From: a virus
Length of the DNA stretch: 62,622 nt
IMG/VR virus record: IMGVR_UViG_3300048672_000233
Span: 1-62,622 of that record
Reading direction: 5' to 3' (one strand)
In this document: one piece after another, positions 1 to 62,622 of the stretch
Layout of the letters: each line of letters opens with the position of its first letter
Position numbering within the stretch: position 1 is the first letter of the stretch
Translations under genes and position numbers: made by a program
Notes under the pieces: generated by a model
What the model was told of the DNA's origin: nothing
What the model saw: the letters and a program-made list of their open reading frames with translations, nothing else
The model's database searches: none

Positions 1-204
1 GCACCGCGCTTCAAGGTACGCAGACAGGGTTATCAGGACTTAACCAAGCTATCAGTGGTCAACAGGCAGGTATGCAAGGCGCAGGGATTGGTTTGCAGGG
101 TGTTAATACGGCACTGAGTGGCACAGCTCAGAATATGCAGGGGGCAGGGATTGGTTTGCAAGGTGTAGGTACCGCGCTTCAAGGTACAGCTCAAGGAATG
201 CAGG
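1..204. repeat. Terminal overlap, left copy
   Basis: Bases 1-204 match 62419-62622. The only difference I find is T128 versus G62546, a synonymous GCT/GCG alanine change. This is the usual sign of a circular or circularly permuted assembly. The overlap lies inside a gene with 63-bp internal repeats, so the exact repeat number at the junction is uncertain. Confidence 0.9.
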
Positions 205-704
205 GAGCGCAAACAGGTCTAGCGGGTGTAGGCGCAGCAACTAGCGCGGGTCAATACGGACTAGCAGGACTAAGCACTCAACAAGCGGGTCTTGCGGGTA
301 TGAACTCCTCGGCACAGAACTTAGCTGGACTACGCACACAAGACCTCGCAAACCAACAAAGCATTATTGGTACGGAAAACCAAATGGGTCAGCAGATTCA
401 AGCCCGCGACCAGCAGGTGATAGACAACAACATCGCCATGAACGACTACCTCCAAAACCGTCCACAACAAACGCTGGCTAACTTAGCTAATATGCTCAAC
501 GGCGTACAAGCCACAGGTACAACGATGTACACACCAAGACCAAATGCAATGGCTCAGACATTAGGTGCAGCAGGTTCATTAGCGGGTATCGTGGGGTCCT
601 TATCAGGCAAAAAAGAGGGCGGGTTACTAAAGATGGCTCAGGGTGGTCAGGTCGGTGGTATTGGTGACTTAGCAGTGTATAATGCGCTCAACGGCATTGC
701 TTAA
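1..704 (+). CDS. Virion structural protein, C-terminal part (continues from 61104-62622)
   Basis: This is the 3' part of a gene whose 5' part is at the other end of the window. Frame 3 is open from base 3, and the end of the window joins it in frame. Joined over the overlap, the gene is about 2019 nt and encodes 672 residues. This part holds Gly/Gln/Ala-rich 21-residue repeats beginning MQGAGIGLQG, then a region rich in Gln and Asn. It ends with a KMAQGGQVGG tail motif of the kind seen in several virion proteins of this phage. It is probably an internal or neck-associated structural protein, judged by composition and position. The ATG at 72 is an internal Met, not the start. Confidence 0.75.
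   Translation, partial: TALQGTQTGLSGLNQAISGQQAGMQGAGIGLQGVNTALSGTAQNMQGAGIGLQGVGTALQGTAQGMQGAQTGLAGVGAATSAGQYGLAGLSTQQAGLAGMNSSAQNLAGLRTQDLANQQSIIGTENQMGQQIQARDQQVIDNNIAMNDYLQNRPQQTLANLANMLNGVQATGTTMYTPRPNAMAQTLGAAGSLAGIVGSLSGKKEGGLLKMAQGGQVGGIGDLAVYNALNGIA
72..260 (+). repeat. 63-bp in-frame tandem repeats
   Basis: Units start at ATG 72, 135 and 198 and encode 21 residues each, of the type MQGAGIGLQGVxTALxGTAQ. The third unit is diverged. Related single units precede them (TALQGTQTGLSGL). The right-hand copy is at 62490-62622. Confidence 0.75.
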
Positions 705-717
705 TTAGGATTAGATT

Positions 718-1968
718 ATGATGAACTCACCCCCAAACTTCTCAGTTGAACAGTTACTACACGCACGCCAGAACGGCGTGCCTGATTATGTAGTAGTCCC
801 TTTATTGCAAAAAACAATGGCACTAAAACAAGCCTCAGCCCAACAAGCAGCACTTCAAGGCGCACCACAAAAAGCCCCGCCTATCGCGCAACAAGTCTTA
901 GGCGCAGCACATCAAGACCAACAGGCGGGTATCGCTGCGCTACAAGCGCAACACGCCATAGCGCAAGACCCACAGGCACTACCAGAAGGTCACGCAGGTG
1001 GCGGGATTTTAGCTTTCGCTCAAGGTGGCGGAATGCCCGAAGGCGATGGGAATGTAGGTGAGCAAGTGGGTGATTATTTAGGCGGTGGTATTCAATCCCT
1101 AGCTCCTGAAGGCTCCGCGCCACAGACTACTAGCCCAGCTCCAGCGCAAGACCCCGATGAAACCGATGAGGTGGCTATTAAAAAGCGTATTGATATGCTG
1201 CATAAGTTTATAGGCGAAAACCCAGCCAACGCTGAAATGCAGAAAGTGTATGAAGAACGCCAAAAAGGCGCAGAGGACAGTAAGTCTAAAGCACCTTGGA
1301 TTGCTTTGATGAAAGCAGGTGCTGCGATGGCGCAGACTAAATCACCGTACTTCATGTCCGCATTGGGCGAGGGTCTAGGCGCGGGCGCAGATGAAATTGA
1401 AAAACAAGACGAGTCCTATAATAAACAAATACACAGCGCACAGGACTTAAAAGTTCAACTAGCGCAGGCTAAACGCGCTGAAGATATGGCAATTATGAAT
1501 CATGGTTACGCTAGTTTAGAAGCCAAACAAGCCCGTGAACACGCAGCGGCGGTGAAAGCTGAAGTAGATAGAGAAAAGATGCAAAACCAACGTGAGATGC
1601 AACAGGAAAGATTAAGCCAACAAGCAGATTTAACACGGGAAAGAATCCAAGCGTCAAAAGATAATGCGGCTTTAGCTCATAGTATGTCAGGTGGTATGCG
1701 TGGGGCTATGAGTGCAAGCGCACAACAAGCGCACATAGATAGGGATGCAGCGCGATATAATCAACTACTAGACCACCGAATCTCCGCATGGGAAAACAAC
1801 CCAATGAATGTCAATAAGACAATGGACGAAGAAACTTATAATAATATACTCCGCATGACAGACAAAATGTTCTATGCTAAGACTAATTCAGGGGGTAGTT
1901 CAAAAGACCCTGCGCCGACTAAACCGAAAGCTACCCCTGTCTTTAACGCTGCATCTAAATACGAATAG
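718..1968 (+). CDS. Internal/virion protein, 416 aa, unknown function
   Basis: It begins 14 nt after the preceding stop with two ATG codons behind an AGGATT sequence. The first half is Gln/Ala-rich and contains GGGILAFAQGG near residue 95, the glycine motif shared with other virion proteins here. Residues about 230-310 are charged and heptad-like, suggesting coiled coil. There is no recognisable enzyme motif. Position between the repeat-rich structural protein and the giant ejection-type protein suggests an internal core or ejected protein. The C-terminus ends six bases before the next gene. Confidence 0.6.
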   Translation: MMNSPPNFSVEQLLHARQNGVPDYVVVPLLQKTMALKQASAQQAALQGAPQKAPPIAQQVLGAAHQDQQAGIAALQAQHAIAQDPQALPEGHAGGGILAFAQGGGMPEGDGNVGEQVGDYLGGGIQSLAPEGSAPQTTSPAPAQDPDETDEVAIKKRIDMLHKFIGENPANAEMQKVYEERQKGAEDSKSKAPWIALMKAGAAMAQTKSPYFMSALGEGLGAGADEIEKQDESYNKQIHSAQDLKVQLAQAKRAEDMAIMNHGYASLEAKQAREHAAAVKAEVDREKMQNQREMQQERLSQQADLTRERIQASKDNAALAHSMSGGMRGAMSASAQQAHIDRDAARYNQLLDHRISAWENNPMNVNKTMDEETYNNILRMTDKMFYAKTNSGGSSKDPAPTKPKATPVFNAASKYE

Positions 1969-1974
1969 GCTCCT

Positions 1975-4900
1975 ATGTACTCACCAGAAAAGCTCCAATC
2001 TATACTGGCTAAGGCTACTGCGGCGAAAGACCAACCAGCTATTGACGAAATCAACGCGGCTATCTCAGCACTAGACGTGGGGTCAGATGCCCCGCAGACG
2101 TCTAATAAGCCCGTTGAACTAAGTAAGCCTACACACACGACTGAGCATCTTAAAACCATGTTGGCTAAAGCCTCCGCAGCGAAAGACCAACCAGCTATTG
2201 ACGAAATCAACGCTGCTCTAGCTAAGAACTATGCCTACCAAGACGAACATGGCGGGATGCTAAATGCCGCGTCAAAGTCTTTATCTGATTGGGGCGGTGA
2301 GGGCTTTACTAAAGGTTTAGGTGTTGTTCACGAGTTGATTGGAGATAAGGTCGGGGCGCAGGAAAAGTATAAACAAGCTGAGAATGAAAAAGCAGGTAGT
2401 GAGCAAGATTACACACCCGCTACGGATGATTATGTCCAGCATCAGTATGACACACGCGGTCCTGTTTATGGGGCTATGGCTAAGGTTAGACAGAAAATGG
2501 GTGAGCCATTAGGCTCTATGGCGGGTTCACTCCCTAATATGGTGGGTACACCTGCGTTGTTAGCCGCAGGTCCTGCTGGTGCGGTGGCTGGTGCGGGAAT
2601 TTATGGTGAATCTGCTTTGCGCAATGCAGGTAAGTTACACGACGAAGGGGCTACGCCAGGAAAAGCCTTACTGGGGGGTATTGGCGAAGCAACTATTGAA
2701 GCCTTCTTCCCTAAATTCCTAAGCGGCGCAAATAAAATTGTCAGTAAGGTACTACCTAAAACCGCTGGCGTAGCTGAGAAAGAAGCTGTGCATAATGCGG
2801 CTAAAGAGGGCATGGTAAGTGAGATTGAGAGGCTAGGTATCAAGGGTGACGCGCCACTAAACTTCAAAACTAAAGCACAGATATTTAGAGCTGGCGAAGA
2901 AGCCGCACGCGGGGTAGCTGACGGTGTAGTTACAGGTCGCACTAAGAAAGAACTCGCAGGGCAGTTTGCTAAGAATGCGGTAGCTAATGAAGCGGCTTTA
3001 ACAGGAATGGGTGTAGCCAGTGAAGAAGTTAGACGTTTAGCTACCACGCCTGAAGGTAAAGATACCAACCACGTTTCGTGGGGTGATGTTGGGGACATAG
3101 CTCAAGAGTCTGCGTGGCTTGCAGGTCCTTTTGGCGCGGCGCATACAGCATTTAGTAATCCCAATGTAGCAGAGGTCAAGATAGCCAACGAAGAAGCTGA
3201 GAAATATACCCCTGAAAGTAACCCTGATTATCAGGCGGCTAACGAAGAAGCCACAGCACAAGACCGCGCAGAGCGAGAAGCGGCTGAACCCGCAGTACGC
3301 AAAACAGCTAACTTATCCCCAGAAGAAAAAGCCGCCAAGCAAGCAGAGTGGCAGGGTCATGTGCGCCAGATAGCTGTGGATGACTTTCATAAACATTACC
3401 CAGGGGAAGATTTCAACGCCTTACCGCCAGACCTACAAGATAGCTGGCATAGCGCGTACAATAACTTACGCAACATAAAAAACGTAGATAGAATACCTGA
3501 CGATAAACTAAGTGCTAAACTGGTAGATTTTAAACCTGCAGTGAAACCACTTAAAGCTGTACATAACCACATGAGTGGCTCAGAAGTCATCATGCCAACA
3601 GACCCTGTAGAGTTGGCAGCGCGTTCTGTTGTGGGTAAATATGTTGAGGGTGGGCATAACAGCACAGTGTTTGATAATGCTGTTGAAGCCTATAGTAAGT
3701 TGCATAATGTTCACCCCGATAGTGTTAGCCAGCGGGCGTATGAAATAGCTTCAGCACAAAGACCATACCACCCAGCAGTTAAGAGCCTAGCAGATGAGCT
3801 TGTTGTAGGGGGTGATGTAGCTGCCCTAGAGGATGGTTCGCGTACGCCTTCAGTTAATCCTGAGTGGTACAACAGCGGTGCATTTAAACCTATCACAGCA
3901 GACGGGAAAGTAAATCTTACCACGCCCAGTATTACGGCTATTAAGGTCGCCGCAGACAAGTATCACACGCACCAGATACTCACAAAAGGTCAAGAGAACA
4001 TTATTCGTGGGTTAGACGCTGTCGCTAAACAAAAAGAAGCCGAAGCTACAGGTAGAGAAGAAATCCCAGAAACCCAACCTGCTCCTGTAGCAGCACATGC
4101 GTTTGAAGCACCTAGTGTGCAGACTGAAAGCGCACCACCTGTTGAGCCTATAAGTGAAACCCCTACACCCGAAGTTGCACAAACGCTGCCTTCAGTTGTA
4201 GTCGAACCCGAACCTACTAAGCAGGATTTAGGGGTAGAGAAACCCAAAGTGTTTAACATGCTGTTTGATGAGTTTACAGAACTGTATCCAGACGAGGCGT
4301 ATAAGTTACCTAAAAACCATTTAATCTCTATTTATGAAGCTGAAGCTGAAACGGCTGCGAAAGTCGCAGCAGAGAAACGCGCAGCGAACATTGATGGTAT
4401 TGAGATACATAAGGTGGCGCGTCAACGCCTAGATACTTGGTTGAAGTCCGACCAGTCAGAGCATATAGCCAATGTGCTGGAATCTATGCCTGAATTTGAA
4501 TTAGCGCGATACCCACAAGTAGCTAAGGACTTATATACCGCCGCGAAAAACCCCAGGGCTAAGCAGGCTATCCATGACCTAATGGTAGAAAGCTCTAACA
4601 AAGACCCGTGGTTAAAGTTTGTCAATGACCTATACACAACTAAAAGTGTTGTTGCACGGCTTAACGGTATGGCAGACGACGCGGTACGCACACTGGCTGC
4701 GCGTTATAGAGATATTGGTCCTGCTCGTGCTGGACGCATGGACATTTCAGATTTGCGTGATGTACTTGTACCTAACATATTAGATGAAGCCATTGGGAAA
4801 GATGTACTCACTAAAGAAGCCAAGAAAACGCAGGGTGATATATTCAGCGTAGAACAACATGTACTAGAAGAACCCAAAATCACAGGCGAGCCAGGACCCG

Positions 4901-7900
4901 ATGTACCCTTCTCAAAAGCGCAAGAGCCTGTAGTCAACGCCCATACATCAGACTCATTAGGTCATGCTATCAATGCGGATTTGACACCTCGCTATGGTGC
5001 GGATTTTACTCGTCGTTTAGCAGATACAGGTAAGTTTGAAATCACACCACGCGAAGATATCGCTCAGTCACATGGCGAAGAAGCCGCGCAAGCTAAGGCA
5101 TTCTATGACCCGCAAACAGACATCACACACTTAATCCCAGAAAACATCGAACAAGGTGAAAACCTACATGGGTTAGTGCTGCATGAAGTAGCAGGTCACG
5201 CGCTGAAAATGGGTGAAATAGATAAAGGTTGGCAAACAATCCTTGACCATGCAGTGAGACTTACTGACCACGACACACCATTAGGTAGAAAAGTCAGAGC
5301 CAGCATAGATTCAGCTAAAACGCCTAAGCACCAAGTACGCGAAGAACGCCTAGCCTATTTACTCGAACACCACCCTGAACTCACTATCAGCCAACGCGCT
5401 GTGGCATGGATACGCGCTGCACTTAGAAAGATTGGTGACAAGTTACCCGGCGCAGAGAAGTTCAAATGGAACAAGTGGGCGAATGAATTAGATGCAAAAG
5501 ACCTTGCCTATATGGCGAGTAAAGTCCTCCGCAAAGCTCCTGAAAACCTAAAACGTGAAGTGAAGTCAAGCAGTGAGGGTATCAAACTCTCAAAACGCGC
5601 AATACCTGAAGAAGAATGGTTATCAAATTTAGGTGCTACAGTCAACTCGCGTGCAAAAGACACTACACCCTTAACAGCTAAATCTGCAATTAGTAAAATG
5701 GTCAAAGCTGTGCGTGACCAGATGCAAAAAGATATGGATACTAACTGGAACTTAACCAAGTTCTTATCTGATGCTAACCTAGGCAAAATCACCTCTGATG
5801 GGAAGCTACGCGGTGACGTTCTTATTAACACCTTCAAACAGTCTGCTAACATTATCGGCGAAGGGCTTGAAGCTGGTAGTGTGACACTCGATAAATCGGG
5901 GGTTATGAAAACCCTAAAACTTGCTCCGACGATGTACAAAGGCAAGCCAATTACTACCTCACTAACTTCGCTTAATAAGATTCTAGGTGAGAATAAGAAA
6001 CTCGCTGACCCATATAAAGCCTATCAAGATGTTGCCTACGTCCTTGATGCTGTTGACCAAGCGAAACGTGACCCTAAGAAGCTACCTAAACAGCTTCGTG
6101 ACCCTGTGGTATTAGAGCAAGCAAAAGCTAAGGCTATTGCTATCCGTGAAGCGAACCCTGAGATTAAAGCAGCACTCGAAATATGGCGTAAAATAAGCGC
6201 ATCACTAAATGACCTTCGCATAGATAGTGGACTTATTGACCATGAAACAGCTCGCATCTTTAAAGAGTCGGAGAACTACGCCCCACGCTTTATGTTGCGT
6301 GAAGATTTAGACACCAAACTTGAACCTCCAGCAGGTAGCGGTGCTACGAAGATTGGTCATACGCAAACAAAAATCTTCCACGAGCGCAGTCCAAATTCAG
6401 ACCATAAAGTTGACCTATTTGACAACATGATTCGCCAGTACACCAGCACCATTCTTGGGGCTTATGCCAATTCAACTAAGAAGGTAGTCGCAGATAACTT
6501 AGCCACCGCTGGGGGCGCAGAGTTTGTAGGGCGGGTAAGAAACCCTGAAAATCAAGGTAACCTAGCCGTGATGATTGACGGTAAACGCCAGTTCTATAAA
6601 TTATATGACCCTGCTATCTTTAGTGCGCTCACCACTATGCACCCAGAACTTGCTTGGTATATGCAGGTGGGTAAAGCCGCGACGAAAACCTTACGTTACT
6701 CGTCCCTAAACTCCGTAGTATTCCACGCCTATGAGCTTGTGCGTAACACCTTAGCCGCGACGATGTATTCTAATGTTGGGTTCATTGGTCCTTGGAACGC
6801 CGTAGCTGAGATTGGTCGTATGGGCTTTAACAGAAAAGGGAATGATGTCATTAACCTGCTGCATGACTATGGTGTTGTAGGTAGAACCGAAGGGGGCTTT
6901 ACCCCAAGCGACAAAGGCGCGATGCTTAAACACTTCGGTGATACCTCACATAATAAAAGCAAACTCACACGCGGCTTGAACAAACTCGACGATATGCTGC
7001 ATGGGATTCATGTGGTGGTTGACGCTTCAACTAGAGCTGCGGTATATCGCAAAGCCTTCAAGAAAGCCAAGAAAGAAGGTAAATCAGACCACGCCGCACA
7101 GACCTACGCGATTATGGAAGCGAGAGAAATTATCAACTTTGCTATTAGCGGGGATTCCTCTTTAGCCCACAGCGCACGGGTGCTTGTGCCTTTCTTTAGT
7201 GCATCAACAAATGGCTTGATGAAAGCATGGACAACGGCTACTGCTAGAGATTTGCCTAAGTCCCAGCGTGCTGAAGCTCAGAAGTTGTTTGCAGCTAAAG
7301 CGGGTGGGCTTGTTGTACTCAGCTACATCGCCGCACAGTATATGGCGGGAAATAAAGAATACGCTGATATGTCCGACCAAGACAAACTAAGCAACTTTAT
7401 TGTCCACACAGGCGAAAAAGACAGTCCTTGGCGTAAAATGAAAATCCCACATGAGATTATACCTCTGTGGGCGTTGGGTAATATGCTTTCTCAAATGCAC
7501 AACAAAACAGCCGATGGGGCGCAGCTTACTAAGGCATGGCAAGGTATTGCTAAAAACACAATGTTCTCGGTAACACCTCAAATAGTAAAAATACTCGCAG
7601 AGCCAGCGGCTAACTACGACTCCTATTTGGGTCAACCTATTGAATCCGCAGCGGACAAACACGCCCTTGTGCAGTATAGAGGTGAAAGCCGTTCTAGTGA
7701 GGTTATCAATAAGCTCGCGCAGTGGTCTACTGACCAAGGTGTTGCTATGTCCCCTGCAAAACTAAACCATGTATTGAACTTGACCTTCAGTAACTTCGCG
7801 GCGGCTGGTACAGCATTGGGCGACCACTTAATACGCGATGCGGATTCACCTCAACGCACGCTACGCGATAACCAGACTTTCTGGGGTAAAGTATTCACTA

Positions 7901-8265
7901 TGAGTCCTACAGAAGTTAATATGGAGCGTACAGGTGATATTGATAAGTTCTACACCGCGCTAGACTTAGCAGACGGTACGCGCAAACGTTTAGCAGATTT
8001 ACAGCATGACAATAGACCTAAAGACATTAAAGCCTTCCTTGCTAACCCTGAGAATATACAACAGCTCGCAGCGGCTAAGATGCTCAATAAGCAGGTGAAA
8101 ACTATGTCAGCGTTGAACGCCCAGATTCGCCAGTTAGACTATGAGAGTGGTAAGAATATGTCACGCGAAGAACGCCTAGCGAAGAAGCATGAAATCAACA
8201 TGCAGAAAGCAGCGTTTGCCAAAGAAGCTATGAAAGCGTATCACGAGTTGATGAGCAGCAAATAA
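1975..8265 (+). CDS. Giant internal virion (ejection) protein with zincin motif and LPD38-like C-terminus, 2096 aa
   Basis: This is the largest protein of the genome and lies last in the structural operon. The N-terminus has two copies of an about 30-residue unit sharing AAKDQPAIDEINAA (residues about 20 and 75). Around residue 1070 there is a zinc-protease motif LHEVAGHAL, followed about 60 residues later by EERLAYLLEHHPE, which could supply the third ligand as in polyvalent-protein metallopeptidases. The C-terminal half (about 1400-2090) resembles the large polyvalent protein-associated domain LPD38 (RVLVPFFSAST, helices). Inference: it is packaged in the head and ejected with the DNA, possibly with host-takeover activities. 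The ATG at 1975 follows the previous stop by 6 nt. It is followed by a strong terminator. Family assignment is from memory of motifs. Confidence 0.7.
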   Translation: MYSPEKLQSILAKATAAKDQPAIDEINAAISALDVGSDAPQTSNKPVELSKPTHTTEHLKTMLAKASAAKDQPAIDEINAALAKNYAYQDEHGGMLNAASKSLSDWGGEGFTKGLGVVHELIGDKVGAQEKYKQAENEKAGSEQDYTPATDDYVQHQYDTRGPVYGAMAKVRQKMGEPLGSMAGSLPNMVGTPALLAAGPAGAVAGAGIYGESALRNAGKLHDEGATPGKALLGGIGEATIEAFFPKFLSGANKIVSKVLPKTAGVAEKEAVHNAAKEGMVSEIERLGIKGDAPLNFKTKAQIFRAGEEAARGVADGVVTGRTKKELAGQFAKNAVANEAALTGMGVASEEVRRLATTPEGKDTNHVSWGDVGDIAQESAWLAGPFGAAHTAFSNPNVAEVKIANEEAEKYTPESNPDYQAANEEATAQDRAEREAAEPAVRKTANLSPEEKAAKQAEWQGHVRQIAVDDFHKHYPGEDFNALPPDLQDSWHSAYNNLRNIKNVDRIPDDKLSAKLVDFKPAVKPLKAVHNHMSGSEVIMPTDPVELAARSVVGKYVEGGHNSTVFDNAVEAYSKLHNVHPDSVSQRAYEIASAQRPYHPAVKSLADELVVGGDVAALEDGSRTPSVNPEWYNSGAFKPITADGKVNLTTPSITAIKVAADKYHTHQILTKGQENIIRGLDAVAKQKEAEATGREEIPETQPAPVAAHAFEAPSVQTESAPPVEPISETPTPEVAQTLPSVVVEPEPTKQDLGVEKPKVFNMLFDEFTELYPDEAYKLPKNHLISIYEAEAETAAKVAAEKRAANIDGIEIHKVARQRLDTWLKSDQSEHIANVLESMPEFELARYPQVAKDLYTAAKNPRAKQAIHDLMVESSNKDPWLKFVNDLYTTKSVVARLNGMADDAVRTLAARYRDIGPARAGRMDISDLRDVLVPNILDEAIGKDVLTKEAKKTQGDIFSVEQHVLEEPKITGEPGPDVPFSKAQEPVVNAHTSDSLGHAINADLTPRYGADFTRRLADTGKFEITPREDIAQSHGEEAAQAKAFYDPQTDITHLIPENIEQGENLHGLVLHEVAGHALKMGEIDKGWQTILDHAVRLTDHDTPLGRKVRASIDSAKTPKHQVREERLAYLLEHHPELTISQRAVAWIRAALRKIGDKLPGAEKFKWNKWANELDAKDLAYMASKVLRKAPENLKREVKSSSEGIKLSKRAIPEEEWLSNLGATVNSRAKDTTPLTAKSAISKMVKAVRDQMQKDMDTNWNLTKFLSDANLGKITSDGKLRGDVLINTFKQSANIIGEGLEAGSVTLDKSGVMKTLKLAPTMYKGKPITTSLTSLNKILGENKKLADPYKAYQDVAYVLDAVDQAKRDPKKLPKQLRDPVVLEQAKAKAIAIREANPEIKAALEIWRKISASLNDLRIDSGLIDHETARIFKESENYAPRFMLREDLDTKLEPPAGSGATKIGHTQTKIFHERSPNSDHKVDLFDNMIRQYTSTILGAYANSTKKVVADNLATAGGAEFVGRVRNPENQGNLAVMIDGKRQFYKLYDPAIFSALTTMHPELAWYMQVGKAATKTLRYSSLNSVVFHAYELVRNTLAATMYSNVGFIGPWNAVAEIGRMGFNRKGNDVINLLHDYGVVGRTEGGFTPSDKGAMLKHFGDTSHNKSKLTRGLNKLDDMLHGIHVVVDASTRAAVYRKAFKKAKKEGKSDHAAQTYAIMEAREIINFAISGDSSLAHSARVLVPFFSASTNGLMKAWTTATARDLPKSQRAEAQKLFAAKAGGLVVLSYIAAQYMAGNKEYADMSDQDKLSNFIVHTGEKDSPWRKMKIPHEIIPLWALGNMLSQMHNKTADGAQLTKAWQGIAKNTMFSVTPQIVKILAEPAANYDSYLGQPIESAADKHALVQYRGESRSSEVINKLAQWSTDQGVAMSPAKLNHVLNLTFSNFAAAGTALGDHLIRDADSPQRTLRDNQTFWGKVFTMSPTEVNMERTGDIDKFYTALDLADGTRKRLADLQHDNRPKDIKAFLANPENIQQLAAAKMLNKQVKTMSALNAQIRQLDYESGKNMSREERLAKKHEINMQKAAFAKEAMKAYHELMSSK

Positions 8266-8268
8266 AAG

Positions 8269-8296
8269 AAAAGCCCTGTGATGAGCAGGGCTTTTT
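8269..8296. terminator. Bidirectional intrinsic terminator between convergent arms
   Basis: Stem AAAAGCCCTG (8269-8278) pairs with CAGGGCTTTT (8286-8295) around a 7-nt loop, with A and T runs on both sides. It sits just after the plus-strand stop at 8265 and just before the end of the minus-strand antirepressor region (8301). Confidence 0.85.
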
Positions 8297-8300
8297 GGTG

Positions 8301-8935
8301 CTAGGCTTCTCGGCTTACTTCATTGAGCAGAGGTTTAAGGCTCCGCTTGATATGTAGTGCCATTAAACGCTCTTTACGTTCTTGAAACTCTAACCCTTCG
8401 AGTAAATACACGGTGTTAGCGCGTTGTGCTTGGCAGTTGCGCCAAGCACAACGCGGTTGATTAAGTCACATTCATTCGAGAAATGGTGGCTTTCAGTAGT
8501 TTTACCCTCACGAGACACCACAACAGCATCGGTCATTGGGTGGAAGTCCAACCGCATATCGGAGCGCACCTTTGCTTGAGCTTCTTTTTCAAGCTGTTTC
8601 TTTTCAAGCTGGATATAATAGAGTCGTACTTGCTTACCTATATCATTGTTCTGCACCATAGCAATCTGCTTTGCCATATCGGGGGCTATGAAGTAGTCGA
8701 TAGGCTGGAAGCCACTATATTCGCCGCCGTCCGTTTTGGCGACGGTAATATAATCCACATTTTCTACAAAGCTATACTTTTCAATACGCTGTCTAATCCA
8801 ATTAGAGAAGTCACGACCCACACATAGACATTCATGTAAGTCTCTAGCATTAACAGCGTTAATTAAGGCACCTTCTCTATGTGGGGCTAAGGTTTTGTTC
8901 AATGTAGCGAAGGTTTTTGTGTCTAGTAATTTCAT
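8301..8935 (-). CDS. AntA/AntB-type phage antirepressor, apparently frameshifted near the C-terminus
   Basis: Residues about 20-120 match the AntA/AntB antirepressor domain (VNARDLHECLCVGRDFSNWI; EKYSFVENVDYI; YFIAPDMAKQIAMVQ). The intact frame from ATG 8935 stops at 8390 (181 aa). A second frame takes over near 8440 and runs to a stop at 8301, with a convincing charged helical tail (VYLLEGLEFQERKERLMAL). The switch falls at a 13-bp hairpin (8421-8454). This is either a real frameshift mutation, a programmed shift, or an assembly indel. Antirepressors of this type bind or displace phage repressors. Two structured RNAs and a promoter lie directly upstream. No matching repressor is visible in the window. 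Confidence 0.7.
8421..8454. repeat. 13-bp perfect inverted repeat at the antirepressor frameshift
   Basis: GCGTTGTGCTTGG (8421-8433) is followed, after 8 nt, by its exact complement CCAAGCACAACGC (8442-8454). In RNA it is a strong hairpin exactly where the antirepressor reading frame appears to change. Confidence 0.8.
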
Positions 8936-8948
8936 TTTCTTTTCCCAT

Positions 8949-9055
8949 AAAAAAAGACGCTCTGCTTTAACTGGGTGGAATTAGCCGAATAATATGCTAC
9001 CAGTTATGCTTAACGTCTTTGTTTAAGTATTCGTTTAGGTGATTCCACTCACAGC
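8949..9055 (-). ncRNA. Predicted structured leader or small RNA 2 (pseudoknot-like, ends in terminator)
   Basis: Reading the minus strand, an outer stem AAAGACG (9020-9014) pairs with CGTCTTT (8959-8953), which is followed by a T run ending at 8949. Inside it, TAACTGG (9006-9000) pairs with CCAGTTA (8974-8968) and stacks on TAGC (8999-8996) with GCTA (8985-8982). The bulge between GCTA and CCAGTTA is exactly ATTCCAC (8981-8975), the full complement of GTGGAAT at 9048-9042 upstream, so a pseudoknot can form. A sigma70-like promoter lies just upstream. It could be a free RNA or an attenuator in the antirepressor leader, which starts at 8935. Confidence 0.55.
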
Positions 9056-9059
9056 ACGC

Positions 9060-9088
9060 AATGTACAGATATACCGTGAGGTTGTCAA
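9060..9088 (-). promoter_or_regulatory. Promoter for small RNA 2 / antirepressor
   Basis: TTGACA (9088-9083), 17-nt spacer, TACATT (9065-9060) on the minus strand. The predicted start is near 9053. Confidence 0.6.
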
Positions 9089-9097
9089 ACAAATCTC

Positions 9098-9117
9098 GTG
9101 GCTGAATTTTCAGCCAC
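9098..9117. promoter_or_regulatory. 20-bp palindrome just upstream of a promoter
   Basis: GTGGCTGA (9098-9105) and TCAGCCAC (9110-9117) around ATTT. It lies between the terminator of small RNA 1 and the -35 box at 9088, so it may be an operator or a backup terminator hairpin. Confidence 0.5.
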
Positions 9118-9121
9118 CAAT

Positions 9122-9225
9122 AAAAAACCCCGAAACTCAGATGGGTCAAGCATCTAAACATCGGGGCTGAGAGTATAAACTCTTAGATTTTAAAACGCCT
9201 TGACCACGCAAATCTAAAAATTCAT
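9122..9225 (-). ncRNA. Predicted small RNA 1 with complementary hairpin loops
   Basis: It is bounded by a near-consensus promoter (9230-9258) and an intrinsic terminator. On the minus strand, hairpin 1 pairs TTAGATTT with AAATCTAA (plus 9183-9190 and 9210-9217). Hairpin 2 is AGAGT-TTAT-ACTCT. The terminator hairpin pairs CCCCGA with TCGGGG (plus 9128-9133 and 9161-9166), carries an inner AGATG/CATCT stem, and is followed by six T. The 7-nt apical loop of the terminator, CTTGACC, is the exact complement of GGTCAAG in the loop of hairpin 1, so a kissing interaction is possible. No ORF fits inside it. The function is unknown. Confidence 0.6.
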
Positions 9226-9229
9226 GCCT

Positions 9230-9258
9230 TTTATACCAAAGAATGTGTGGTAGGTCAA
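9230..9258 (-). promoter_or_regulatory. Promoter for small RNA 1
   Basis: TTGACC (9258-9253), 17-nt spacer, TATAAA (9235-9230) on the minus strand. The region downstream has no gene until the antirepressor, which supports an RNA product. Confidence 0.7.
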
Positions 9259-9261
9259 ATA

Positions 9262-9288
9262 AAAACCCTGAGTGCCAAAACACTCAGG
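9262..9288 (-). terminator. Intrinsic terminator at the end of the leftward early operon
   Basis: On the minus strand CCTGAGTG-loop-CACTCAGG (plus 9267-9274 and 9281-9288) is followed by GTTTTTATTT. It lies about 55 nt after the last operon gene. Confidence 0.8.
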
Positions 9289-9343
9289 TAAACCATTAAC
9301 TTTTAAAGGAGGACAAATGAATGCAAATTCATTACGGATGATT

Positions 9344-9814
9344 CTAGCCCTGTTTTCCCACTTCGTCAACAAGTTTGTTTATATACCATTGTGCTTTTTT
9401 AATATCCTCGATGCCATTCTTCTGTTCATATCGCCACAGGTATTTAATCACATTAGCAACGCACGCTGCTTCGATACCTTTTTTGTTCACCACAGCCGCT
9501 TCTATAGCATCAATACACTCAACCCCTCCGCTGGTGTAATGCTGTGGGTGATTCACATTGTCTTGTGGTGCATCTTCATAGGTTTCGTAATTAAACATCT
9601 TCTTTCCCGCTTCTGTTAGCGCATAGCGCATGTAACTATTAGATTTCTGGGATTCTACCCAACCACTTTTTGTCAGGCGTGTTATCTCGTTATAGCATGT
9701 GCGGTAGGTGGTCTGCGCTGCGTCTGCTAACTGCCTTATTGTTAATGGCTTATTTGGGTGTGTGGCTAGTAACCTTGCTATATATCGTGGTCTTGTTTCA
9801 TTAACGGGTCGCAT
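9344..9814 (-). CDS. Winged-helix plus DUF3310 protein, 156 aa
   Basis: The C-terminal half has the DUF3310 pattern NHPQHYTSGGVECIDAIEA, then NVIKYLWRYEQKNGIEDI and AQWYINKLV, a domain common in phage nucleotide or replication modules and related to helical MazG-like folds. The N-terminal half (LTIRQLADAAQTTYRTCYNE) looks like a winged helix-turn-helix. I chose ATG 9814, with GGAGAG upstream and an overlap with the end of thyX, over a longer open frame to 9955 that lies inside thyX. The fusion suggests DNA binding coupled to a nucleotide-related domain; this is inference. Confidence 0.75.
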   Translation of the reverse strand: MRPVNETRPRYIARLLATHPNKPLTIRQLADAAQTTYRTCYNEITRLTKSGWVESQKSNSYMRYALTEAGKKMFNYETYEDAPQDNVNHPQHYTSGGVECIDAIEAAVVNKKGIEAACVANVIKYLWRYEQKNGIEDIKKAQWYINKLVDEVGKQG

Positions 9815-10388
9815 TGGTCTCTCCGAATATGCTGGGGGCGATACCTCGTAGCTGTGCGCGTATGTCATTTGCCACATTTCTGATTTCCCACTGGCTCTCA
9901 CTACCTGAGCGCAACTTAATAAAATCTGCCCACGCTTGGAAATTACCCGTAACAATCAATTCAGTCTCTGAACAGGTTGGAAGCACCATTCTGGCATCTT
10001 CTTTCTTTACTCCCTCTGCTAATAGGTTTGTGTAAACTGCATAGCTCATTTCAATAGCGGTATTAAAGTATTTCAGCTGCTTGCTGTTTGTAATCGCGTC
10101 AGGGATAACAATATCTGACTTGGTTTCATCGCAATACCGTTGTGAGCGTTGTAAAAAATCCAAATGCTTACTCCTTACGAATTGGTGTGAGCAAGCTCTT
10201 GATATTCCCGATACATGAAACGTAGCGTGGGCGAAGCGGAGCGTAGCTAGATGACCTTTATCTACACAATGCGCGGCGCGTTTGATGTTTTTTTCTCTAT
10301 CGTCGCTTTGCGAACCATAGCAGATTCCAGCCATTTGTCCGATAACAAACTCAGGGTCATTAGTGTGGTTTAGGAGTAAGATTTTCAT
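9801..10388 (-). CDS. thyX: Flavin-dependent thymidylate synthase ThyX
   Basis: At 195 aa it is close to family length (about 200-250). It would make dTMP from dUMP using FAD, NADPH and methylenetetrahydrofolate. The ThyX-type region reads SHQFVRSKHLDFLQRSQRY, where the usual RHRxxSxNxxSxR signature is altered (RSKHLDFLQRSQRY), keeping the terminal S-x-R. Other conserved parts are HATFHVSGISRACSHQ and the C-terminal SESQWEIRNVA. It supplies thymidylate for phage DNA synthesis alongside mazG, the polymerase and the ligase of the same operon. The start at 10388 overlaps the end of the HNH gene. Confidence 0.85.
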   Translation of the reverse strand: MKILLLNHTNDPEFVIGQMAGICYGSQSDDREKNIKRAAHCVDKGHLATLRFAHATFHVSGISRACSHQFVRSKHLDFLQRSQRYCDETKSDIVIPDAITNSKQLKYFNTAIEMSYAVYTNLLAEGVKKEDARMVLPTCSETELIVTGNFQAWADFIKLRSGSESQWEIRNVANDIRAQLRGIAPSIFGETNATR

Positions 10389-10932
10389 GTTTTTGCACCT
10401 TGTTTATATGGTAGTTAAGTTTAACTAAAAGGTTGATAGAGGGTTTTAACTCAGTAGGTGACGTGCTGTAATCAACATACCTGCGCTGTATCACCGCGCC
10501 AATCGGCATCAATATCAAATTATCAATGTCAAAATTACGACTATCCCCGTCTAAGAATACAATTCCGTGATTAGGTGGTAGCTGTTTTTTATGGTGCTGT
10601 TCCCATACCAAAATGTGTTTACAGCGAAAATAGCTGTTTCCCATTGTTTTTTCTTCACAGCGCACTTCGATAAAGCCATTTTTATTTACGCGCTCATAAC
10701 CAACCTCTTTTGTATTTGAGTTATACATCCCGCCAAACCTTGCATAATGACCACCACGATTGTTATTTAAGCACTTTAAGCTGTTGCGTTTGCACACCTC
10801 GTTGATTGCTTTTTGTGACACACATGTATCAAATGTTTCATTAAAATCAATCGTCAATTGTTCCCTAGTCGTCCGTTGGTTTGCAGCAAGAAAAGCAATC
10901 TGTTCTGGTGTGTAGCGGTGAACTTGCACCAT
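10360..10932 (-). CDS. HNH endonuclease with N-terminal helix-turn-helix, 190 aa
   Basis: The nuclease core is of the HNH_3 type: FRCKHILVWEQHHKKQLPPN, then HGIVFLDGDSRNFDIDNL, with His in the first strand and D/N in the helix. Residues 1-55 (YTPEQIAFLAANQRTTREQL) look like a DNA-binding segment seen in free-standing homing endonucleases. It sits directly upstream of thyX and overlaps it by 29 nt. Thymidylate synthase genes are frequent neighbours or hosts of homing endonucleases. Confidence 0.8.
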   Translation of the reverse strand: MVQVHRYTPEQIAFLAANQRTTREQLTIDFNETFDTCVSQKAINEVCKRNSLKCLNNNRGGHYARFGGMYNSNTKEVGYERVNKNGFIEVRCEEKTMGNSYFRCKHILVWEQHHKKQLPPNHGIVFLDGDSRNFDIDNLILMPIGAVIQRRYVDYSTSPTELKPSINLLVKLNYHINKVQKHENLTPKPH

Positions 10933-10937
10933 ATCTA

Positions 10938-11174
10938 CTACTCAAATGAAAAGATAGCAGGCAGTGTTTTACGCTCATAATTAGGTGTATCAAACATAGC
11001 ATTCTGAGCATCAAGACTTAATCTGGCATTGGAAACAATTGTATTACCAATGGAAGTGATTGCTCTACTTCTATCAATTTCTGTTTTTAATTCCTCGCTG
11101 TTCATATCTTCGTTTCCAAGGCGTTCAAGCTGGGCGAATAAGTGATTGTTTAAATCAGATAGTTTATTTTTCAT
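10938..11174 (-). CDS. Small conserved-type phage protein, 78 aa
   Basis: It is acidic and helical, with no known motif (RAITSIGNTIVSNARLSLDA in the centre). It starts at 11174 behind a GGAGACAAC-type ribosome binding site and ends 6 nt before the HNH gene. The role is unknown; it belongs to the early operon. Confidence 0.65.
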   Translation of the reverse strand: MKNKLSDLNNHLFAQLERLGNEDMNSEELKTEIDRSRAITSIGNTIVSNARLSLDAQNAMFDTPNYERKTLPAIFSFE

Positions 11175-11182
11175 GTTGTCTC

Positions 11183-11362
11183 CTAGTAACGGAATCTGTT
11201 TAATGCGCGTGTACGCATAGGTGGTGGTAAAGGTAATTCATTTTCTGGTGTGCGTTCCTCTCGCGCTGTAGGTTCTAATGTTTCTTTTGCACTTTTTGAA
11301 CACTTATCCGTGTGTAGTTTGCTGGTTCTATTCTGCTTACATATAGGGCATCTGTACATCAT
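11183..11362 (-). CDS. Small zinc-finger-like protein, 59 aa
   Basis: It starts MMYRCPICKQN and has CPIC, then H and C at LHTDKC, giving a possible C-x2-C...H-x3-C metal site. The C-terminus is proline- and arginine-rich. The ATG overlaps the stop of the upstream 42-aa gene (11359). The length is below usual ORF cut-offs, and it is supported by tight packing in the operon. Confidence 0.55.
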   Translation of the reverse strand: MMYRCPICKQNRTSKLHTDKCSKSAKETLEPTAREERTPENELPLPPPMRTRALNRFRY

Positions 11363-11487
11363 GGGATAAGTCCTGTTAATTTAAATACCACAGTCATAAG
11401 GAGCAACGCTGTGACGAATCCATTAGCAAACCCTGATTCATAGTCAGGGAGTTTTAAATTCTTGTAATCTCTACTAAGTTGTTTCAT
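11359..11487 (-). CDS. Small membrane protein, 42 aa
   Basis: One hydrophobic segment (ANGFVTALLLMTVVFKL) follows a charged N-terminus. A clear GGAGG lies 5 nt before the ATG, and the start overlaps the end of the primase-helicase gene. The function is unknown. Confidence 0.6.
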   Translation of the reverse strand: MKQLSRDYKNLKLPDYESGFANGFVTALLLMTVVFKLTGLIP

Positions 11488-14426
11488 TCATCCTCCGTTA
11501 AAATCTTGTCTGTAACTAATTTAATGCACCTCACGCCTGTTCCTGATGTCGCGTCTAGTTTGAAACTAGAGGTAATGTCCGCGCTGGCTTCTTCTTTTAA
11601 CATATCAATCAGCGCATTATAAGGTACGCCTTTAGTCGTACACCACTGACGTAAGCAGCTTACACCTACATACATGTGATTATGGCTAACTACACGACGT
11701 ACATGAACCACGTTACTTGGTGGCGACTGCTTAATACTTACTTTGTTTGCTATCATTGTCGTGACCATTGTGAAAGGAGCCATATCGTGCAGGAACTCTT
11801 TAAACTGCTCCATTAACGTCATACGATTGCTCGTAGCATGCCCAATAGCTTCTCGGCAGAACTTCGCTACCCATTTAGTAAATACTTCAAGGTCAATGTC
11901 GTGAATCCCTAAGCGTTTACTTACTGTCGCGCCCATAAGAGCCGTTGCACAGATAGCTGAGTAATATCTTTCGCGTGAGGTTAAGTCAACACGTTTATCG
12001 AATACACGGCGGATTTCAAGTAGCTCTCTACGGCATTCGTCAGCGTTCACAACGTAATGCTTGAGCAGCATATCACCCACAATCCCATAGCAGTTTTGAA
12101 TATCCTCGCCGAATAGTTGGTCAGTCATAGCCTTGTTGTCTGCGGCTTGAATCTCAGGGTCAGCATGGATAGGCAGCTCCATCACACGCATTGCTTCACC
12201 ATCAGCCACTAATTTAAACTGTGTCATCAACTGGTGCATACCGTTGTTTCCCGATGTAATGACAGGCACGCACCAGCTCGTTGTATTGGTTCGCATCTTA
12301 TTGACTTGAGATTCCATACGGTTTCTACCTCGCCCTGAGCTAACATCGAATACAAACTGACAGGCTTTATCAGGAGCCATAGTAGTCAACTCATCTACGC
12401 AAAGAACAATATGCCTAAGCACACCGAGATGGTGGAATACCGTCAACTGCTTATCATTAAGATTCCATAGTGAGTCTTTATCAGGTCTACCCCACACAGA
12501 AGTACAAACGTGTTGAACAGTTGATTTACCCACACCAGACTCTTTATTGACCAGATGCAGTACCGCGCCGTCGATGTTGTTTCTAAAGAATGAGAATAAA
12601 GGACTACCCATGCTTAGGAATACAGCAAATAGCCGTGCTTCTTGGTTAGGTCGAGCGTGGATAGCAAATATCTCCTGCCATTTAGCCAGCATCCAAGCGC
12701 GTTTTCCTTGTTCATCTGAGCCATAAGGGATTTCAGTTAGGTTCTTTAAACCATACATATCTGATGCTTGCTGCGCGGCAGCCGAAGGTAAACTAAATTC
12801 TACCTCACCTGTGGCTAAATAGCGGCGCGTACCTAATACGAATGAGGTGTATCCATCTTCCCACCCAAAACTCGCGGGGCATTTTATCTTCTCCGTTGTG
12901 GCTTGCAACTTTGTAACGTAGGCTTTTATATAACTCATAAGTTCTGGATATGATGGCGCAGCAACGCCGTGCTTAGATAAGGTTTCAGTAAAGGAAGCCA
13001 ACGCCGTTACGCTTGTTAAAGGCAGGGCAAATCGCTTCATAGGTTCTCTAGGCTGCTTCATGTGGATAACCACAATCTCACCCTCTACAGGGTCAACCTG
13101 CAAGGAGTCTACCCACAAATCATAGGGATAAACCACCTTACCTTGTAGCTCTTGTAATGATGGAATTTCACCATCATCAAGCGTATCAATCCGTGCGCGT
13201 TTATATACCCCACCATCTACACCACGCAGATACGGGCTAGGGTACATTTCAGCAGGGATGATAATTGTTGTATCTATGCCCGTATCTTCATCGACGATGC
13301 TGATGATATTGTCCTCTGGTTGGGCTTCTGGGTACACCATGCACACTTTGATAGGGCTATGAATATCTTTTTTGTGTGGGCAGTTATCACAGTAGGACTT
13401 CCCATTCTCAGGCACAGGTATCAAGTGTGACATGTAAGAGAACGCACTTCTGAAGGTTTCGCAGGTATGTGGAGCTTCAATACGCACTGCTTTATACTCC
13501 GTTTCCTCTTTGTTATACCCTTCGTAGCGTTTAGAAATCTGATGGATAGCTTCGTCTTTATCATTACAAAACTGCGCGATAGATAATGCACTGCGCCACT
13601 GCGGCTCACTTAAATGCTCTTGGTACTTATAGGCAATACCTAACAGCGCACAACCTCTGCCCTGCATGGATAAGATTAACCCGTGTTTAAACAGCTTGTG
13701 CTGTGAGTTCGCACTAAGTATGGCGGTAGTCACCGCATCGGTTGGCTTTTTAAGGTACGCCATTTCCAACTCAGCAAAGCTATCACGTTCAACGTAACAT
13801 AACAAATCCTTAAATAAACTTAGCTCTATAGCAGGTGCTAAGTAAGCGCATACCGCCATTTTAGGGTTCATTGGGTCTTTGTTGTTAAGCGTATCTGGTG
13901 TGCGTAGTACCCGCGCTGCGTCTGCGGTGCAGTTATGGTCTGCATAGAACTTGTGTTCGACACACATAGCCTTTAAGTGGTTTGCAACCCTAACCCATTC
14001 TGTCGCGCCAATAGCTTCGGTCAATACCCAGTAAGCATGGATACCATTACCACTGTCCACAATAGATGGCATGGGCAGCTCAAATATAGCGCAGAAGCGT
14101 TTAAGTTCTTCCGCGGCTTGTTGTTTATCACGATACTGCTTTAAATCCACATCAACGAAGAAGGCTTTGTGTTTGGCGGTATCACCCATTGACGCTTTAC
14201 GGCGTTGCTTATTTGTAGATGCAACGCAATGAAATATGTTCCAAATCCCCGCTGGTGGGTTAGAGGTTGCGTCTACAAGTTCATCTAGCGAACTGTGGAA
14301 TTTTTGTTGCTGCTTCTCAACAGGACTTTCTGGTGATGACTTACCCAAATAGAACGAGCAGTAATACTGGTTTTCTTCCAGCTTAGGTAAGACATGGGTT
14401 AAGAAGGTTTTTTTATCTATTATCAT
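11484..14426 (-). CDS. Primase-helicase, 980 aa
   Basis: The N-terminal part (about 80-200) has FFVDVDLKQY and SGNGIHAYWVL, as in RepB/AEP-like primase domains. A cysteine cluster SYCDNCPHKK lies in the middle. The C-terminal half carries a Walker A motif ESGVGKST and a Walker B-like IVLCVDELTT, resembling DUF927/superfamily 3-type replicative helicases. Together this looks like a replisome primase-helicase acting with the family A polymerase of the same operon. I use ATG 14426, preceded by GGAGG and a hairpin; an in-frame TTG lies 12 nt further upstream. A promoter is predicted at 14477-14506. Confidence 0.8.
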   Translation of the reverse strand: MIIDKKTFLTHVLPKLEENQYYCSFYLGKSSPESPVEKQQQKFHSSLDELVDATSNPPAGIWNIFHCVASTNKQRRKASMGDTAKHKAFFVDVDLKQYRDKQQAAEELKRFCAIFELPMPSIVDSGNGIHAYWVLTEAIGATEWVRVANHLKAMCVEHKFYADHNCTADAARVLRTPDTLNNKDPMNPKMAVCAYLAPAIELSLFKDLLCYVERDSFAELEMAYLKKPTDAVTTAILSANSQHKLFKHGLILSMQGRGCALLGIAYKYQEHLSEPQWRSALSIAQFCNDKDEAIHQISKRYEGYNKEETEYKAVRIEAPHTCETFRSAFSYMSHLIPVPENGKSYCDNCPHKKDIHSPIKVCMVYPEAQPEDNIISIVDEDTGIDTTIIIPAEMYPSPYLRGVDGGVYKRARIDTLDDGEIPSLQELQGKVVYPYDLWVDSLQVDPVEGEIVVIHMKQPREPMKRFALPLTSVTALASFTETLSKHGVAAPSYPELMSYIKAYVTKLQATTEKIKCPASFGWEDGYTSFVLGTRRYLATGEVEFSLPSAAAQQASDMYGLKNLTEIPYGSDEQGKRAWMLAKWQEIFAIHARPNQEARLFAVFLSMGSPLFSFFRNNIDGAVLHLVNKESGVGKSTVQHVCTSVWGRPDKDSLWNLNDKQLTVFHHLGVLRHIVLCVDELTTMAPDKACQFVFDVSSGRGRNRMESQVNKMRTNTTSWCVPVITSGNNGMHQLMTQFKLVADGEAMRVMELPIHADPEIQAADNKAMTDQLFGEDIQNCYGIVGDMLLKHYVVNADECRRELLEIRRVFDKRVDLTSRERYYSAICATALMGATVSKRLGIHDIDLEVFTKWVAKFCREAIGHATSNRMTLMEQFKEFLHDMAPFTMVTTMIANKVSIKQSPPSNVVHVRRVVSHNHMYVGVSCLRQWCTTKGVPYNALIDMLKEEASADITSSFKLDATSGTGVRCIKLVTDKILTEDE

Positions 14427-14436
14427 TATGTCCTCC

Positions 14437-14465
14437 AAAAAAGAAGCCCTCGATGCGAGGGCTTC
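14437..14465 (-). terminator. Terminator-like 5' hairpin abutting the primase-helicase ribosome binding site
   Basis: GAAGCCCTCG (14443-14452) and CGAGGGCTTC (14456-14465) around ATG, followed on the minus strand by six T and at once by GGAGG. It can terminate read-through from the upstream gene or, if transcription starts at the promoter at 14477-14506, form a hairpin at the 5' end of the mRNA. Confidence 0.75.
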
Positions 14466-14476
14466 AAGAACCGCTT

Positions 14477-14506
14477 ATTATGCCCAGTCGGTTAGGATTT
14501 GGTCAA
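14477..14506 (-). promoter_or_regulatory. Internal leftward promoter for primase-helicase
   Basis: TTGACC (14506-14501), 18-nt spacer, CATAAT (14482-14477). It overlaps the stop codon of the upstream gene; the start would be about 5 nt before the hairpin. Confidence 0.5.
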
Positions 14507-15368
14507 TGTCCGTTTTTCCCACTTCGGGTGTTTGTGTTGGTTTCGCTCGCACCGTTGGCTCAGGGATAGCTTCAGATGGCGTAGCCACTACAGGTTGGTT
14601 AAATAGGGGTGCTTCAATGGCTGGTACGGCTTGAACAAGGACTACTGGAGCAGCTTGACCACTATAATTTATTGGTGCAATAGCATCTTTAGCATCTGTC
14701 CCTGCGGCTTGCAATGCGGCGGCTTTATACTCAGCTTCGCTTAATGGACGCTCTGCTGAGAACACTAACTTAGGTGTTGCGCTGTCCAAGTCAAAGTTTA
14801 TTTTAGTCACTACCGCGTTAATAGGCATACCATGACCTTTGAGTTTTCTTGTGTACTGTTGTAATGGCATCGCGGTGTCAGTACCTTTACCAAATAATGA
14901 CGTAGCCGCTAGGGTTAAACCATATACATCGCCTTCGATGTTATCTGCGAGCACCACAGCTAAGCGTTGTGAGAAGCGACACGCTTTAGACTCTCCTTGA
15001 CCTGAACCTTTGATATTCATAGGGCATTCCATACAGGTGGCACAAGGCTTCATAGGCACCGCTGCATCAGGTTTAACCCCATCATCTGACCAGCAAGTTG
15101 GCGGTACATTCACACCTTCTTGGTAAGTACCTTTATAATAAGTACGACTGATGTGTGGGCTTGCGTCAATAACCACGACATTCAAATGGCGGTCAGGGCT
15201 TTTAGCCACTTCTTGCCCTTGGCTCATCATACGGAACACACCACCACGAATGGATAGCCGTTTGCCCCCTGCGCTACCTGCGAGTTTAGCTGATACGCTG
15301 TCTGTGATACCTGCTAAGTATGAAAGGTCTGTAGTTGTTGGTGCGTTGAATAATGTAATGTTGCTCAT
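14478..15368 (-). CDS. Possible ssDNA-binding-type replication protein, 296 aa
   Basis: It has a cysteine cluster CATCMECPMNIKG with a later C (KACRFSQRLAV), a VVVIDASPHISR strand, and an acidic, disordered C-terminus ending DIDQILTDWA, as is common in phage ssDNA-binding proteins. It lies directly upstream of the primase-helicase. GGAG lies before the ATG at 15368. The ssDNA-binding role is inferred from tail and context, not from a certain family match. Confidence 0.6.
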   Translation of the reverse strand: MSNITLFNAPTTTDLSYLAGITDSVSAKLAGSAGGKRLSIRGGVFRMMSQGQEVAKSPDRHLNVVVIDASPHISRTYYKGTYQEGVNVPPTCWSDDGVKPDAAVPMKPCATCMECPMNIKGSGQGESKACRFSQRLAVVLADNIEGDVYGLTLAATSLFGKGTDTAMPLQQYTRKLKGHGMPINAVVTKINFDLDSATPKLVFSAERPLSEAEYKAAALQAAGTDAKDAIAPINYSGQAAPVVLVQAVPAIEAPLFNQPVVATPSEAIPEPTVRAKPTQTPEVGKTDIDQILTDWA

Positions 15369-15369
15369 T

Positions 15370-15558
15370 TTAGTTCTCCATTGAACTGTTGATAAAAGTA
15401 TTTAGTTGTACTTGTGTTACACGAATAGCTCTACCCATACGGGTTGTCTTAATTGCCCCAGCCTTAATCAGGCGGTAGACGGTTGATTCTGCCAAGCTAA
15501 GTTGTTTTGCTATATCATGCACAGTTAAAAGCTGCATTGGTGTTTGTTCTTCGCTCAC
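15370..15558 (-). CDS. AlpA/excisionase-type helix-turn-helix protein, 62 aa
   Basis: Residues 10-60 fit the MerR-like HTH_17 family: LTVHDIAKQLSLAESTVYRL, then IRVTQVQLNTFI. It has a GTG start at 15558 with GGAGG 6 nt upstream, overlapping the previous stop. No integrase is present, so a transcriptional regulator is more likely than an excisionase. Confidence 0.75.
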   Translation of the reverse strand: MSEEQTPMQLLTVHDIAKQLSLAESTVYRLIKAGAIKTTRMGRAIRVTQVQLNTFINSSMEN

Positions 15559-15749
15559 GATTTACCTCCTCTGACGATTGCGCCAATCTTTCTTTGTGTT
15601 GTGTAAAAGGCTTCCCTAGCGTCTAAGTGTTCTTCCATAAGCTCAAGACTAACCTCAATCTTGCGTAGGTCTTTACCTGCTAAGTAGGGCTGTTCGCTCC
15701 ACAAAGAATACACAGGGAAAAACTCATCTTCTTCAACCCATACTTCCAT
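15555..15749 (-). CDS. Small hypothetical protein, 64 aa
   Basis: It is an acidic helical protein (KIEVSLELMEEHLDAREAFY). I chose ATG 15749, which overlaps the upstream stop as TGATG; a longer frame to 15764 exists. The function is unknown. Confidence 0.55.
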   Translation of the reverse strand: MEVWVEEDEFFPVYSLWSEQPYLAGKDLRKIEVSLELMEEHLDAREAFYTTQRKIGAIVRGGKS

Positions 15750-15976
15750 CACACACCAGCCCATTTGTTTAGTCGGTTGATAATGTAGTTGTAGGTTTCT
15801 TGGGTGATATTACCGAGTTCTTCGTCAACTACGAACGCCCTATAACCATCCCCGTCTGGGCTAAAACTATAGCTGAATACCACCCTTTGTTCTGTTGGGT
15901 ATGCGTGAACAACAGCTACATTATTGAGATTAACATAATCAACCTCGCCATCTATTGTCTCGAGTACTAAAATCAT
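15749..15976 (-). CDS. Small hypothetical protein, 75 aa
   Basis: It begins MILVLETIDGEVDYVNLNNV, a small beta-rich protein resembling phage proteins of unknown function. Start and stop overlap both neighbours (TGATG junctions), showing translational coupling. Confidence 0.6.
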   Translation of the reverse strand: MILVLETIDGEVDYVNLNNVAVVHAYPTEQRVVFSYSFSPDGDGYRAFVVDEELGNITQETYNYIINRLNKWAGV

Positions 15977-16368
15977 TTTGCTTTCCTCACACTAATTGAA
16001 TACTCCCGTTCTGAATTAAGCCCTGGTGGGAGTTTGTCAGGGTTTGCTGTAATAAATTCTTTAACTCTTGTTTGGTGTAGCCGCTGTTCCATCAGCTCAA
16101 ACGCATCATTTTCTCTGATGAAGTCCATCATTGATGACCAATCGCTTGTCCAGTATCGTGTCTTGGTTGTTCTAATTACGGTACCTTGACCTGTCTTAAT
16201 ACTATCTGCGTCTGCGTCCTTACAGGCTTCAAGCAGTTTGCTTTGTACTAACTGCATCTGCTGTTTAATGCCTGCATCTTTCGCTTCAAACTCGCGGGTT
16301 ATCTCGGCACGTTTGTCACGCATCTTGATATATATTTCTACTAATTTACTTGTTGCTACGTCACTCAC
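15973..16368 (-). CDS. Conserved-type phage protein, 131 aa
   Basis: The helical N-terminal half may form coiled coil. The C-terminal half has TRYWTSDWSSMMDFIRENDA and PPGLNSEREYSISVRK, a pattern I recognise from phage proteins of unknown function in replication modules. GTG start at 16368 behind AGGGGG; it overlaps the neighbours. Confidence 0.65.
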   Translation of the reverse strand: MSDVATSKLVEIYIKMRDKRAEITREFEAKDAGIKQQMQLVQSKLLEACKDADADSIKTGQGTVIRTTKTRYWTSDWSSMMDFIRENDAFELMEQRLHQTRVKEFITANPDKLPPGLNSEREYSISVRKAK

Positions 16369-16369
16369 A

Positions 16370-16534
16370 TTACCCCCTTATGTCCCACTCGCATTCGGCG
16401 TTTAAATCATCTTCAGGTTCGTCAGGGATGTAGAAGTCATCAAAATCTTCCTCTAGTAAGTTCCCATCTTCATCGTACTGGTCCTCGTCATACTCAGGTT
16501 CTTCCATGTTGTAGTCAGGTAAGTTATATGCCAT
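16370..16534 (-). CDS. Very acidic small protein, 54 aa
   Basis: About 40 percent of residues are Asp or Glu (EEPEYDEDQYDEDG near residue 11). The start at 16534 has GAGGAC upstream. Very acidic small early proteins in phages often act as DNA mimics or host-protein inhibitors; that is only a possibility here. It is the first gene after a predicted internal promoter. Confidence 0.55.
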   Translation of the reverse strand: MAYNLPDYNMEEPEYDEDQYDEDGNLLEEDFDDFYIPDEPEDDLNAECEWDIRG

Positions 16535-16567
16535 TGTTTTGTCCTCATGGTTTGTTTAAGTTCTTCA

Positions 16568-16618
16568 ACTTTCCTCAGAAAGTGAGCTTAGTGTACTCGC
16601 AATGTTTTTACTCGTCAA
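16568..16618 (-). promoter_or_regulatory. Internal leftward promoter with 5' hairpin
   Basis: TTGACG (16618-16613), 17-nt spacer, TACACT (16595-16590), then a 6-bp hairpin ACTTTC-loop-GAAAGT (plus 16568-16583) near the expected mRNA 5' end, then GAGGAC before the 54-aa gene. Confidence 0.6.
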
Positions 16619-16619
16619 C

Positions 16620-16644
16620 ACTTTTTTTCACTTTGTTTAACTTT
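16620..16644. repeat. Three ACTTT boxes at exact 10-bp spacing
   Basis: ACTTT at 16620, 16630 and 16640, directly upstream of the leftward -35 box. The same arrangement is at 26706-26750 and 30445-30459. Confidence 0.7.
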
Positions 16645-19216
16645 ATTTTTCATATAGCTCATTCTTATATAGTCCAAGCAAGTCCATTTGGTGTTCTGAA
16701 CGTAGTTGCAATGCGGCGTACAACTTCTTTTCAACCCCGCTACCCTGTAAATGAATGACACTACATTTATTTACTTGCCCCGCACGATGCACCCGCGCAT
16801 TGGCTTGAGCATACGTCTCATAGGAAGTCGTTGGTGACCACCAAACGATGGTATTCGCTGCGTGGAGCGTTACCCCATGTGCTGCGCTTTGCGGCTGGAT
16901 AATTAACACTTGCTTCTTGCCTGATGTTTGGAATCTATCAAATACTTCTGAGCGTTTATTAAGCGCAATCTCGCCGTGTATCACATCGACCTCGTACCCA
17001 TCAGCAGATAACTTCTCTTGTAACCTTATAATAGAATGCCTAAAAGTGCAGAATACCAGTACGCTGTGCGAGCTTTCTTCTATGCACGTCACTAGCTCTT
17101 TATACCGCGAGCTGCTATCAAACTCGATAACTTCTTTTGTATCCGTATAAGCCGAGCCAGACGCTATTTGTAATAGTTTATTCACCGCAATTGCGGCGTT
17201 CATTGCTGTGATGCTCTCGTCGCCTACATCCATTGTCATCTGGTCTTTGAGTTTTTTATAATACATCTTCTGCTGCGCGGTCATTTCCACTTCGCGTGTA
17301 GTATACATAAGCTCAGGCAGGTCTAAGCATTCCTCTTTGGTGAAACGTATCGCTGGCTGCATAAGGGCGTGGATGTGGTCGTTTGCTGTGACTTTTGGTC
17401 GCCACACGAACTGGCTGGCTTTATACATTACACGGTCTTTAAACTGGTACTCTGATTTGTCTACGCGGTGCGGGTGCATGAGCTTAACCAAGCCATAAGC
17501 ATCGAGAGGTGACTGCGCGGCGGGTGTTCCTGTCATAAGCCATAACCATGAATCAGGTTGTACTAACTGGTTGATTTGTTTCCAGCGTTTTGTCCCTGCC
17601 CGTTTAATAGCAGTTGCTTCGTCAAGTACAATCAAGTCAAAGCCACCTTTAATAAGCTCATCCAATACTACTTCAACGCCATCGTAGTTGATAATAACAA
17701 TCTCAACATCAGACTGAATTACTTTTTTGCGCGTCTCTCTGCTGCCGTGTGCAATGCCTACACTTCGGTGCATGACGCTCTTAAATAAATCATTCTGCCA
17801 AGCGGCTTTCATAATCGACATCGGGCAGATAACCAGCATTCGTTTAATTTGGTTTTGTTTCATTAGATAATCCGCCGCCCATGCGACACTGTTTGTTTTA
17901 CCCGTATTACCTGATGCAAACACACACCCGTTTCTACGGAACACTAAATAGGTAGAGTCCACCATGAAACAATACTTGAAGCCGTCTGTCGATGGTACTT
18001 TCTCCATGACTCTTTTTGGCGAGCCGTCACTTGAAGCCGAGCGTAGATATAACAACCCTGATTTCGCAGGTCTGATGCTTACAGAGTAATGCTCACCATG
18101 TTTGTACTTATCAACTCGTGGGTCTTGGGTAATACGCGCTACATGACCTTTTGAATTAAATACTGCCTGCACAAAATCCGCCGACGCTTTACTATTAGAC
18201 GAAAATCTAGCAAACCTTTCTGTATCTCCTGTGTCTATGGAGCCATCCCACCGAAGTACCTCATCATATATGATGTCTATCTGTTCCTGTGAGCATGACC
18301 AGAACTGTGAGTCAAACTCTTTTACTTTTATAGGTGCGTTAAATCTAAATACATGGAACCCTTGTGCTGTAGGTGTATCGCTTTGCGTGACTCTGTATTC
18401 AATCCCCGCCGCCAGCAAAATCTCGTGCATGCGCGTCACTTTATGTGGTCGTTTTAATCGCATTATGCACCAGTTAGTCCTGTTGTCTTTTGGAAAATAT
18501 CCATCAGCTATTAGAGCCACCTGCACGCGCAGAGCTGCGTTAGATATGCTTAATCCTTTACCCCACTGCTGAGAATACACAGCAGGTATCGCCGCCCCGT
18601 TAAAAGACACATCAGATATACTACGTTTCCTAAAAACTCTATTTTGATAGTCCTCATGTTTCGCATACAACTGCTCGGCGTTATTCACCACCCATTTATG
18701 TGGTGCCTTTCCATCGTGAATAATCATACGGTGCTCGGGACTAAGCATTTGGTCTACGCCGTACTTAGTCTTTATATATATCATTTCATTACAGGGTAGT
18801 TTTACATACTCTTTTGGGGTAACAAACTCAATAGCCTTAGTATCTGGGTAGTATTGGGCTACCTCCCCACCAGCGTAAGCGGATATTTTCACCCAACCCG
18901 TAGGCGATAGGTATTCCGTGTCCGAATCGACACACCCCATATCTGATAGGATATAGGCTCTTTTATTGAGACTCAAAAACCCTGATGATATTTTCTGGTG
19001 CTTGAAGGGTTGGTACATCCCCGTCCACTGGTAATCACGCTCGATAAGCGATGGCGTTTCTTTAAAGCCTAAATTGTGTAGCACTTTACACTCATCCTGT
19101 CCCCAGTGAACTAGGACTTTATTATGCTCAATGAGCTTTGACTTTGGGATAATTGAGGTGATGCGCTCAGGGTAGTCTGTTTCTACCAGCAGAGCTTTGT
19201 TTTGGATAATTTCCAT
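16643..19216 (-). CDS. SNF2/DEAD-like helicase interrupted by an intein, 857 aa precursor
   Basis: The mature helicase would be 514 aa. After splicing, residues 90-105 give a P-loop SDMGTGKTNS, followed by a DEAD-type box LIVLDEAT, motif III MTGTPA, and motif VI QANARVHRAGQ, as in SNF2-family helicases of phages. It likely remodels or unwinds DNA in replication or recombination. The intein (343 aa) splits the P-loop after DMG. ATG 19216 shares its first base with the stop of the methyltransferase gene upstream. Confidence 0.85.
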   Translation of the reverse strand: MEIIQNKALLVETDYPERITSIIPKSKLIEHNKVLVHWGQDECKVLHNLGFKETPSLIERDYQWTGMYQPFKHQKISSGFLSLNKRAYILSDMGCVDSDTEYLSPTGWVKISAYAGGEVAQYYPDTKAIEFVTPKEYVKLPCNEMIYIKTKYGVDQMLSPEHRMIIHDGKAPHKWVVNNAEQLYAKHEDYQNRVFRKRSISDVSFNGAAIPAVYSQQWGKGLSISNAALRVQVALIADGYFPKDNRTNWCIMRLKRPHKVTRMHEILLAAGIEYRVTQSDTPTAQGFHVFRFNAPIKVKEFDSQFWSCSQEQIDIIYDEVLRWDGSIDTGDTERFARFSSNSKASADFVQAVFNSKGHVARITQDPRVDKYKHGEHYSVSIRPAKSGLLYLRSASSDGSPKRVMEKVPSTDGFKYCFMVDSTYLVFRRNGCVFASGNTGKTNSVAWAADYLMKQNQIKRMLVICPMSIMKAAWQNDLFKSVMHRSVGIAHGSRETRKKVIQSDVEIVIINYDGVEVVLDELIKGGFDLIVLDEATAIKRAGTKRWKQINQLVQPDSWLWLMTGTPAAQSPLDAYGLVKLMHPHRVDKSEYQFKDRVMYKASQFVWRPKVTANDHIHALMQPAIRFTKEECLDLPELMYTTREVEMTAQQKMYYKKLKDQMTMDVGDESITAMNAAIAVNKLLQIASGSAYTDTKEVIEFDSSSRYKELVTCIEESSHSVLVFCTFRHSIIRLQEKLSADGYEVDVIHGEIALNKRSEVFDRFQTSGKKQVLIIQPQSAAHGVTLHAANTIVWWSPTTSYETYAQANARVHRAGQVNKCSVIHLQGSGVEKKLYAALQLRSEHQMDLLGLYKNELYEK
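17906..18934 (-). other. Intein in helicase P-loop, 343 aa, LAGLIDADG type
   Basis: It begins with Cys (CVDSDTEYLSPTGW) and ends FASGN before Thr+1 (TGKT). The block B equivalent is LSPEHRMII. Endonuclease motifs are VALIADGYF and VLRWDGSID, diverged LAGLIDADG blocks. The penultimate residue is Gly instead of the usual His, a natural variant known in some inteins. Removal restores GTGKT exactly, which fixes both ends. Confidence 0.85.
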
Positions 19217-20184
19217 TAGCGGATTCCTTTAAATATATGGGCGATGACATCAACTGTCCACGAGTTGCCGAGGGCTTTGTATCGCTGTGTGTTACTCACA
19301 CCCGCAGTGTAATTATCAGGGTATGTTTGCAATTTTTCACACTCAATTGGCGTTAGCTTTCTAAACTTTACATCTTTTACAGGTGTTCTTTGTGCTAACG
19401 GTTCGTATATCACCACGTTGTCTTTTTGTACAGTGGTTAAACAATTCGACTTGCCAGTATGTCTTTGTTCCACATATTGCTGGGCTTTAATGTCTTTGTT
19501 GTAGTCATCGCGCACGCCACGTTCATTTACTCTGCGCCCTAAGATAGTGGCAATATACGGCGGTTCATCAAATACAAGTTGTCTGCGGTGCTTTTCAAAA
19601 TAGGATTTCAAGTTCCCACCCTTCCAATAGTTTGCGTCGATGCAATGCGCTTTGTCTCGGTCAACCCAGCCATCTTCAAGGATGTCTTTAACATGGATAC
19701 CTAGGTCATCAGGTTGTGTGATATCTTCTATGTTTGTCCAATATAATCGTTTCCTGTTTTGTGCTGATACTAACGCTGAGTTAATCATAATTGGCTTTAC
19801 ACCAAGGGCTTCACTAATCACGTCTTGGTATTCTCGCTTCATCACCACATTTTCTAATAGAAAGTATTTGGGTTTATAGTGTTTTAGTACCTCGACATAT
19901 TTAAAGAACAGTGCGCTGCGCGGGTCATCGAAGTTTAATTGTTTACCTGCAAAACTAAACCCTTGGCATGGGCTACCTCCGATAATCAAATCAATCTCAC
20001 CTAAATTCCACTCTTGCCATTTGTTTATATCCCCTAACTGTATGGTGGCTGGGTGGTTCTTTTGCGTTACTTGGATTGCATACTTGTCAATCTCTGCTGC
20101 GTAGTATTTACTTACTGGGATTCCTGCGCGTTCTAATGCTACGCGACCTGCTGATATACCATCAAACAGACTTAAAACTTTCAT
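19216..20184 (-). CDS. DNA (cytosine-5) methyltransferase, 322 aa
   Basis: All main C5-methyltransferase motifs are present: SLFDGISAGRVAL (I, SAM binding), GGSPCQGFSFAG with the catalytic PCQ (IV), FLLENV (VI), SAQNRKRLYW (VIII) and KALGNSWTVDVI (X). It would methylate cytosine in a specific site of phage DNA, most likely for protection from host restriction. No partner endonuclease is adjacent. It follows a hairpin at 20219-20240; AAGGAG lies before the ATG at 20184. Confidence 0.9.
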   Translation of the reverse strand: MKVLSLFDGISAGRVALERAGIPVSKYYAAEIDKYAIQVTQKNHPATIQLGDINKWQEWNLGEIDLIIGGSPCQGFSFAGKQLNFDDPRSALFFKYVEVLKHYKPKYFLLENVVMKREYQDVISEALGVKPIMINSALVSAQNRKRLYWTNIEDITQPDDLGIHVKDILEDGWVDRDKAHCIDANYWKGGNLKSYFEKHRRQLVFDEPPYIATILGRRVNERGVRDDYNKDIKAQQYVEQRHTGKSNCLTTVQKDNVVIYEPLAQRTPVKDVKFRKLTPIECEKLQTYPDNYTAGVSNTQRYKALGNSWTVDVIAHIFKGIR

Positions 20185-20218
20185 ATCTTTTCTCCTTAGT
20201 CATTAGGTAAAACCTAAG

Positions 20219-20240
20219 AAGCCCTGCGTGAACAGGGCTT
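20219..20240 (-). terminator. Hairpin upstream of the methyltransferase
   Basis: AAGCCCTG (20219-20226) and CAGGGCTT (20233-20240). A TATAAA box lies about 5 nt upstream of it on the minus strand, so it resembles the 5' hairpins elsewhere; the tail is too mixed for a clear terminator. Confidence 0.5.
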
Positions 20241-20245
20241 GGTGT

Positions 20246-20458
20246 TTATACTGATTCAAGTAGTTCAAATAACTGCGGTTTGTTTTGTGTTCTATCGAAG
20301 TACCATGCCCTTACTGCTTGCTGGTCTTTCTTCTTTTGGGCAGCGGCTACGCGGATAGCGAAGGATTCAATTAGCTCTTGGTGCTGCTGCATAAACCCTT
20401 CATTCATACCTACATCGCGTGCGTACTGCCTAATGGCGGCTACGGGTAGACTAACCAT
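20246..20458 (-). CDS. Small hypothetical protein, 70 aa
   Basis: Helical protein (IRQYARDVGMNEGFMQQHQE). ATG 20458 is used; an in-frame GTG is at 20461. The function is unknown. Confidence 0.6.
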   Translation of the reverse strand: MVSLPVAAIRQYARDVGMNEGFMQQHQELIESFAIRVAAAQKKKDQQAVRAWYFDRTQNKPQLFELLESV

Positions 20459-20479
20459 CACGCTCTCGCTCCGTATACT

Positions 20480-20770
20480 TCATACTTTTCTGCTCCCTGG
20501 GTCAGCGTTCTTAACTGTTTTGCCTTTCTTTTGTGAGAAGGCTCTGTTTACTTCGGGGTCAACCAAGCGCAGATTACTTGCCTTGTTTGTTCCACCTTTA
20601 CTTAAAGGTTTTTTATGGTCAATGTCTTTGCCTTTGCGGTTAATACCCTTGGCATCTAGCGCACGTCTAGCGCGTTGCCGTTCAGCTCTGCGTTTCTTCG
20701 CTTCGGGGTTTTGCTGCTCTAACTCGTACTCGTGTTTGGTATCACGGTCTTTTGGGTTTTTATACGGCAT
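20480..20770 (-). CDS. Small HNH endonuclease, 96 aa
   Basis: The core is DIDHKKPLSKGGTNKASNLR, a compact HNH nuclease fold with DH and N in the expected order, and the protein is very basic. The N-terminus (MPYKNPKDRDTKHEYE) is typical of small phage HNH proteins. ATG 20770 with GAGG upstream; GTG 20779 is an alternative. Confidence 0.75.
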   Translation of the reverse strand: MPYKNPKDRDTKHEYELEQQNPEAKKRRAERQRARRALDAKGINRKGKDIDHKKPLSKGGTNKASNLRLVDPEVNRAFSQKKGKTVKNADPGSRKV

Positions 20771-20781
20771 TGGTATCACCT

Positions 20782-20976
20782 CTATACATCGTCCACCTCG
20801 TCGTAGTATTTAACCAGCGAATTTTTTGTGTGCGTGTAATATCTACCTGATTCACTTAACGTTTGCACTATGTCAAACTCTGTATTCATAATGCCCGTTG
20901 TTGTACCAAGCGATTTTACAACGTGTCCTTCCCCTGTTTCACGGCTTTTCCACAAACTACCTACTGTTATTGTCAT
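20782..20976 (-). CDS. Small hypothetical protein, 64 aa
   Basis: It starts MTITVGSLWKSRETGEGHVV, a small SH3-like beta pattern also seen in phage proteins of unknown function. GGAG precedes ATG 20976. It overlaps the end of the upstream membrane gene by 20 nt. Confidence 0.55.
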   Translation of the reverse strand: MTITVGSLWKSRETGEGHVVKSLGTTTGIMNTEFDIVQTLSESGRYYTHTKNSLVKYYDEVDDV

Positions 20977-21091
20977 ACTCGTCTCCAAACATATCGTTTA
21001 TTACCCAATCCCCTAAACAGTGTCCTATCACCCATGCTAGAACTAGCACTATAAGTCCTGTACCTATCATACCTGCTTGAATTACATTCAT
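20957..21091 (-). CDS. Small membrane protein, 44 aa
   Basis: One transmembrane segment (MIGTGLIVLVLAWVIGHCL) and an acidic C-terminus. It begins just after the nuclease gene and overlaps the next gene. The function is unknown. Confidence 0.5.
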   Translation of the reverse strand: MNVIQAGMIGTGLIVLVLAWVIGHCLGDWVINDMFGDEYDNNSR

Positions 21092-21094
21092 GTA

Positions 21095-21796
21095 TTACCT
21101 TCTCCCGTTATATGCACAATCAACAACAGGACACCACGCCCTACATAGCCCATTGGGGCTTTTATTAAATACCCCTGTTTCATAAGCTACTGTGCGTCTA
21201 TGTAGCACTTCGTCAAGATTTTCAAATACCTTAAATCTGTCTTTAACTTCATATTCTTTTGTTATGGTCTCTCGACACACAACGTAGAGCAACATTCCTT
21301 TGACTTTCTCAATCTTAGGGTGAAGTAAAAACACGCACGCTGCCATGAGTTCAAGCTGTAGTGGGTCGGCGTATTTCGCGCTCTTGCCTGTTTTGTAGTC
21401 CACTACATAGGCTGTTTTAGTTTCGCTGTCTACAATTAAGAGGTCAGCCACACCACGAAACCATACATCATCGCTAAAGAAATCACAAGGTCCAAACACG
21501 CCATTGCTACGAGTGATACCCATTTTGCGTTCAACATACTTTTCTCCATTGATTGCTTTTAATTTATCAAGCCACTGTTTAATGTATCCAAAGCGTTCTG
21601 GAATCTCGATTCCTGTGCCAATGTAATCCTCAGCCGCTTTATGCAGTTCAGTACCATATAAAATAGCTTCGCTGTCCGGGTCGCGTGGAATATCTTTTGC
21701 TATTCGTTCTCGATAGTACCTGTGCGGACATTGTTTGAACGTACCTAAAGAGCTATAGCTCCATGCGGATATTTTATATGGTGGTTGCTCTGACAT
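21095..21796 (-). CDS. Cas4/RecB-like PD-(D/E)XK nuclease, 233 aa
   Basis: The nuclease motifs are GTELHKAAEDYI (motif with conserved His), RGVADLLIVD (Asp) and AYVVDYKTGKSA (D-x-K). Cysteines at KQCPHRYY near residue 22 and in CRAWCPVVDC at the C-terminus could bind an iron-sulfur cluster as in Cas4 and AddB-type exonucleases. Likely role: 5'-end processing or recombination in phage replication. No CRISPR array or cas genes are nearby, so the name refers to fold only. Confidence 0.8.
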   Translation of the reverse strand: MSEQPPYKISAWSYSSLGTFKQCPHRYYRERIAKDIPRDPDSEAILYGTELHKAAEDYIGTGIEIPERFGYIKQWLDKLKAINGEKYVERKMGITRSNGVFGPCDFFSDDVWFRGVADLLIVDSETKTAYVVDYKTGKSAKYADPLQLELMAACVFLLHPKIEKVKGMLLYVVCRETITKEYEVKDRFKVFENLDEVLHRRTVAYETGVFNKSPNGLCRAWCPVVDCAYNGRR

Positions 21797-21974
21797 TCAC
21801 TTGTTCTCCTAGTTGGTGTTTTTGCATCTCAATGATGCACATTGATAGTCGCAGTGCTTCTGCTGCGAGTAGGCTATATTGCATGGACTCAGCTTTGTCA
21901 CCTAAGCTGTATAACGTTGCTTTCAAATCGTCGAGTTCGTCTATCCAGCTTTTTAGCAACTCACCTAAGTTCAT
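21774..21974 (-). CDS. Small hypothetical helical protein, 66 aa
   Basis: Helical (ELLKSWIDELDDLKATLY). Overlaps the nuclease gene by 23 nt and the upstream gene by ATGA. Unknown function. Confidence 0.55.
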   Translation of the reverse strand: MNLGELLKSWIDELDDLKATLYSLGDKAESMQYSLLAAEALRLSMCIIEMQKHQLGEQVNVRATTI

Positions 21975-22159
21975 TCTCTTACTCCTATGGCTTTTAATTC
22001 AATCGTTACTATTGCGCCGTCATCTTCAAGATAAACTTTATCTGCTTGCAATTTGAGGTATTTATTGCCCCCAGTGGGTAATGGTACGACATTATACAAG
22101 TCAACCTGTGAATCAGGGTGAAATCTTTTCAGTTGTTCCATTAAGTCATGCAGTCTCAT
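21971..22159 (-). CDS. Small hypothetical protein, 62 aa
   Basis: Starts MRLHDLMEQLKRFHPDSQVD, similar to short phage proteins with a helix followed by beta strands. AAGGAGAAC precedes ATG 22159. Unknown function. Confidence 0.6.
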   Translation of the reverse strand: MRLHDLMEQLKRFHPDSQVDLYNVVPLPTGGNKYLKLQADKVYLEDDGAIVTIELKAIGVRE

Positions 22160-22493
22160 TATGTTCTCCTTTGTCCAAGCGTGCTTTGGCTAATGTGTCG
22201 CTGTACTTATCAGGGTACCGAGCTTTAAGTTTCTCGATATTATCTGTGGCTACATCCTGCATTGAAAAGCCTATCGTGGTACACGCAAGCGACACAAACC
22301 ATAAGATGTCGCCGAGTTCTTCATAAACATTAGCTTGGTCTAAGGTTTGATTGTACACGAGGTATTTTTTCACTGTATCAGTGAGTTCACCTACTTCTCC
22401 AGCCAGCCCTAATGTCGCGTGCATAAGGTCAAAACTCATGTCTTGGTGCTTTGCTGTGCGGTCAGCGAGTTGTTGATATTCATTTAAGTTCAT
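22146..22493 (-). CDS. mazG: MazG-like nucleotide pyrophosphohydrolase, 115 aa
   Basis: All-alpha NTP-PPase pattern: MHATLGLAGEVGELTDTVKK (with E-x2-E) followed by YEELGDILWFVSLACTTIG (E-x3-D). These acidic residues bind magnesium and the nucleotide. It may clean nucleotide pools or lower ppGpp during infection. ATG 22493 lies one base after the polymerase stop codon; a frame start at 22502 is also open. Confidence 0.85.
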   Translation of the reverse strand: MNLNEYQQLADRTAKHQDMSFDLMHATLGLAGEVGELTDTVKKYLVYNQTLDQANVYEELGDILWFVSLACTTIGFSMQDVATDNIEKLKARYPDKYSDTLAKARLDKGEHNETA

Positions 22494-22494
22494 C

Positions 22495-24315
22495 TTACAC
22501 ATCCTTCAATGTTCTGCCCCAACCACCTTCGGCAGCGAGTATGATGCCTGGTAGCCATGTAGGCGTTTTGGTTAATTCATCAAGCATAAAATCATAGGCT
22601 GCTTGAGCGTGTTCTTCACTAACAATACTATATAAAGAGTCATGCACTGTCAAACAGATAGGGTATTTTGCATGGATACGCACCATCGCTTCACCAATAA
22701 CACATCTAGCCAGTGCTTGGCATAGATTTTGCATGACTTTTGCCCCGTAGAGCCTATCTACCATGCGCGAGTTCTTGTCGTAGACCCATTCTTTTTTGCC
22801 TGTATCACCGTGCTGCTGTCTTAGGTTGGGATACTGCATATATAAGCCTGATGGGAGTTTGATACCTATGCTACCCTCGACCATACAAATGTCATTAAAC
22901 CCAAAAGGCAGCGCGTAATCATCGACTAATGCTGAGATTGCTTGCTTGCCTGTATCCCATAGCGCAGCTACATGGTGGTACTCCTCTCGGTATAAAGACA
23001 CAATGCGCTTTGCTTCTATCTCACCCATGTCCACACCTGAACCTGTTTTCACCGCTTGCTGTAATTTACCTGCGCCAACCCCGTAAATAAGTGATAACTG
23101 ACTTGTTTTACCAATGAAGCGCTGCTCCTTAGTTACCTCAGCGTAGGGTACGTTAAACACGTTAGCCGCGAAGTCTTTATATAGGTCAACCCCTTCTTGT
23201 AGTAGGCGCATTTTATCATGTTGCCCTGCAAACCAGAGACCTACCCGTAATTCAATGTTTGATAGGTCAAGCCCCACTATAACATGACCCTCTGGCGCGG
23301 TAAGTCCTTTTTTAATTTCACTATCACGCGGTACGTTTTGAAGGTTTAGGGCTTGTGTTGCGCTAAAGCGACCCGAACGCGCTCCGTAGTACAACAATCC
23401 AACAGGAATCTTACCTTTACATCTATCACCTGTTGCTATCATGCCCTCGGTGCGGGTTGCTTCGATAGATGTTTTTACCCCCAAGCGAGCTGATACCAGT
23501 GCCTGTACCATGGGGTTCTCGTGTTCAAGAAGCTCTTGTAGTCCTTCGTCAGTTTTAGCGAAGGCATAAGTTTCGATACCTTTACTGTTAAGTTTTGTTG
23601 GTGGTTCAACGCCTTGAGCGCGTAGCAGGTCAGCGAACTTTGGGTTAGAGCGTAGCTCCGTTGCTGTCAGATTCAAGTCATCTAAAAACTTTTGTTGTGC
23701 GGCTTTCACATTCTCAAGATGGTTCGTTAAGAACGCACGGTCATATTGCAGCGAAGGCTCTGTGTACATCCGAATCGTCATGTCAATGAGCTTTAACTCC
23801 GTCATGTTAAAGTGCGGATACATGACGGCAAAGAGCTGGCGCGTCAAGTTCACGTCTTGTTTGCAGTATGCGCCATAGGCTGCGAGTTCTTCTGGTGTGA
23901 AGTCTGCGCGTGCGTAGCCAATGAAGTTGTAGACTTCTGTGCCTTTCTCGCCAATGCCATAATGCGTTGCGAGTTTGCTTAGGCTGTTGCCTACGTTCAT
24001 ATTGTGCAGAGCGCGTGCCATTGATAGGGTATCAAAGATAATTTTTGGTTTAATCCCGAAATGAAAAGCCAGAATGGCTGCGTCAAACATCGCATTGTGC
24101 ATAATGACCGCGTTGTTTTCCAAGTCTAGTGCGTCAAGGGCTTTCTTTGTTGCATCGTAATCACCACTAAACCACTTAGGCTGTCCGTCATTGACCTGCA
24201 CCCCAACGCCAATAACTTCGAAGCGCGGGTCGTTGATGTACTCATCATACGTTAGTTTTGTTAGCGAAAAATCTTTTGCATAAAAAGTTTCAAAATCAAG
24301 TGTATAAGTTCTCAT
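22495..24315 (-). CDS. Family A DNA polymerase with 3'-5' exonuclease domain, 606 aa
   Basis: The N-terminal exonuclease has LDFETFY (D-x-E) and later YCKQDVNLTRQLF. Polymerase motif A is VGLDLSNIELRVGL, motif B RFIGKTSQLSLIYGVG, and motif C LTVHDSLYSIV, where the usual VHDE ends in Ser. There is no 5'-nuclease domain, so it is T7-like in layout. It is the replicative polymerase of the phage. AAGGAGGG precedes ATG 24315. Confidence 0.9.
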   Translation of the reverse strand: MRTYTLDFETFYAKDFSLTKLTYDEYINDPRFEVIGVGVQVNDGQPKWFSGDYDATKKALDALDLENNAVIMHNAMFDAAILAFHFGIKPKIIFDTLSMARALHNMNVGNSLSKLATHYGIGEKGTEVYNFIGYARADFTPEELAAYGAYCKQDVNLTRQLFAVMYPHFNMTELKLIDMTIRMYTEPSLQYDRAFLTNHLENVKAAQQKFLDDLNLTATELRSNPKFADLLRAQGVEPPTKLNSKGIETYAFAKTDEGLQELLEHENPMVQALVSARLGVKTSIEATRTEGMIATGDRCKGKIPVGLLYYGARSGRFSATQALNLQNVPRDSEIKKGLTAPEGHVIVGLDLSNIELRVGLWFAGQHDKMRLLQEGVDLYKDFAANVFNVPYAEVTKEQRFIGKTSQLSLIYGVGAGKLQQAVKTGSGVDMGEIEAKRIVSLYREEYHHVAALWDTGKQAISALVDDYALPFGFNDICMVEGSIGIKLPSGLYMQYPNLRQQHGDTGKKEWVYDKNSRMVDRLYGAKVMQNLCQALARCVIGEAMVRIHAKYPICLTVHDSLYSIVSEEHAQAAYDFMLDELTKTPTWLPGIILAAEGGWGRTLKDV

Positions 24316-24482
24316 TTACCCTCCTTAATGCACGTTACAACAACGTGCTGTTTACTTAAACCCGCTTTAATTTTCTCACAGTCTGCTAACTTTACGCGCT
24401 CTACGCTGGCAACGTAGTTTGTGTTAGGTTGTCCAAGCGCGGTGAATGTAGTCACCGCGCTGATTAGTACAAGTAATGCCAT
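24312..24482 (-). CDS. Small secreted or membrane-anchored protein, 56 aa
   Basis: The N-terminus MALLVLISAVTTFTALG looks like a signal peptide, and two Cys follow (LADCEKI, VVTCIKEG) that could form a disulfide. It overlaps both neighbours (TGATG and ATGA junctions). Unknown function; possibly periplasmic, such as superinfection exclusion or lysis accessory. Confidence 0.5.
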   Translation of the reverse strand: MALLVLISAVTTFTALGQPNTNYVASVERVKLADCEKIKAGLSKQHVVVTCIKEGK

Positions 24483-25435
24483 CAGCCCACCCTCTCAAAT
24501 TTTTTTAAAAAATCTTCCCTTGTGCGGCGGTAAACATCTGTTGCTTTACAACCACCTTGTATAGAAACAGGATTATAAACAACAAGTGTTAAATTCTCAT
24601 TCCAGTTTTCAAGTTTTGTTTTACCGTCTAAAGTCAAAACCTCATCGACAATATATTGTTGTCCTGTTTTTGTATGAATCCAAAACTGCCCCACTTTAAC
24701 CTGCGGCGTTGGTTTTGGGCGGTGCTGTAGGGTTTGTTGCCAGTTTTTGTTACAAGCTAAAGATTTTTTTCCACCATTACCATATTTACCAACATTTTTT
24801 ATTGGTTTATTTTCGTAGTACCACCACATACCATCATAATCTTGAGCCAACCAATTAGCCCATTCAGGCGCATCGTCCCATGACGGCGTAAATTTCTGCG
24901 ACTTGAGTTGTTCGAGTTCCTCTTTTTGGTTTGCAATTATTTCGTATGCAGCTTGCAAGTTTTTAAACTGCTCTTTATGAATCTGCGAAACATTCAAGCC
25001 GCATTCACAAGGTTCTTTGAGGGTTTGAGTTTTCTGCCATCTTTTAATAACTATAGCCATGTCATTAAAATATGCCCCACCTTCCATTATGTTATCAGCA
25101 ATATCTCCGCATAAATCATCAACCTGCTCATCACTAAGACCCACAGGAACTTCTTTTACTTCTGTCTGTGGGAAGGTTTTATATTTAAGGAACTGAAAGA
25201 TAGTATAATTAAACTCCCCAACAGTAGGGCGATAATCATCAGCTAACAACGCAACCAATTTGTCCCCAAGTTCATATACCCACTCATCACTAAGACCAAC
25301 AACCACTGGCTCAGGCTGGTTTTGTCCAAACCATTTAATTAAAATTTCTTCCATTATTTGCCTGTTTCCAGTGAATCCCCTTGTTTCTTTAGCAAGCAAT
25401 AATGACAACTCCTGCACTTTCTCTCTATCAATCAT
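24482..25435 (-). CDS. Early protein with repeated LSDE units and a DUF1653-like C-terminus, 317 aa
   Basis: Two similar units start VGLSDEWVYELGDKL and VGLSDEQVDDLCGDI in the first half. A coiled-coil segment with CECGL follows, then a Trp-rich stretch (WANWLAQDYDGMWWYYENK). The C-terminal 75 residues (VKVGQFWIHTKTGQQYIVDE) resemble DUF1653-like SH3-type domains. The base composition is more AT-rich than the neighbours, which may mark a recent acquisition. Unknown function. Confidence 0.6.
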   Translation of the reverse strand: MIDREKVQELSLLLAKETRGFTGNRQIMEEILIKWFGQNQPEPVVVGLSDEWVYELGDKLVALLADDYRPTVGEFNYTIFQFLKYKTFPQTEVKEVPVGLSDEQVDDLCGDIADNIMEGGAYFNDMAIVIKRWQKTQTLKEPCECGLNVSQIHKEQFKNLQAAYEIIANQKEELEQLKSQKFTPSWDDAPEWANWLAQDYDGMWWYYENKPIKNVGKYGNGGKKSLACNKNWQQTLQHRPKPTPQVKVGQFWIHTKTGQQYIVDEVLTLDGKTKLENWNENLTLVVYNPVSIQGGCKATDVYRRTREDFLKKFERVG

Positions 25436-26337
25436 TTTACTTCTCCTAAATCAATTATGTCCCTGATTCCTCTGAATGACGGAAATCTGGGCTTATCTAC
25501 TACACCAACGGGGAAATGCTGGTAACTCACAATTCGGCTCATAAAATAGGGTTGGTTGTCCCAGATTGTTTGACGCTGCTCCATATCAAACCCTGTCCCG
25601 ATTTTAAAGCAAACCCCTGTGACAAGGTCTCTAACAAGTAATGCACCAAGTGTTCCTGATGCGACTTGGTTCTCTTGATGAGAACTACGTTTTGTGTAGC
25701 CACGCTCATCTGTTGTTGCTATATTATCGTTGTGCATCAATTCTTCAAACCCTAACACTACTGCTTCACTTGTTTCAAACCGTTTAAATTTCAGTAGTAT
25801 TTGCTCTTTAAGCGTACTTCTACCGAATTTATATTTACCGGCAGGGTCACGAATCATTGCACCTTCATATCCTACTTCAGCAAAGCGTTGCTCTACGTCT
25901 TGTAAGAATTTCTCGTCCATGCAATGTATCTGCGGGACAATAGATATACCCTCAATACCAATGAAGTTATTACATAACACATCTACCCTCTCGTGATATT
26001 TACCCTCTCCAACGTAATCGAACACATAGAATTTAACGCGGTCTGCATCTGCTTCGCGTGTCATCACACATGAGGTTGTTTTATTAAAGACATCTGGTGC
26101 TGTGGGGTTGCCCCAAATAAGTTCGCCATCTAACCCATTGAACTCGGGTTTGCCGTAGCGTGCTTGGAGCTGCTTGTTTGGGATAGGTTTCAGCGTGCGA
26201 CTCACTAGCACACCATCAATGACTAGCGTGCGAATTCCATCGAGTTTAGCTGATACATACACTGGATAGTGTAGCGTTGATAAGTCTTTGCAGGTTGCCG
26301 CAAGAAGGGGTTTATATGTTTTAGTTGTCATCTTCAT
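25432..26337 (-). CDS. ATP-dependent DNA ligase, 301 aa
   Basis: Nucleotidyltransferase motif I is SAKLDGIRTLV with the adenylated Lys. Motif III is FYVFDYVG, motif IV YEGAMIRDP, and motif V ILLKFKRF. An OB-fold follows (GTLGALLVRDL). The size fits small phage ligases. It seals nicks in replicated DNA. I use ATG 26337 (MKMTTK); ATG 26331 is also possible. The start overlaps the upstream gene's end. Confidence 0.88.
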   Translation of the reverse strand: MKMTTKTYKPLLAATCKDLSTLHYPVYVSAKLDGIRTLVIDGVLVSRTLKPIPNKQLQARYGKPEFNGLDGELIWGNPTAPDVFNKTTSCVMTREADADRVKFYVFDYVGEGKYHERVDVLCNNFIGIEGISIVPQIHCMDEKFLQDVEQRFAEVGYEGAMIRDPAGKYKFGRSTLKEQILLKFKRFETSEAVVLGFEELMHNDNIATTDERGYTKRSSHQENQVASGTLGALLVRDLVTGVCFKIGTGFDMEQRQTIWDNQPYFMSRIVSYQHFPVGVVDKPRFPSFRGIRDIIDLGEVK

Positions 26338-26653
26338 TAAGTCCATAGTATCCGTTGTTAATATCCCACACAGCGTCATTCACAAACCACACAGCATCAT
26401 CAGGGTCGGTAAAATAAATGTAGTAGGTCCCGTCTTGGCGGTAGTACCAATCCCCTCGGTATTTATTGCATATAACATCTAACAGGCTGTCGTTCTCTTT
26501 ACTGCTCTCACCTAAACATTCAAGTTCTATTGCTAGTACAGGTCTTGCCCCCATAGGTTCGATTTCTTTATATATCGCTGTATGGGGTAGTTCTATCTCT
26601 ACTGCGTCTGACTCCCAAAAAGCTATGATTTCGTTTTTATTGCTTGGTGTCAT
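26321..26653 (-). CDS. Hypothetical early protein, 110 aa
   Basis: Acidic, with YRGDWYYRQDGTYYIYFTDP in the C-terminal half. First gene behind a near-consensus promoter and a 5' hairpin; GGAGAAC precedes the ATG. Unknown function. Confidence 0.65.
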   Translation of the reverse strand: MTPSNKNEIIAFWESDAVEIELPHTAIYKEIEPMGARPVLAIELECLGESSKENDSLLDVICNKYRGDWYYRQDGTYYIYFTDPDDAVWFVNDAVWDINNGYYGLNEDDN

Positions 26654-26669
26654 TTTGGTTCTCCAAAAG

Positions 26670-26725
26670 ACTAGCCGAAGCGGCTAGTTCGTGTTTAGTA
26701 TATTTACTTCATTTTACTTTGTCAA
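26670..26725 (-). promoter_or_regulatory. Strong internal leftward promoter with 5' hairpin
   Basis: TTGACA (26725-26720), 17-nt spacer, TATACT (26702-26697). A 7-8 bp hairpin CTAGCCG-loop-CGGCTAG (26670-26688) would sit at the extreme 5' end of the mRNA, followed by the ribosome binding site of the 110-aa gene. Confidence 0.75.
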
Positions 26726-26750
26726 ACTTTATTTCACTTTAAATAACTTT
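26706..26750. repeat. Five ACTTT/ACTTC boxes at exact 10-bp spacing
   Basis: ACTTC at 26706 and ACTTT at 26716, 26726, 26736 and 26746, spanning the promoter spacer, the -35 region and upstream, and running into the end of the VRR-NUC gene. Helical phasing suggests protein binding on one face of the DNA. Confidence 0.75.
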
Positions 26751-27021
26751 CTAAGTTGTCCAAGTTCGTGTCGTGGATAACTAAAGCTATACCACCTGCT
26801 TCGCGTATGCTGACTAGGTTCTTTTCCTGTAATGCTGTTGGTTTCTTTGTAGCATCTGCTTTTGTTTCAACCGCAATGAAGCGTCCGTTGCTGCATATAA
26901 GGAAGTCTGGTACACCTGCGTTCCCATAACCCGTTCCCATAGGCATAGCGTAGTATGCGCCATATTGTTTGCATAGGGCTTTTACCTTTTCTTTCACTTT
27001 CTTTTCTGGTGTCATTGCCAT
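26734..27021 (-). CDS. VRR-NUC domain nuclease, 95 aa
   Basis: Stand-alone VRR-NUC fold: GNAGVPDFLICSNGRFIAVE with the catalytic PD...E, then TKADATKKPTALQEK (K) and the C-terminal GIALVIHD. Such phage proteins cut branched or structured DNA in replication and recombination. ATG 27021; an internal ATG is at 27015. Confidence 0.85.
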   Translation of the reverse strand: MAMTPEKKVKEKVKALCKQYGAYYAMPMGTGYGNAGVPDFLICSNGRFIAVETKADATKKPTALQEKNLVSIREAGGIALVIHDTNLDNLESYLK

Positions 27022-27023
27022 GG

Positions 27024-27236
27024 CTAGTCGTATCTCCGTAGGTAATTAGCTGTTTTGACTTCTTGTGTGAGTGTCATGGGTGGTCGCTTCTTTGGTGTTG
27101 GGTTCGTACCTTTGAGTTTGTTTTTACACGCTGTGCATACTGGCTTGTTGGGGTACTGTATGCTCCCGAACAGCGATTTAGGTTTAGTTTCCGCGCAATG
27201 GGCGCATTTATATTGTTTTTCTGGTGTCGTTGTCAT
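27024..27236 (-). CDS. Small zinc-ribbon protein, 70 aa
   Basis: CAHC near residue 11 and CTAC near residue 34 form a C-x2-C...C-x2-C zinc ribbon, and the protein is basic. Likely DNA- or RNA-binding; exact role unknown. It lies 2 nt upstream of the VRR-NUC gene. Confidence 0.65.
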   Translation of the reverse strand: MTTTPEKQYKCAHCAETKPKSLFGSIQYPNKPVCTACKNKLKGTNPTPKKRPPMTLTQEVKTANYLRRYD

Positions 27237-27281
27237 GGCTAGGTGGTGTGCGTAAGTTGCGGATAGGTGTAGTTTACCAAA

Positions 27282-27773
27282 CTAATAGAATAATAGCGCA
27301 CCGATACGTTTTGCTTTAAGTGGCGTGGGGTATCGCTTACCTAAATATGTATTATTAAAATAATGGTACGGCATTGCAGCGCAAAATGCTTGAGGATTTT
27401 CAACGGCGTATGTGGCTAGGCGCAATACTGAAAGGTACGCCGCCGTGTCGCTTTTCGGTATGCGGGCAGTTTGCGCCTTGTGGCTAGTTGGCATTCCTGA
27501 TACCTGTGCCTTCCCTGCGAAATTTTTGGGGTGGTTTGACGTGTATTTTTTGGGGTTTTGGGCGGTGGTGCATAGCGGCGTGGTCGTGGCTTTGGTGGTC
27601 GTGGCTTTGGTGGTCGTGGCTTTGGTGGTCGTTGTTGGTTCTGGTGTGTTGTTGATGATGGTGCATAGTACGGCGCGTTGTGCCTGTTGCGGTTGGTTGC
27701 GTGCTTCGTTGTGTGTGGTTGCCGCAAGGCATAAGGCAGACATTAGGGCGGCTGCGGGTGTTAGTGCTGGCAT
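27282..27773 (-). CDS. Secreted cell-wall-hydrolase-like (SleB type) protein, 163 aa
   Basis: A signal-peptide-like start (LTPAAALMSALCLAATT) is followed by HNEARNQPQQAQRAVLCTII and later FCAAMPYHYFNNT. The order of elements resembles the SleB/hydrolase_2 family, where an EAR motif and a C-terminal YHYF-type motif are conserved. A Thr/Lys repeat (TKATT, three copies) interrupts the middle. It lies in the early operon, far from the holin-lysozyme pair, so host-envelope modification is more likely than terminal lysis. The family match is tentative. Confidence 0.5.
   Translation of the reverse strand: MPALTPAAALMSALCLAATTHNEARNQPQQAQRAVLCTIINNTPEPTTTTKATTTKATTTKATTTPLCTTAQNPKKYTSNHPKNFAGKAQVSGMPTSHKAQTARIPKSDTAAYLSVLRLATYAVENPQAFCAAMPYHYFNNTYLGKRYPTPLKAKRIGALLFY
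27581..27625. repeat. 15-bp tandem repeat, three copies
   Basis: TGGTCGTGGCTTTGG at 27581, 27596 and 27611, encoding the Thr/Lys repeat of the SleB-like protein in frame. Confidence 0.8.
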
Positions 27774-27802
27774 GAGTGTTCCGTTGGTTTATTTTAGACA
27801 AT

Positions 27803-27837
27803 AAAAAGGACACTACGGGGTTTGTTCCGTGTGTCCT
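27803..27837 (-). terminator. Intrinsic terminator within the early region
   Basis: AGGACAC pairs with GTGTCCT (plus 27808-27814 and 27831-27837) with an inner ACGG/CCGT stem, followed on the minus strand by CCTTTTTATT. It separates the small-gene cluster at 28-30 kb from the genes to the left. Confidence 0.75.
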
Positions 27838-27860
27838 CTGTGGGTTGCCGTCTTGGGCTG

Positions 27861-27950
27861 TTAATAAAACGATTCTATCGTAACGGTGTAGCCTTTTGGT
27901 GCTTTCTGTCGGTATTCCCTCGCGTGCTTTTCGGCTGTGGCTTTAGTCAA
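27861..27950 (-). CDS. Possible tiny protein, 29 aa (TTG start)
   Basis: TTG 27950 with an adjacent AAGGG opens a 29-codon frame (TKATAEKHAREYRQKAPKG...). It is the only coding-looking stretch I see between 27838 and 27976. It is weakly supported and could be a gene remnant. Confidence 0.25.
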   Translation of the reverse strand: MTKATAEKHAREYRQKAPKGYTVTIESFY

Positions 27951-27976
27951 CCCTTACATGATGTTTTAATTTCATT

Positions 27977-28258
27977 CTATCCTTCCCATAATAGTTCATT
28001 TAGTAGGCGCGTTGTGTCGATTATGTTTAATGCTGTTATGCTTTCGTCGCTGTCGCGGTTGTGGATTACATACCATTCGCGCCCCCATTCTTTTATGTGA
28101 CTAATGCTTATGTTTTCTATAGTTGTTGCTGTTCTATCCTGACCGCAAGAGAACAAGCTATATTCAGCATCATTTTTGAGTTTGTCCTGTAGTTGCAGGG
28201 CGGTTAATTGTGTCGGTGCTACATCATGGCGCGTGCCGTCTAAATCTGTTTGTATCAT
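27977..28258 (-). CDS. Hypothetical early protein, 93 aa
   Basis: Small alpha/beta protein with HIKEWGREWYVIHNRDS in the centre. It begins 4 nt after the upstream stop. Unknown function; member of a cluster of small genes nearest the leftward promoter, typical of host-takeover genes. Confidence 0.6.
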   Translation of the reverse strand: MIQTDLDGTRHDVAPTQLTALQLQDKLKNDAEYSLFSCGQDRTATTIENISISHIKEWGREWYVIHNRDSDESITALNIIDTTRLLNELLWEG

Positions 28259-28262
28259 CGTC

Positions 28263-28454
28263 TTAACTCCTTTTTATCTGTGTGGTTTTAGTTTTCTCAA
28301 TTCTCCAGCTTGCCGCTGGTGCAAGTTCGCGGCGCGTTCTGAATTCTTTAACCGCTTCACGCTCATAAGTTGAGCTAAAAACTGTTTTGAATCCCTCGTT
28401 TGTGCGTGCTTGTACGCTGTATAGCGTGGCTTTTGACCGATATAATCCCTGCAT
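28263..28454 (-). CDS. Hypothetical early protein, 63 aa
   Basis: Basic protein with YEREAVKEFRTRRELAPAAS. The start overlaps the stop of the upstream gene (TAATG). Unknown function. Confidence 0.6.
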   Translation of the reverse strand: MQGLYRSKATLYSVQARTNEGFKTVFSSTYEREAVKEFRTRRELAPAASWRIEKTKTTQIKRS

Positions 28455-28699
28455 TAGCTAAACTCCTTTGCTTTTGCTGCGTGGTTTTTGCGTGCTGCGG
28501 TTAAATTATCAAAACATTCCCAATAGATACGCATGCCTGCGTTATCGTCCCACACTTTAATGTTATAATTTGCGGTGCCTGCGTCTTGATATAGTTCAAT
28601 TTTATACCCTGCTTTTGTGAATATGTTGTCACAATAACCACAAGCTAAAGCGTAGGCTGTAAGCGTTCCGCGTTGTGTTTTGTATTTTGGGGTGTACAT
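28454..28699 (-). CDS. Hypothetical early protein, 81 aa
   Basis: Contains YALACGYCDNIFTKAGYKIE and a C-terminal AARKNHAAKAKEFS. Translationally coupled to its neighbours. Unknown function. Confidence 0.6.
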   Translation of the reverse strand: MYTPKYKTQRGTLTAYALACGYCDNIFTKAGYKIELYQDAGTANYNIKVWDDNAGMRIYWECFDNLTAARKNHAAKAKEFS

Positions 28700-28701
28700 T
28701 T

Positions 28702-28908
28702 TTAATCCTCCAATTTTTGGTCTGCGAAAACTTTTATTTTCTTGCCTTTGTAGCTAATGCAAACTACAGCAAAGTTGCCGAACTGCTCAAAAAAGAGCGG
28801 TGTTCGTTCTAATGTCTTGCCGCTTTTTGTTTCAAACGTTAGTTTTTCCTTTGGGTACGTTGTCCAACGCGAGCCTGTGTTGTTAAGATAATATGTGCCG
28901 TTTTTCAT
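28702..28908 (-). CDS. Hypothetical early protein, 68 aa
   Basis: Beta-rich and basic (GTYYLNNTGSRWTTYPKEKL). GAGGGTAAG precedes the ATG. A GC-rich hairpin (28935-28959) lies upstream of it. Unknown function. Confidence 0.6.
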   Translation of the reverse strand: MKNGTYYLNNTGSRWTTYPKEKLTFETKSGKTLERTPLFFEQFGNFAVVCISYKGKKIKVFADQKLED

Positions 28909-28969
28909 TTTCTTACCCTCTTTTATAGTTAGTGGCGCGGCGCGATACCAGTGCCGCGCGTTGTGGTGG

Positions 28970-29587
28970 TTATTTCAGTTCGATGCCTTCGCTGTCAAGC
29001 CAGTTATTGAAGGCTTCACGATATGCAACGAGGTCGCACGTTTTGAGTGTGTCGGCGGGGTATAGGGTTAAGCCAAAGGCTTTTACTGGTTCGTAGCAAT
29101 CATCGAGCATCTCATCAAACATTTTTAGCGCGTCGCATTCGTCAATGCGTGGGTCTTCTTCTTCTTCTTCTTCTTCTTCTTCTTCTTCTTCTTCTTCCGC
29201 GTCTATTAAAACGCGGCACACTTCCTCGGCGGCAAACCATGTTAAGGCGTTTTTGAATTGCTGCGTGTCCGCTGCATCTGTGTGGTTTAATAAAAAGTTT
29301 TCCGCGTCGCGGGTTGTATAATCGCCTGTTAAGCAATTGAATGATGCAAGGCACGCGGCGCGGCTGTCATAACCACACTCGTCTACAATCTCATCAAGCT
29401 GAGTTAAAATCAGCTCTTTGTTATCATCATAGAAGCGCGTTGTGTCGTAGCAACTATAGAAGCCATGAAAACCCCCCACTATGCCGTGATTCACAATATC
29501 GCGGATATTGTCGCGACTGAATTCCCCTTGTTTCATTACTGCGGCGGTTAATTTTTCAAAGTCTGTTTTTTCAATTTTTGTTGTCAT
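28970..29587 (-). CDS. Early protein with poly-glutamate tract, 205 aa
   Basis: The N-terminal part has IVNHGIVGGFHGFYSCYDTT and DECGYDSRAACLASFNCL, a pattern I associate with phage proteins of unknown function. A run of about 14 Glu separates it from an acidic C-terminal part. I chose ATG 29587 with AGGGGAAT upstream over an open frame to 29653 that overlaps the small membrane gene. The acidic nature could suit DNA mimicry; that is a guess. Confidence 0.65.
   Translation of the reverse strand: MTTKIEKTDFEKLTAAVMKQGEFSRDNIRDIVNHGIVGGFHGFYSCYDTTRFYDDNKELILTQLDEIVDECGYDSRAACLASFNCLTGDYTTRDAENFLLNHTDAADTQQFKNALTWFAAEEVCRVLIDAEEEEEEEEEEEEEEDPRIDECDALKMFDEMLDDCYEPVKAFGLTLYPADTLKTCDLVAYREAFNNWLDSEGIELK
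29154..29197. repeat. (GAA)n trinucleotide repeat
   Basis: About 14 GAA codons on the minus strand (CTT/TTC on plus) encode the poly-Glu tract. Copy number may vary by slippage without shifting frame. Confidence 0.85.
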
Positions 29588-29591
29588 TGTT

Positions 29592-29705
29592 TTATTCCCC
29601 TGAGTTGATTGCACGGCGTGCGATATGCACGCCATAAGCTGATAAAGCCGCAACGCTAGTAAGCATCGCCAACAGGGCTAATATACCCTCAGTTAGTTGT
29701 GTCAT
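29592..29705 (-). CDS. Tiny membrane protein, 37 aa
   Basis: MTQLTEGILALLAMLTSVAA and a basic tail give a single transmembrane helix. It starts 3 nt after the upstream gene and its stop lies within the ribosome binding site of the next gene. Unknown function. Confidence 0.5.
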   Translation of the reverse strand: MTQLTEGILALLAMLTSVAALSAYGVHIARRAINSGE

Positions 29706-29708
29706 GTT

Positions 29709-30086
29709 CTATGCTCCAATAAAGTTAATGGTTATCTGTTTTCTCGTCGCGATGCTGTCGAGTGTGCGCTTATTGAATACGTTGTTTGTTGTGCTGTATG
29801 TTTCTAAGCGTTCCATGCCTGTTATGACACGCCAAACATCAGCACCAAATACGCTCTTAATAACTTGAATACCCGCGCGGGATTCTTTCAATGCACGGTT
29901 GGCGGCAACGAACGCGAGTGATTTTTTTGCGCGTTTTAATCCTTTGCTTATCTTGTTTGCAAGCGTCATAGGTTTAGTGCTTTGGGTCTGCTTTGGGTCT
30001 GCACACTGCAAGAGGGTTTTTGCTTTGCGTGTGAGTAACTGGACTAAGATTGCATCTAGTCCAGTTAAAACTTTTTTTGTTTTCAT
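29709..30086 (-). CDS. First gene of the leftward operon, basic protein, 125 aa
   Basis: Very basic, helical N-terminal two thirds (ANKISKGLKRAKKSLAFVAA). No family recognised. The promoter-proximal position suggests an immediate-early, perhaps nucleic-acid-binding, protein. About 170 nt of leader separate it from the promoter at 30261-30290. Confidence 0.65.
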   Translation of the reverse strand: MKTKKVLTGLDAILVQLLTRKAKTLLQCADPKQTQSTKPMTLANKISKGLKRAKKSLAFVAANRALKESRAGIQVIKSVFGADVWRVITGMERLETYSTTNNVFNKRTLDSIATRKQITINFIGA

Positions 30087-30135
30087 GTTGTCTACTCCAG
30101 CCGATTCAGTCGGCGATTCTGTTGTTTATTTACAA

Positions 30136-30191
30136 CACTTGTTGTTTTGTTGCTGAGACACAACAAAATGTATACTCTTTCACAACAAGTG
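30136..30191. repeat. Inverted repeat cluster in the leftward leader
   Basis: CACTTGTTGTTTTGTTG (30136-30152) faces CAACAAAA (30161-30168) and CAACAAGTG (30183-30191). As RNA it can form alternative hairpins upstream of the first early gene; as DNA it could be an operator. Confidence 0.55.
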
Positions 30192-30201
30192 GTTTTTTCA
30201 A

Positions 30202-30224
30202 CGACAACGTTTAAAACGTTGTCG
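30202..30224. promoter_or_regulatory. Perfect 23-bp palindrome, likely operator
   Basis: CGACAACGTTT (30202-30212) and AAACGTTGTCG (30214-30224) around one base, about 35 bp downstream of the leftward -10 box. The half-site ACAACG recurs in the long inverted repeat pair nearby. Confidence 0.65.
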
Positions 30225-30260
30225 CGGTGCTGTCGTAGCGTTGTTTCTTCCTTGGGCAGC

Positions 30261-30290
30261 ATATTATTGTTTTTGGTGTTGTCGTGTCAA
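30261..30290 (-). promoter_or_regulatory. Main leftward early promoter
   Basis: TTGACA (30290-30285), 18-nt spacer, TAATAT (30266-30261). It would start near 30254 and read into the early operon. Confidence 0.6.
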
Positions 30291-30444
30291 ATGTTTTTAC
30301 TTCTTTTTATTTCTTTTGTCGCGGTTTTGTTTGGTGGTGTTCGGTTTTACTTTATTTATTAATAGGTTGGTGCTACGGGGAATAGCACAGAATAAAACAA
30401 AGTAGCGGCAAGCAACGCGGCGGCATTAAACAGTCCTTGGCTAT

Positions 30445-30459
30445 ACTTTGTTTTACTTT
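30445..30459. repeat. Two ACTTT boxes at 10-bp spacing
   Basis: ACTTT at 30445 and 30455, the same phased arrangement as at 16620 and 26706. It abuts the left arm of the long inverted repeat. Confidence 0.6.
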
Positions 30460-30460
30460 G

Positions 30461-30750
30461 TTATGCGCTGCATTGCAAAACGTTGTTTCGCGTTGTCGTT
30501 CTATCGGCGTAAGTGTTTGATTTATATAACATTGATGTAGCACGACAATAGAAACAATACAAACAACGACAGCAAAAAATATGAGAGCGAGCGAGAGCCA
30601 CACTAAAAGGAAAACGGCAAAAACAAAAAGGCTCTTATATATAATAAAAAAACGTTGTTTGTATTGTTGTTCTTTTCTATGCCGCATGGTTGCTGGGTTC
30701 CTGCGACAACGCGAAACAATACAAACAACGTTTTGCAATGCAGCGCATAA
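30461..30750. repeat. Long inverted repeat pair (38-bp arms) flanking about 205 bp
   Basis: The left arm 30461-30498 (TTATGCGCTGCATTGCAAAA...) is the complement of 30704-30750, except for a 9-nt insertion in the right arm. No target-site duplication is obvious. Confidence 0.8.
30551..30730. repeat. Three copies of an 18-bp iteron-like box
   Basis: GAAACAATACAAACAACG occurs at 30551-30568 and 30713-30730. Its near-complement CGTTGTTTGTATTGTTGT is at 30653-30670. The inner copy lies next to an AT-rich stretch (30636-30652). Confidence 0.75.
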
Positions 30751-30867
30751 CCAAGTAAATCCAAGCATCAACTGGTGTGCTGTCGTTCTATATGGTTAAT
30801 GCTGCGTTATGCTCTGCGTTGCTTAGCTGCACTTCTAATATATGTCGCAGCAACTAACCTCCACGCT

Positions 30868-30958
30868 GTAACTTATGCAGGGACAAATAATGTAATACAC
30901 GACTATACAAGTGTAACCTATACAGCGACAAATAATGTATAGGTCAAGCTATACAAGT
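30868..30958. repeat. Tandem 45/46-bp direct repeat, two copies
   Basis: Copies at 30868-30912 and 30913-30958 share GTAAC, ATGCAG/ATACAG, GACAAATAATGTA and CTATACAAGT. They are contiguous and diverged at about ten positions. An iteron or regulator-binding role is possible. Confidence 0.7.
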
Positions 30959-31227
30959 CCAGTAACGGCGCGGGTTCTAGCCTGTTTACCTTTTTCGCCA
31001 AAACCGCATAAAAATGACCTCCAAAAAAGCTGCAGGGGTATACCTCACACTCACCGACCCCCACCCCCTTAGAAATTATTTGATGGCTCGGTGGTCCTAC
31101 ACTCAGTTTTAGACGTTAAGTCAGTAAGTTTTCACATTTTACAAAACATAACTACACAGACACCCCTCACACTCAGAAACCTACCCAAAAATTTTTATAT
31201 GTAAAATTTTTCACCCCGCAGTGCATC

Positions 31228-31256
31228 TTGACATTGCGCCTTGGAGGTGATATGCT
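31228..31256 (+). promoter_or_regulatory. Rightward structural-operon promoter
   Basis: TTGACA (31228-31233), 17-nt spacer, TATGCT (31251-31256), followed after about 45 nt by the first structural gene. Confidence 0.75.
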
Positions 31257-31272
31257 GAGTTCAGCATATCAC
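31247..31272. promoter_or_regulatory. Perfect 26-bp palindromic operator over the late -10 box
   Basis: GTGATATGCTGA (31247-31258) and TCAGCATATCAC (31261-31272) around GT. It covers the -10 box and the start point, as expected of a repressor site for the structural genes. Confidence 0.8.
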
Positions 31273-31299
31273 TTTTACCTCTCCTAGCCACAAACCACT

Positions 31300-31791
31300 A
31301 TGGACGAAGAAACAGCAATTATCCCTATTACATGGGACACAACAAGCCCAGAGAGCCTCTGGAATGCCGCACTACATAATGCAGAGTTTGAACAGCTAAC
31401 ACAGCAAGAAACGCCCGTAACTAAAGATGATGAGCGAGAAGCCCGTGCAATAGTGTTTCAAACGCCACACGCACCAGAAAAACCCTCTACACCGGGCGCA
31501 GCTAAAGCCGTAAAACGCTTGTTGTCTAAATACGACTTTTCATTAAGTGATGAATCCTTACGCCTTAGAACTTATGCCATATCAAGATTATTAGACCTTG
31601 CAGAAAGTGAAAAAGAGAATATCGCCCTATCTGCTATTGAGAAAATAGGCAAAATTGCTGAGGTAGGTCTATTTGAAACAAAGATAAGTGTTGATATAAA
31701 CAGTAAGTCCACAGATGAGCTTGAGAACGAACTAAAAGCGTTGCTGGGAAAGTACGTTGGGAGCAATGTGATTGAAGGTGAAGTGTTGTGA
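31300..31791 (+). CDS. Probable terminase small subunit, 163 aa
   Basis: First gene of the structural operon and overlapping the large terminase start by 4 nt. The central helical part (AAKAVKRLLSKYDFSLSDES, then YAISRLLDLAESEKENIALS) fits small terminase or HTH-type DNA-recognition proteins, and the acidic C-terminus (STDELENELKALLGKYV) fits a large-subunit contact. Assignment rests mainly on position and size. Confidence 0.6.
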   Translation: MDEETAIIPITWDTTSPESLWNAALHNAEFEQLTQQETPVTKDDEREARAIVFQTPHAPEKPSTPGAAKAVKRLLSKYDFSLSDESLRLRTYAISRLLDLAESEKENIALSAIEKIGKIAEVGLFETKISVDINSKSTDELENELKALLGKYVGSNVIEGEVL

Positions 31792-34700
31792 CAGCACAGA
31801 TAACCAATGAGATTCTACTCAAGATGAGTGAAACCGACCGCATAAAGGCTCTTAAGATGCTGTCTGCGCTCGAAAAACGTAAAACACAAGAGGAAGCCCA
31901 GCGCAGCTTTATTAAGTTCGTAGAGCAGATGTGGGACGGGTTTATATCAGGACCCCACCATAAGAAAATGGCAGATGCCTTTGAACGGGCAGCTAAAGGA
32001 GAATTAAAACGCCTTATTATCAACATGCCACCTAGACATGCACTAACATTAGACACGCTAATCCCGACAACCTCAGGGATGAAATCTATGCGTGACATTG
32101 CTGTAGGAGATGAAGTATTCCATGTGTCAGGAAAAGCTATTAAAGTATTAGGTAAGTCCGAGGTTTTTAATAACAGGGACTTATATAAAGTTACAACCGA
32201 TGATGGGTGTGAAGTTATTTGTGATGGCGCACATTTATGGACAGTTAGAATAGATAGAAAGCGCGATATATACCACACGCACACAACAGAAAACCTATGG
32301 AAACGCCAACAAGGGTGGTTTTTACGCACTAAACGCGGCGGTGGGGTCGAATTAAAGTCCCCAGAGGTATGGGAAAAAGCCAACTACGAACCCGTACGCT
32401 TACCTATGCTGCCCGCATTTGGGGTAGCACAATACAGCGAAAAAGACCTAATAGTTGACCCTTATGTTTTAGGGTTGTGGTTGGGTGATGGTACAAGCCT
32501 ACAAGCAATTATAACTAGCCACGATGATGACGCTGTATGTATTCGCCCAGAAATAGAGCGCAGAGGATATAAAACCTCAGACCAAGCAACGTACTTCACG
32601 TTTGGGATATTAGGGCTTAAAGCACAACTGCGCGAAATAGGGGTGTTAGGTAACAAGCATATACCACAAATATATTTAGAAGGGTCAGAAGCACAACGTA
32701 GAGATTTACTCAAAGGATTAATGGACTCTGACGGTAATGTGAGCAAAAAAGGGCAGTGTTTCTTTTCACAGAAAAGCAAAGTGTTCATCGAACAAGTGCG
32801 CGTACTACTAGCTAGTTTAGGTATTAAAAGCACAATATATGCAACAGAAGCCAAAATAGGGAATGTTTCATATGGTATGCACTATCAATGCTCTTTTTAT
32901 GCTAGTGACATTGCTTTTCTACACCGTAAAGAAGAACGAACACTAAAAACCAAGCGTACGTTTGGGCGATATATAAGTGTGGAAAAACTTAATAATGTAG
33001 GGGATACACAGTGCATTAAAGTAGATAGTGGCGATGGGTTATTTTTAGTGAGTGAAGGGTACGTCTGTACACACAATACAAAAAGCGAATTCGCTTCCTA
33101 CCTGCTACCCGCATGGTGGCTAGGTCTATATCCCGATGCCCAGGTAATGCAAATTTCACACACGGCGGAGTTAGCCGAGGGGTTTGGTAGAAAGGTTAGA
33201 AACTTAGTTGATTCTGATGATTACCACGAGGTATTCCCTAACACCGTGTTAAGTAAAGACTCTACAGCGGCGGCTAGGTGGAATACAAGTAAAAAAGGTA
33301 TCTATCATGCTATGGGTGTCGGCGCGGCTGTTGCCGGGAAAGGTTGTTCCCTTTTGGTGCTTGATGACGTAATCAGCGAACAAGAAGGTAAAACAAGCAA
33401 CCCAGTACCACACAATAACGTCTACGACTATTACATGACAGGACCTCGTCAACGGCTTCAACCTGGCGGGGTAATAATACTCGTAATGACACGCTGGAGT
33501 AAGATAGACCTTACAGGAAGGCTTGTTGATAACATGATTAAGAACCCTGACGGTGACCAGTGGGAAGTAATTGAGTTCCCTGCTATTTTGCCGTCAGGTA
33601 AACCCTTATGGGAAGCCTTTTGGTCACTTGAGGACTTGCTCCGCACCAAAGCAACTATTGACTCACGGTTTTGGAATGCTCAGTATATGCAGAACCCAAC
33701 CTCTGAGGAGGGCGCGATTATTAAGCGCGAGTGGTGGCGTATATGGGGTAAGAAAAACCCACCCCCAACAGAGTTCATTCTCATGTCTTGGGATACCGCC
33801 TACGAAAAACACAACCGTGCTGACTACAGTGCGATGACCGTGTGGGGTGTGTTCTATTATGAGGACGAGGAAACAGGCGCAACGCAGCCCAATATAATGC
33901 TGCTCGACGCAGTTAAAAAACGTGTAGAATTCCCTGAATTAAAACAATGGGTGTATGATGCGTATAATGAATGGCAACCTGACTCGATGATTGTTGAAAA
34001 ACGCGCTTCAGGAGCATCACTTATTCAAGAGCTACGCCGTATGGGTATTCCCACACAAGAGTTCACACCAGGGAAAGGGAATGATAAAATCTCAAGGCTA
34101 ACCGCCGTCGCCGATATATTTGCATCAGGCTTTGTTTGGTGTCCTGATACGCGTTGGGCGCAAGAGCTTATGGACGAGGTAGCGTCGTTTCCCGCTGGAC
34201 AACACGACGATTTGTGCTTGGTAGGCAACACACAAATTCTAATGGCAGATGGTACAACGCGCAGAATAGACGCGCTGGTAGGAGGGGAATATATACACAC
34301 GCCGTTAGGTAATAAACGCATACAGTTAGCATCCCTAACAGGTATAAGCCCTACATGGGTAGTAGTCACTAGCGGTGGAACTTTAGAAGGGAGCGCAGCA
34401 CATAGAGTATTTACCCAAAGAGGGTGGGTACGCCTTGACGAATTGAGTACACATGATACCATACACTCAGTATCTACTACGGAGGAAACATCATGGCAGC
34501 AAAAATTACCCGCACTGACAGAAAAGTTATTAAATTCAATGGGCGAACCTATCAACTGTATAGTGATAGAAATTATTATGAACGTGTTGGGGGCAGGTAT
34601 TTTCTACATAGAGACGTGTGGGAATACTATAAGGGAACTATCCCAGAAGGCTATCAAATCCATCACATTGATGGTGACAAAGAGAACAACGATATTGCCA

Positions 34701-35342
34701 ACCTCGAAATGTTGTCTAGGGAAGCTCACAGACAAGAACATAAAGAAACCTACGCAGCCTTTGGTACACGCCCTGATAGACTTGAACACTTGGCTAATAT
34801 CAGAGCTAAAGCATCAGAATGGCATAAATCACCCGAAGGCAGAGAGTGGCATAAAACCCACGCAAAAAACTCTATCCACCAAGAAGGCGTGGCTAAAGCG
34901 TGGAGTAATGTTGTACCAGAAGATAAACAGTGTACAGTATGTGATAAAACATACCCTGCTAAAGACCTGTCAAGAGCTAAATACTGTTCTAGTGAATGTT
35001 TATATAAAGCTGCAAGGCACAGAAAAAGAGCCAAATGGCTTACAACAGTTCGTCAATGCAGTAAATGTGGTAAAGACTACACAGCACCTTCGCAAGCAAC
35101 TAAGTATTGCAGTTCAGAATGCCGCAGTCTTAAAGGTGTACCCAACTACAAGAACAGAAAAGGTATATAATCTAAGTATATCGGAAAGCCCTGTTTATTA
35201 TGCTAACGGACTCCTTACGCACAACTGCGATACGGTAAGTATGGCGATGATGTTATTCCGCCAAGGTGGACATATTAGGACAAGGTTAGATGAGCCAGAT
35301 GAAGAAATTACACACCGCAGACACAAAAGAGAATACTACTAA
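31788..35342 (+). CDS. terL: Terminase large subunit with two inteins, 1184 aa precursor
   Basis: The mature protein is about 501 aa. The ATPase part has IINMPPRH-TKSEF (P-loop region, split by intein 1) and LLVLDDVI (Walker B), with VMTRWS further on. The RNase H-like nuclease has SWDTAYEKH, MIVEKRASGAS and PAGQHDDL-CDTVSMA (split by intein 2). It cuts and translocates DNA into proheads. The GTG start at 31788 overlaps the stop of the small subunit; the stop overlaps the portal ATG. Both inteins sit in catalytic motifs, so the enzyme is inactive until spliced. Confidence 0.9.
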   Translation: MTAQITNEILLKMSETDRIKALKMLSALEKRKTQEEAQRSFIKFVEQMWDGFISGPHHKKMADAFERAAKGELKRLIINMPPRHALTLDTLIPTTSGMKSMRDIAVGDEVFHVSGKAIKVLGKSEVFNNRDLYKVTTDDGCEVICDGAHLWTVRIDRKRDIYHTHTTENLWKRQQGWFLRTKRGGGVELKSPEVWEKANYEPVRLPMLPAFGVAQYSEKDLIVDPYVLGLWLGDGTSLQAIITSHDDDAVCIRPEIERRGYKTSDQATYFTFGILGLKAQLREIGVLGNKHIPQIYLEGSEAQRRDLLKGLMDSDGNVSKKGQCFFSQKSKVFIEQVRVLLASLGIKSTIYATEAKIGNVSYGMHYQCSFYASDIAFLHRKEERTLKTKRTFGRYISVEKLNNVGDTQCIKVDSGDGLFLVSEGYVCTHNTKSEFASYLLPAWWLGLYPDAQVMQISHTAELAEGFGRKVRNLVDSDDYHEVFPNTVLSKDSTAAARWNTSKKGIYHAMGVGAAVAGKGCSLLVLDDVISEQEGKTSNPVPHNNVYDYYMTGPRQRLQPGGVIILVMTRWSKIDLTGRLVDNMIKNPDGDQWEVIEFPAILPSGKPLWEAFWSLEDLLRTKATIDSRFWNAQYMQNPTSEEGAIIKREWWRIWGKKNPPPTEFILMSWDTAYEKHNRADYSAMTVWGVFYYEDEETGATQPNIMLLDAVKKRVEFPELKQWVYDAYNEWQPDSMIVEKRASGASLIQELRRMGIPTQEFTPGKGNDKISRLTAVADIFASGFVWCPDTRWAQELMDEVASFPAGQHDDLCLVGNTQILMADGTTRRIDALVGGEYIHTPLGNKRIQLASLTGISPTWVVVTSGGTLEGSAAHRVFTQRGWVRLDELSTHDTIHSVSTTEETSWQQKLPALTEKLLNSMGEPINCIVIEIIMNVLGAGIFYIETCGNTIRELSQKAIKSITLMVTKRTTILPTSKCCLGKLTDKNIKKPTQPLVHALIDLNTWLISELKHQNGINHPKAESGIKPTQKTLSTKKAWLKRGVMLYQKINSVQYVIKHTLLKTCQELNTVLVNVYIKLQGTEKEPNGLQQFVNAVNVVKTTQHLRKQLSIAVQNAAVLKVYPTTRTEKVYNLSISESPVYYANGLLTHNCDTVSMAMMLFRQGGHIRTRLDEPDEEITHRRHKREYY
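32040..33077 (+). other. TerL intein 1, 346 aa, LAGLIDADG type, Ala1 start
   Basis: It begins ALTLDTLIPTTSG and ends SEGYVCTHN before Thr+1 (TKSEF). The first residue is Ala instead of Cys or Ser, as in KlbA-type inteins. The block B equivalent is CDGAHLWTV. Endonuclease motifs YVLGLWLGDG and LLKGLMDSDG are both intact with their acidic residues, so homing activity is plausible. Confidence 0.85.
34215..35225 (+). other. TerL intein 2, 337 aa, carrying an out-of-frame HNH gene
   Basis: It begins CLVGNTQILMADG and ends YYANGLLTHN before Cys+1 (CDTVS). The block B equivalent is EGSAAHRVF and block F is EKVYNLSISESPVYY. The splicing parts take up about 92 N-terminal and 35 C-terminal codons. The about 210 codons between show no known domain in this frame but overlap the HNH gene at 34493-35170 in another frame, with no stop in the intein frame. 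Confidence 0.85.
34493..35170 (+). CDS. HNH endonuclease nested out of frame inside TerL intein 2, 225 aa
   Basis: This is a complete gene in the +2 frame relative to terL. GGAGGA (34481-34486) lies at ideal distance from ATG 34493. The nuclease core is YFLHRDVWEYYKGTIPEGYQ, then IHHIDGDKENNDIANL and EAHRQEH, a clear HNH_3 fold. Two C-terminal zinc-binding repeats follow (CTVCDKTY...YCSSEC and CSKCGKDY...YCSSEC). The last about 15 codons overlap intein block F. The protein would be made independently of splicing and could drive homing of the intein. Confidence 0.88.
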   Translation: MAAKITRTDRKVIKFNGRTYQLYSDRNYYERVGGRYFLHRDVWEYYKGTIPEGYQIHHIDGDKENNDIANLEMLSREAHRQEHKETYAAFGTRPDRLEHLANIRAKASEWHKSPEGREWHKTHAKNSIHQEGVAKAWSNVVPEDKQCTVCDKTYPAKDLSRAKYCSSECLYKAARHRKRAKWLTTVRQCSKCGKDYTAPSQATKYCSSECRSLKGVPNYKNRKGI

Positions 35343-38020
35343 TGTTTGATAAAGCACTAAACCAAGCCCCGCTGGGCATCGACGCATTAGCTGATGAAGG
35401 CACAATGCCTGAGTTAGATGCACTGGAAATTGACATCGAGCCTGAAGATGGCGAGGAAGAATATGATGACTATGATTCACCTGATGAGGAAGCATTTGAT
35501 GACAACCTTGCTGAATACCTTAGCGATAGCCAACTTCATATTCTTGCTAGTGATTTGTTACAAGATTATGAGGACGATGTAACCTCACGCGCTGATTGGC
35601 TTCAAGTATATGTCGATGGTATTGAACTACTCGGCATGAAGATGGAAGAACGCAGCGAACCTTGGGAGGGTGCGTGTGGTGTATATCACCCACTCCTAAG
35701 TGAAGCTGTTGTTAAATTCCAAGCTGAAACCATGATGGCAACATTCCCTGCTGGCGGCTGCGTTAAGACGCAACTTATTGGTAAAGAAACACCTGATAAG
35801 AAAGCCGCCGCTGCGCGTGTCCAAGAGGACATGAACTACCAGCTATTAGAAGTAATGACAGAGTATCGCCCTGAGCATGAAAGAATGTTGTGGGGTTTGG
35901 GCTTATCGGGTAATGCGTTCAAGAAAGTCTATTACGACCCAGCATTGGAACGTCAAGTGTCTATGTATATCACGGCTGAAGATTTAGTCGTACCTTATGG
36001 TGCAAGCAATATCGAGACCGCACCGCGTATCACCCATGTGATGCGTAAAACAGAGAACGAACTGCGCAGGCTGCAGGTTGCAGGGTTTTATCGTGACGAG
36101 GACTTAGGAGAACCCTCAAACTATTTAGATGATGTTGAGAAGAAAATCGCAGAGCGTATGGGATTCAATGCCACTTCAGATAACCGATACAAACTTCTTG
36201 AAATGCACGTTGAGCTTGACTTGGTAGGATTTGAAGATTTAGATGAGTCAGGTGAACCTACAGGCATCGCACTACCCTATGTAGTTACTATTGAAAAAAC
36301 AACCGCTACTGTCCTAGCTATTAGAAGGAATTGGGATGAAGACGACACTACACGTTCTAAACGTCAGCATTTTGTACATTATGGATATGTTCCTGGTTTT
36401 GGCTTTTATAACTTCGGTCTTATTCATCTGGTTGGCGCATTTGCTAAGTCTGGTACATCGCTTATTCGTCAGCTTGTTGACGCAGGTACATTATCGAACT
36501 TACCAGGCGGTTTCAAAGCTAGGGGGCTTCGTGTAAAAGGCGATGATACACCAATTGCACCAGGTGAATTTAGAGACGTTGATGTACCATCAGGCACTAT
36601 TCGCGATAATCTCATGCCGCTACCATACAAAGAGCCAAGCCAAGTATTGATGGCTCTGTTAAACCAGATTGTTGAAGAAGGACGCAGATTTGCCAACGCC
36701 GCAGATTTACAGATTTCAGATATGTCGGGTCAAGCTCCAGTGGGTACAACGCTTGCTATTTTAGAGCGCACCCTTAAAGTAATGTCAGCCGTTCAAGCGC
36801 GTATTCATTATTCGATGCGCCAAGAATTACGCCTATTGAAAGGGATTATTGCTGACTATGCACCCGATGATTATAACTATGAGCCAGACCAAGGTAGCCG
36901 CAAAGCCAAACGTAGCGATTATCAGAATGTGGACGTTATTCCTGTTTCTGACCCTAACGCCAGTACAATGGCACAAAAGATTGTTCAATACCAAGCAGCA
37001 CTGCAATTAGCACAAGGCGCACCACAGTTATACAACCTCCCGCTGTTACACCGCCAAATGCTTGATGTTTTAGGTATCCAAGATGCACAGAAGTTAGTAC
37101 CAATGGATGAGGACGCAAAACCTGTTGACCCTGTGACAGAAAACCAGAACATCTTGAAAACTCGTCCACTAAAAGCATTCACTAACCAAGACCATCAGGC
37201 ACATATCATGGTCCACACGAGTATGCTAAAAGACCCAAAAATTATGGGCGCATTGCAAGGCAATCCGATGTTACCTGCTATCCAAGCCGCAGGTATGGCG
37301 CACATCGCAGAGCATTTAGGTTTCCAATATCGCAAAGATATGGAGCAACAGCTTGGTATGGCACTCCCAGTACAAAAAGATATTTCAGGTGACGACATTC
37401 ACTTAGACCCTGATGTAGAAGCCAACTTGAGTCCTATTTTAGCACAAGCAGCACAACAGCTAGCCGCGCAACACAGCAAAGAAGCAGCGCAGCAAAAAGC
37501 ACAACAGCAGATGCAAGACCCACTGATTCAAATGCAGATGCAAGAGCTTCAACTCAAAGCAGCAGAGCAAAAACGCAAAGAAGCTAAAGACCAAGCAGAT
37601 ATCCAAATTAAGCAGCAAGAGCTTCAAATTGAGCGTGAGCGCATTAGTAGTACAGCAGGTGTTGCCCTATCAGGTCAGCAAGCACAAGCAGAGCAAGCAC
37701 AACTCGCCTTGCAAGTCAAAGCAACGACCGCAGGACAAAAGCTCAAAGTAGATACACTTAAGAACGCCGCTGATATGACAGCTAGAAACCAACTGAATGC
37801 AAAAACGCTGGAAGTGAACACACTTAAAGCCGCTGCTGAAATGACACACAAAAAGCAGCAGCACGATGTAACCATAGCTCACCAAGGCTTCCAAGACCAC
37901 TTAAATCGCGCAGATAAAACTCGTGATAATGCGATTAAGTTCGGGCATGAAGCGGTACAGAAGTTCTATGACAGAACACAAACAACCCCCCAAGCAGCTG
38001 AAGAAGGTGACGTAGCATGA
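35342..38020 (+). CDS. Portal protein, 892 aa
   Basis: The first 560 residues look like podovirus portal proteins (YVDGIELLGMKMEERSEPWE, GACGVYHPLLSEAVVKFQAE, WGLGLSGNAFKKVYYDP). The last 250 residues are Gln/Ala/Lys-rich and coiled-coil-like, suggesting a barrel extension in the capsid. It forms the DNA entry vertex and docks the terminase. TAATG coupling to terL. Confidence 0.85.
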   Translation: MFDKALNQAPLGIDALADEGTMPELDALEIDIEPEDGEEEYDDYDSPDEEAFDDNLAEYLSDSQLHILASDLLQDYEDDVTSRADWLQVYVDGIELLGMKMEERSEPWEGACGVYHPLLSEAVVKFQAETMMATFPAGGCVKTQLIGKETPDKKAAAARVQEDMNYQLLEVMTEYRPEHERMLWGLGLSGNAFKKVYYDPALERQVSMYITAEDLVVPYGASNIETAPRITHVMRKTENELRRLQVAGFYRDEDLGEPSNYLDDVEKKIAERMGFNATSDNRYKLLEMHVELDLVGFEDLDESGEPTGIALPYVVTIEKTTATVLAIRRNWDEDDTTRSKRQHFVHYGYVPGFGFYNFGLIHLVGAFAKSGTSLIRQLVDAGTLSNLPGGFKARGLRVKGDDTPIAPGEFRDVDVPSGTIRDNLMPLPYKEPSQVLMALLNQIVEEGRRFANAADLQISDMSGQAPVGTTLAILERTLKVMSAVQARIHYSMRQELRLLKGIIADYAPDDYNYEPDQGSRKAKRSDYQNVDVIPVSDPNASTMAQKIVQYQAALQLAQGAPQLYNLPLLHRQMLDVLGIQDAQKLVPMDEDAKPVDPVTENQNILKTRPLKAFTNQDHQAHIMVHTSMLKDPKIMGALQGNPMLPAIQAAGMAHIAEHLGFQYRKDMEQQLGMALPVQKDISGDDIHLDPDVEANLSPILAQAAQQLAAQHSKEAAQQKAQQQMQDPLIQMQMQELQLKAAEQKRKEAKDQADIQIKQQELQIERERISSTAGVALSGQQAQAEQAQLALQVKATTAGQKLKVDTLKNAADMTARNQLNAKTLEVNTLKAAAEMTHKKQQHDVTIAHQGFQDHLNRADKTRDNAIKFGHEAVQKFYDRTQTTPQAAEEGDVA

Positions 38021-38211
38021 ACCACTTTGACTTAGCTATAAAACAAATAGGGGAGAAGCAGCAACAAATACAAGACGCTGTCTGCTCTAACCAAATCACC
38101 TCTTATGAGGAGTACAAATACTTATGCGGTGAGATTCATGGTCTGCTCATTGCACAAGGGTATCTATTAGACCTTAAAGACCAAATGGAGCATTACAATG
38201 ACAACGATTAA
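38017..38211 (+). CDS. Small hypothetical protein, 64 aa
   Basis: Helical (YKYLCGEIHGLLIAQGYLLD), resembling short phage proteins placed after the portal. ATGA overlap with the portal stop. Unknown function. Confidence 0.6.
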   Translation: MNHFDLAIKQIGEKQQQIQDAVCSNQITSYEEYKYLCGEIHGLLIAQGYLLDLKDQMEHYNDND

Positions 38212-38368
38212 CCATCAAATTAACCACGCCGTACACAAGGCAGAAAAAGCGGTTAAGAAAGCAGCCAAAGAAACAACTAAAGTGGTTGAAGCTATAGTAG
38301 AAAACCCTGTAGTACAAGATGTCGCAGAGCAAGTCGCTGTAGACGTAATTGAATCAGTTGTAATTTAA
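38198..38368 (+). CDS. Small hypothetical protein, 56 aa
   Basis: ATG 38198 lies inside the previous gene's end. Basic helical N-terminus (VHKAEKAVKKAAKETTK) and hydrophobic acidic C-terminus. It ends 9 nt before the GroES-like gene. Too short for common ORF cut-offs but well packed. Confidence 0.5.
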   Translation: MTTINHQINHAVHKAEKAVKKAAKETTKVVEAIVENPVVQDVAEQVAVDVIESVVI

Positions 38369-38377
38369 GAGGAATCC

Positions 38378-38740
38378 ATGAGTACACAAGAAACTCAAGA
38401 AAAAGCATCACAATTACCAAAGCCATCGGGATACCACATTCTCTGTGCTATTCCTGAAATGGAAGAAAAATTTGACGGTTCAGACATTATCAAAGCGGAT
38501 GTAACCCGCCAAAACGAAGAAACCCTAACTACGGTGCTATATGTCGTAGCGGTAGGTCCTGATTGTTACAAAGACGAGAAAAAGTTTCCCAACGGCGCGT
38601 GGTGCAAAGAGGGTGATTTTATCCTAGTTAGACCACACTCAGGTAGCCGTTTAGTCATCCACGGCAAAGAATTCAGACTAATCAACGATGATACTGTTGA
38701 AGCTACAGTTGATGACCCGCGCGGAATTAAACGCCGCTAA
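38378..38740 (+). CDS. GroES-like co-chaperonin, 120 aa
   Basis: GroES-fold pattern: KPSGYHILCAIPEMEEK at the N-terminus, TVLYVVAVGPDCYKDEKKFP, WCKEGDFILVRPHSG and LVIHGKEFRLINDDTVEATV. The mobile loop would be around residues 30-50. It likely works with host GroEL to fold the capsid protein, as T4 gp31 does. Located between portal and scaffold. Confidence 0.8.
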   Translation: MSTQETQEKASQLPKPSGYHILCAIPEMEEKFDGSDIIKADVTRQNEETLTTVLYVVAVGPDCYKDEKKFPNGAWCKEGDFILVRPHSGSRLVIHGKEFRLINDDTVEATVDDPRGIKRR

Positions 38741-38764
38741 CCCTCCCACAAAAAGGAACACAAA

Positions 38765-39658
38765 ATGGCATTAGACCAAGACGAATATAAATTCCCTGAC
38801 GAAGAAGATGAGTTAGAGATTGAGATTGATGACGATACCCCAGAGGTAGATAGAGGTCGTGAGCCTATGCCACGTTCTATCGTCGAAGAATTAGAAGCCG
38901 ACGAGCTTGATAGCTACGATGCTAAGACCAAAGAAAAGCTCAAACAAATGAGAAAGGTCTGGCATGATGAGCGTCGAGAAAAAGAAAAAGTACAACGTGA
39001 AGCATCGGAAGCTATTACACTAGCGCAACGGTTATTTGAAGAAAATAAACGCATCAACAGTGTCATTCAGTCAAGTGAAAAAGAATATGTTACAACTATC
39101 CAACACTCAGCTAATACGGAGTATGAGCAAGCTAAACGAGCCTATAAAGACGCTTACGAACAAGGCGACTCAGACGGGCTAGTAGAAGCCCAAGAGCGCA
39201 TGAATATGGCTAACATAAAAGTCATCCGCGCCCATAATATGCAGACAGGCACTTTACAAACGCCTGAAAATGATGTACAACTTGTACAGCAACATCTAAA
39301 TAGTAAGCAACAAGCTACAGTCCAACCTGACCAACGTGCCTTAGCATGGCGGGAACAGAACCCTTGGTTTAACGATGACAATGCAGAACTCAAAGGCTAT
39401 GCTTTAGGGTTACATGCAAAGTTACTCCAAGAAGGTTACACAGGCGGTAGCGAAGAATACTACGCAGCATTAGATAAACGGATGTCAAAAGTCCTACCAC
39501 AAAAACAGCGCAAATCATCCTCAGTTGTCGCTTCTGCATCGCGGTCTACCACACCAAATAAGGTACGCCTAACTCAAAGTCAAGTCGCAATCGCAAAAAA
39601 ATTCGGCTTAACCCCAGAACAATATGCTAAAGAAGTAATCAAATTGGAGCAAAGATAA
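38765..39658 (+). CDS. Scaffolding protein, 297 aa
   Basis: Very acidic N-terminus, long charged coiled coil (about 60-130), and a basic C-terminal segment ending YAKEVIKLEQR, the usual make-up of phage scaffolds. Position directly before the head genes supports it. TAATG overlap with the next gene. Confidence 0.7.
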   Translation: MALDQDEYKFPDEEDELEIEIDDDTPEVDRGREPMPRSIVEELEADELDSYDAKTKEKLKQMRKVWHDERREKEKVQREASEAITLAQRLFEENKRINSVIQSSEKEYVTTIQHSANTEYEQAKRAYKDAYEQGDSDGLVEAQERMNMANIKVIRAHNMQTGTLQTPENDVQLVQQHLNSKQQATVQPDQRALAWREQNPWFNDDNAELKGYALGLHAKLLQEGYTGGSEEYYAALDKRMSKVLPQKQRKSSSVVASASRSTTPNKVRLTQSQVAIAKKFGLTPEQYAKEVIKLEQR

Positions 39659-40110
39659 TGGCTGATAACACAAGAGTATCCCGCGAAGTTGAAACCCGCG
39701 CAGTTCAAGAACGCCCTAAGCAGTGGCAACAACCTGAACTTCTACCAGAGCCAGACAAACAGGCTGGGTTTTCCTATAGATGGATTCGTGTAGCGACACT
39801 AAACAACGCTGACCCGCGTAACCTATCTGCCAAACTCAGAGAAGGTTGGGAACCAGTAAAAATTGAAGAACAACCACAATTCCAACTGCTAGTTGACCCA
39901 AACAGTCGTTTTAAAGACAACGTTGAAGTCGGCGGATTATTGCTCTGCAAAACACCTACTGAGTTCGTGGAACAACGTAACAGACATTACGAAAACCAAA
40001 CGCAAGCCCAAGTAGATGCCGTAGACAATAGTTTATTACGTCAAAGCGATGCCCGAATGCCTATCTTTAGAGAACGCGAATCGAAGACATCCTTTGGAAA
40101 AGGTGTTTAA
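39658..40110 (+). CDS. Head-region hypothetical protein, 150 aa
   Basis: Contains FSYRWIRVATLNNADPRNLS and EVGGLLLCKTPTEFVEQR, a pattern typical of small phage head proteins of unknown role found next to the scaffold. No enzyme motif. Confidence 0.65.
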   Translation: MADNTRVSREVETRAVQERPKQWQQPELLPEPDKQAGFSYRWIRVATLNNADPRNLSAKLREGWEPVKIEEQPQFQLLVDPNSRFKDNVEVGGLLLCKTPTEFVEQRNRHYENQTQAQVDAVDNSLLRQSDARMPIFRERESKTSFGKGV

Positions 40111-40128
40111 TAATTTTTGGAGTAAACA

Positions 40129-40944
40129 ATGGCTTATCCAACAGTCGCAGGTCCTTACGGGTTTAACCCTGTAAATTTAGTAGGTGGTCAGGTATATACG
40201 GGTTCAACTCGTGAATATCCTATCGCTTATAACTACGGTACAAGCATCTTTCACGGTGATTATGTACAGTTATCGAGTGGTTCAGTAACAATCTTAGCCA
40301 ACACTATCGCAGGCAACGCCGCAGTGGGTGTATTCCTAGGGTGTTCATATACTGACCCTGTAACAAAGCAAAAACGCTACTCACAGTATTACCCAGCATC
40401 TACGTTAGCTGGTGATATTGTAGCTGTTGTCGCCGATGACCCTGATTTGATTCTTAAAGCCGCTGTAGTAACAGCAGCAGGTACAACAACTATCGCTTCA
40501 GCTTCAATGTTGTTAGTTGGTCAAAACATGGCAGGTAACACAACTACAGGTTCTACCACTACAGGTAACTCGATGGGCGGTGTTGTCGCAGGTTCATCAT
40601 CAACAGGTAACTTCCGAGTGTTAGCGTTAGCTCCTGAAGGTCAAATTAAATCTTCTGCTACTTATGTTTCTGGTACAGGCACAACAACTTTGACAGTTTC
40701 AGGTTTGACAGTAGGTCAAGTAATTCCTGTTGGTACAGACGTATTCCAAAGTATTAACGGGCAGTTGCAATTCACAGGCTCAGTAGTTTCTACCGCAGCA
40801 ACAGTGGCGTCAGCTACCTCGCAAGCGTTGACAGTTACCGCTTCTACAGCAACTATCGCATCAACTAACCCATTAGTATTGGTACAAACGCCAGAAGTGT
40901 ATGTGAAAGCAACATTTGGCGCACACCGTTACTACGTTGCTTAA
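40129..40944 (+). CDS. Head decoration- or fibre-like structural protein, 271 aa
   Basis: N-terminal YGFNPVNLVGGQVYTGSTRE and a beta-rich Thr/Ser/Gly C-terminal half (SGTGTTTLTVSGLTVGQVI). Placed immediately before the major capsid gene, as decoration proteins often are. GGAG precedes the next start. Confidence 0.6.
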   Translation: MAYPTVAGPYGFNPVNLVGGQVYTGSTREYPIAYNYGTSIFHGDYVQLSSGSVTILANTIAGNAAVGVFLGCSYTDPVTKQKRYSQYYPASTLAGDIVAVVADDPDLILKAAVVTAAGTTTIASASMLLVGQNMAGNTTTGSTTTGNSMGGVVAGSSSTGNFRVLALAPEGQIKSSATYVSGTGTTTLTVSGLTVGQVIPVGTDVFQSINGQLQFTGSVVSTAATVASATSQALTVTASTATIASTNPLVLVQTPEVYVKATFGAHRYYVA

Positions 40945-40957
40945 AGGAGCATAAAAC

Positions 40958-41872
40958 ATGGCAGCTATTTCAAGAAGTCAGTTACTTAAAGAATTACTCC
41001 CAGGACTGAACGCATTATTTGGTTTGGAGTACAAACGCTACGACGAGCAACATAAAGAAATTTATGAAATCGAAACCTCTGAGCGTTCATTTGAAGAAGA
41101 AACTAAATTATCAGGTTTCTCAGCAGCTCCAGTTAAAACTGAGGGCGGTGCTATTGCTTATGACTCTGGTCAAGAAGCATGGACATCACGCTACAACCAC
41201 GAGACAATCGCGTTGGGCTTTAGCTTAACTGAAGAAGCAATTGAAGATAACTTGTATGACTCATTGTCAGCTCGTTATACAAAAGCGTTGGCTCGTGCGA
41301 TGGCATACACCAAACAGATTAAAGCGGTTGCACCACTTAACAATGGTTTCAACGCAGCTTACACGGGTGGTGATGGCGTAGCATTGTTCTCAACAGCTCA
41401 CCCATTGGTCGGTGGTGGCACAAACTCAAACACACCAACAACCGCAGCGGATTTAAACGAAACTTCACTAGAAGCGGCTGTTATTCAAATCTCTGGTTGG
41501 ACGGATGAACGTGGCTTGTTGATTGCAGCTAAACCACGCAAATTGATTGTACCCGCAGCGTTGCAGTTCGTAGCAACGCGTTTATTAGAAACAGAAGGTC
41601 GCGTAGGCACAGCCGATAACGACTTGAACGCTTTGAAAAACAACGGAGCAATTCCAGAAGGCTACACGGTAAATAACTTCTTAACCGATAACAACGCTTG
41701 GTTCTTAACAACTGACGTGCCAAACGGTATGAAGCACTTTATCCGTTCACCATTGAAAACATCAATGGACCAAGATTTTGACAGTGGTAATAGTCGCTTT
41801 AAGTCAAGAGAACGCTACAGTTTCGGTTGGTCAGACTCGTTGGGTATCTACGGTTCACCTGGCGCAAGCTGA
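40958..41872 (+). CDS. Major capsid protein (Mu gpT-like), 304 aa
   Basis: Matches the Mu-type major head subunit pattern: FEEETKLSGFSAAPVKTEGG, HETIALGFSLTEEAIEDNLY, ALFSTAHPLVGGGTNSNTP and KLIVPAALQFVATRLLETEG. It would form the HK97-fold shell. AAAGGAG precedes ATG 40958. A terminator follows at 41898. Confidence 0.85.
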   Translation: MAAISRSQLLKELLPGLNALFGLEYKRYDEQHKEIYEIETSERSFEEETKLSGFSAAPVKTEGGAIAYDSGQEAWTSRYNHETIALGFSLTEEAIEDNLYDSLSARYTKALARAMAYTKQIKAVAPLNNGFNAAYTGGDGVALFSTAHPLVGGGTNSNTPTTAADLNETSLEAAVIQISGWTDERGLLIAAKPRKLIVPAALQFVATRLLETEGRVGTADNDLNALKNNGAIPEGYTVNNFLTDNNAWFLTTDVPNGMKHFIRSPLKTSMDQDFDSGNSRFKSRERYSFGWSDSLGIYGSPGAS

Positions 41873-41897
41873 TAAGTAGTAAGTAACTATAGTAGAT

Positions 41898-41930
41898 AAG
41901 GAAGCCATCTTCGTGAGGGCTTCCTTTTGT
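41898..41930 (+). terminator. Intrinsic terminator after the capsid gene
   Basis: AAGGAAGCC (41898-41906) and GGCTTCCTT (41918-41926) followed by TTGTTT. It would reduce transcription past the capsid gene. Confidence 0.8.
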
Positions 41931-41959
41931 TTGACATATTTTTAAATAGTTGGTAGAAT
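41931..41959 (+). promoter_or_regulatory. Promoter of the KilA-N moron
   Basis: TTGACA (41931-41936), 17-nt spacer, TAGAAT (41954-41959), directly after the capsid terminator and 32 nt before the next ATG. Confidence 0.75.
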
Positions 41960-41991
41960 TGTATTTCCAATAACTAATTAGAGATACGGAA

Positions 41992-42672
41992 ATGAAAACA
42001 AACCAAGTAATGACCTTAGACTTCGACGGAAAATCTTTGGAAATTGAACATAAAACGAAGATGGGGAGTTTAACCGAACTATGGGCAATCGGTAATTCAA
42101 TCCGCGAAGCAAAAGGATTAACTCCCTTATTGATGTCACATTATCTACGCTCACCTGAAACACTTGAACTTGTACAGGCAATAGAGCGCAAAGAAGGTAT
42201 AATTTCTAAATGTGCGGATTCCGCACATTTAGAAAACGGGACTGTAGCAACGATTCAATCAGACCTAATTAGAACAAAACGTGGTCGGCATGGCGGTGGG
42301 ACATGGGCGCATATCTATTTACTATTAGATGCTGCTGCAAGAATGGACGCAGATTTCAAAGTTAAGATGTTTGATATCCTAATCGAAGGTAAGCTGCTAG
42401 AGTGGCGTGATGATAGTGGAGACTCTTTCAAAGCCTTGAATATGATGATTGAGCAGGAGTTAGTAAAAGATACAGCAAAATCTAAACCCTACTACATTCG
42501 TGTGGCTATGGCGGTGAAAGAAAACGTAAATCCTACAGGGGGGTCATGGAACACCGCTACCTACCAAGAGCTAAAACGCAGAGATACCATTGAGAATCAA
42601 CTGATGGCAATGCTAAAAATGAAGTTGATTAGAGACATAAATCACATGACGCTCATTGCCAAAACAATGTAG
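41992..42672 (+). CDS. KilA-N domain protein, 226 aa (moron)
   Basis: KilA-N DNA-binding pattern: HYLRSPETLELVQAIERKEG, RTKRGRHGGGTWAHIYLLLD and DADFKVKMFDILIEGKLLEW. The C-terminal part may be a Rha/antirepressor-like helical region. It has its own promoter and is bracketed by two terminators inside the structural operon, so it can be expressed independently of the late genes. Likely a regulator or anti-repressor; target unknown. Confidence 0.75.
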   Translation: MKTNQVMTLDFDGKSLEIEHKTKMGSLTELWAIGNSIREAKGLTPLLMSHYLRSPETLELVQAIERKEGIISKCADSAHLENGTVATIQSDLIRTKRGRHGGGTWAHIYLLLDAAARMDADFKVKMFDILIEGKLLEWRDDSGDSFKALNMMIEQELVKDTAKSKPYYIRVAMAVKENVNPTGGSWNTATYQELKRRDTIENQLMAMLKMKLIRDINHMTLIAKTM

Positions 42673-42706
42673 GTGGTATAAACTCTCCGCGCCATAGAAG
42701 TCCTCT

Positions 42707-42744
42707 AAGCCCATAGTTATTGTCGTGATAGGTATGGGCTTTCT
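42707..42744 (+). terminator. Intrinsic terminator after the KilA-N gene
   Basis: AAGCCCATA (42707-42715) and TATGGGCTT (42733-42741) followed by TTCT. The stem is strong, the T run weak. The rest of 42745-42860 shows no gene. Confidence 0.6.
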
Positions 42745-42860
42745 AATGCTTGAAATAAAACCAAAAATAAGGTATAAGGTGCGTAAATCTAGGCTTCCTT
42801 TATTTGCGCTGACCGACCTAGCGGACACCACAGACGGCGTACTCTTAGTGAGAAATTATC

Positions 42861-43352
42861 ATGGGTTTATCTACACACTTAGGTCCTTGGCTAGTTGGTA
42901 CAGTTAAAGATACTACAGGCACCACAGCAGGAACTATCCGCAACATTGGCACATCAGTTGCCATCCAAGCAAACGCCATCGCAGCCGCACAATTAGCCGC
43001 AGCGACTACAGCTACCACAGCTTTCGTTGTTCCAGCGGGTTCAATTCTTATCGGCGCACAGTTCTATGCAACCACTACCGTTACGACAGGCTCAACAGCA
43101 ACTATCAAATTGACCTTAAATGGTACAGATATTACAGCGGCTACCACTATCTCAGGCACAGCAGGTGTATTTGGTTTGACCTTATCGGGTACAGGCGCAA
43201 CAGCAGCAGGACTATTGGCTAACGTAGGCTCAACAGATGCCGTAATCACATACACAACCGCAGCAGTAACAGGTGGCGCAGGTGTATTATTACTTGAGTA
43301 CGCAGTACGCTTGGCTGACGGTACATACGTTCCTACTTCTTACACAGCATAG
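42861..43352 (+). CDS. Structural hypothetical protein, 163 aa
   Basis: Thr/Ala/Gly-rich beta protein (STHLGPWLVGTVKDTTGTTA at the start). Probably a head decoration or fibre protein by composition and place. Weak ribosome binding site. Confidence 0.6.
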   Translation: MGLSTHLGPWLVGTVKDTTGTTAGTIRNIGTSVAIQANAIAAAQLAAATTATTAFVVPAGSILIGAQFYATTTVTTGSTATIKLTLNGTDITAATTISGTAGVFGLTLSGTGATAAGLLANVGSTDAVITYTTAAVTGGAGVLLLEYAVRLADGTYVPTSYTA

Positions 43353-43364
43353 TAGGTACTGGAT

Positions 43365-43742
43365 ATGTCTTATACAAGATATAAGGCTAGCGTGGTCACC
43401 CTAACGGGTGTACCACAAACTAGCACAGGTTATACAAACACCACACAACCATTGTTCGCTTCCGTAGGTGGCAGAACTATCCAAGCGAAAGCCACTAATA
43501 TCCCTACAAACGTCACCGTAACTATCAACTGGTTTGGTACAAATATCTGCGTACCTGATTCCCCTGCATCAAGCACCACGGGCGGATATAACTTTGCACA
43601 AACGGTTTTAGGTGGAGCTGTATGGACAGCAGGACCAGATGCTTCTGGAGCTACTTTAACTAATGCTTGGCGACATATTTACGCACAGGTCACTGTGAGC
43701 AGTGGTACTGTTACAGGACTTACCTTATCCACGGGAGTTTAG
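43365..43742 (+). CDS. Structural hypothetical protein, 125 aa
   Basis: Beta-rich (TGYTNTTQPLFASVGGRTIQ). It follows the previous gene closely. Unknown virion role. Confidence 0.55.
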   Translation: MSYTRYKASVVTLTGVPQTSTGYTNTTQPLFASVGGRTIQAKATNIPTNVTVTINWFGTNICVPDSPASSTTGGYNFAQTVLGGAVWTAGPDASGATLTNAWRHIYAQVTVSSGTVTGLTLSTGV

Positions 43743-43743
43743 T

Positions 43744-44430
43744 ATGGGTACTACGACAGAAACAGGCTATAGTCAACAAGTATCCTACAACGGCAGCTCG
43801 ATAGTTTTGCCTAAAGAACAGAATAGTGGCATCAAGGTAGACACAGTAGCACCTACATTCGGATGGAAAGACATTACCGGTATATTATATCCTGATACAG
43901 GTGGGGCAAACGCACCCGCGTTAGGCACATTTCGCGGGGGTAATATCAGACGATTTAGTTACGCAGTAGCAGATAAGTGTGATTGTGAGTTCCATATCCC
44001 ACATGATTACGCGATGGGAACAGATGTTTATGTGCATGTGCATTGGTCGCATAATGGTACAGCTATATCTGGAAATATGGTTTTCACTATCGCGCACTCT
44101 TACGCAAAAGGGCATAACCAAGGGGAGGCTTCAGTTTATCCCGCTGAGAAAACGGTAGTGCTTACTTATGTGACAACCAACATCGCTACTACACCACAGT
44201 ATATCCATCGTGTAGACGAGGTAGCAATTTCAAGCGCAGGTGGCAGCGCAACACTTATGGATACAGCAGCAATTGAGCCAGATGGTGTTATTGCAATCAA
44301 TCTTACTACCACAACGATTCCTACGATTACAGGGGGTTCACCTAATGAACCGTTTATTTTTCATATAGATTTGCACTACCAATCTACGCAAACAGCCACG
44401 AAAAATAAGTCACCTGACTTCTGGACGTAA
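43744..44430 (+). CDS. Structural hypothetical protein, 228 aa
   Basis: I chose ATG 43744 directly after the previous stop instead of the open frame to 43702. Beta-rich, with CDCEFHIPHDYAMGTDVYVH and YIHRVDEVAIS, as seen in phage virion or fibre-like proteins with jelly-roll folds. Function unknown. Confidence 0.6.
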   Translation: MGTTTETGYSQQVSYNGSSIVLPKEQNSGIKVDTVAPTFGWKDITGILYPDTGGANAPALGTFRGGNIRRFSYAVADKCDCEFHIPHDYAMGTDVYVHVHWSHNGTAISGNMVFTIAHSYAKGHNQGEASVYPAEKTVVLTYVTTNIATTPQYIHRVDEVAISSAGGSATLMDTAAIEPDGVIAINLTTTTIPTITGGSPNEPFIFHIDLHYQSTQTATKNKSPDFWT

Positions 44431-44435
44431 CCACA

Positions 44436-44837
44436 ATGCACGACGCATTACATATTGATACGGAATCTATACCTATGATGGAACTCGCTGTAGGTACGCT
44501 TTTAGGCGTTCTAGCATGGTTTATAAACACCGTTAAGTCCATGGCTGTTAGTAAAATAAACGAGCTTGAGTGCAAGCACAACCAGAACACATCTCGCATC
44601 GAGAACCACTGCGAAAAACTGAATGAACACCGCACTGAGATTGAGCTGTTAAAACATACCAGTGTTAAACGTGAAGATTTAGACCGAGTATTCAGCAGCC
44701 TACGCGAAGAACTTAAAGATGATATTGACAATGTGTTCGTGCGTGTCCAAGAACGCGTAGATGCTATCTACGCACAAGGCTGTGGTAACACTATTCGATT
44801 AAGCAAACAGAGACACGAAGATGAAAAAACCAAGTAA
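44436..44837 (+). CDS. Membrane-anchored coiled-coil protein, 133 aa
   Basis: A hydrophobic segment MELAVGTLLGVLAWFI near residue 15 is followed by a long charged coiled coil (HRTEIELLKHTSVKREDLDR). Could be an inner-membrane spanin- or holin-like protein or a virion minor protein. It overlaps the next gene by 17 nt. Confidence 0.55.
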   Translation: MHDALHIDTESIPMMELAVGTLLGVLAWFINTVKSMAVSKINELECKHNQNTSRIENHCEKLNEHRTEIELLKHTSVKREDLDRVFSSLREELKDDIDNVFVRVQERVDAIYAQGCGNTIRLSKQRHEDEKTK

Positions 44838-45582
44838 AACAAACAAACTATTTAAAGGCAAAGAATCCTATAAAGAAGAATTCAACGAAGCTAAAGCTAT
44901 CAAATCAGGCAAGTTATCCCCTAAACAGTACGCTACAGGAGAGAAAAGCGAAGACATGAAAAAGATGAAGAAAGGTGGCAAGACGAAATGCTACGCCGAT
45001 GGTGGGGAAACATACCGCGATGCTACTGACGCTCCTGGAGCATATAATAACATTGGCGCACAAGCACGCAGATTACGCGCTGAAGACGAAGCAGCTAAAA
45101 ATATCAAAGGCGGCTCAGAAGGTCCTACACGACCATACTCAAACAAGTTCGCCGATGAAGGCGCAACAGCAGTAAATACACGCGTAAAACCTCCCATGGG
45201 TTCACTGCTTCCTGCGACTAAACCCAGTACGCCTTCATCGCGCGTGCAAACGGGTATGACCTTAGAAGAAGCAAAGTCAGGTAAAACAACCCCCGTAGCG
45301 GCAAAAAAACCCGTAGTAGCTAAGAAACCTGTAGGTAAACGCGCCGCAAGCAAACCCTCAATGGGTGGCATCAGCGCAGCAGACTTAGAATCTTTCCGCC
45401 AAGAAAATATGGCAGATAGGGCTAAGGCAGATTTAGGTGGCAGCGCAAACGAAGATAATAACTTACCCGTCGGAGCAGAAGCCTACAAAAAAGGTGGAAA
45501 AGCGAAGTGTATGAAGTCTGGTGGTAATGTTCGCGGACACGGCGCAGAGCGCACGGGGCGTACTAAAGGGCGGTTTATCTGA
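44821..45582 (+). CDS. Lys/Ala/Gly-rich virion-type protein, 253 aa
   Basis: Two copies of a KKGGKxKC motif (MKKGGKTKCYADGGE near residue 45 and KKGGKAKCMKSGG near 225) and a basic, disordered middle (VAAKKPVVAKKPVGKRA). The glycine motifs resemble those in other virion proteins here. Probably a DNA-associated or structural protein. TGATG overlap with the next gene. Confidence 0.6.
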   Translation: MKKPSKTNKLFKGKESYKEEFNEAKAIKSGKLSPKQYATGEKSEDMKKMKKGGKTKCYADGGETYRDATDAPGAYNNIGAQARRLRAEDEAAKNIKGGSEGPTRPYSNKFADEGATAVNTRVKPPMGSLLPATKPSTPSSRVQTGMTLEEAKSGKTTPVAAKKPVVAKKPVGKRAASKPSMGGISAADLESFRQENMADRAKADLGGSANEDNNLPVGAEAYKKGGKAKCMKSGGNVRGHGAERTGRTKGRFI

Positions 45583-46292
45583 TGAACTTAACAGGAACAG
45601 CGACATTTAATCTCGACTTAGGTGACACCATTGAAGAAGCCTACGAGCGTTGTGGTCAAGAGGTACGGTCAGGATATGACTTTCGTACGGCTCGGCGGTC
45701 GCTTAACCTGTTGACTATTGAGTGGGCAAATCGTGGTATTAACTTGTGGACAATTGAAGAAGGTGTTATCCCTCTCGTTACTGGGCAGATTACTTACGAT
45801 TTGCCTGTTGATACCATTGATTTGCTTGACCATGTTATTAGAACAGGTAGTGGCTCATCCCAAACAGACATCAACATCAGTCGTATCTCGTCTTCAACGT
45901 ATGCTACGATACCAAATAAGAATGCTACAGGTAGACCCGTACAGTTGTGGATAGACCGCCAAAGCGGCGCGATTAACGCAGATGGTACTGTCCAGTACCC
46001 ACAGGTGAACCTATATCCCGCGCCGAATCAATCAGACTACTATTTAGTATACTGGCGATTACGCCGTATCCAAGATGCTGGAAATGCGGTTAATGGACAA
46101 GATATTCCTTTCAGGTTGCTTAATGCACTTATCGCAGGGTTAGCCTATTTTATATATCAAAAGCAAGCCACCATTGACCCTAATCGACTTCAGATGCTTC
46201 AAACAGACTATGCAAGTCAGTTAGACATCGCTATCCAAGAAGATAGAGAAAAAGCCTCGCTTAGAATTGTACCCCAGTCGGCGTACCGCTAA
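45582..46292 (+). CDS. Head-tail connector (P22 gp4-like), 236 aa
   Basis: Contains DTIEEAYERCGQEVRSGYDF, LTIEWANRGINLWTIEEG and ITYDLPVDTIDLLDHVI, typical of P22 gp4/tail accessory factor-like proteins that extend the portal. About 1.5 times the P22 length. Confidence 0.7.
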   Translation: MNLTGTATFNLDLGDTIEEAYERCGQEVRSGYDFRTARRSLNLLTIEWANRGINLWTIEEGVIPLVTGQITYDLPVDTIDLLDHVIRTGSGSSQTDINISRISSSTYATIPNKNATGRPVQLWIDRQSGAINADGTVQYPQVNLYPAPNQSDYYLVYWRLRRIQDAGNAVNGQDIPFRLLNALIAGLAYFIYQKQATIDPNRLQMLQTDYASQLDIAIQEDREKASLRIVPQSAYR

Positions 46293-46642
46293 TGGCTAGT
46301 AAGTTTTCCTCAGGTAAGAAAGCCTTATTTTATTGTGACCGCTGCGGTCAACGGGCGAAATACCGCGAAGCCAAAAAGCTAACCATAAAGCTCACGCAGA
46401 CTAATATCAAAGTGTGCAAGAGCTGTTGGGAACCTGACCAACCGCAGTTGAAAGTCGGAATGTACCCCGTAAATGACCCACAAGCACTCAAAGACCCTAG
46501 ACCTGATAACGCTACAGAATCTAATAGAAACTTACAGTGGGGCTGGAATCCGATAGGGGGAGCGCGAGGTATCGATGCAGCTTTAACACCCAATAACCTT
46601 GTAGCAAAAACGTACCTAGGCGCAGTAACCATAACAACGTGA
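46292..46642 (+). CDS. Zinc-ribbon virion-region protein, 116 aa
   Basis: YCDRCGQRAKYRE and VCKSCWEPDQPQ form a C-x2-C...C-x2-C zinc ribbon. Such small proteins are found beside gp4-like genes in podoviruses. Starts at the TAATG junction. Unknown function. Confidence 0.65.
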   Translation: MASKFSSGKKALFYCDRCGQRAKYREAKKLTIKLTQTNIKVCKSCWEPDQPQLKVGMYPVNDPQALKDPRPDNATESNRNLQWGWNPIGGARGIDAALTPNNLVAKTYLGAVTITT

Positions 46643-46650
46643 GAATCAAA

Positions 46651-46818
46651 ATGAAAATATCAAACGCAAAACCAACCACAGGTGTAGCTATTGTTATCTC
46701 TGTAGGCAAAGCACCCCAAAGCACGGACGGGATGCAGAACACCAAGACCACAGGGGTTAAAATACGCGGCTGCGGCGCAGCAACTAAAGGAACAACAGCG
46801 CGTGGACCGATGGCATAA
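46651..46818 (+). CDS. Small conserved-type protein, 55 aa
   Basis: ATG 46651; it ends VKIRGCGAATKGTTARGPMA, a tail motif I recognise from short phage proteins next to tail connectors. The stop overlaps the next ATG (TAATG). Confidence 0.6.
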   Translation: MKISNAKPTTGVAIVISVGKAPQSTDGMQNTKTTGVKIRGCGAATKGTTARGPMA

Positions 46819-47468
46819 TGACTTACGCCGAACTATGCGTCCTGATTCAGGACTACACAGAAAACAGCTTTACGGTTGACCAGCTTAATACGTTTATCCA
46901 ACAGACTGAGCAGCGTATCTACAATGCTATTCAGCTACCTGACCTACGAAAAAACGTAACAGGTACGCTATCAGCCCATAACAAATACTTGCAATGCCCC
47001 ACAGACTTCATGGCTATGCACTCGTTGGCAGCGGTAGATACAGCGGGGAACTTCAATTATTTGCTCAATAAAGACGTGAATTTTCTACGCGAAGCCTACC
47101 CAAGCGCGGCTACCGAAGGCGAACCGAGGTATTATGCACTGTTTGGTCCTCGCGCAGATAACGACCTATATTTAACATTTATTGTCGCGCCAACGCCTGA
47201 TACTGACTACACGGCGGAGCTACATTATTTTGCTTACCCAGAAAGTATTGTGACAGCGGCAAGCACATGGCTTGGGGATAATTTCGATTCCGCGTTGCTA
47301 TATGGGTCAATTATGGAAGCCTACATCTTTATGAAGGGCGCACCAGAACTCATGCAGACATACAAACAGTATTACACCGAAGCTCTAGCCTTATTGAAAC
47401 AGCTTGGCGATGGTAAAGATAGACGCGACTCATATCGCTCAGGTCAAGTAAGGATGCCCGTAGTATGA
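46818..47468 (+). CDS. Tail connector / gp6-like adaptor, 216 aa
   Basis: Helical N-terminus (TVDQLNTFIQQTEQRIYNAI) and a YFAYPESIVTAASTWLGDNF region fit phage adaptor or tail-tube proteins that follow the portal. Overlaps the next gene by ATGA. Confidence 0.65.
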   Translation: MTYAELCVLIQDYTENSFTVDQLNTFIQQTEQRIYNAIQLPDLRKNVTGTLSAHNKYLQCPTDFMAMHSLAAVDTAGNFNYLLNKDVNFLREAYPSAATEGEPRYYALFGPRADNDLYLTFIVAPTPDTDYTAELHYFAYPESIVTAASTWLGDNFDSALLYGSIMEAYIFMKGAPELMQTYKQYYTEALALLKQLGDGKDRRDSYRSGQVRMPVV

Positions 47469-47878
47469 TAGTTCAAACACAGACCACCTCGTTTAAAGCA
47501 GAATGCTATCAAGCAGTACACAACCTGCTAACAGATACACTGAAAATCGCTTTATACACGTCTAGCGCAGACCTTACGCAAGCTACAACGGAATACATAA
47601 CAACAGGTGAGGTTTCAGGAACAGGTTACACAGCAGGGGGTGATGTCATCACAGGGGTAACAGTAAGTTCTGACGGATACACAGTATATGTAAGTTTTGA
47701 CAACCCCTCATGGGTAGGGGCGTTTACGGCAAGAGCAGCCTTAGTGTACAATGCAAGCAAATCTAATAAGTCTGTCGCAGTCATAGATTTCGGTACAGAC
47801 AAGACAACGACAGGCAATTTTACTATTACCCTCCCACCTAATACAGCAACAACCGCACTCATACGGAGTTCAAACTAA
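47465..47878 (+). CDS. Tail fibre-associated protein, 137 aa
   Basis: Beta-rich, starting FKAECYQAVHNLLTDTLKIA, a pattern common in short phage fibre or baseplate-associated proteins. TAATG junction with the next gene. Confidence 0.6.
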   Translation: MIVQTQTTSFKAECYQAVHNLLTDTLKIALYTSSADLTQATTEYITTGEVSGTGYTAGGDVITGVTVSSDGYTVYVSFDNPSWVGAFTARAALVYNASKSNKSVAVIDFGTDKTTTGNFTITLPPNTATTALIRSSN

Positions 47879-48429
47879 TGACAACAGAAGCAGTAAATAG
47901 TACAGAATCCACAGGCGCAACACTTATGCGTTCAGGCACTACACAAGAACAAGTATCCGTTAAAGGACACTACGATGTTGTATGTATGCGTGATGGCACA
48001 GTCGCGTGGGAAGATGCTATTGAGAACCTCGTGGTAACAGTAGGTAAAAATGACCTACTAGATAAATACTTCGCTGGCTCGACATACACCGCAGGTTGGT
48101 ATATGGGCTTAGTAGACGGCACGTCTACACCAACCTACGCCGCAGGTGATACTTTAGCTTCTCACGCAGGCTGGACAGAAAGCACTGCGTATAGTGGGTC
48201 AAACCGTATTACAGTAGCATGGAACGCTGCGTCATCAGGTTCTAAAGCGTCAACCTCTACCTCGTTTAGCATCAATGGTACGGCTACCATCGCGGGGGCT
48301 ATTTTGACACAAACCCAAGTACGCGCTACAACAACAGGTATTTTATACTCAGCAGGTAGCTTCACAGGGGGTAATCGCTCAGTTATTTCAGGCGACACCT
48401 TATTGGTCACTTTCACAGCGAGCGTGTAA
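47878..48429 (+). CDS. Tail fibre-associated protein, 183 aa
   Basis: Thr/Ser/Ala-rich, with VCMRDGTVAWEDAIENLVVT and WYMGLVDGTSTPTYAAGDTL, as in small fibre-region proteins of podoviruses. Function unknown. Confidence 0.6.
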   Translation: MTTEAVNSTESTGATLMRSGTTQEQVSVKGHYDVVCMRDGTVAWEDAIENLVVTVGKNDLLDKYFAGSTYTAGWYMGLVDGTSTPTYAAGDTLASHAGWTESTAYSGSNRITVAWNAASSGSKASTSTSFSINGTATIAGAILTQTQVRATTTGILYSAGSFTGGNRSVISGDTLLVTFTASV

Positions 48430-48432
48430 GTC

Positions 48433-48780
48433 ATGGCTCTTGTATTAGCGGATAGAGTAAAAGAGACCACCACTACCACAGGTACAGGAGCAGTAACTTT
48501 AGCAGGAGCAGTATCAGGCTTTCAGGCTTTTTCAGTTGTAGGAGATGGGAACGCATGTTACTACACGATAGCCGACCAAACAGGGACTAACTGGGAAGTA
48601 GGTATTGGAACATATACCTCAGTAGGAACATCACTAAGCCGAGATACAGTAATATCGTCATCTAATGCAGGAAGCGCGGTTACTTTTGGTACAGGGACTA
48701 AAGACGTGTTTGTAACATATCCCGCAGCAAAAGCGGTTGACCTGAGCGTAGCCCATACATTAACTTTAGGATACTATTAA
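48433..48780 (+). CDS. Tail fibre-associated protein, 115 aa
   Basis: VLADRVKETTTTTGTGAVTL and CYYTIADQTGTNWEVGIGTY are typical of phage fibre-adaptor proteins. Confidence 0.65.
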   Translation: MALVLADRVKETTTTTGTGAVTLAGAVSGFQAFSVVGDGNACYYTIADQTGTNWEVGIGTYTSVGTSLSRDTVISSSNAGSAVTFGTGTKDVFVTYPAAKAVDLSVAHTLTLGYY

Positions 48781-48781
48781 C

Positions 48782-49195
48782 ATGGCTAAAATATATACGG
48801 CACCGATGGCTCAAACCATCAATAATTCAAACTGCGTTATTCAAACAGCAGGTACTAATAACACGGATGCACCTACTAACTCTGTTTTGCTTTATACCGC
48901 AGGCGCAGAAGGTTCACTAATTACTACTATCCAAGCGTTATATCGCGGTACAAATGTCGCATCTTCTTTGTACCTGTTTGTGAGTACAGATGGTGGCACA
49001 ACACAGCGATTGGTTGATTCAGTTGCAGCCGCCGCCTACACCTACGCAACAACGACAATCAACCCATTAGTCTACTTTCCTACCGCAAATGAGGATTACC
49101 CTTTACGATTAGCCCCTAATGCTAAGTTGTATGTGAATACGGCTGTTACTGTAGCATCTGGGTATGTCGTCACTGCGCGTGGAATGGACTACTAA
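48782..49195 (+). CDS. Tail fibre-region structural protein, 137 aa
   Basis: Beta-rich, with LITTIQALYRGTNVASSLYL and LRLAPNAKLYVNTAVTVASG. Probably a virion protein. Ends 1 nt before the S74 fibre gene. Confidence 0.55.
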   Translation: MAKIYTAPMAQTINNSNCVIQTAGTNNTDAPTNSVLLYTAGAEGSLITTIQALYRGTNVASSLYLFVSTDGGTTQRLVDSVAAAAYTYATTTINPLVYFPTANEDYPLRLAPNAKLYVNTAVTVASGYVVTARGMDY

Positions 49196-49196
49196 G

Positions 49197-51005
49197 ATGA
49201 AAAGTAATTTACCAGCCTTAAAAAGGGAAAAAAGAAACTACTGGTATTGGGCTAGAGATTTGTTGGTTAATGGGTTGACAGTAGGGCGAGGTGGTGGGAA
49301 CAATCCTCAGAATACAGCTAATGGTACGGGTGCCCTGTACAGTAACACCACAGGAAGCTACAACACCGCTAATGGTTATTATGCCCTGCGCCTTAACACC
49401 ACAGGCACCCAAAACACTGCTAATGGTTCTTATGCCCTGTACAGTAACACCACAGGAAGCTACAACACTGCTAATGGGTATTATGCCCTGTACAGTAACA
49501 CCACAGGTTCGGGTAACTCCTTTTATGGGTACAACTCAGGATGCTACCAACAAACAGTCTTAAACCAAGTAGGCATAGGCTATGAAGCACTACGAGGTTC
49601 AACTACTCCTGCTAATAACACAGGAGCGAATAATACTGCTGTTGGGTATCAAGCCCTGCTCAATAACACCACAGGAAGCAACACCACTGCTAACGGTTAT
49701 CAAGCCCTACTCAATAACACCACAGGAAACAACAACACAGCTAATAGTTCTTATGCCCTGCTCAATAACACTACAGGCTACAATAACACTGCTAATGGTT
49801 ATGCAGCCCTGTTCAGTAATACTACAGGCGTTCGAAACATAGCTAATGGTATGCAAGCTCTGTACTATAACACCACAGGCACTCAAAACACAGCTAATGG
49901 TATGCAAGCTCTGTACTCTAACACCACAGGCAGTAGCAACACAGCTAATGGTATGCAAGCTCTGTACGTTAACACCACAGGCAGTAGCAACACAGCTAAT
50001 GGTTATTATGCCCTGCGCCTTAACACCACAAGCAACAACAACACAGCAGAAGGTTATCAAGCCGCTTATAGTCAAAACAACCAAACCATTACCGCAGGGG
50101 TATTTGTAGTTGGCGCAAGCTATACCATTCTTACAGTAGGGACGACCACTTTTACAACCATCGGTGCCTCTGCAGATACTATTGGTACGGTATTCACGGC
50201 AACAGGGGTTGGCTCTGGTACAGGCACAGCGACCTTAAATCATCAAACCTCAGCGTTAGGTTATAACTCTGGGTATTCAAATCTATCGGGACATAATACT
50301 ACACCTTTAGGCGTTAATGCGTTATATGCCAACACAGCCTTCTACAATGTCACAGGTGTAGGCGCAAACACAGCCGTTACAGGTTCAAACCAAGTCCAAC
50401 TGGGTGATTCAGCCACTACGACCTATGCTTACGGGGCAGTTCAAGACCGTTCAGATATTCGAGATAAAGCGGATGTTCGTGATACCACTTTAGGATTAGC
50501 ATTTATTGAATCCTTACGTCCTGTAGACTTTAAGTGGGATAAGCGTGAAGATTATCGTACTCCACCTCCAGTTAAACCTGAGTACCCAGTTAAACCTGCT
50601 CAACCAGAACGAGTAGATTCTTTACAGCTTGAAGGTGAACTAGATGAAGATTACAGAACTCGGATTGATGCTGAATGGCAAACAACCTTAGATACTTTTG
50701 AAGCTGAGTACAAAGCCCTAACCGATGTAGTTGATGCTGAGTTTGCTGGTGTACACGATGCTTGGTTAGAATCTAACAAACTCGCTAACATTACACATGA
50801 TGGAACACATAAACGTAGCCGTTATCATCATGGTGTAATTGCTCAGGAAGTCCCCGCTGAGTTTGGTGGCTTACAGAATCATGCTTTAAAAGGTGGTGAT
50901 GATGTTTGGTCAGTCGGGTATGAAGAATTTATTGCTCCGATGATTAAGGCAATACAGGAATTATCGGCTGAGAATAAAATGTTAAAGGCACATTTAGGAT
51001 TGTAG
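49197..51005 (+). CDS. Tail fibre 1: NTTG repeats plus S74 intramolecular chaperone, 602 aa
   Basis: I chose ATG 49197, after the previous stop. Residues about 35-290 consist of about a dozen repeats of roughly 20 residues of the kind NTTGSYNTANGYYALYS, similar to YadA/trimeric-coil head repeats. The C-terminus has the S74 chaperone pattern: DRSDIRDKADV, LAFIESLRPVDFKWDK, HHGVIAQEVPAE and YEEFIAPMIKAIQEL. Ser before DIRDK is the expected self-cleavage residue. A trimeric receptor-binding fibre. Confidence 0.82.
   Translation: MKSNLPALKREKRNYWYWARDLLVNGLTVGRGGGNNPQNTANGTGALYSNTTGSYNTANGYYALRLNTTGTQNTANGSYALYSNTTGSYNTANGYYALYSNTTGSGNSFYGYNSGCYQQTVLNQVGIGYEALRGSTTPANNTGANNTAVGYQALLNNTTGSNTTANGYQALLNNTTGNNNTANSSYALLNNTTGYNNTANGYAALFSNTTGVRNIANGMQALYYNTTGTQNTANGMQALYSNTTGSSNTANGMQALYVNTTGSSNTANGYYALRLNTTSNNNTAEGYQAAYSQNNQTITAGVFVVGASYTILTVGTTTFTTIGASADTIGTVFTATGVGSGTGTATLNHQTSALGYNSGYSNLSGHNTTPLGVNALYANTAFYNVTGVGANTAVTGSNQVQLGDSATTTYAYGAVQDRSDIRDKADVRDTTLGLAFIESLRPVDFKWDKREDYRTPPPVKPEYPVKPAQPERVDSLQLEGELDEDYRTRIDAEWQTTLDTFEAEYKALTDVVDAEFAGVHDAWLESNKLANITHDGTHKRSRYHHGVIAQEVPAEFGGLQNHALKGGDDVWSVGYEEFIAPMIKAIQELSAENKMLKAHLGL
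49317..50050 (+). repeat. About 60-66-bp tandem repeats in fibre 1
   Basis: Each unit holds AACACCACAGGNNN, GCTAATGG and a GCCCTG block. Units are near-identical in places, so the copy number may vary by recombination. Confidence 0.8.
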
Positions 51006-51006
51006 T

Positions 51007-51822
51007 ATGTTCGGGTTCTCTAGCTTTTCTGAAACACCATTTTCCGCACAAGTAGTCACAGGGCAGTCAGGCAGCACCGTAACAGAAACCCTAACAGGCT
51101 CAGGCGTATATCTTGTTGGCGGTACATATAATGTGGGTGTCGCTGAAACCCTAACAGGCTCAGACGTTTTTCTTGTTGGGGGCATCTATAGTGTAGATAC
51201 TACTGAAACGCTAATAGGCTCAGATGCAAGCGTAGCTATTCAAGGGTACAGCGTAGATGTAGCTGAAACCCTAATAGGCTCAGATAACTACGGTGTGAGC
51301 AGCGCATACGGCGCGGGCATATATGAAATGCTAACAGGCTCAGACGCATACCTTGTCGGTGGTACATATAATATAGCTGTAGCTGAAACATTAAGCGGTA
51401 TAGACAACTTAAGGGGTTTGCTTAGTATCATAACAACGACTACGGAAACCGCATCCGCAGGGGGAAGCAACCTAGCTGTCGCATTGCGTGTAGGTGATAT
51501 AGCAGAAACCCTAGCCCCAACTGCTACCCAGACAAACACAGCTAGTTTAGTAGGGCAACTCACTGAAACAATCCCTAACGCAGACACACTAAGTTCCATC
51601 GCTACATGCGTTAATACCCATACCGAAACAGCAAACGCTGTAACTACCCAATCTTGTGTGTACACAGCTAGGCTATCAATAAACGAAAACCTAACACCTT
51701 CAGACACTTGGGTTTCACAATTCTTATGGAATAGTATAAATACCGCCCAAACACCTAACTGGGTTACAATTAGCACCAACCAAACACCTAACTGGACAAC
51801 AGTAGTTACATATCAGGAATAA
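51007..51822 (+). CDS. Repeat-containing fibre protein, 271 aa
   Basis: Six or more repeats of about 22 residues, of the kind ETLTGSDVFLVGG, in the first half, then more diverged TET units. The C-terminus has two copies of a TPNW motif. A short side fibre or tail-spike accessory; precise role unknown. Confidence 0.6.
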   Translation: MFGFSSFSETPFSAQVVTGQSGSTVTETLTGSGVYLVGGTYNVGVAETLTGSDVFLVGGIYSVDTTETLIGSDASVAIQGYSVDVAETLIGSDNYGVSSAYGAGIYEMLTGSDAYLVGGTYNIAVAETLSGIDNLRGLLSIITTTTETASAGGSNLAVALRVGDIAETLAPTATQTNTASLVGQLTETIPNADTLSSIATCVNTHTETANAVTTQSCVYTARLSINENLTPSDTWVSQFLWNSINTAQTPNWVTISTNQTPNWTTVVTYQE

Positions 51823-51824
51823 CG

Positions 51825-53426
51825 ATGACAACAGCGTACACAAATCTTTTAGGGTTAGCCCTACCCGTAGACGGGGAATTAACAGGTGCATGGGGTCCAG
51901 TAATTAACAACTCTATTACATCGCTCATTGAAGATGCTGTAGCAAACTTTGCTACGCACGATATCACAGCAGGGGACTGGACACTTACCACTACAGGTAG
52001 TGGTACATCAAACGAAGCGCGTATGGCGATGCTGGTAGTAACTGGTACACCAGGAACAACACGAACTATCACCGCCCCTGGGCATAGTAAAATGTATTTG
52101 GTGAGTAATCAGTCCAACGCGGCGGTGACAGTAAAATCCGCATCTACAACGGGCGTAACAGTAGCAGCAGGGCAGAATACTATCGTCGCGTGGAACAACG
52201 TAGACTTTGTAGAGATTAAATCCACCCAAGTGCTAAATTTAGCAGGTGGCAGCGCAGGTAAAATACCTTATCAAAGCGCAGCGGATACAACAGCCTTCAC
52301 AGCCGCAGGGACATCAGGGCAAGTCTTAACCAGCAACGGTACATCGCCACCAACATGGCAAAGTGTGAGTTCATCCTCAGCTAACCTCACAGGTGGCGCA
52401 GCAAGTCAAATCCCCTATCAGTCAGCACCAAGCACCACAACATTCATTGCTAATGGAACATCAGGGCAAGTCTTAACCAGCAACGGAGCTGGTGTACCCT
52501 CATGGAACACGCTACCCACAACTATCTCAACAGCGTCTAATTTAGCTGGCGGCAGCGCAGGAACTATTCCCTATCAGTCAGGCTCAGGCGCAACGTCAAT
52601 GCTCGCAGCAGGGACTTCAGGGTATTACCTAAAAAGTAATGGCGCAGGTGCGCCTTCGTGGGCAGCGGTATCAACATCAGTAGATACAGGGGCATCATCT
52701 AACATCAATGGGTTACTGAAAGGTAATGGCTCAACCCTGAGCGTAGCCACAGCGGGTACTGACTATTTAGTTCCAAGTTCTACCGCGATAGGTACATCGG
52801 GTTCTGTAACATTAGCAAATTGCATGTATGTGTATAAGTATGACGCATCATCAACATCAACCAGAAGCTATACCACGCAAAATATGTCAGAACAGTTTGG
52901 TGGGACAGCGGTAATAATTTCAGGCAGGTGGGACACAGGACAGTATTGCTTTTGGTTAGGTAATGGCAATGATGTTGATTTAGGTCGTAGCGGACAGCCA
53001 GTAAAAACCATCTACACTCAGAACTCAGTTGTTGTAGTATCAGACAAACGCGAAAAAACAGAAGTCACTCAGACATTAGGTCTTGATTTTGTTAAAGCCC
53101 TTAAACCTGTGAACTATATATGGAAAGTTGGTGGTTATGATACATCACATATCGAGGGGGAAAAAACAGCAGAAGAATTACTAAACGAGCGCGTCCCAGT
53201 TCCAGGCACCCGAATCCACGCTGGTTTCTTCGCTCAAGACGTTAAAGAAGCCTTAGACACATTAGGGAAAGATTTTGGGGGTTGGGTAATTGAAGATAAG
53301 AACGACCTCAACTCTAAACAGATGCTTCGCTTAGAGGAGTTTATCTCACCTATTGTTAAAGCTATTCAAGAGCAGCAAGTGATGATTGAAGATTTACAAG
53401 CGCGTTTAGCAGCGTTAGGAGGTTAA
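51825..53426 (+). CDS. Tail fibre 2 with S74 intramolecular chaperone, 533 aa
   Basis: N-terminal NLLGLALPVDGELTGAWGPV is a virion-attachment type start. The middle has three about 40-residue repeats (GGSAGKIPYQSAADTTAF; TSGQVLTSNG). The C-terminal S74 domain has SDKREKTEVTQTLGLDFVKA, HAGFFAQDVKEAL and LEEFISPIVKAIQEQ. The chaperone trimerises and cleaves itself at the Ser before DKR. A second receptor-binding protein beside fibre 1. Confidence 0.85.
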   Translation: MTTAYTNLLGLALPVDGELTGAWGPVINNSITSLIEDAVANFATHDITAGDWTLTTTGSGTSNEARMAMLVVTGTPGTTRTITAPGHSKMYLVSNQSNAAVTVKSASTTGVTVAAGQNTIVAWNNVDFVEIKSTQVLNLAGGSAGKIPYQSAADTTAFTAAGTSGQVLTSNGTSPPTWQSVSSSSANLTGGAASQIPYQSAPSTTTFIANGTSGQVLTSNGAGVPSWNTLPTTISTASNLAGGSAGTIPYQSGSGATSMLAAGTSGYYLKSNGAGAPSWAAVSTSVDTGASSNINGLLKGNGSTLSVATAGTDYLVPSSTAIGTSGSVTLANCMYVYKYDASSTSTRSYTTQNMSEQFGGTAVIISGRWDTGQYCFWLGNGNDVDLGRSGQPVKTIYTQNSVVVVSDKREKTEVTQTLGLDFVKALKPVNYIWKVGGYDTSHIEGEKTAEELLNERVPVPGTRIHAGFFAQDVKEALDTLGKDFGGWVIEDKNDLNSKQMLRLEEFISPIVKAIQEQQVMIEDLQARLAALGG

Positions 53427-53427
53427 T

Positions 53428-53592
53428 ATGCAGTGGATTATCAGTAGACTAAAAGAACCTTCAACCTATTTAGGGATGTTTGCTATTGCCAGTGCATTCT
53501 TTCATATTGACCTTTCACCAGAGCAACAAGACGCGGTAGTTGAATTAGCTATCGCCCTAGCTGGTGGTGGCTTAATTGCGACGAAGGGGTAA
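53428..53592 (+). CDS. Probable holin, 54 aa
   Basis: Very short membrane protein with hydrophobic segments TYLGMFAIASAFF and VVELAIALAGGGLIA. A strong AGGAGG overlaps the end of the fibre gene 6 nt before the ATG. It lies 2 nt upstream of the lysozyme gene, the usual holin place. Supported by context and size only. Confidence 0.65.
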   Translation: MQWIISRLKEPSTYLGMFAIASAFFHIDLSPEQQDAVVELAIALAGGGLIATKG

Positions 53593-53594
53593 GT

Positions 53595-54047
53595 ATGTAC
53601 GAAGAACTCAGTAAACAGTTGACCTTTGAAGAAGGTAGAAAGCTCAAAAAGTATAAATGCACCGCAGGGCATTGGACAACAGGTATTGGACATAATCTCG
53701 ACGCAAAACCAAAAATGCGTGGTTGGACTATCCCTGATACCATCACAGATAAAGAGTGTGACGCGATATTTACGGTTGATATCCAAGACACCGCTGAGTC
53801 CCTAACTAAAGCCTACCCAAACCTGCGCAACCTAACACCAGCTCGCCGCGATGCACTGCTTAATATGGCATTCCAAATGGGAACAGCAGGGGTGATTAAG
53901 TTTAGAGGTATGATAGCTGCCTTAGACAATAAAGATTGGCAACGGGCTAAGGCTTGTGCATTAGACAGCGCATGGGCAAAACAAACCCCTCAACGCGCTG
54001 CTCGCGTAGCCCACCAGATAATGACGGGCGAATACTACAAGGTATAA
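53595..54047 (+). CDS. Endolysin, GH24 (T4-type) lysozyme, 150 aa
   Basis: Catalytic E near LTFEEGRKLKKYKCTAGHWT and the following TTGIGHNLDAKPKMRGWTI match GH24 muramidases (E-x8-D/T-x5-T). The C-terminal helix has LTPARRDALLNMAFQMGTAG. It hydrolyses the glycan strand of peptidoglycan. No signal peptide seen, so it needs the holin. Confidence 0.9.
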   Translation: MYEELSKQLTFEEGRKLKKYKCTAGHWTTGIGHNLDAKPKMRGWTIPDTITDKECDAIFTVDIQDTAESLTKAYPNLRNLTPARRDALLNMAFQMGTAGVIKFRGMIAALDNKDWQRAKACALDSAWAKQTPQRAARVAHQIMTGEYYKV

Positions 54048-54049
54048 CG

Positions 54050-56161
54050 ATGCTGAAAAAGATAACCCTGAAAAGTGGCGTAAATCTCGAAAATACCAGC
54101 TACTCTTTAGAGGGCGGCTGGTATGCGTGTGATAAGATTCGCTTTCGCCAAGGCACGCCACAAAAGATAGGCGGGTGGAATAAGATTTCCAGTGCTATTT
54201 ATGAAGGCACATGCCGTTCACTGTGGACATGGGAGACGCTTGCTTATGTAAATCTCATCGGTGTGGGTACAAATATCAAGTTTTATGTGTCGCGTGGTGG
54301 GTTGTATTACGACATTACACCTGTAAGATATTCTCAAGCATTGAGCGCAGCCTTTATAGCGACGAATGGGTCAAAGACACTTACAGTCACCGCCGCAGGG
54401 CATGGGTGTCTTACAGGTGATACCGTTACTTTCGATGGCGTAGCCGCGTTAGGCGGCGCGCTAACATCAAGTGTTATTAACACTACATTTAAAGTAACTG
54501 TCACCAGTTCAAATACCTTCACAGTACAAGCAAGTGTAGCCGCCAACGGCGCAGACACAGGAACAGGAGGTAGCGCAGCGCGAGCTGTGTACACACTAAA
54601 TGTAGGTTCAGATTACCAAGCACCGAGCAGTGGTTGGGGCGCAGGAGCTTGGGGCGCAGGAGCTTGGGGTACTGGTACGGCTTCAACTGCGAATATACGT
54701 CTGTGGGCGCAGAGCAACTACGGGCAGGATTTGATTTTCGGGTATCGCGGTGGAGCTGTCTTTTATTGGTATGCAAATCGCGGCGTAACATCAAGCCCTG
54801 TAACGCTATCTATTGCTACTCCCGCTGTACTGACGGTACCTAGCGCATCGCTTATTACGGAAGGCGCACCTGTGATATTTGAAACTACAGGCGCACTCCC
54901 TACAGGTGTGGATACTGGCACGACATACTACGCTCGCAATTACAACAGCTTAACAGGTCAAGCCAACTTATCTGCTACACCTACAGGCGCACTCATTAAT
55001 ACCACAGGAACACAACTAGGCACGCATTATTTGTCTTATCGCGCTGTGAATCTATCCACTATCGCGGGTGCGTCGGACGTACCTGTTATTCAAAATTACC
55101 TTTATGTATCTGATTTATACCGCTTTGTGTTTGCTTTTGGTTGCAACGACTATGGGTCAACCACCCAAGACCCCCTTTTAATTCGCTGGTCTGACCAAGA
55201 GAACGCGGCTGATTGGACAACGCGAACTACTAACCAAGCAGGGTCACTGAAATTAACCCGCGGCTCACAGATTGTCACCTGCCAACAAACCCGCCAAGAG
55301 ATTGTAGTTTTCACGGATTCCGCTGTGTACGCTATGCAGTATTTAGGCTACCCCCTTGTATGGAATGCACAACTTATTGGGGACAATATCTCGACAGTAA
55401 GCCAGAATGCCGTATGCGTAGCTTCGGGTGTCGTGTACTGGATGGGAAAAGATAAGTTCTATATTTACGATGGGCGTGTACAGACATTAGAGTGTGATTT
55501 GCGCCAATACATCTTCTCAGACATCAACACCAGCCAGCTAGACCAATGTTTCGCAGGTACTAACGAAGGCTTTAATGAAGTATGGTGGTTCTATTGCTCG
55601 GCAGATGCTAGTTCAAACGACCGTTATGTTATCTATAATTACGCCGAGAAGATTTGGTATTATGGCACGATGGCGCGTAGCGCATGGCTTGATAGCGGCA
55701 TTTTATCTAAACCTCTCGCAGCTACCTATATAAACAACTTAGTAAGCCACGAAGATGGTGTTGACGATTACTCAAGCACGTCCCCCGCAGCCATATATTC
55801 CTATATTGAATCCTCTGAAATTGATATGGAAGATGGGGATAGCTACGTCTTTATCCGCCGTGTATTACCAGACTTTAATTTTAGCGGTTCAACCCTAACC
55901 AACCCCTCAGTTACACTTACTATATCCCCGATGCTCAATTCAGGGTCAGGGTACAAAAGTCCCATGTCTGTAGGTGGTGTAGCCAACGCAAACATCGCAC
56001 GCAGCGCGACAGTACCTATCGAAGCCTTTACTGGTCAGGTGTATATTCGCGTCAGAGGTAGACAGTTCACACTTAAAATCGAAAACAACGAGCTTGGGGC
56101 GCAGTGGCAAAGCGGAGCGCACCGTATTGATATACAGCCTGATGGTACACGGGGAACATAA
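54050..56161 (+). CDS. Tail protein (P22 gp10-like tail hub/stabilisation), 703 aa
   Basis: ATG 54050 directly follows the lysozyme stop with AAGG upstream; the longer open frame to 53954 overlaps lysozyme. The N-terminus ITLKSGVNLENTSYSLEGGW and CDKIRFRQGTPQKIGGW is typical of podovirus tail tube/stabilisation proteins. A beta-rich central part and VVYWMGKDKFYIYDGRVQTL, then FEGTNEG-like motifs (FAGTNEGFNEVWWFYCSADA), follow. Ends with the next gene's ATG. Confidence 0.7.
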   Translation: MLKKITLKSGVNLENTSYSLEGGWYACDKIRFRQGTPQKIGGWNKISSAIYEGTCRSLWTWETLAYVNLIGVGTNIKFYVSRGGLYYDITPVRYSQALSAAFIATNGSKTLTVTAAGHGCLTGDTVTFDGVAALGGALTSSVINTTFKVTVTSSNTFTVQASVAANGADTGTGGSAARAVYTLNVGSDYQAPSSGWGAGAWGAGAWGTGTASTANIRLWAQSNYGQDLIFGYRGGAVFYWYANRGVTSSPVTLSIATPAVLTVPSASLITEGAPVIFETTGALPTGVDTGTTYYARNYNSLTGQANLSATPTGALINTTGTQLGTHYLSYRAVNLSTIAGASDVPVIQNYLYVSDLYRFVFAFGCNDYGSTTQDPLLIRWSDQENAADWTTRTTNQAGSLKLTRGSQIVTCQQTRQEIVVFTDSAVYAMQYLGYPLVWNAQLIGDNISTVSQNAVCVASGVVYWMGKDKFYIYDGRVQTLECDLRQYIFSDINTSQLDQCFAGTNEGFNEVWWFYCSADASSNDRYVIYNYAEKIWYYGTMARSAWLDSGILSKPLAATYINNLVSHEDGVDDYSSTSPAAIYSYIESSEIDMEDGDSYVFIRRVLPDFNFSGSTLTNPSVTLTISPMLNSGSGYKSPMSVGGVANANIARSATVPIEAFTGQVYIRVRGRQFTLKIENNELGAQWQSGAHRIDIQPDGTRGT

Positions 56162-56721
56162 TGGCTAATGATATTAGACCTCCTAAAGCCCCTAACCTCC
56201 CCCTAGCCCCAGCCGACTACGTTAGGTCGTATTTCGACCAGTTTGCTAACATATTGCGTATGTATTTCAACCAACTAGACGGCTACAATACCATCACAAA
56301 CTCGGCTATAGGCAACTTCCAAGCGCGAACTACTCAGACACTAGTAGGAGCTAATACGGCTAAGTTAGTATCACTTGATATGGTACTTGAATCCCTAGGG
56401 GTGAACTTAGACACAGCGACATATCGAATGTCTGTCATGCAGTCAGGAAGGTATTTGTTTGTGTTTGATGTTCCTAGTAGCGTAGGGGGCTGGGGTGGCG
56501 GGGCTGGACGGTACTTTTGGTTTAGACTTAATGGGGTAGATATTGTAGAATCCACGCATATTATGTCAGGCAGTTGCATGATTAACCTAACACCCACAGA
56601 TTACGTCGAACTTTATTGGGCTTCAACCAGCGCAACAGACACGATATCACCCACTGCGGCTACTGGATTCTGTCCTGCAATGCCCGCTATCAACATCAAT
56701 ATAACCTTTGTAAGCACATGA
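56161..56721 (+). CDS. Virion protein, 186 aa
   Basis: Residues 20-50 (YVRSYFDQFANILRMYFNQL) are helical, followed by a jelly-roll-like half (FWFRLNGVDIVESTHIM). Such proteins are common after gp10-like tail genes. Overlaps the next gene by ATGA. Confidence 0.6.
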   Translation: MANDIRPPKAPNLPLAPADYVRSYFDQFANILRMYFNQLDGYNTITNSAIGNFQARTTQTLVGANTAKLVSLDMVLESLGVNLDTATYRMSVMQSGRYLFVFDVPSSVGGWGGGAGRYFWFRLNGVDIVESTHIMSGSCMINLTPTDYVELYWASTSATDTISPTAATGFCPAMPAININITFVST

Positions 56722-57143
56722 CAGACCTTGTACCTGATATTGATTTTAGACCTCAAATCGAAGCCTATGAGCAGGTGGCTATAGGCTACACACAGACAGA
56801 AAGCGAAGCCTTACACTATGTCATCAACGGGGTATATGCACGAGCTGTATTTATACCCGCAGGGCAGCTCGTTACAGGTAAGATTCACAAACACGAGAGT
56901 ATAGGGATTCTAGCTCAAGGCACCATGCGGGTCACTAACGGAGCGGATTCAGTAAAGTTAATCAGCGCACCTTACATCGCGGTTGAGCAACCAGGAATAA
57001 AACGTATGGTTTACACAGAAACAGATTGTACCTTTATCACAGTTCACAGAACTGACCGAACAGAAATACAAGACATTGAGGATGAGTTAGTGTGCAATAC
57101 ATTAGCCGACTACGAACAACATAGAATAGAGGTATTATCATGA
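56718..57143 (+). CDS. Cupin-fold protein, 141 aa
   Basis: ATG 56718 is used. A cupin pattern runs through residues about 40-110 (VFIPAGQLVTGKIHKHESIG, GTMRVTNGA, FITVHRTDRTE), with two His near HKHE that could bind metal. Unusual between virion genes; may be a non-enzymatic structural protein or a sugar/metal-binding one. Confidence 0.65.
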   Translation: MTDLVPDIDFRPQIEAYEQVAIGYTQTESEALHYVINGVYARAVFIPAGQLVTGKIHKHESIGILAQGTMRVTNGADSVKLISAPYIAVEQPGIKRMVYTETDCTFITVHRTDRTEIQDIEDELVCNTLADYEQHRIEVLS

Positions 57144-58435
57144 GTTTTATTGCTAGTATGGTATCAGCGGCTATTGCGGCGGAAATCGGCGCAGGGGCTT
57201 TAGCTACTATGGGTGGCATCGCTGCTACGGGCGCAGCGGGCGCAGGTTTAGGTGCGGGTATCGGAGCTTTAACAGGCGGAGATATTGGTGAAGGCGCATT
57301 GATGGGTGGTATTGGTGGTGCGTTAGGCGGCGCAGGGGCGCTAGCTGGCGGGGCTACTGCGGGTGCTGGAGCTATTGGTTTAACCTCAGAAGGTGGGGCG
57401 TTGGCGTCCGCGCCAGTAGCCGCAGGGTCCGCAGCATCCGTAACGCCTACAGCCCTAGCAAATGCAGCTCCTATAGTTGAGGGGGCTACTGTAGCTCCTG
57501 TAGGGGCATCAGCTATAACACCGTCGGGTTTATCAATGCTCGCCCCTACAGGGGAAGTAGCCAGCAGCGCAGGAAATGTCATGGCGCAAGGGGCAAACGT
57601 AATAACCCCAACATTTAGTACAGGTAGCCCGTTGGTAGCACAAGGTGCATTGGGTCAAGTAGCAACTCAAGGCGCAGCCGAGAGCTTACCTCTAGGTCAA
57701 CAAGCGATGAATGCTATGGGAGCTACACCAGGCTCGGCGATGTCACAATATGGTGGTAGTGCGCTTCAAGGCGCAGCAGGAAGTATGGGTATCCAAGGTA
57801 TTTCTAATGCTGTAACAGGCAGACCAATTACTGAAGGTATGGGCGTAGCAGGTGTAGCAGGCGGTGTAGGTGGCGCAGCTACTCAAGGTTTGGCTGGTCA
57901 AGCAGGCAGTGAAGGTATGATGGGTAAGATAGGGCAATTTGCTAAAGACAACCCCCTGATGACAGCAGGGGGTATAGGGTTACTGGCTACGCCTGTCGTA
58001 AATAGTATGTTTAATGGTTCAGAAGATACCTCAAACCAACCGTCAGACAATATCAAAGCGGACTCACGTTGGAACGCCGCAGCCTACAAACGCCCTACAC
58101 TTCGTACACAGTTCGCCCACGGGGGTGATGTACCAGCAAGCGGGATTTCGACACTAGGTAGTTATTCAGATGGCGGGCGATTACTAAAAGGTCCGGGTGA
58201 CGGCGTTTCCGATTCAATCCCTGCTGTTATAGGGGGGAAAGAACCCGCACGTTTAGCTGAAGGCGAGTTTGTAGTCCCTGCACGGATTGTGTCTGAACTA
58301 GGGAACGGCTCGACAGATGCAGGAGCTAAACAACTTTACGCCATGATGGATAGAATACAGGGCGCACGCCACAAAACGATGGGCAAAGGGCAGTTCTCAG
58401 AAAACACCCACGCCGCACGCCAGCTACCTGCATAG
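57140..58435 (+). CDS. Glycine-rich virion protein with KGPGDGVSDSIPA module, 431 aa
   Basis: The first 120 residues are almost only Gly/Ala, hydrophobic (AIGALTGGDIGEGALMGG...). The C-terminal 110 residues hold FAHGGDVPASG, LLKGPGDGVSDSIPAVIGG and PARLAEGEFVVPARIVSE, followed by GNGSTDAGAKQLYAMMDR, a module I know from many podovirus virion proteins. A minor structural or ejection protein of unknown action. Confidence 0.65.
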   Translation: MSFIASMVSAAIAAEIGAGALATMGGIAATGAAGAGLGAGIGALTGGDIGEGALMGGIGGALGGAGALAGGATAGAGAIGLTSEGGALASAPVAAGSAASVTPTALANAAPIVEGATVAPVGASAITPSGLSMLAPTGEVASSAGNVMAQGANVITPTFSTGSPLVAQGALGQVATQGAAESLPLGQQAMNAMGATPGSAMSQYGGSALQGAAGSMGIQGISNAVTGRPITEGMGVAGVAGGVGGAATQGLAGQAGSEGMMGKIGQFAKDNPLMTAGGIGLLATPVVNSMFNGSEDTSNQPSDNIKADSRWNAAAYKRPTLRTQFAHGGDVPASGISTLGSYSDGGRLLKGPGDGVSDSIPAVIGGKEPARLAEGEFVVPARIVSELGNGSTDAGAKQLYAMMDRIQGARHKTMGKGQFSENTHAARQLPA

Positions 58436-58444
58436 GAGAAATAC

Positions 58445-60691
58445 ATGGCGCTTACCGATGCACAACAATCCGAAGTAACCCGACTAATAGCCGCTTTTAA
58501 AGATAAAAATGTTACTACAGCAGACACAGCTAAAGCAGATGTAGAAGGTAATACAGATAACTGGAAGATGATTGACCCCGATGTTATCCAAGCAATCTAT
58601 GACCAGATTGAAAACGGTGGGACAAAAAAAGACATACTAGGTAGTTCTAGTTACAAACCCGCTATACCTAAAGTGAATTTTGGTACGTCAAACTTCGCGG
58701 GTACAACTACGGGAACTACGGGAACTACGGGAACTACGGGAACTACGGGAACTACGGGAACTACGGGAACTACGGGAACTACGGTAGTCACGCACGATAA
58801 CTCTAGTAAAGAAACCAAAAAACCTGATAATGTTTACCCTGTAGATTTAGGGATAGACCCCCAAAGTGTAATTCGCCAGATTATAGGTCTACTACGCGCT
58901 CAAGGGGGCGATACTCTCTCGTCTGCTGACAAAGCTAAAAGTGCTATCGAAGCTATGGCTAAGTCAGAAACAGGGGTAGACTACAGACCCTTTATAAAAG
59001 CCAACGCTGACTTATGGCGTAGGGAATTAGTAACCGAATTACCTGATAACTCACTCGCTGATTCTAAACAAGCCGCCGCAGTAAACGCGGCTTTTGACTT
59101 ACCCTCGACAGGAACAGACGCAACAGCTGCAAACGAAGCCGCAGCTAAAAAAGCAGCCGACGAAGCCGCAGCTAAAAAAGCAGCCGACGAAGCCGCAGCT
59201 AAAAAAGCAGCCGACGAAGCCGCAGCTGAAAAAGCAGCCGACGAAGCCGCAGCTAAAAAAGCAGCCGACGAAGCCGCAGCTAAACCCCCTGATTTAACCA
59301 ACCCGTTTGTGGCAGCTACAGAAGCTAGAAAAGCACGCGCGATGTCTGACGCAGGTAAAACATTTGTCCCGCCTGTCATGATGGCGGCGGATACCGCCGC
59401 CATAACTAAAGCAAAAACGGATAACCCTTGGAGCGCAGAGCAGTTAAAGCAAGACGCCCTAGATGCTGTAGACAAACCCCTATTCAATCCGTATGCGAAA
59501 AACAAAGGTTACGTTTCTTCAGGTAACACGGCTATTGACGCAATGAATGACGCTAGAGCCGCCGCAGCGAAAACACCCGACACAGGTATCGCAAAACTAG
59601 CCGCGCAGGTAGCCGAGGTAAAAGAATCCCCTTTAACCAAACCAGAGTCTATCGCTACGCCACCAACCGCGCCGTATAGATTAACTGGTCCTGATGGACT
59701 GCCTATAAACTCAAACCCTGTACAAGTACCAACAGGTAATGACGTAGGTCAACCAGAGTTTCCAAAAATAACGCCTGTGCAGGGTGGTGTACCCCTTGAC
59801 CAACAAGGAATTGCTGGTCTATCCCCGCAGCAGCTAACCCCTCAACAGCAAGGCATGGCGAATATGTTACTCGGTGGGGATTATATAGACCCAGATACCC
59901 GACAAGCACTGCTCACAGCAGGTAGAGCTGATGACCCCCGTATTGCTCAAGCATTAGCCGCGTCTATCCAGGTAGAGCAGCAGATATTAAATGGTGGGCA
60001 ACCAACGATAACAGCACATGGAGGGCGTAGCATGGAAGCCCCAGTAGGGCAAACCCGTACACAAGCACCACAGGTAAACTCACCTATTACGTTACCTCCT
60101 GTCGCGGGTCAGCCTGTTACAGAGCAACGTGTACCTGACTACATGAAAGCCCCTGTGGCTAAAGAGAACCCAAGAGGTCCATACCAGTTAGCACCTGTAG
60201 CACCAGCAGCGATACCTGAGTTCAACACATGGGCTACTATGCAGTCTAACCAGCCAAACATGGCTAACTATGGAACACCCGAACAGATAGCAGCGCAGCA
60301 GCAGAAAGACGCAGCAGCGTATCACGCATATATACAAGGCTTGAACGACACGCACATCGCTAATACACAGGGCAGTAGCCAGACAGTAGGCATTGCTGGG
60401 CTTACTCAGGGTAGGGCTATAGACCAGACAGTAGCTAACAACCCACAAACCAACAACGTAGCAACAGTGGTAAGTCAACACCCGCAATTCCCTAATAATA
60501 TGAGTACACAGTTTACCCAAGCTATCCCTGACTACGCTACACAGCAAGCCTTAGCCCAACCTGCGATAGACGCAGAAAACGCGCGTGTGGCTCAGATTAT
60601 AGCCACGCAGCAGGGCGGTATATCCCAATTAGTAACCAACCCGAATGGAACTAAACCCCCTGCGCCGTTGACTAACTTGGTAGTGCGATGA
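58445..60691 (+). CDS. Repeat-rich internal virion protein, 748 aa
   Basis: Low-complexity protein with a GTT repeat (about residues 85-115), an Ala/Lys KKAADEAA repeat (about 232-285) and a Pro/Gln-rich C-terminal half. AGGAG precedes ATG 58445. Likely a flexible internal protein. Confidence 0.6.
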   Translation: MALTDAQQSEVTRLIAAFKDKNVTTADTAKADVEGNTDNWKMIDPDVIQAIYDQIENGGTKKDILGSSSYKPAIPKVNFGTSNFAGTTTGTTGTTGTTGTTGTTGTTGTTGTTVVTHDNSSKETKKPDNVYPVDLGIDPQSVIRQIIGLLRAQGGDTLSSADKAKSAIEAMAKSETGVDYRPFIKANADLWRRELVTELPDNSLADSKQAAAVNAAFDLPSTGTDATAANEAAAKKAADEAAAKKAADEAAAKKAADEAAAEKAADEAAAKKAADEAAAKPPDLTNPFVAATEARKARAMSDAGKTFVPPVMMAADTAAITKAKTDNPWSAEQLKQDALDAVDKPLFNPYAKNKGYVSSGNTAIDAMNDARAAAAKTPDTGIAKLAAQVAEVKESPLTKPESIATPPTAPYRLTGPDGLPINSNPVQVPTGNDVGQPEFPKITPVQGGVPLDQQGIAGLSPQQLTPQQQGMANMLLGGDYIDPDTRQALLTAGRADDPRIAQALAASIQVEQQILNGGQPTITAHGGRSMEAPVGQTRTQAPQVNSPITLPPVAGQPVTEQRVPDYMKAPVAKENPRGPYQLAPVAPAAIPEFNTWATMQSNQPNMANYGTPEQIAAQQQKDAAAYHAYIQGLNDTHIANTQGSSQTVGIAGLTQGRAIDQTVANNPQTNNVATVVSQHPQFPNNMSTQFTQAIPDYATQQALAQPAIDAENARVAQIIATQQGGISQLVTNPNGTKPPAPLTNLVVR
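58701..58784 (+). repeat. 9-bp GGAACTACG tandem repeat
   Basis: About nine copies of GGAACTACG, encoding Gly-Thr-Thr repeats in frame. Confidence 0.85.
59140..59285 (+). repeat. 27-bp tandem repeat (five to six copies)
   Basis: Units of GCAGCTAAAAAAGCAGCCGA plus CGAAGCC, encoding AAKKAADEA; one copy has GAA in place of AAA. Confidence 0.85.
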
Positions 60692-61107
60692 AAGTATTAC
60701 CTATAAAACGAGAACATATATGCCATGTATGGGATAGGGTTGAAGCTCAAGTAGCTAAAGCCCTTGAGTTAGGTATGATGACGGATATGCCTGAGTTTAC
60801 TGTTGATGATGTTCACCAGCGAGTGCTTGAAGGCACATGGGAGCTTATGGTTATTATAGATGAGCAAGGACATATACACGGGTCGGGGGTTATGAGTTAT
60901 ACGGACTACCCTCTAGCGCGTATAGCCCACGTTGTTACAATGGCAGGTAAAGGTATATGCAAGCCAGAATTATTGCTACAATTCAAAGAAATACTAAAGA
61001 TGCGTGGAGCTACTAAGATACAAGGTTTTGATAGACCCTCTATGGTTAGATTGCTCAAACGCTTTGGGTTAAAACCCCGTTACACTCTCATGGAAACCGA
61101 CTTATGA
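60688..61107 (+). CDS. GNAT-like virion-region protein, 139 aa
   Basis: Pattern ICHVWDRVEAQVAKALELGM, VLEGTWELMVIIDEQGHIHG and LLKRFGLKPRYTLMETDL resembles small acetyltransferase-fold proteins found beside internal core genes of podoviruses. No clear acetyl-CoA loop seen. ATGA coupling. Confidence 0.55.
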   Translation: MKVLPIKREHICHVWDRVEAQVAKALELGMMTDMPEFTVDDVHQRVLEGTWELMVIIDEQGHIHGSGVMSYTDYPLARIAHVVTMAGKGICKPELLLQFKEILKMRGATKIQGFDRPSMVRLLKRFGLKPRYTLMETDL

Positions 61108-62622
61108 AACTATATGAACGCGCAGTAAAATTTCTATGCCCAACATTCTACGGTGGCGGTGGTGGAGGTAACACAACCTCAACAGGTACACAAACGGTGT
61201 ACCAACGCAACATACCACCAGAGCTAAAACCCTACTACGAGTTGCTGTTAAACGCGTCTATGAAACAGGCATTTACCTCGTCGGGCAATCCAGACCCAAA
61301 CCCTACACCAATTATTAACACCCACCCACAAAATCGTACGCTTGAGCAAAACATGGGGGCTTATGGCGGAGCTAACCCCACAGCTCTGGGGGCATTAAGT
61401 AAGACTAGAGCCTATAAAGATGGTGGCGCGGTTAAAGGCTACAAAGCTGCTGGGGAAATCAGTCTAAGTGGGAACACCGCCGCGCAGTCTACGGGTTTTG
61501 ACCCAAACATTAGTATTAGTGACACAGCCGCTAATACAGTCGCAGATAAAGCAGGTGTTGCAAGCTCTGACGTGACAGGCATGTTCAATTATGTCCCTTT
61601 TGGTGAAGATTCTACGGGGGCTATTAACTATAACGACTATGTAGCAAATTTTAGTGCGCCACAACAGGCAGCTATCCAAGACACGCTGAACCTACAAGTC
61701 CCCTATATGGAGGATGCTAAACTAGGTGCATTAAACGCAGGAACACAATACCAACAAACGGCGGACACCGCTGGCACAGCGTTTAATCAAGGGCAATCGT
61801 TAGGGTCAACTGCACTTACATCAGGGGCTATTGGTCAGCAGTCGGGGCTTACGGGTCAAGACATTGGGGTTTCAGGCGGCGCGTTGTATGGTAAAGCTGG
61901 GGCTAACGCAGGGCAATATGGTCAAGATTTAGGTGTATCAGGCGGTGCGAAATACGGTCAGCTTGGCGCGGATTATGGTGCTAATGCGGCTAACTTAGGG
62001 GTTATGTCAGGTGAATTAGGGGTAAATGCGGGTTCGTCTGTCAACGCTGCGGGCATGGACTTAGCAAATCGTGGGGCGTTAAGTGGTCAGCAGTATGAAA
62101 ATAAGGCGACCAGCGCGGATACTGTCCAAGCCTACATGAACCCCTATTTAAAACAATCCCTTCAGCCGCAACTTGACTTACTACAACAACAAAATGACAT
62201 CACGAAACAGAAAAATAACTCTGCCGCCGCCCAGGCATCTGCTTATGGCGGGTCGCGTCAAGCAGTTCAAAACGCCCTTAGCGACCAAGGTAACGCGCTA
62301 TCAACCGCCAACTTATTAGGTCAAGGTTACAACCAAGCCTACAACACTGCACAGAACAACATCCTGCAAGGTAGTCAACTAGGTCAAGCGGGGTTAGGGT
62401 TAGCTAATCAGTCTTTAGGCACCGCGCTTCAAGGTACGCAGACAGGGTTATCAGGACTTAACCAAGCTATCAGTGGTCAACAGGCAGGTATGCAAGGCGC
62501 AGGGATTGGTTTGCAGGGTGTTAATACGGCACTGAGTGGCACAGCGCAGAATATGCAGGGGGCAGGGATTGGTTTGCAAGGTGTAGGTACCGCGCTTCAA
62601 GGTACAGCTCAAGGAATGCAGG
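61104..62622 (+). CDS. Virion structural protein, N-terminal part (continues at 1-704)
   Basis: ATG 61104 lies in the stop overlap of the previous gene. After an N-terminal Gly run and YKDGGAVKGYKAAGE, the protein is rich in AxxxG-type Gly/Gln/Ala segments. Conserved parts are QAYMNPYLKQSLQPQLDLLQ and SAYGGSRQAVQNALSDQGN, with GYNQAYNTAQ, typical of podovirus virion proteins that line the neck or are ejected. It is cut by the window edge; joined to 1-704 it gives 672 aa. Confidence 0.75.
   Translation, partial: MKLYERAVKFLCPTFYGGGGGGNTTSTGTQTVYQRNIPPELKPYYELLLNASMKQAFTSSGNPDPNPTPIINTHPQNRTLEQNMGAYGGANPTALGALSKTRAYKDGGAVKGYKAAGEISLSGNTAAQSTGFDPNISISDTAANTVADKAGVASSDVTGMFNYVPFGEDSTGAINYNDYVANFSAPQQAAIQDTLNLQVPYMEDAKLGALNAGTQYQQTADTAGTAFNQGQSLGSTALTSGAIGQQSGLTGQDIGVSGGALYGKAGANAGQYGQDLGVSGGAKYGQLGADYGANAANLGVMSGELGVNAGSSVNAAGMDLANRGALSGQQYENKATSADTVQAYMNPYLKQSLQPQLDLLQQQNDITKQKNNSAAAQASAYGGSRQAVQNALSDQGNALSTANLLGQGYNQAYNTAQNNILQGSQLGQAGLGLANQSLGTALQGTQTGLSGLNQAISGQQAGMQGAGIGLQGVNTALSGTAQNMQGAGIGLQGVGTALQGTAQGMQ
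62419..62622. repeat. Terminal overlap, right copy
   Basis: Matches bases 1-204, with G62546 versus T128. See the left copy. Confidence 0.9.

What the first reader, a model, noticed from the sequence alone, without database searches (positions are those of the whole stretch)
9122..9258. Small RNA 1 with own promoter, terminator and perfectly complementary loops
Seen: TTGACC-17-TATAAA, then about 104 nt ending in a T6 intrinsic terminator. The 7-nt apical loop of the terminator hairpin (CTTGACC) is the exact complement of GGTCAAG in the loop of an 8-bp hairpin near the 5' end. No ORF fits. Inference: a folded kissing-loop RNA of unknown function, perhaps a regulator of the antirepressor or of host RNA.
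Basis: partly seen in the sequence, partly recalled or inferred. Interest (0 to 1): 0.72.

Follow-up and report, generated by a model that had tools for sequence, protein, structure and literature searches.

The report
Phage leader RNA with kissing terminator
A short phage RNA folds into two hairpins, the second of which is its own transcription stop signal, and their tips match base for base; the same design recurs with changed but still matching tips in about 30 other virus contigs, mostly just ahead of DNA-replication genes, so it is probably a new family of RNA switches.

Summary
On the minus strand a promoter (TTGACC-17-TATAAA, 9258-9230) leads into a 104-nt RNA (9225-9122). It has a long 5' hairpin (20 bp, not 8), a terminator hairpin and a T6 run. 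The two 7-nt loops, GGUCAAG and CUUGACC, are exact complements (fold z = -6.6). It is not an isolated curiosity. About 30 other viral contigs carry the same architecture. Where the loops change (GGACUAG/CUAGUCC, GUGCAAG/CUUGCAC, GAAUCAG/CUGAUUC, GAGCAG/CUGCUC) they stay complementary, and the stems covary strongly. The RNA begins at its own promoter. In most relatives its T-run lies about 10-80 nt before a replication gene (DUF1376, Lin1244_N, DnaD-like loader, primase). A second leader type with a different terminator, found upstream of the same DnaD-like gene, keeps an equivalent loop-to-terminator pairing by covariation. The window has a second unit of that design (9054-8949), 13 nt before the AntA antirepressor start. 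I found no Rfam family or paper for it; C4 and skipping-rope were tested and rejected. Best reading: a new family of phage leader RNAs that gate a downstream gene through a terminator held in a loop-loop contact, releasing a small RNA. The pairing is well supported. Its regulatory effect, and whether it acts in cis or in trans, is inference.

The parts
9230..9258 (-). Promoter of RNA1: TTGACC-17-TATAAA
   Evidence: Sequence; 12 of 13 homologous elements have a -35/-10 pair with 8-11 of 12 consensus matches, -10 usually ending 7 nt before the hairpin base (the window itself misses that scan's rule because its -10 ends in A)
9175..9225 (-). RNA1 5' hairpin (HP1): 4 bp, 4-nt 3' bulge, 16 bp; 7-nt loop GGUCAAG at 9205-9199
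   Evidence: MFE; 9 of 11 outer pairs and 3 of 4 inner pairs have double changes in alignment A1
9126..9168 (-). RNA1 terminator hairpin (HP2): 8 bp, 2x2 internal loop, 8 bp; 7-nt loop CUUGACC at 9150-9144
   Evidence: MFE; 11 of 17 pairs with double changes
9122..9127 (-). T6 run, 3' end of RNA1
   Evidence: Sequence
9122..9231 (-). Whole RNA1 element as matched by covariance model R1
   Evidence: 82.8 bits, E 8e-15 (the window is one of the 12 training sequences); single copy in the record
9098..9117 (-). Perfect 8-bp hairpin GTGGCTGAAAATTCAGCCAC between the two units
   Evidence: weak sub-threshold Rfam c4-a1b1 hit, 15.7 bits against cut-off 46.7; role unknown
9060..9088 (-). Promoter of RNA2: TTGACA-17-TACATT
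   Evidence: 10 of 12 matches
9039..9052 (-). RNA2 5' hairpin GUGA-GUGGAA-UCAC, 6-nt loop at 9048-9043
   Evidence: Fold
8953..9020 (-). RNA2 branched terminator hairpin with unpaired AUUCCAC (8981-8975), complementary to the RNA2 loop; T7 at 8955-8949
   Evidence: Fold z -3.16; same topology as type II leaders, but model R2 scores only 6.2 bits here, so not shown to be homologous
8390..8935 (-). AntA/AntB antirepressor gene, start codon 13 nt after the RNA2 T-run
   Evidence: Pfam PF08346, E 1.6e-23; PHROG anti-repressor Ant

Best explanation
RNA1 is a member of a new family of phage leader RNAs. A dedicated promoter starts the transcript at or near the base of a 5' hairpin; about 50 nt further on an intrinsic terminator forms whose apical loop is complementary to the first hairpin's loop. 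Shown by sequence comparison: two hairpins, a terminator, and selection for 7-bp (once 6-bp) loop-loop pairing. Inferred: (1) most transcripts stop at the T-run, releasing a stable ~100-nt RNA; (2) read-through supplies the gene behind it, which in most relatives is a replication initiator or helicase loader with its Shine-Dalgarno directly after the T-run, and in the window is AntA, behind a second unit of similar design; (3) the loop-loop contact, formed as loop 2 emerges from RNA polymerase, tunes how efficiently the terminator works. I cannot tell whether pairing favours or hinders termination.
For: Loop covariation: among 160 loci fetched by protein and not by loop, four 7-nt loop types were found, all complementary; a fifth, GAGCAG/CUGCUC (L256), came from the model without any complementarity requirement. 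Pair counts: 90.6% of cells paired against 34-48% when slid; kissing helix 7 of 7 kept, 4 with double changes (the 100% is partly by construction). An unbiased second set, type II leaders of the same DnaD-like gene, keeps loop-to-junction pairing in 95.5% of cells with 3 of 6 pairs doubly changed. Position: T-run usually 10-80 nt before a same-strand gene, identified as DUF1376 primosomal, Lin1244_N replication initiation, DnaD-like loader, Phg_2220_C/HTH_36, PriCT-2 primase. With T-run, SD and ATG so close (for example CCCTTTTTTTTGGAGCAAAATTATG) there is no room for another promoter, so the gene must be read through the terminator. Promoters lie directly upstream. U-G and G-U pairs and a fixed strand argue for RNA rather than a DNA cruciform.
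Against: No transcript data. In the window AntA is 187 nt beyond RNA1 with another promoter and terminator between, so RNA1 itself may not control AntA. A full 7-bp kiss between two long adjacent hairpins joined by a few nucleotides is sterically demanding in cis (the bulge could allow a bend; not modelled). Covariation cannot tell cis from trans pairing. A few members (L057, L072, L087) are not followed by replication genes. None of the named phages tested has the family. The window phage's similar-sized relatives lack both AntA and the RNA.
Confidence: 0.55

Rival explanations
1. Trans-acting self-recognising small RNA: released copies pair loop 1 to loop 2 of other copies, including nascent ones, so termination or stability depends on how many phage genomes are being transcribed. 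This would be plasmid-like copy control or superinfection immunity.
For: Neighbouring replication genes; fully complementary 7-nt loops suited to loop-loop binding, duplex energies -6.9 to -9.3 kcal/mol for the 7-nt pairs; end pairs fixed and inner pairs varying, as if specificity changes; loop mutants define new incompatibility groups in plasmid antisense systems (PMC4485353).
Against: Both partners are in the same RNA, so cis pairing is the simpler reading; one copy per record and no second target seen; plasmid systems use antisense RNA from the opposite strand.
Confidence: 0.2
2. Sensor of a ligand or a phage protein: the kissing complex is a docking platform, as in terminator-embedded riboswitches or Rop-bound kissing loops.
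For: The HMP-PP riboswitch shows that a terminator can carry a pseudoknot that controls read-through (PMC6478431).
Against: No conserved unpaired ligand pocket; the loops change freely as long as they pair, unlike the near-invariant HMP-PP aptamer; no shared metabolic gene.
Confidence: 0.12
3. Structural or homo-oligomeric RNA made in quantity, without a leader role.
For: Own promoter and terminator, very stable fold; phage-linked ROOL and GOLLD RNAs assemble through intermolecular kissing loops (PMC12286853).
Against: The element is only ~100 nt and lies directly before a translation start in most relatives.
Confidence: 0.08
4. C4-like antisense RNA that silences the antirepressor mRNA.
For: AntA is the next gene on the strand; weak c4-a1b1 hit between the two units.
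Against: The Rfam C4 model hits phage P1 (68.8 bits) but not the window or relatives; the conserved complementarity is internal.
Confidence: 0.04
5. Ordinary terminator plus coincidence, or a DNA-level palindrome.
For: TTGACC also occurs as the -35 hexamer here, and the loop pair is palindromic in DNA.
Against: Covarying loops and stems, low chance rate, different -35 sequences in relatives.
Confidence: 0.01

Closest known systems
HMP-PP (thiS) riboswitch, terminator-embedded aptamer (PMC6478431)
   Same: An intrinsic terminator in a 5' leader that carries a pseudoknot and controls read-through
   Different: There near-invariant nucleotides bind a ligand; here loop sequences covary freely and the pairing partner is a separate 5' hairpin loop
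Plasmid replication-control antisense RNAs with kissing loops (ColE1 RNA I/II, R1, pIP501, pT181; from general knowledge and PMC4485353)
   Same: Short complementary hairpin loops; control of a replication gene; pIP501 and pT181 act by transcription attenuation (general knowledge)
   Different: Those pair two RNAs made from opposite strands; here both loops sit in one RNA
Phage P1/P7 C4 antisense RNA (RF01695) and phage P4 CI RNA (from memory)
   Same: Small phage RNA in the leader of an antirepressor or replication operon
   Different: C4 model does not match; no antisense target found; P4 CI not tested
int-alpA RNA (RF02996)
   Same: Structured RNA upstream of DUF1376 genes in related phages (L188, L190), the same position as this family in L152/L155
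   Different: Unrelated fold and sequence; the window and family members do not reach its threshold
ROOL and GOLLD phage RNAs (PMC12286853)
   Same: Phage-encoded, kissing loops conserved by covariation
   Different: Much larger, multimeric cages, often near tRNA islands, not leaders of replication genes

Membership tests
C4 antisense RNA (RF01695) | Matches the C4 covariance model | tested here: not met
   P1 positive control 68.8 bits; no match in the window or four relatives at E <= 1
C4 antisense RNA (RF01695) | Leader of an ant-type gene | tested here: met
   AntA downstream, though relatives have replication genes instead
skipping-rope RNA (RF02924) | Matches the model (consensus: closed multiloop GAGG..GGAAAgGG) | tested here: not met
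   No match in the window or nine relatives at E <= 10; consensus seen differs. No strong positive was found to act as control
Any Rfam 15 family | Gathering-score match | tested here: not met
   0 matches in the whole window; none at the element in 12 relatives
Intrinsic-terminator attenuator leader | Promoter, structured leader, intrinsic terminator, then RBS of the controlled gene | tested here: met
   Relatives. Window RNA1: the controlled gene is not directly adjacent
Intrinsic-terminator attenuator leader | Regulated read-through | not testable with these tools
   Needs transcription assays
Kissing-loop RNA | Loop-loop complementarity kept by compensatory changes | tested here: met
Kissing-loop RNA | Physical loop-loop contact | not testable with these tools
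   Needs probing or structure
Terminator-embedded riboswitch | Conserved unpaired ligand-binding nucleotides | tested here: not met
   In A1 loop positions vary with pairing kept
Plasmid-type antisense copy control | Inhibitor RNA transcribed from the strand opposite its target | tested here: not met
   Both complementary loops lie in one transcript on one strand

The most novel reading that the evidence does not exclude
Phages carry a self-recognising copy-number sensor: each terminated leader RNA exposes the loops that recognise the terminator or first hairpin of the next nascent leader, so replication-initiator (here antirepressor) expression depends on the number of transcribing genomes. 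Drifting loop sequences would define mutually blind phage groups, like plasmid incompatibility groups.
Probability: 0.17. Interest if true: 0.88.

Novelty: new variant of a known kind. Interest (0 to 1): 0.74.

Why it matters
No described RNA family that I could find in Rfam or in the searchable open literature joins a 5' hairpin to its own transcription terminator by covarying loop pairing. It recurs across unrelated phages in front of replication genes, and a second fold in the same position has a matching contact. That points to a general, undescribed way in which phages time or limit replication genes, testable with single loop swaps in a reporter.

Tried and rejected
Rfam at gathering score over the whole window and at E <= 10 near the element: nothing credible. 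Skipping-rope RNA, recalled as a two-hairpin pseudoknot: wrong fold, no match. C4 RNA: not met. Leader peptide: frame broken in L267/L268. Genome contigs pattern scan: of 14 hits only L139 (Bacteroidetes MAG) folds as a member, L138 doubtful, the rest chance. Model R1 in 369 Gammaproteobacteria genomes: no hit, and no positive control. Named phages with DUF1376, AntA or DnaD-like genes or related terminases: no R1 hit. Weak R1 hits W13 (14.7 bits, not followed up) and L410 (fold looked at) treated as chance. Type II model R2 does not recognise window RNA2 (6.2 bits), so RNA2 is claimed by topology only. Literature: no paper found with the loop sequences or the design.

Full report
What is there. 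The window is a 62.6-kb viral record with AntA, ThyX, a DUF3310 protein, an HNH nuclease and a DUF927 protein in this region. On the minus strand, between the DUF3310 gene (ends 9344) and AntA (starts 8935), lie two promoter-hairpin-terminator units in tandem. The MFE leaves exactly those two 7-nt loops open; z = -6.64.

Is it more than chance? The same scan finds a hit in 1 of 200 window-like random sequences. A stricter pattern gave 19 stretches, 13 of them already among these; the six new ones include clear members, and two (L131, L135) fold less cleanly.

Do the loops covary? To avoid selecting on the loops I fetched 160 loci by neighbouring proteins: P0001 (DUF1376) and P0003 (DnaD-like). 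Scanning for any complementary 7-nt loop pair found four loop types: GGUCAAG, GGACUAG, GUGCAAG, GAAUCAG. L155 and L152 are clear homologs (same gene, same outer stem) with different, still complementary loops. Twelve sequences align almost without gaps (A1). Counting pairs: 90.6% of cells paired against 34-48% for slid partners; double changes in outer HP1 (9 of 11 pairs), inner HP1 (3 of 4), kissing helix (4 of 7) and terminator (11 of 17). Because the scan demanded complementarity, the 100% for the kissing helix is partly by construction; L256 is the independent case: found by model R1 alone (53 bits), it has 6-nt loops GAGCAG/CUGCUC. The window RNA scores 82.8 bits but is in the training set.

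A second, unselected test. Upstream of the same DnaD-like gene, 11 other distinct sequences carry a different leader (type II): a short 5' hairpin with a 6-nt loop and a branched terminator hairpin with a 7-nt unpaired junction. The loop is complementary to the junction in 95.5% of cells, with double changes at 3 of 6 pairs, although nothing in their selection required it. Window RNA2 has this topology: loop GUGGAA (9048-9043) against unpaired AUUCCAC (8981-8975) inside a terminator hairpin whose T7 ends 13 nt before the AntA start. Model R2 does not recognise it (6.2 bits), so this is likeness of design, not shown homology; the chance of such a 7-nt match is of order 0.002.

Where it sits. 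In relatives the RNA is on the strand of the downstream gene, with the T-run usually 10-80 nt before it. Genes next to it or next but one: DUF1376 primosomal protein, Lin1244_N replication initiation, DnaD-like helicase loader, Phg_2220_C/HTH_36 initiator, phrog_270 initiator, PriCT-2 primase, Prim-Pol/DUF3987; a few HNH or other genes occur. Several members read T-run, GGAG, ATG with no room for another promoter, so the gene must be reached by read-through. Upstream, 12 of 13 tested elements have a -35/-10 pair, most with the -10 ending 7 nt before the hairpin base. Other DUF1376 phages have an int-alpA-like RNA in the same place.

What it most likely does. Promoter, 5' hairpin, terminator, RBS is the anatomy of an attenuated leader. 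The conserved extra is a contact between the first hairpin and the terminator. I conclude that this is a leader RNA family whose terminator is set by a loop-loop contact and whose terminated product is a ~100-nt RNA. Pairing is supported by covariation; attenuation is inferred from anatomy; the direction of the effect, and cis or trans action, are open. In the window the output is probably the AntA cassette, guarded by two such units. Similar-sized relatives of the phage lack both AntA and the RNA, which suggests a mobile cassette.

What it is not. No Rfam 15 family at gathering score. Not C4 (P1 control positive, window negative). Not skipping-rope. Not a ligand riboswitch of HMP-PP type, since the loops are free to change while pairing. 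Not a leader peptide (stops in L267/L268). Nothing found in the open literature. Tests here are sequence-based only; no transcript was seen.

Noticed in passing
window 8949-9088, minus strand: Second promoter-hairpin-terminator unit (RNA2) with a 7-nt match between its first loop and an unpaired stretch inside its terminator, 13 nt before AntA.
   Followed up: partly
L235, L239-L241, L243, L246, L248, L252, L254, L259, L264, upstream of the DnaD-like gene: A second leader RNA family (type II) with loop-to-junction pairing kept by covariation; model R2 also hits L245 (107.7 bits) and L257 (81.8 bits).
   Followed up: yes
L153-L231, about 100 nt upstream of DUF1376 genes: Another conserved leader (GAAACACGGCUAGG ... 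GAAAAG ... CCUGCCG.GUUUC); two examples (L188, L190) pass the Rfam int-alpA threshold, most were not tested or did not pass.
   Followed up: partly
L005, L006, L010 upstream of antirepressor genes of Stx and Bordetella phages: sRNA-Xcc1 RNAs (RF02221) lie upstream of AntA/AntB-type antirepressors, so unrelated RNAs also occupy this position.
   Followed up: no
window 9098-9117, minus strand: Perfect 8-bp hairpin GTGGCTGAAAATTCAGCCAC between the two units; weak c4-a1b1 resemblance.
   Followed up: partly
window 9267-9288, minus strand: Strong intrinsic terminator just upstream of the RNA1 promoter, insulating the unit from the DUF3310 gene.
   Followed up: no
window 31788-35342, plus strand: 1184-aa large terminase gene whose matches to other phages fall into two separate pieces, suggesting an intein or a large insertion.
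   Followed up: no
L359 and L360, reverse strand, loop at 643: Possible further member of the design with 6-nt loops AGUUAA/UUAACU.
   Followed up: no
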